Assembly (NCBI GenBank): GCA_946482045.1
Contig: CAMLPZ010000133.1
Coordinates: forward strand, 1-11,182
Reading direction: 5' to 3'
From: an uncultured Asticcacaulis sp.
GTDB taxonomy: Bacteria; Pseudomonadota; Alphaproteobacteria; Caulobacterales; Caulobacteraceae
Length of the DNA: 11,182 bases
The notes below the pieces were generated by a model that saw nothing but the letters and a program-made list of their open reading frames with translations, had not been told where the DNA came from and did no database searches. Made by a program: the position numbers and the translations under genes. Below, one piece after another: positions 1 through 11,182 of the stretch (position 1 is the first letter of the stretch; the number at the start of each line of letters is the position of its first letter).

Positions 1-542
1 CAGATATTGCCACGATCCGCCGAACTGGCAAGCAGGCCTTCGACCGTCACCGTCTGCTCGCCATTGCAATCCCACCGTCCGCACCGCGCCACGGCGGCAA
101 ATTCGCTCAGCGTCCGGTCGCCCAGCCGCCCCTGCCGGCTGAGATAACCGATACCGTCCAGCCGCGATCTCTGGCACTTGCGGCACGTAACGCGCAGATA
201 GCCGTCGCGATTGAGGAACTTCAGTTGCGGATCGCCGCCCTGGACTTTCGCCCCGAAAAACGGCGTGAACGACCGCGCGAACAAGATGCCTTCGTTGCGG
301 GCATTCCACGCCTTCAGGCTTCCCGAATTCGACGTCTCGCAATCCCAATACGTATCGACCTTTGGCGCCCCCTTGGTGAGCGGCTTCAACCGGCCTGAAT
401 ACAAATAAGCGCCGATCCGGAACACACCCGGCGCAACCTTCTTGGCCGTATACATGGTCGTGTCGTCTTCCAGCCCACAGCGAAAGCCATCGGCAATAAA
501 GTCCTCCGGCTCCGGCAGAGGGTTCCAGCGTGCCTTGCCCAT
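1..542 (-). CDS. Zinc-ribbon-like hypothetical protein, partial (C-terminus beyond left edge)
   Basis: The frame opens at ATG (540-542) and runs for 180 codons off the left edge without a stop. A G-rich stretch precedes the start. The visible protein begins MGKARWNPLPEP. It has two cysteine pairs, C120-x2-C123 and C154-x4-C159, about 30 residues apart, in the context VTCRKCQRSRLDG and RCGRWDCNG. That spacing resembles the small zinc-ribbon modules found in many alphaproteobacterial hypothetical proteins, where a hydrophobic helical stretch separates the two knuckles. The first 110 residues contain no motif I recognise. It is the second gene of an operon, starting 12 bp after the stop of the small gene at 555-809. 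No enzymatic function is assigned; metal or nucleic-acid binding is inference from the cysteines only. Confidence 0.7.
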   Translation of the reverse strand, partial: MGKARWNPLPEPEDFIADGFRCGLEDDTTMYTAKKVAPGVFRIGAYLYSGRLKPLTKGAPKVDTYWDCETSNSGSLKAWNARNEGILFARSFTPFFGAKVQGGDPQLKFLNRDGYLRVTCRKCQRSRLDGIGYLSRQGRLGDRTLSEFAAVARCGRWDCNGEQTVTVEGLLASSADRGNI

Positions 543-554
543 GACACCCCCCGG

Positions 555-809
555 TCAATGCAAGGTGTGCGGCAGCGATTGCAGCCCGCATTCCGCCGCC
601 CACACATCGACCAGGTCATTGACGGCGTCCGGCACCGACACACGCCCGCTGCGGACATTGAATGCGACCTCTTCGACAAAGTCCGCCAGCAGCATGGCGT
701 CGTGCTGGCTTCGCGGCCCGGTGAATTCCTTGAGCAGCTGGGCCTTCACGTCAATAATCGACATATGGCCAGCCTTGAACAACCGCAGCGCGGCTTCAAA
801 CGCGTTCAT
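555..809 (-). CDS. Small hypothetical protein, 84 aa
   Basis: An 84-residue soluble protein starting MNAFEAALRL, with a strong ribosome binding site (GGAGGG, then TTAG, then ATG). It is first in a two-gene operon; the zinc-ribbon-like gene follows after 12 bp. It is predicted mostly helical with no membrane segment and no catalytic motif. Its central part (about residues 13-71, including RSGRVSVPDAVNDLVD) aligns by eye with residues 21-82 of the small protein at 7687-8001 (RNREIALADAFDAFVD), so the two are probably paralogues of an unnamed family. An AT-rich leader (about 812-850) precedes the gene and probably holds its promoter, but I see no convincing -35/-10 pair. Function unknown. Confidence 0.65.
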   Translation of the reverse strand: MNAFEAALRLFKAGHMSIIDVKAQLLKEFTGPRSQHDAMLLADFVEEVAFNVRSGRVSVPDAVNDLVDVWAAECGLQSLPHTLH

Positions 810-900
810 CTAACCCTCCATTATTATGTTCCCTTTTTGTTCTTTTTGTAGGTGATGGTCAAGAACGCGCAAGTTGAACCTGCCCCGGCAACGGAAGATC

Positions 901-1014
901 GCGCTTGTCGGTCGGATGCGGCCCGGACCATTCCCAGAAATAGGCCGCCGGCATCAAGCAGAACGACTTGCGCCGCCACGGCGTCCGGTAGGCCGGCGTG
1001 TCACCGATCTCTTC
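901..1014 (-). pseudogene. SRAP peptidase remnant A (middle fragment only)
   Basis: On the minus strand this encodes about 38 residues of the middle of an SOS-response-associated peptidase, including the family signature FCLMPAAYFWEW (usual form RCLIPA.GFYEW) whose Glu belongs to the active site. A stop (1015-1017) ends the frame upstream, and the left border of the duplication at 901 cuts off everything downstream. It is the identical counterpart of the first part of the remnant at 2263-2719. It has no start codon in the right place and cannot make a functional protein. Confidence 0.75.
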
Positions 1015-1044
1015 TCAACCGGGCTATCGGTGGCAGGGTCAATT

Positions 1045-1164
1045 GCACAGTGTGCCTGCACCCCTCTCGCCTGTCACATGTTCGAAAAACATGTTTTCGC
1101 TGACACATGCTGCGTCTCATGTTAAAAAATTCGCATTTCGCGAACATATCGTCCGGCACATGTT
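1045..1164 (+). promoter_or_regulatory. Fic upstream region with palindrome cluster (copy 1)
   Basis: The 115 bp before the chosen Fic start hold unusual structure. There is an 11-bp odd palindrome, GCACA-G-TGTGC (1045-1055). ATGTT occurs at 1078, 1091, 1119 and 1160 (the last overlaps the start codon), with one inverted AACAT at 1143. An exact 8-bp palindrome TTCGCGAA lies at 1137-1144. The area from 1081 to 1147 is also clearly more AT-rich than the coding DNA. This looks like a promoter/operator region. Control by the Fic protein's own C-terminal winged helix is inference. The same region is duplicated at 2750-2869. Confidence 0.4.
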
Positions 1165-2251
1165 AAAACCAACCTACGCCATTCCTGCCCTGCCCCCGCC
1201 AGTCGAATTGGAGACCATCCGCGTCTACAAGGCCCTGACCACGGCCAGCCGGGCGCTGGCGGACCTCAAAGGCCACGCCCGGACTATCCCCAACCAGGGC
1301 ATCCTGATCGACACCCTGGCGCTTCAGGAAGCCAAGGCCTCTTCCGAAGTCGAAAACATCGTCACCACGCAGGACGAACTTTTCCAGGCCGACCTCTTCC
1401 CCGACGATCCGCAATCACCCGCCGCCAAGGAGGTCGCGCTTTATCGTGACGCCATACGGCTCGGCTTGCGCAAGCTGACGGAAACCGACCTGATTCCAAA
1501 CTCCACCCTGATCGACATGTTCCGGCTTCTCAAAGGTCGCAGCGATGCCTTCCGCACCACACCCGGCACTGCCCTGAAAAACGAGACGACGGGCGAAACC
1601 GTCTTTGTCCCGCCGCAGGACGCGCGGGAAATCGCCGATCATATGACGGCCCTTGAGCGCTTCGTGAATGACGACGCAGTGTCATCGCTCGATCCCTTGA
1701 TCAAAATGGCGCTGATCCATCATCAGTTCGAAAGCATCCACCCGTTCCCTGATGGCAATGGCCGGATCGGGCGCATTCTCAATGTCCTGTACCTGACCCG
1801 GACAGGCCTGCTGGAGATCCCGATCCTTTACCTGTCGCGCCACATTACTCGCCATAAGGCCGACTATTACCGTCTGCTCCAGGCCGTGCGCGATACCGGC
1901 GCCTGGGAAGACTGGGTCGTCTTCATGCTTGAGGCCGTGACCGCCACGTCGGCGACGACCATCCGCCTGGTCGAAGGCATCGGCAGCCAGATGGCCGCCG
2001 TCAAACGCCGCATGCGCGAAGAACTCCCCAAGCTCTACAGCCAGGACTTGCTCAACAACATGTTCCGGCATCCGTATACACGCATCGAGCACGTTCAGAA
2101 CGACCTCGAAATCACGCGCCAGACGGCGGCGAAATACCTCGATACGCTGGCCGCACACGGCTTTGTAGAAAAGCACCAGGCGGGACGCAACAACTACTAC
2201 ATCAATACTGACCTCGTCCGTCTCTTCCTCGAAGTGTCCGGAGAGCAATAG
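1160..2251 (+). CDS. Class II Fic-domain protein AMP-transferase with C-terminal winged helix (copy 1)
   Basis: A 363-residue Fic enzyme of the Shewanella SoFic type, predicted to transfer AMP from ATP to hydroxyl side chains of target proteins in the cytoplasm. Domains in order: an N-terminal helical domain carrying the inhibitory motif S61-SEV-E65-N66, matching the (S/T)xxxE(G/N) consensus of self-inhibited class II Fic proteins; the Fic core with an intact HPFPDGNGRIGR motif (194-205; catalytic His194, phosphate-binding GNGR); and a winged-helix domain (about 292-352, with ITRQTAAKYLDTL as the likely recognition region). Length and architecture match the family. The frame stays open upstream to a GTG at 998 (417 aa, with another ATG at 1091). 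I prefer 1160 because SoFic-like proteins begin shortly before the proline-rich segment seen here at residues 9-14; the ribosome binding site is weak, so the start is uncertain. The stop lies 11 bp from the convergent SRAP remnant. An identical gene lies at 2865-3956. Targets are unknown. Confidence 0.92.
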   Translation: MLKPTYAIPALPPPVELETIRVYKALTTASRALADLKGHARTIPNQGILIDTLALQEAKASSEVENIVTTQDELFQADLFPDDPQSPAAKEVALYRDAIRLGLRKLTETDLIPNSTLIDMFRLLKGRSDAFRTTPGTALKNETTGETVFVPPQDAREIADHMTALERFVNDDAVSSLDPLIKMALIHHQFESIHPFPDGNGRIGRILNVLYLTRTGLLEIPILYLSRHITRHKADYYRLLQAVRDTGAWEDWVVFMLEAVTATSATTIRLVEGIGSQMAAVKRRMREELPKLYSQDLLNNMFRHPYTRIEHVQNDLEITRQTAAKYLDTLAAHGFVEKHQAGRNNYYINTDLVRLFLEVSGEQ

Positions 2252-2262
2252 CCGCTCCTTTG

Positions 2263-2719
2263 TCAGTTCTCCGGCGTTGTCGGGGGTCGTCTGCTGGTCG
2301 GCACAGGGTCGGGGATTTCGTCATCAAAACCGTCCTCCTTGCTGAGCCGCAGCGTCCCTGCCTCCACCGGCTCCGTCAGATCGCGGTCCAGCCGTCCGGC
2401 CAGGTACGGCCAGGTACGGCCCCCATTCGTCCGGGTGCAGGATCGCCGGTTCGCGGTCGTGCAGCGCCGACATGTCCGCGCCCGCGGCGTGCGTCAGCAT
2501 GGTGCAGCTCGTCACCACGCCATCGGCCGTCGTCGCCGTGTCGTAAAGCCCGGCGAACATCATCTGGTGATTATCCGCCCGCCCGATCCGCCAGCGTTGC
2601 TTCTTGCGCTTGTCGGTCGGATGCGGCCCGGACCATTCCCAGAAATAGGCCGCCGGCATCAAGCAGAACGACTTGCGCCGCCACGGCGTCCGGTAGGCCG
2701 GCGTGTCACCGATCTCTTC
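2263..2719 (-). pseudogene. SRAP (YedK/HMCES-like) peptidase remnant B, C-terminal half with frameshift
   Basis: The longest surviving piece of a SOS-response-associated peptidase gene, a family that uses Cys2 to form protein-DNA crosslinks at abasic sites in single-stranded DNA. Reading leftward from 2719 it gives EIGDTPAYRTPWRRK, then FCLMPAAYFWEW (active-site Glu), FAGLYDT, SCTMLTHAA and ALHDREPAIL (active-site His). The N-terminal half, including the essential Cys2 and the conserved Asn, is absent: a stop lies at 2720-2722 and the Fic upstream region follows. A 10-bp tandem duplication (2401-2420) then shifts the frame, so translation ends at 2324. Removing one copy restores a normal tail (LAGRLDRDLTEPVEAG...) ending at TGA 2263-2265. 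Non-functional as it stands. Confidence 0.85.
2401..2420. repeat. 10-bp tandem duplication causing SRAP frameshift
   Basis: The unit CAGGTACGGC occurs twice back to back. Ten bases is not a multiple of three, so the minus-strand SRAP frame is broken here. With a single unit the protein would read WGPYLAGRLDRDL, which fits SRAP C-termini. The same double unit is at 4106-4125, so it arose before the large duplication. Confidence 0.85.
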
Positions 2720-2749
2720 TCAACCGGGCTATCGGTGGCAGGGTCAATT

Positions 2750-2869
2750 GCACAGTGTGCCTGCACCCCTCTCGCCTGTCACATGTTCGAAAAACATGTT
2801 TTCGCTGACACATGCTGCGTCTCATGTTAAAAAATTCGCATTTCGCGAACATATCGTCCGGCACATGTT
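2750..2869 (+). promoter_or_regulatory. Fic upstream region with palindrome cluster (copy 2)
   Basis: Identical to 1045-1164: the GCACA-G-TGTGC palindrome (2750-2760), the run of ATGTT/AACAT half-sites and TTCGCGAA. Because it is duplicated together with the gene, both Fic copies should be expressed and regulated alike unless read-through from flanking DNA differs. Confidence 0.4.
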
Positions 2870-3956
2870 AAAACCAACCTACGCCATTCCTGCCCTGCCC
2901 CCGCCAGTCGAATTGGAGACCATCCGCGTCTACAAGGCCCTGACCACGGCCAGCCGGGCGCTGGCGGACCTCAAAGGCCACGCCCGGACTATCCCCAACC
3001 AGGGCATCCTGATCGACACCCTGGCGCTTCAGGAAGCCAAGGCCTCTTCCGAAGTCGAAAACATCGTCACCACGCAGGACGAACTTTTCCAGGCCGACCT
3101 CTTCCCCGACGATCCGCAATCACCCGCCGCCAAGGAGGTCGCGCTTTATCGTGACGCCATACGGCTCGGCTTGCGCAAGCTGACGGAAACCGACCTGATT
3201 CCAAACTCCACCCTGATCGACATGTTCCGGCTTCTCAAAGGTCGCAGCGATGCCTTCCGCACCACACCCGGCACTGCCCTGAAAAACGAGACGACGGGCG
3301 AAACCGTCTTTGTCCCGCCGCAGGACGCGCGGGAAATCGCCGATCATATGACGGCCCTTGAGCGCTTCGTGAATGACGACGCAGTGTCATCGCTCGATCC
3401 CTTGATCAAAATGGCGCTGATCCATCATCAGTTCGAAAGCATCCACCCGTTCCCTGATGGCAATGGCCGGATCGGGCGCATTCTCAATGTCCTGTACCTG
3501 ACCCGGACAGGCCTGCTGGAGATCCCGATCCTTTACCTGTCGCGCCACATTACTCGCCATAAGGCCGACTATTACCGTCTGCTCCAGGCCGTGCGCGATA
3601 CCGGCGCCTGGGAAGACTGGGTCGTCTTCATGCTTGAGGCCGTGACCGCCACGTCGGCGACGACCATCCGCCTGGTCGAAGGCATCGGCAGCCAGATGGC
3701 CGCCGTCAAACGCCGCATGCGCGAAGAACTCCCCAAGCTCTACAGCCAGGACTTGCTCAACAACATGTTCCGGCATCCGTATACACGCATCGAGCACGTT
3801 CAGAACGACCTCGAAATCACGCGCCAGACGGCGGCGAAATACCTCGATACGCTGGCCGCACACGGCTTTGTAGAAAAGCACCAGGCGGGACGCAACAACT
3901 ACTACATCAATACTGACCTCGTCCGTCTCTTCCTCGAAGTGTCCGGAGAGCAATAG
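2865..3956 (+). CDS. Class II Fic-domain protein AMP-transferase with C-terminal winged helix (copy 2)
   Basis: Identical in protein sequence to the Fic gene at 1160-2251: 363 residues, inhibitory motif S61-SEV-E65-N66, Fic motif HPFPDGNGRIGR at 194-205 and a winged-helix C-terminus. The frame again stays open upstream to a GTG, here at 2703. Neither copy shows a stop, frameshift or altered catalytic residue, so both should be active and self-inhibited. With perfect identity there has been no time for divergence, or the copies are kept alike by recombination, or the duplication is an assembly product. It is followed after 11 bp by the last SRAP remnant on the opposite strand. Confidence 0.92.
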   Translation: MLKPTYAIPALPPPVELETIRVYKALTTASRALADLKGHARTIPNQGILIDTLALQEAKASSEVENIVTTQDELFQADLFPDDPQSPAAKEVALYRDAIRLGLRKLTETDLIPNSTLIDMFRLLKGRSDAFRTTPGTALKNETTGETVFVPPQDAREIADHMTALERFVNDDAVSSLDPLIKMALIHHQFESIHPFPDGNGRIGRILNVLYLTRTGLLEIPILYLSRHITRHKADYYRLLQAVRDTGAWEDWVVFMLEAVTATSATTIRLVEGIGSQMAAVKRRMREELPKLYSQDLLNNMFRHPYTRIEHVQNDLEITRQTAAKYLDTLAAHGFVEKHQAGRNNYYINTDLVRLFLEVSGEQ

Positions 3957-3967
3957 CCGCTCCTTTG

Positions 3968-4190
3968 TCAGTTCTCCGGCGTTGTCGGGGGTCGTCTGCT
4001 GGTCGGCACAGGGTCGGGGATTTCGTCATCAAAACCGTCCTCCTTGCTGAGCCGCAGCGTCCCTGCCTCCACCGGCTCCGTCAGATCGCGGTCCAGCCGT
4101 CCGGCCAGGTACGGCCAGGTACGGCCCCCATTCGTCCGGGTGCAGGATCGCCGGTTCGCGGTCGTGCAGCGCCGACATGTCCGCGCCCGC
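3968..4190 (-). pseudogene. SRAP peptidase remnant C (C-terminal end only)
   Basis: Third SRAP piece, identical to 2263-2485. It keeps the motif around the active-site His (ALHDREPAIL, upstream of the frameshift), the 10-bp duplication at 4106-4125 and the original TGA at 3968-3970. It is cut at 4190, where unrelated sequence with the stop of the next minus-strand gene begins. A short frame runs across the junction (4217 to 4029) but is a chance fusion with no start context. Confidence 0.75.
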
Positions 4191-4192
4191 CC

Positions 4193-4624
4193 TCAAATCT
4201 GCGGCGGCATGCGCCACGCCCGCGGCTGGCGGCGCAGCGGCTTAAGCCTGACCGGCTCCAGCACCAGCAGGAGCAGCGCCAGGCTGTTGAGAATGGCGCA
4301 GGTCACCAGCACATAGATCATGTCCAGTCCAAACAGCTCATCGCCCTGGTCGCCGTACCAGTAGAGGACGAGCGTGCAGGCGACGCTCAGGCCGATGGCC
4401 GTCCAGGCGGTACCCGAAATCAGCCGCCGCCGGATGATGGGATAAAGCGCGTTCAGAACCAGGCTCAGCCCCAGAAAGGCCACGCAGGCGGCATAGCCGT
4501 AGAACGCGATATCGACGGCGCCAAGCTGCGGAAACGCGTCAACAAGCCGGCCGGACACAGCAGCGACCATCAGGCTGGCAATACCGCCAGCCACAAGTAC
4601 TCGGTCCAAGATCAGCGTGATCAT
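4193..4624 (-). CDS. Four-helix membrane protein, hypothetical, 143 aa
   Basis: An integral membrane protein with four hydrophobic segments (about 5-24, 37-61, 72-90 and 101-123) and a short basic tail (RLKPLRRQPRAWR) that should lie in the cytoplasm by the positive-inside rule. I chose the ATG at 4622-4624, which has a good GGGGAGG ribosome binding site 8-9 bp upstream, over the longer frame beginning at 4741, whose extra 39 residues overlap the likely promoter. It is divergent from the DUF4349 lipoprotein gene. The Fic duplication ends 2 bp beyond its stop. No family recognised. Confidence 0.65.
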   Translation of the reverse strand: MITLILDRVLVAGGIASLMVAAVSGRLVDAFPQLGAVDIAFYGYAACVAFLGLSLVLNALYPIIRRRLISGTAWTAIGLSVACTLVLYWYGDQGDELFGLDMIYVLVTCAILNSLALLLLVLEPVRLKPLRRQPRAWRMPPQI

Positions 4625-4640
4625 CGCCCTAACCTCCCCA

Positions 4641-4690
4641 GGTTGCACAAGTGTACACAATTCCGCCACATTTGCCAATGTGCACATGCG
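4641..4690. promoter_or_regulatory. Divergent intergenic region with two palindromes
   Basis: Between the divergent genes (4625-4756) lie two exact palindromes: GTGTACAC (4651-4658) and ATGTGCACAT (4678-4687), with centres 28 bp apart. The first is embedded in TTGCACAAGTGTACACAA, which resembles the TTGCACAGTGTGC element upstream of both Fic genes. Spacing on one face of the helix and placement between two starts suggest an operator for one or both genes; the regulator is unknown. Confidence 0.35.
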
Positions 4691-4756
4691 AACGCTGTCC
4701 AGCCTTGCAAACACAACACCCCCAGAGGCATACTCGGCCAAAACAGGGGAGTTGCC

Positions 4757-5653
4757 ATGTCCGGTCTCAGAAGCTTAAGCGCGGTCCTGTTCCTGTCGGT
4801 CTCACTTGCCGCTTGCAATCAGCAACACGGCTTAAACGAACACGCCGACTACGCCGACGCGGCGCCGCAAAGCCTGGAGATGGCACTCCCCCAGGCAGCG
4901 CCCGCCGACGCCGGCGCACCCGCCAACACAGCCATCGCCGTCGCGGTCCCTCAGTTGGCCTACACTTACGAATACAGCTTCGTCCTGCCCGCCGCGAAGC
5001 TTGAACCGCTGGTGGCCGCCCACCAAAAGGCCTGCGATGCCGCCGGTCCCGCAACCTGCCAGATGATCTCGGCACGCGGCAGCACCGACAAGGACGCCTC
5101 AAGCCTCTCGCGCACGCTCGAACTGCGCGTCACGCCCGCCTGGCTCAAGACCTGGCAATCGCGCCTCGACGCCGACATCAAGAAGGCCAATGGCCGCATC
5201 GCCCGCCACAGCGTCGAAAGCGAGGACCTGAGCCTCCAGATCGTCGATACCGAAGCGCGCCTGAAGAACAAGGAAGCCCTGCGCGACCGCCTGGCCGAAA
5301 TCGTCCGCTCGCGCCCCGGCAAGATCGCCGACCTGGTCGAGGCCGAAACCCAGCTGGCCCAGGTCCAGGGCGACATCGACGCCGCCCGCTCATCCCTGAA
5401 CGTCATGAAAAAGCGCGTGGCGACCGTCCACCTGACCCTGACCTACGAAAGCGAAGCCGTCGCCGCCTCCTCGGGCACCTTCGCACCGCTCAGCGACGCG
5501 GTGAACAGCATCGTGCGCAACATGGTCTGGGCCGTGGCCTGGGTGATCCACGGCGTGGCCTTCTTCTTCCCCTTCGTCCTTTTGGGCGCGGGCGCATTCT
5601 GGCTCCTGCGCCGGTGGTGGAAGGCCCGCAAGGCAAAGCGCGGCGATCAATAA
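4757..5653 (+). CDS. DUF4349 domain lipoprotein, 298 aa
   Basis: A predicted membrane-anchored lipoprotein. It starts at the ATG preceded by GGGGAG five bases upstream. A signal peptide (about 1-19) ends in the lipobox LAAC with Cys20 as lipidation site. An Ala/Pro-rich linker (about 35-65) follows, then the DUF4349 region (about 68-235), which has a coiled-coil-like middle (EARLKNKEALRDRLAEI, then AETQLAQVQGDIDAARSSL) and the typical end VATVHLTLTYES. One membrane helix (about 255-285) and a basic tail close the protein. This layout, lipid at one end and a helix at the other, is usual for the family, whose function is not established. The frame stays open far upstream (from 3965), but that stretch is antisense to the neighbouring membrane protein gene and lacks signals. 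Seven bp separate its stop from the convergent SDR gene. Confidence 0.88.
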   Translation: MSGLRSLSAVLFLSVSLAACNQQHGLNEHADYADAAPQSLEMALPQAAPADAGAPANTAIAVAVPQLAYTYEYSFVLPAAKLEPLVAAHQKACDAAGPATCQMISARGSTDKDASSLSRTLELRVTPAWLKTWQSRLDADIKKANGRIARHSVESEDLSLQIVDTEARLKNKEALRDRLAEIVRSRPGKIADLVEAETQLAQVQGDIDAARSSLNVMKKRVATVHLTLTYESEAVAASSGTFAPLSDAVNSIVRNMVWAVAWVIHGVAFFFPFVLLGAGAFWLLRRWWKARKAKRGDQ

Positions 5654-5660
5654 CCGCGCC

Positions 5661-6461
5661 CTACCCGTCCTTCAGCGCACCGTAGAAGTACGACGCTGTC
5701 ACCCCGCCATCCATCAGCACGTCGCTGCCGGTGATGAACCCGCCGTCCGGCCCCATCAGCAGGGCCGCTATGTTGGCGACCTCCTCAGGTGTCCCGGCCC
5801 GCCGCGCCGGCGACCGCGCGACCATCCGCTGATCGTCCTCGTCTGTCGTGCCCACGATAATCCCCGGACTGATGGCGTTCACCCGGGCGCCGAACGTGCC
5901 CCATCGCGCGGCCTCGGCCATTACCCGCAAACTGTTGCCGCGCATTGACAGCTGATAGGCGTGCAGCTCGTCCCGGATCGCCTCGGGCCGCAAGAACGGC
6001 AAGGCCAAAAGCTCAGCCGCCGGCATCACCGCCAAGGCCCTGTCCTGCTCGGCCGACAAAGCCTCCAGCCTGTGCCCGGAATGCGAAGCAATCACCACGG
6101 CCGCCCCACCGGGCGCGATGACGTGGCCGAATTCCTCAAGCACCACCGCCGTGCCATAAAGATCGACAGCCAGTATCCGCTCGACCGAAGCCTGCGACGG
6201 CGATACCCCGGCCGAGTGAATGAGGCCGGTAATATTGCCAATCGTGCTGGCCGTATCGACCAGCTCCAGCACCGACTCCCGCGACGCCACATCGACCCGC
6301 GCCGTGCTCGCGCGCACGCCCGCAGCGCGCAAGGCCTCCGCCACAGCCTCAGCCTTATCGGACTTTACATCCGCCACGACCACATGCCGCCCGCCCGCCA
6401 CCCGGCGCGCGATGGCCTGGCCGATGGCCCCGGCGCCGATCAGTACCAGAACGCTGTCCAT
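5661..6461 (-). CDS. SDR-family (Rossmann) protein lacking the catalytic lysine
   Basis: A 266-residue classical-length short-chain dehydrogenase/reductase. The dinucleotide motif GAGAIGQAIA is at 9-18, and Asp31 at the end of the second strand points to NAD(H) rather than NADP(H). A variant of the NNAG motif (HSAG, 82-85), a likely catalytic Ser126 (VVIASHSG) and the NAISPG segment (195-200) are present. The active-site YxxxK reads Y169-QLS-M173: the Lys that binds cofactor and lowers the Tyr pKa is Met (ATG where AAG would be expected). The rest of the fold, including the C-terminal GFITGSDVLMDGG, is intact. Activity is therefore doubtful; it may be a pseudoenzyme or need only cofactor binding. 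The start has AAGGAG seven bases upstream. It is transcribed divergently from the retropepsin-like gene. Substrate unknown. Confidence 0.88.
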   Translation of the reverse strand: MDSVLVLIGAGAIGQAIARRVAGGRHVVVADVKSDKAEAVAEALRAAGVRASTARVDVASRESVLELVDTASTIGNITGLIHSAGVSPSQASVERILAVDLYGTAVVLEEFGHVIAPGGAAVVIASHSGHRLEALSAEQDRALAVMPAAELLALPFLRPEAIRDELHAYQLSMRGNSLRVMAEAARWGTFGARVNAISPGIIVGTTDEDDQRMVARSPARRAGTPEEVANIAALLMGPDGGFITGSDVLMDGGVTASYFYGALKDG

Positions 6462-6566
6462 GACAAATCTCCTTCTCCCGCCGCAGATAGCCGCTCATCC
6501 GCCGCAAGGAAACCTGAGATTGACGGACGCCATCATTTCTGTTGACCTGCCGCCTTGGAGCGATGT

Positions 6567-6656
6567 GCCGAAAAGTGTGCAGCGGTTTTTGGCGAAGTAT
6601 CGCGTCAGGAAGAAAGTCTAGAGCATGATGGCGGTTCGACCTAACGCATCATGCTC
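6567..6656. repeat. Dispersed alphaproteobacterial intergenic repeat with two stem-loops
   Basis: Two inverted repeats sit side by side in the divergent spacer. The first has GCCGAAAA (6567-6574) pairing with TTTTTGGC (6586-6593), one G-T wobble and an 11-nt loop. The second is a perfect 10-bp stem, GAGCATGATG (6621-6630) with CATCATGCTC (6647-6656), and a 16-nt loop. The CCGAAAAGTGTGCAGCGG core and the TCTAGAGCATGATG block are typical of a repeat I know from many alphaproteobacterial intergenic regions. It ends 21 bp before the next gene's start and could affect mRNA stability or termination; that role is inference. Confidence 0.6.
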
Positions 6657-6677
6657 CAGCATCATTTGGGGGCCATC

Positions 6678-7604
6678 ATGATCACCAGACGCGAAGCCGC
6701 ACTCGGCGCCATGGCGCTGCTTTTCCCAGGCGCCGCCATGGCCGACGACGTCCTGCGCATTCCGCTGCACATGACAGGCGGGCGCCCGACCGTGAAGGTC
6801 ACCATCAATGGTCGCGGCCCTTATCTTTTCGCTATCAATGCCGGCCAGGGCGCCTCCTTCGTCGAACGCCCCGTCTCAAACCGCGCGAAACTCAGGATCA
6901 TCGGCGATCAGTTCGAAGCCTCCACGATCCTGTCCAGCACCGAGACCATTATCGCCCACCGCGTCAACGCCGCCAAAATTGTCGTCGGCGACGTCTTCAC
7001 GCTGAAGAATGTCAGCATGTTCCGCACGCCTCAGCTGTTCCCCAACGATATCCCCGACGTCTTCGGCATGCTGGGCCGCCAGCTCTTCGTCCAGAAGGAC
7101 TGCGTGCTCGATTTCGAAAAAGCGGAAATCCGCGTCTACCCCAACGGCTTTACCCCCACCGAAGGCTTCCGCCAGGTCGAGGCGAAGATCGGCACCTCGC
7201 CGACCAGTACCTATGGCATAACCCTCGACGCTGAGCTCAACCAAAAGCCCCTGCGCCTGGCCCTGAACACCTGGATAGGCGAACAAATCCGCCTGTCGCC
7301 GGACTACGTCCTGGCCAACCGCCTGTGGCCCGCGACCGCCGACTACGCCAACGCGCCGGGCCAGCCCGTCATCGGCGGCCGCATCATCGAAAACACAACG
7401 TTCCGCATGGGCCCCTTCGTCTTCGATGAGGTGTCGCTGATGCTCTATCCGCCCGATACCGGTTCGCATATGGCCGACTTTGGCATCGACGCCTATATCG
7501 GGCTCGGCCTGATGAAGATGTTCTCCCTCGCCTTTGTCGGCGGAAAGACGATCTTCCTTAAGCCCAACGCCAGCGCCAACCGGGGCTGGGACGTGCTGCC
7601 GTAA
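6678..7604 (+). CDS. Tat-exported retropepsin-like protein with both catalytic Asp replaced by Asn
   Basis: A 308-residue periplasmic protein. The N-terminus TRREAALGAMALL with cleavage likely after AMA (about residue 22) looks like a twin-arginine or Sec signal. The mature part has two lobes of the bacterial aspartyl protease (retropepsin-like) fold. Lobe 1 has the pattern NGRGPYLFAINAG, where FxIDTG is expected, so position 54 is Asn. Lobe 2 has NQKPLRLALNTWIG, where LxLDTG is expected, so position 197 is Asn. FGMLGRQLF (129-137) and VLDFEKAEIRVYP (143-155) match the usual GLLGxDFL and LDF..g.l segments. Loss of both Asp predicts no protease activity but a kept binding fold. I start at 6678 (GGGGG upstream), not at the ATG at 6651 inside the repeat's stem. 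The lobe 2 alignment is less certain than lobe 1. Confidence 0.75.
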   Translation: MITRREAALGAMALLFPGAAMADDVLRIPLHMTGGRPTVKVTINGRGPYLFAINAGQGASFVERPVSNRAKLRIIGDQFEASTILSSTETIIAHRVNAAKIVVGDVFTLKNVSMFRTPQLFPNDIPDVFGMLGRQLFVQKDCVLDFEKAEIRVYPNGFTPTEGFRQVEAKIGTSPTSTYGITLDAELNQKPLRLALNTWIGEQIRLSPDYVLANRLWPATADYANAPGQPVIGGRIIENTTFRMGPFVFDEVSLMLYPPDTGSHMADFGIDAYIGLGLMKMFSLAFVGGKTIFLKPNASANRGWDVLP

Positions 7605-7641
7605 GCAGCTTGCCCGACGCCACGACACATTGATTTTTTAT

Positions 7642-7659
7642 GCCAATGGCGGCATTGGC
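7642..7659. terminator. Stem-loop after the retropepsin-like gene
   Basis: GCCAATG (7642-7648) and CATTGGC (7653-7659) form a perfect 7-bp stem with a 4-nt GCGG loop, 38 bp after the stop at 7604. TAATTTTCTTC follows, a weak T-rich tail, and TTTTTT precedes it on the other side. It may be a terminator in the plus direction. The stem is short and not very GC-rich, and it also lies only 28 bp before the next start, so an operator is possible. Confidence 0.35.
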
Positions 7660-7686
7660 TAATTTTCTTCAATTTGGCGAATTCAC

Positions 7687-8001
7687 ATGCAGACGCATCC
7701 CGCACTCATTGAGCGGTCGGTCGGCTCCACCTTGTGCAGCTATTCACGAGGCAAGCTGACGTTCGAAGAAGCCGCCCTGGACCTGTTCGAACTGGTTTCG
7801 AGCCAGATCAGTGGCCGAACCCATTATTCTATGGCCATCATAGGTTACTATGTCCGCGCCATCCTCGCCGGCATGCGCAACCGGGAAATCGCCCTGGCGG
7901 ATGCGTTCGACGCGTTTGTCGACGCCGCGGCTGCCGGGGCGGAGGGGCATTGCTCGGTCACGTCGCGATTGGCGCAACCTCTGTCCAGCGCCCGCTGCTA
8001 G
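7687..8001 (+). CDS. Small hypothetical protein, 104 aa
   Basis: Starts MQTHPALIER and is predicted mainly helical, without signal peptide or catalytic motif. Residues 21-82 align by eye with residues 13-71 of the small protein at 555-809: G-rich turn, helix, H, then FV/YVRA, R-N-R-E-I-A-L-A-DA-FDAFVD against R-S-G-R-V-S-V-P-DA-VNDLVD. This suggests two members of an undescribed small family. The last 20 residues look unrelated. No clear ribosome binding site precedes the ATG. The TAG stop is shared base for base with the convergent DUF4287 gene (CTAG, 7998-8001). Function unknown. Confidence 0.55.
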   Translation: MQTHPALIERSVGSTLCSYSRGKLTFEEAALDLFELVSSQISGRTHYSMAIIGYYVRAILAGMRNREIALADAFDAFVDAAAAGAEGHCSVTSRLAQPLSSARC

Positions 8002-8210
8002 GCCTTATCCTCCGCCAGGGTATGCGCGACAATGGCGTTGGCGTGCCCGTGGCCCATCCCGTGCTCGGTCTTGAGCATCGCGACCAGCTCCATGTGTTTG
8101 GCTGGATAGGCCTGCCGCACGATGGCCTTCCACTCGGCGATCGGGCGGCCATACTTTTTCTCGATGGACGGAAAGTAGGACGCGGGTCCCTTGATCGGCA
8201 GGTCTGTCAT
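7998..8210 (-). CDS. DUF4287 domain protein, 70 aa
   Basis: The whole 70-residue protein matches the DUF4287 pattern: KGPASYFPSIEKKYGRP, EWKAI, then AKHMELVAMLKTEHGMGHGHANAIVAH. Members occur widely in bacteria as single small proteins or as domains of larger ones; their function is not known. The frame stays open upstream to 8402, but the extra 64 residues overlap the end of the CPBP gene and do not resemble the family, so I start at the ATG 8208-8210. Just upstream is an inverted repeat ACGCC/GGCGT (8211-8215 and 8222-8226) that covers the ribosome binding site region and could hide it. The stop overlaps that of the convergent gene by four bases. Confidence 0.85.
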   Translation of the reverse strand: MTDLPIKGPASYFPSIEKKYGRPIAEWKAIVRQAYPAKHMELVAMLKTEHGMGHGHANAIVAHTLAEDKA

Positions 8211-8311
8211 ACGCCAATTAAGGCGTCTCACGATGGACCTGTCAACGGGACTTTGCCGTGACGGTTTCGGGTTCAGCCGAACCAAGGGACGGCGACAAGG
8301 GCGATCTGCGC

Positions 8312-9046
8312 CTAGCTTATATAGCCAGGCAGGGGAGCGCCGAAATACATGGCGGTCAGTGAAACCGTGTCCATGGTCCCGTGCGCTAGGATCGGCGCCC
8401 ACAGGTTTCGCCCTGACAAGTAGTAAGCCGCTGCCAGGACGGCGCCGACATAAGCCGTGATAATCACGCCGGTTGCGCCCTGGATGGCGTGCAGTGCGCC
8501 GAAGATCGCCGCCTGCCCCAGGACGGCCGCGACGATCCCCGCACGCCCTTGCCCAAATACCACCTCAAGGCGGTTCAATATGAAGCCGCGCGCCAGCAGT
8601 TCCTCGCCGAACGCGGCGCTGCCCCACACCACGAGCAGGATCCAGATAGCATATGCAACAAAATCACCCTGAATGGAGTCGCGGATATAGCTGACGTCCA
8701 GCGGCGGCCAGTCGGTGACGCGCCGTATGCACTCGCCGATCGCGACCGCTCCCGCCAAGCTGGCCGCGACGGCAGCCGCGCTCCATAGCAGGCATTTGCC
8801 CCAGTTGGCGGGCGGACGAAATCCGATCCGCTCGTATCCGGACTTCGACGCCATCAGCATGATCGCCCCTGCGATCACCCCGCCCCACAGCGCCAGTCCC
8901 AGTACCGGCGTGCGCAAGTTTTCAGGCAGGTTCGGCGTGACCAGGCCACCTATGAGCCCGGATGCAATGAACAGAGCGGCGATGGCCGCCGTGATCTGGA
9001 CCAGCGCGATAAGGCGCGCGGCAACGCTTCCCATGTCCTTGGCCAT
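8312..9046 (-). CDS. CPBP-family intramembrane glutamic protease (CAAX protease-like)
   Basis: A 244-residue multi-pass membrane protein with the complete motif set of CPBP/Abi proteases: E148-E149-LLA-R153 (EExxxR), F182-GAL-H186 (FxxxH) and H222-GTM-D226 (HxxxN/D). The active site should lie inside the membrane; relatives cleave prenylated proteins or other membrane substrates, or protect bacteriocin producers. Hydrophobic segments lie at about 11-36, 47-66, 86-105, 128-145, 167-190, 194-211 and 216-235. A strong AAGGAGG lies six bases before the ATG. It is the last of three genes in an operon, 30 bp after the three-helix membrane protein, which suggests that the two membrane proteins act together. 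Its substrate cannot be told from sequence. Confidence 0.92.
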   Translation of the reverse strand: MAKDMGSVAARLIALVQITAAIAALFIASGLIGGLVTPNLPENLRTPVLGLALWGGVIAGAIMLMASKSGYERIGFRPPANWGKCLLWSAAAVAASLAGAVAIGECIRRVTDWPPLDVSYIRDSIQGDFVAYAIWILLVVWGSAAFGEELLARGFILNRLEVVFGQGRAGIVAAVLGQAAIFGALHAIQGATGVIITAYVGAVLAAAYYLSGRNLWAPILAHGTMDTVSLTAMYFGAPLPGYIS

Positions 9047-9076
9047 GAGGCTCCTCCTTGGGTTTGTATGATGGTT

Positions 9077-9403
9077 TCAGAGTTCGCGCGCGGCGACTTT
9101 CCTGTGTTCCGCCATGCGGTAGGCGCGGAGCACGAACAGGATAGAAAGGCCGTAACCGGCGGCCATGACCAGGCCAGTGGCCGCAAGCGGCAGGACTACG
9201 TGGACAGGCTGCCCGGACAGACCGGCGGCAACGCCGGCGATCAGCAGGAGAACACCCAGCGCGATCACCGCGCTCCATGTGCCGATCACCACCCGCTTGT
9301 GCCGGCCCTTGGCGATCACGGGCGCCGCCAGGGCGGTAAGGCACAGGAAACCCGCGCTGGCGAACCATGTTGCGGCCTCAGGCGAAAACCATTCGTGCGT
9401 CAT
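9077..9403 (-). CDS. Three-helix membrane protein, hypothetical, 108 aa
   Basis: Hydrophobic segments at about 12-31, 38-62 and 68-92 and a basic C-terminus (RAYRMAEHRKVAAREL). Its ATG shares one base with the TGA of the DUF2089 gene (TGATG), a classic sign of translational coupling, with GGAAGG as ribosome binding site. It sits between a predicted DNA-binding protein and a membrane protease. By position it could be a partner or substrate of the protease, or a sensor acting on the regulator; this is inference. No family recognised. Confidence 0.75.
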   Translation of the reverse strand: MTHEWFSPEAATWFASAGFLCLTALAAPVIAKGRHKRVVIGTWSAVIALGVLLLIAGVAAGLSGQPVHVVLPLAATGLVMAAGYGLSILFVLRAYRMAEHRKVAAREL

Positions 9404-9711
9404 CAGTCCTTCCCCTCCGTTTCCAACTGCCGGCGATGCAAGTCGAGCAGTTCGCGCGCGACGCGCGGGTCCAGCTCCCCCCCAGCCACCAGGTCTTTCA
9501 GCCGGGCGCGCAAGGGATCTATCTTCTCGGTCTCGGCCGCCCGCAGCCGCTCGATCACCTGGTCGAGCCGGATGCGAATGGTCGGGTATGAAACACCATA
9601 CTCGGCCGCCAACGCTTTTAGAGATCCAGAGGTCAGGACAAAGCTTCGGATAAACGCCAGGTCTTCAGCTGTGACGTTGCTGACCCACGGAGGAAGGCGG
9701 TCTTGCGGCAT
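9403..9711 (-). CDS. DUF2089 family helix-turn-helix protein
   Basis: A 102-residue protein with the DUF2089 signature: LPPWVSNVTAEDLAFIRSF, then the helix-turn-helix-like SGSLKALAAEYGVSYPTIR (28-46) and LDQVIERL. The C-terminal half (about 58-98) is a charged helical region. Family members are thought to be transcription regulators, mostly untested. It lacks the N-terminal zinc-binding part present in some relatives. First gene of the operon with the three-helix protein and the CPBP protease. An AT-rich palindromic region directly upstream (9716-9755) is a natural site for autoregulation. Ribosome binding site weak. Confidence 0.87.
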   Translation of the reverse strand: MPQDRLPPWVSNVTAEDLAFIRSFVLTSGSLKALAAEYGVSYPTIRIRLDQVIERLRAAETEKIDPLRARLKDLVAGGELDPRVARELLDLHRRQLETEGKD

Positions 9712-9720
9712 GACATCTTT

Positions 9721-9753
9721 TACAAAGTTTAAGTGACTTTAACAAAATTAAAG
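9721..9753 (-). promoter_or_regulatory. AT-rich promoter/operator of the DUF2089 operon
   Basis: A perfect inverted repeat CTTTAA (9737-9742), CAAAA spacer, TTAAAG (9748-9753) lies 26 bp before the ATG. A further AAAGTTTAA half-site is at 9724-9732. This is the most AT-rich stretch around and stands out from the GC-rich genes. It probably carries the operon promoter and an operator, plausibly bound by the DUF2089 protein itself. Confidence 0.45.
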
Positions 9754-9795
9754 AGACGCGCAAGTGAAAACTGCAAGCCGTGCCAGACCGCGCCC

Positions 9796-10344
9796 TCACC
9801 CCAGCTCCCGTATCGCATCGGCGATATCGCTCATATCATTGTTGAGCTGGTGATCGCGGCCGGGCAGCTCAGTTACCATCATCCGGGGCAGCGCCTTCGC
9901 GTACAGCACCGCGTGCGACAGCGGCACGTCCTGGTCCTTCGTGCCGTGATAGAGCCGCAAGACCACCCCTTCCGGCAAGCCGCTCGCAAGATCGCCACCC
10001 GGCAATCCGTCCGCCGGCCATCCGCCGTCACCGGCAAACGGCGGCGCGATGACGATGATCGCCGACGGCCTGAAGCCGATAGTCACTTCGGCCAGGACGT
10101 GCAGCAGGATGGTCCCGCCGACGCTGTGCCCGATCAGGACGGCTCCGTCGCTGAGGCTACCGAAGGCGTCGAGCAGAGCCGGTTTCCACGTGGCGTACTG
10201 CGGATCGGCCTCGTCGGGCATGCGCGGATAGGCGACGTCGTAGGCAGGGCCCAGTTCGTGGCGCAGACTGTTGACCAGGGCATTGTCCCACTGGGCGTGG
10301 ACGTTTTCGCCGCCGCCCTGGACGAAGAGGATCTGTTTCGGCAT
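9796..10344 (-). CDS. Alpha/beta hydrolase of the RBBP9/YdeN type, 182 aa
   Basis: A small cytoplasmic serine hydrolase. It begins MPKQILFVQGGG with the oxyanion-side glycine-rich turn after the first strand, has the nucleophile elbow G72-H73-S74-V-G-G, an acid in YHGTKDQDVPLSH (Asp137 or Asp139) and His165 in GRDHQL, giving a complete Ser-Asp-His triad. Length and HGxxDxxVPxxH wording fit the RBBP9/YdeN family, whose natural substrates are mostly unknown. Start supported by GGAAAG upstream. It stands alone; the DUF2089 operon lies downstream in the same direction, with its own likely promoter. Confidence 0.88.
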   Translation of the reverse strand: MPKQILFVQGGGENVHAQWDNALVNSLRHELGPAYDVAYPRMPDEADPQYATWKPALLDAFGSLSDGAVLIGHSVGGTILLHVLAEVTIGFRPSAIIVIAPPFAGDGGWPADGLPGGDLASGLPEGVVLRLYHGTKDQDVPLSHAVLYAKALPRMMVTELPGRDHQLNNDMSDIADAIRELG

Positions 10345-10733
10345 CGCTGGCTTTCCGGGTTCGAGACGCCCGGAAACTGCGCCCGCCCTTGTTTGCGGTC
10401 AACCGGCCAATTTGGAACATTTCACAAACCAAAAAAATGGCTTGCGCACAGCAGCAGCAACTTCTTCCAACTCCATTGTTCTGGTTCGGTTAGGGTTTTA
10501 ATTCTGGCTAAGGCTCTGGTTAGCCGCGCACCGCTGCAACGGCCGCTCAACGCTCGTTGACGTTATTTCGTTGTTTTCATTAACCGTTTTTTCGCACGCC
10601 CTATTTTTGTGGCTTTTTGTCATGCAAAAACGCCGCGCATTCCCTCCCGAAACCTTATCCCCACAGACCGCAAAAACCATCGTCCGGAGATGCGGCGGCG
10701 TGATGCAATCGGCGCGAAGGAGACCGCTCCGCC
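10345..10733 (+). other. 389-bp non-coding region before the small membrane protein gene
   Basis: No convincing gene: the open frames across it have rare-looking, Arg-rich composition and no start signals. It is more AT-rich than its surroundings, especially 10425-10630, and holds the inverted repeats and possible promoter listed separately. A small RNA or long leader is possible but not shown by the sequence. Confidence 0.5.
10506..10585 (+). promoter_or_regulatory. Inverted repeats overlapping a possible sigma-70 promoter
   Basis: GGCTAA (10506-10511) pairs with TTAGCC (10520-10525). TCAACG (10547-10552) pairs with CGTTGA (10555-10560) across two bases. The second palindrome overlaps TTGACG (10557-10562), a good -35 box, followed after 17 bp by TTAACC (10580-10585), a poor -10. 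If it is a promoter it would serve the small membrane protein about 150 bp downstream, and the palindrome would suit a repressor. Confidence 0.3.
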
Positions 10734-10970
10734 GTGACCGCCGTCCTGCTCCTTGCCTGCTTCGTCGCCCTGCTGATCGTGTCGCTTGCGATCCGCAATG
10801 AACCCTTGCGCTTCGTCCTGTTCTTCGTCCTGGGTTGCCTGGCCCTGGCGCTGTGGAAGGTCATGGCCGAACTGCCGTGGTGGGGCTGGCTGCTGTTCGC
10901 AGCCGCAACGGCACTCGCGCTCTTCGCCTGGCGCATCGCCCGACGACGCGGCCGGGAACAGACGCGGTAA
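10734..10970 (+). CDS. Small three-helix membrane protein, 78 aa
   Basis: Starts with GTG; AAGGAG lies 11 bases upstream, a little far but the only good candidate. Three hydrophobic segments (about 2-20, 25-42, 49-68) and a strongly basic tail (RIARRRGREQTR), placing the C-terminus in the cytoplasm. No cysteine pair, no charged residues inside the helices and no family I recognise. The composition of the frame and the ribosome binding site favour a real gene. Confidence 0.6.
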   Translation: MTAVLLLACFVALLIVSLAIRNEPLRFVLFFVLGCLALALWKVMAELPWWGWLLFAAATALALFAWRIARRRGREQTR

Positions 10971-10977
10971 ATATCAC

Positions 10978-10997
10978 TTGCCGCTTGCAACCGGCAA
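10978..10997. terminator. Possible bidirectional stem-loop between convergent genes
   Basis: TTGCCG (10978-10983) pairs with CGGCAA (10992-10997) around an 8-nt loop, followed by CTTTTCC. It lies between the stops of the small membrane protein gene (10970) and the minus-strand gene ending at 11021, where a shared terminator would be expected. The stem is short and the T tract weak. Confidence 0.3.
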
Positions 10998-11020
10998 CTT
11001 TTCCGACAGAGGCTGGCTGC

Positions 11021-11182
11021 TCACACGAACACGAAATCGTCCTTCGTCACCCCGCCGTCATCGATCAGCGCCAGATCGATCCCCGCCGCACCGCCCGCAC
11101 CATCGGTGTCCCAGTAGAGATGCAAGGCCACAGCATCCCAGAAGAACTGCGCCGCCGCTCCGACAGCCGCCGCGCCCACGGT
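11021..11182 (-). CDS. C-terminus of a probable RTX-type secreted protein (partial)
   Basis: A minus-strand frame entering from the right edge, 53 sense codons visible, ending at TGA (11021-11023). The tail reads FFWDAVALHLYWDTDGAGG, then GIDLALI, then VTKDDFVFV. The order LYxDxDGxGxG, a hydrophobic strand and a final acid-acid-Phe-Val-hydrophobic end resembles the C-termini of type I secreted, calcium-binding RTX proteins, where this region is the secretion signal. No GGxGxD nonapeptide repeats are visible because they would lie further right. The family call rests on this tail alone. Confidence 0.5.
   Translation of the reverse strand, partial: TVGAAAVGAAAQFFWDAVALHLYWDTDGAGGAAGIDLALIDDGGVTKDDFVFV

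Follow-up and report, generated by a model that had tools for sequence, protein, structure and literature searches.

The catalytic motif HxFx(D/E)GNGRxxR and the class II inhibitory motif (S/T)xxxE(G/N) of Fic proteins are as defined in PMC3667792. Sofic is reported to protect from phage by AMPylation and to be toxic in spite of self-inhibition (PMC12249575), and in the same report the small antitoxin gene downstream, AS1, is described for E. coli H397 only; AS1 is not known to define the SoFic family. The C-terminal domain of SoFic is a winged helix according to PMC10628234, by whose account DNA binding by SoFic had at that point no experimental demonstration; in that paper Coxiella CbFic2, with Fic and a DNA-binding C-terminal helix-turn-helix, is reported to bind DNA of random sequence. 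In Yersinia pseudotuberculosis the secreted effector CccR is described as a Fic-HTH protein and a repressor of its own promoter, the dimer binding two distant half-sites in a site given as AGATAATCAT-N26-ATGATAATCT (PMC9755527).

The window, as the whole analysed stretch of 11,182 nucleotides from an uncultured Asticcacaulis sp. is called here, has a gene with the same domains and motifs as the SoFic of Shewanella oneidensis (PDB 3EQX, 3ZCN and 3ZEC) and the Sofic of E. coli (PDB 9VJC), with near full-length matches to them, and differs from these in standing as two identical tandem copies. Like CccR it combines a C-terminal helix-turn-helix with a palindromic site ahead of its own gene, binding being a prediction here, and the two sites are spaced differently, N26 in that of CccR and 17 bases between the CATGTTA halves in the window. 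CbFic2 has the same combination of Fic and C-terminal helix-turn-helix, and the specific palindromes predicted here contrast with the random DNA that it is reported to bind.

The fic gene and its repeat unit

Three Pfam domains score over cut-off in the encoded protein, Fic_N, Fic and SoFic-like_C, the last (PF21248, E 5.9e-23) supplying the helix-turn-helix at the C-terminus, and the PADLOC SoFic profile PDLC03963 matches residues 9-356 of the 363 at E 1.7e-113, near full-length. The catalytic motif HPFPDGNGRIGR at residue 194 and the inhibitory motif SSEVEN at residue 61 both conform to the published patterns. Hence the description of the product in the initial annotation, as a self-inhibited AMP-transferase, is borne out by the class II motif and the SoFic homologues, and by profile the gene is of SoFic type and probably an anti-phage one. 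Frame size was used to look for an AS1-like gene, and no plus-strand frame of 25-91 codons starts between -30 and +170 bp around the fic stop; by this measure the window may differ from E. coli H397, having no comparable small plus-strand frame right after fic. Downstream of SoFic, short frames recur at as many as 9 further loci of other species.

Table 1. Positions of the features of the fic locus and its flanks in the window
Feature	Position	Strand	Description
Left flank	1..900	-	two small minus-strand frames behind a LexA-type box, GTTC-N7-GTTC, at 828
Repeat copy 1	901..2485		1585 bp: SRAP middle piece, operators, fic, SRAP C-terminal piece; exact match to 2606-4190
SRAP remnant, left piece	901..1014	-	residues 81-117 of 217-aa relative; tblastn with P0122, at 1014-904
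Predicted operator O2, copy 1	1077..1107		31-bp palindrome; PWM score 22.9
Predicted operator O1, copy 1	1118..1148		begins 42 bp upstream of ATG; PWM score 33.9
fic copy 1	1160..2251	+	ATG at 1160; SoFic-type, 363 aa; Fic_N, Fic, SoFic-like_C; from Pfam, PADLOC SoFic, solved SoFic structures, motifs
SRAP remnant, middle copy	2323..2719	-	residues 81-209 of 217; PF02586 on ORF 2324-2662, E 2e-19
Spacer	2486..2605		120 bp, single copy; inner SRAP remnant, not foreign DNA; SRAP homology crosses it
Repeat copy 2	2606..4190		1585 bp; exact match to 901-2485
Predicted operator O2, copy 2	2782..2812		PWM score 22.9
Predicted operator O1, copy 2	2823..2853		PWM score 33.9
fic copy 2	2865..3956	+	ATG at 2865; 363 aa, identical to copy 1
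SRAP remnant, right copy	4028..4190	-	cut at 4190, junction with right flank
Right flank	4191..8248		blocks of it also present in the sister; membrane-protein-like gene, DUF4349, SDR, others; one inner stretch missing in sister

The length of the repeat excludes chance. It is a maximal exact match with no mismatch in 1585 bp at an offset of 1705 bp, and both Fic frames are intact with identical DNA upstream, all of which the initial annotation had recognized. Its reading of the locus as a 1585-bp duplication stands as regards exact identity and fails as regards a free-standing unit: the spacer, like the two ends of the repeat, belongs to a single broken SRAP gene on the minus strand, and what is present is thus an array of 1705-bp period truncated on both sides, of which the window has 1.93 units with both outer cuts within SRAP. 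The middle SRAP copy has lost its first 80 residues, and its frame is disrupted near 2398-2417 by a 10-bp tandem duplication, a lesion common to both repeat copies and absent from the sister Asticcacaulis genome G011, to which the DNA of the left SRAP piece (901-973) is 93% identical. Apart from this broken SRAP gene within the unit, the SoFic type of the enzyme and the conserved operators had been overlooked.

Comparison of 900/901 with 4190/4191 reveals no short direct repeat of the target-duplication kind, and a Pfam scan of ten window proteins gives neither transposase nor integrase. To that extent the absence of insertion-sequence and target-duplication signs at the outer ends, noted earlier, is upheld, and on the ten proteins scanned and the two junctions compared, an element of insertion-sequence or composite type was rejected for the repeat ends. 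For the left-flank gene at 3-542 the protein set yields one related entry, P0001 (96%, on a contig of 1384 bases); the gene has weak matches in 8 of 199 family-set genomes and no protein-level match in plasmids or phages, and at the DNA level the left flank has no match among the 25 genus-set genomes. The small proteins encoded at 555-809 and 7687-8001 look alike, but comparison gave the likeness no support (best E 0.24). No RNA family reaches its gathering threshold in the window, and no sigma-70 promoter was found in a scan of 850-4300 with a model that is not informative for this bacterial group; terminator-like matches number 10, where chance would give 3.2, and every one of them is on the minus strand.

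Predicted operators

In the closely related regions compared, one or two palindromic sites precede SoFic, about 41 bp apart where there are two (the two-site count rests on a score threshold near -2.3, just over the 99% control level of -3.8). Among 54 dereplicated upstream regions, which are partly interrelated, the best site exceeds in every case all 1078 control windows of 150 bp, the top control score being 3.65, and on leaving each region out in turn all 54 remain over the 99% control level. L060 was omitted from the 81 upstream regions on account of its split alignment and carries the sites all the same. Of the 25 genus genomes, 6 match a strict form of the operator pattern, 4 of them at fic and 2 at apparent fic scars (one a remnant, one operator-only), against one match for the pattern read backwards.

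In a distant set of 30 SoFic loci below 61% identity (L154, L101 and 28 gammaproteobacterial loci, with the gammaproteobacterial loci taken from the best 30 of 67 matches at E <= 1e-40 in 65 of 369 genomes), the site is often not found, and several loci, for instance L133, L136, L137 and L139, have no more than 9 of the 12 palindrome pairs. The close-clade model tops 3.65 in a third of the set (10 loci, 175 bp being scanned in each as against 150 bp in the controls). Palindromes sought without a model, at widths of 26-37, are enriched, with 10 of the 30 loci having at least 10 of 12 pairs at width 32 where 0.4 would be expected. Judged by eye, half-site type appears to covary with the recognition helix.

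From the predicted operators and the winged helix, a SoFic dimer would bind the palindromes via its C-terminal domain and repress its own gene. A general form of this proposal, held with confidence a little above even, is that SoFic defence genes may be self-repressing units, in which a dimer would sit on one or two palindromes of about 31 bp at a fixed distance before the start codon; the half-site would drift in step with the recognition helix from clade to clade (CATGTTA, TGTATA, GTTCAA and TGTCGA types) while the palindrome is kept, and operator release on infection, or tandem amplification as here with two genes and four operators, would set the strength of self-shutdown. With two predicted operators per copy, such self-repression would buffer dose, and two fic genes need not give twice the protein. 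The earlier statement that the duplication doubles the dose of the enzyme is doubtful for that reason.

Related loci and the origin of the two-copy layout

At the corresponding place in G011 (locus L107) an SRAP remnant (6580-6947) adjoins the same right flank and there is no fic. In blastn comparison with that locus, 4191-5662 is 88.2% identical, 5665-6563 is 83.0% and 7623-8248 is 90.3%, that is, the three blocks diverge by 11.8%, 17.0% and 9.7%, whereas 0 differences in 1585 place the divergence of the copies below 0.19% at 95%; the doubling, or else the last homogenisation, would be very recent. Copy number in relatives, a comparison that had been proposed at the outset, is single: by DNA search 4 of the 25 genus genomes match fic strongly, with one copy each and one of the four on a plasmid, and the available flanks of 81 related loci, the genome loci among them being the best 80 of 406 relatives, have no second Fic gene. 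L060 is one fic gene in two aligned pieces rather than two genes, and L056 has a 28-residue C-terminal fragment. Besides P0001, the closest proteins are P0002 (fic, 96%) and P0122 (full-length SRAP), and a longest contig of 13,736 bases listed for both of these hints that the two are on one contig. The native joints of the unit were seen in none of the relatives examined.

The favored reading, and probably the correct one, takes the assembled contig to show a SoFic anti-phage gene recently amplified in tandem with its own operators and an SRAP fragment. Of the origins considered in the initial annotation, a very recent amplification remains the best, given zero differences between copies and a two-copy layout absent from relatives. 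In the ancestor fic and SRAP would have stood tail to tail. An illegitimate joint of the SRAP interior (near 2720-2750) to DNA just upstream of the fic operators would have produced a head-to-tail array with a 1705-bp unit of fic, its own operators and a fragment of the neighboring SRAP gene, and deletions within SRAP at 900/901 and 4190/4191 would have trimmed the array ends to leave 1.93 units. With arms of 1585 bp, homologous recombination would ease expansion and collapse of the array and prevent its copies from diverging. Both fic genes encode a self-inhibited AMP-transferase, which is expected to act in abortive infection.

Ordinary bacterial tandem duplications are RecA-reversible and consist of identical head-to-tail copies with a novel joint between units. 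The window shares with them the head-to-tail identity, the novel joint and ends at which no insertion sequence is seen; unlike them, it has both outer ends truncated within the repeat unit, so that more than one event is needed. A simple doubling of fic and SRAP does not yield both joints twice, and the layout presupposes three or more units, a circle or a further step.

The layout could, with a rather low probability, be an assembly reading of a repeat loop, behind which there may be an array of more units, one chromosomal copy accompanied by a 1705-bp circle, or a mixed population. A graph linking left to repeat, repeat to spacer, spacer to repeat and repeat to right, with its loop walked once, prints exactly two copies, and the printed order would be the minimal path through it. 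Yet such a loop needs real spacer joints and would so imply more than one plain copy, and the right flank is syntenic with the sister over several kb, which speaks against a crude chimera there.

Improbable, and distinctly more so, is that a fic-bearing mobile element or circle integrated, as a dimer or on two occasions, through Campbell-type homologous recombination between copies of SRAP. Such an integration predicts the order SRAP piece, fic, SRAP, fic, SRAP piece, and the coming and going of SoFic in the genus set, with its plasmid-borne match, remnant and operator-only scar, would suit it. Against it, neither of the two Pfam-scanned unit proteins (Fic and the SRAP frame) is a recombination or replication protein, and a near search of 72,556 plasmid records gave 5 records at 71.7-75.5% identity, all over the fic portion only. 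A plasmid origin of the unit was rejected on these matches, and so was a phage origin, viral contigs giving 1 relative at 73%.

Least probable of all is a long-standing duplication that gene conversion holds identical because two copies are useful: though recombination between long identical arms homogenises copies and identity alone therefore gives no date, neither the available flanks of the 81 loci nor the 4 genus genomes with a strong match have two fic copies, and dead SRAP sequence lies inside the identical tract.

Implications for SoFic genes

The tandem amplification favored here is most likely very recent and reversible, and provides a naturally occurring example in which a likely phage-defence gene is amplified together with its regulatory DNA, to be set against the situation elsewhere in the same genus where SoFic has seemingly also been lost and its operators left behind. 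The duplication itself is ordinary and the operator may matter more. As a prediction it bears on how SoFic, reported to be toxic, stays quiet, and the site may act as a sequence tag both for SoFic genes and for the scars of lost ones.

Anatomy of the repeat and its flanks

The exact 1585-bp direct duplication at a 1705-bp offset described in the initial annotation was confirmed, positions 901-2485 being the same as 2606-4190 with a 120-bp spacer between them, and each copy carries on the plus strand one gene for an identical 363-residue Fic protein. The spacer is not foreign in origin but is the inner part of a minus-strand gene for an SOS-response-associated peptidase (SRAP, PF02586), the C-terminal side of which falls within the end of copy 1 and the middle within the start of copy 2. 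When aligned with a 217-residue relative (P0122), residues 81-209 remain in the middle SRAP copy; the first 80 are lost, and the frame is broken by a 10-bp tandem duplication, a lesion common to both repeat copies. The outer repeat ends, the left at 901 and the right at 4190, are likewise within SRAP, so that the whole amounts to 1.93 units with a period of 1705 bp.

Just one of the 25 genus genomes, the sister Asticcacaulis G011 (locus L107), shares the right flank at length. There an SRAP remnant (window 2321-2678, 92.2% identity) that is without the 10-bp duplication directly precedes the same flank, and a DNA search found no Fic at this place. SRAP adjoining the membrane-protein-like gene is taken as the native order, which would put the last SRAP piece on the right of the window at its native place. 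The right joint, GTCCGCGCCCGC followed by CCTCAAA in the window and GTCGCTCCCA followed by CCTCAAA in G011, could have arisen by a short-homology deletion. For the left flank (1-900), none of the 25 genomes gave a DNA match.

Predicted operators and right-flank blocks in the window
Feature	Position	Remark
Predicted operators, copy 1	1077-1107, 1118-1148	31-bp palindromes before fic
Predicted operators, copy 2	2782-2812, 2823-2853	repeat of the copy 1 palindromes
Right-flank block, G011 versus window	4191-5662	88.2% identity
Right-flank block, G011 versus window	5665-6563	83.0% identity
Right-flank block, G011 versus window	7623-8248	90.3% identity

Several other features of the flanks merit mention. 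Two small minus-strand frames in 3-900 lie behind a box of LexA type, GTTC-N7-GTTC at 828; the 180-aa product of this flank has one relative at 96% (P0001) and no family in Pfam or PADLOC. The SRAP 3′ end is also broken in G011 (L107 6480-6580), near the limit of homology to the window and with different genes beyond, and this spot may be prone to rearrangement. A retropepsin-like gene (6651-7604) and its surroundings (6563-7623) are absent from G011, where the flanking blocks nearly meet at L107 9526/9541. The approximately 105 bp at 6555-6660 recur at many places in Asticcacaulis genomes, in G011 at full length with identity as high as 87% and as shorter pieces in others, and look like a dispersed extragenic repeat. 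The segment 11020-11182 matches G011 twice (L107 14180-14342 at 86% and 16937-17101 at 75%), and whatever begins there may be repeated.

Age and number of the copies

With no differences over 1585 bp, divergence between the copies is below 0.19% (95%), whereas the three flank blocks differ from G011 by about 10-17%. The doubling is recent, or else sequence passes between the copies, and long tandem repeats are expected to show both; recent amplification, one of the readings earlier offered, is the best. No second Fic gene is present within the flanks available for 81 related loci, though L056 has a 28-residue fragment, and the strong fic matches in four of the 25 genus genomes (DNA search) are of one copy each.

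The joints SRAP/fic-upstream and fic-end/SRAP are each present twice, and one duplication of a single fic and a single SRAP is therefore insufficient. Three units trimmed at both ends would give the observed layout, as would, by an alternative route, a circle integrating via SRAP homology. Given that the spacer joints exist, the two printed copies could reflect the assembler walking the repeat loop once, whatever the real number, and a longer array, or a single chromosomal copy plus a circle, would in the assembly be indistinguishable from two copies. The duplication as such, best read as recent amplification, is ordinary.

The SoFic-type gene and its predicted operators

Pfam assigns Fic_N, Fic and SoFic-like_C domains to the window protein, PADLOC calls it SoFic (E 1.7e-113), and its nearest relatives among the best 80 of 406 genome loci are from Asticcacaulis (84% and 82%). 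The best solved structures are S. oneidensis SoFic and 9VJC, which is EcSofic (PMC12249575). E. coli Sofic is reported to be an abortive-infection toxin with the gene for a small antitoxin, AS1, downstream (PMC12249575). In the window, no comparable small plus-strand frame (25-91 codons) was seen to start between 30 bp before and 170 bp after the fic stop. The class II motif is reported to autoinhibit SoFic (PMC3667792); wild-type Sofic retains toxicity in the 2025 paper (PMC12249575).

A 31-bp palindrome model was derived from the 150 bp upstream of fic in the window and 80 of 81 related loci (L060 was missed), with regions at least 75% alike dropped. In the remaining 54 training regions, which are of related genes and not independent, the best site begins at -42 in 46, scores in all 54 above every one of 1078 control windows taken from these loci, and on leave-one-out stays above the 99% control level in all 54. 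At a lenient cut 24 regions have at least two sites, and 23 of 25 spacings are 40-42 bp. Matches scoring above 10 in 1.44 Mb of partly overlapping loci number 118 within 130 bp upstream of a listed fic and 12 elsewhere; 10 of the latter are in loci with a fic outside the list (L060, L095-L098), that in L101 is directly before a distant fic (42%), and only that at L056 8979 (score 10.0) is left unexplained. A strict pattern picked out a single palindrome (reported on both strands) in each of six of the 25 genus genomes, and in four of the six it lies before fic; the backwards control of this pattern matched once, in G001.

Two genomes have what appear to be scars of fic. G003 (L155 1460-1640) has operators and then a short fic remnant reading RTPTYVIPDMPRPNE. 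In G008 a pair of SoFic-type operators lies between GH43 and iolB with no fic gene (L156 1391-1577), where the A. excentricus plasmid (L153) has fic. The G003 remnant is of the N-terminal part only, with a frame nearby that is integrase-like by eye. The plasmid fic is between direct repeats of about 40 bp ending CCCCTGC (L153 3850-5200), which could drive fic loss.

Among 30 distant SoFic loci (42-60% identity; 28 from the best 30 of 67 gammaproteobacterial matches, with L154 and L101) the close-clade model exceeds the control maximum in 10. Palindromes are still enriched in this set, and some members, such as L131, L147 and L150, have perfect palindromes with other half-sites. That the site varies while the palindrome persists points to a binding protein that moves together with the gene, for which SoFic itself would be the obvious candidate. 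Another Fic-HTH protein, CccR, represses its own synthesis via a palindrome, but a different one (PMC9755527), and according to a paper of 2023 binding of DNA by SoFic had yet to be demonstrated (PMC10628234). No description of a SoFic operator was found in titles and the starts of abstracts among the papers listed in the literature searches, with subscription papers and preprints outside this scope, and a paper accompanying the recent SoFic structures 9TCH, 9TC4, 9TCL and 9TB0 may contain one. It is the conserved predicted operator that is the part of the unit deserving of a bench test.
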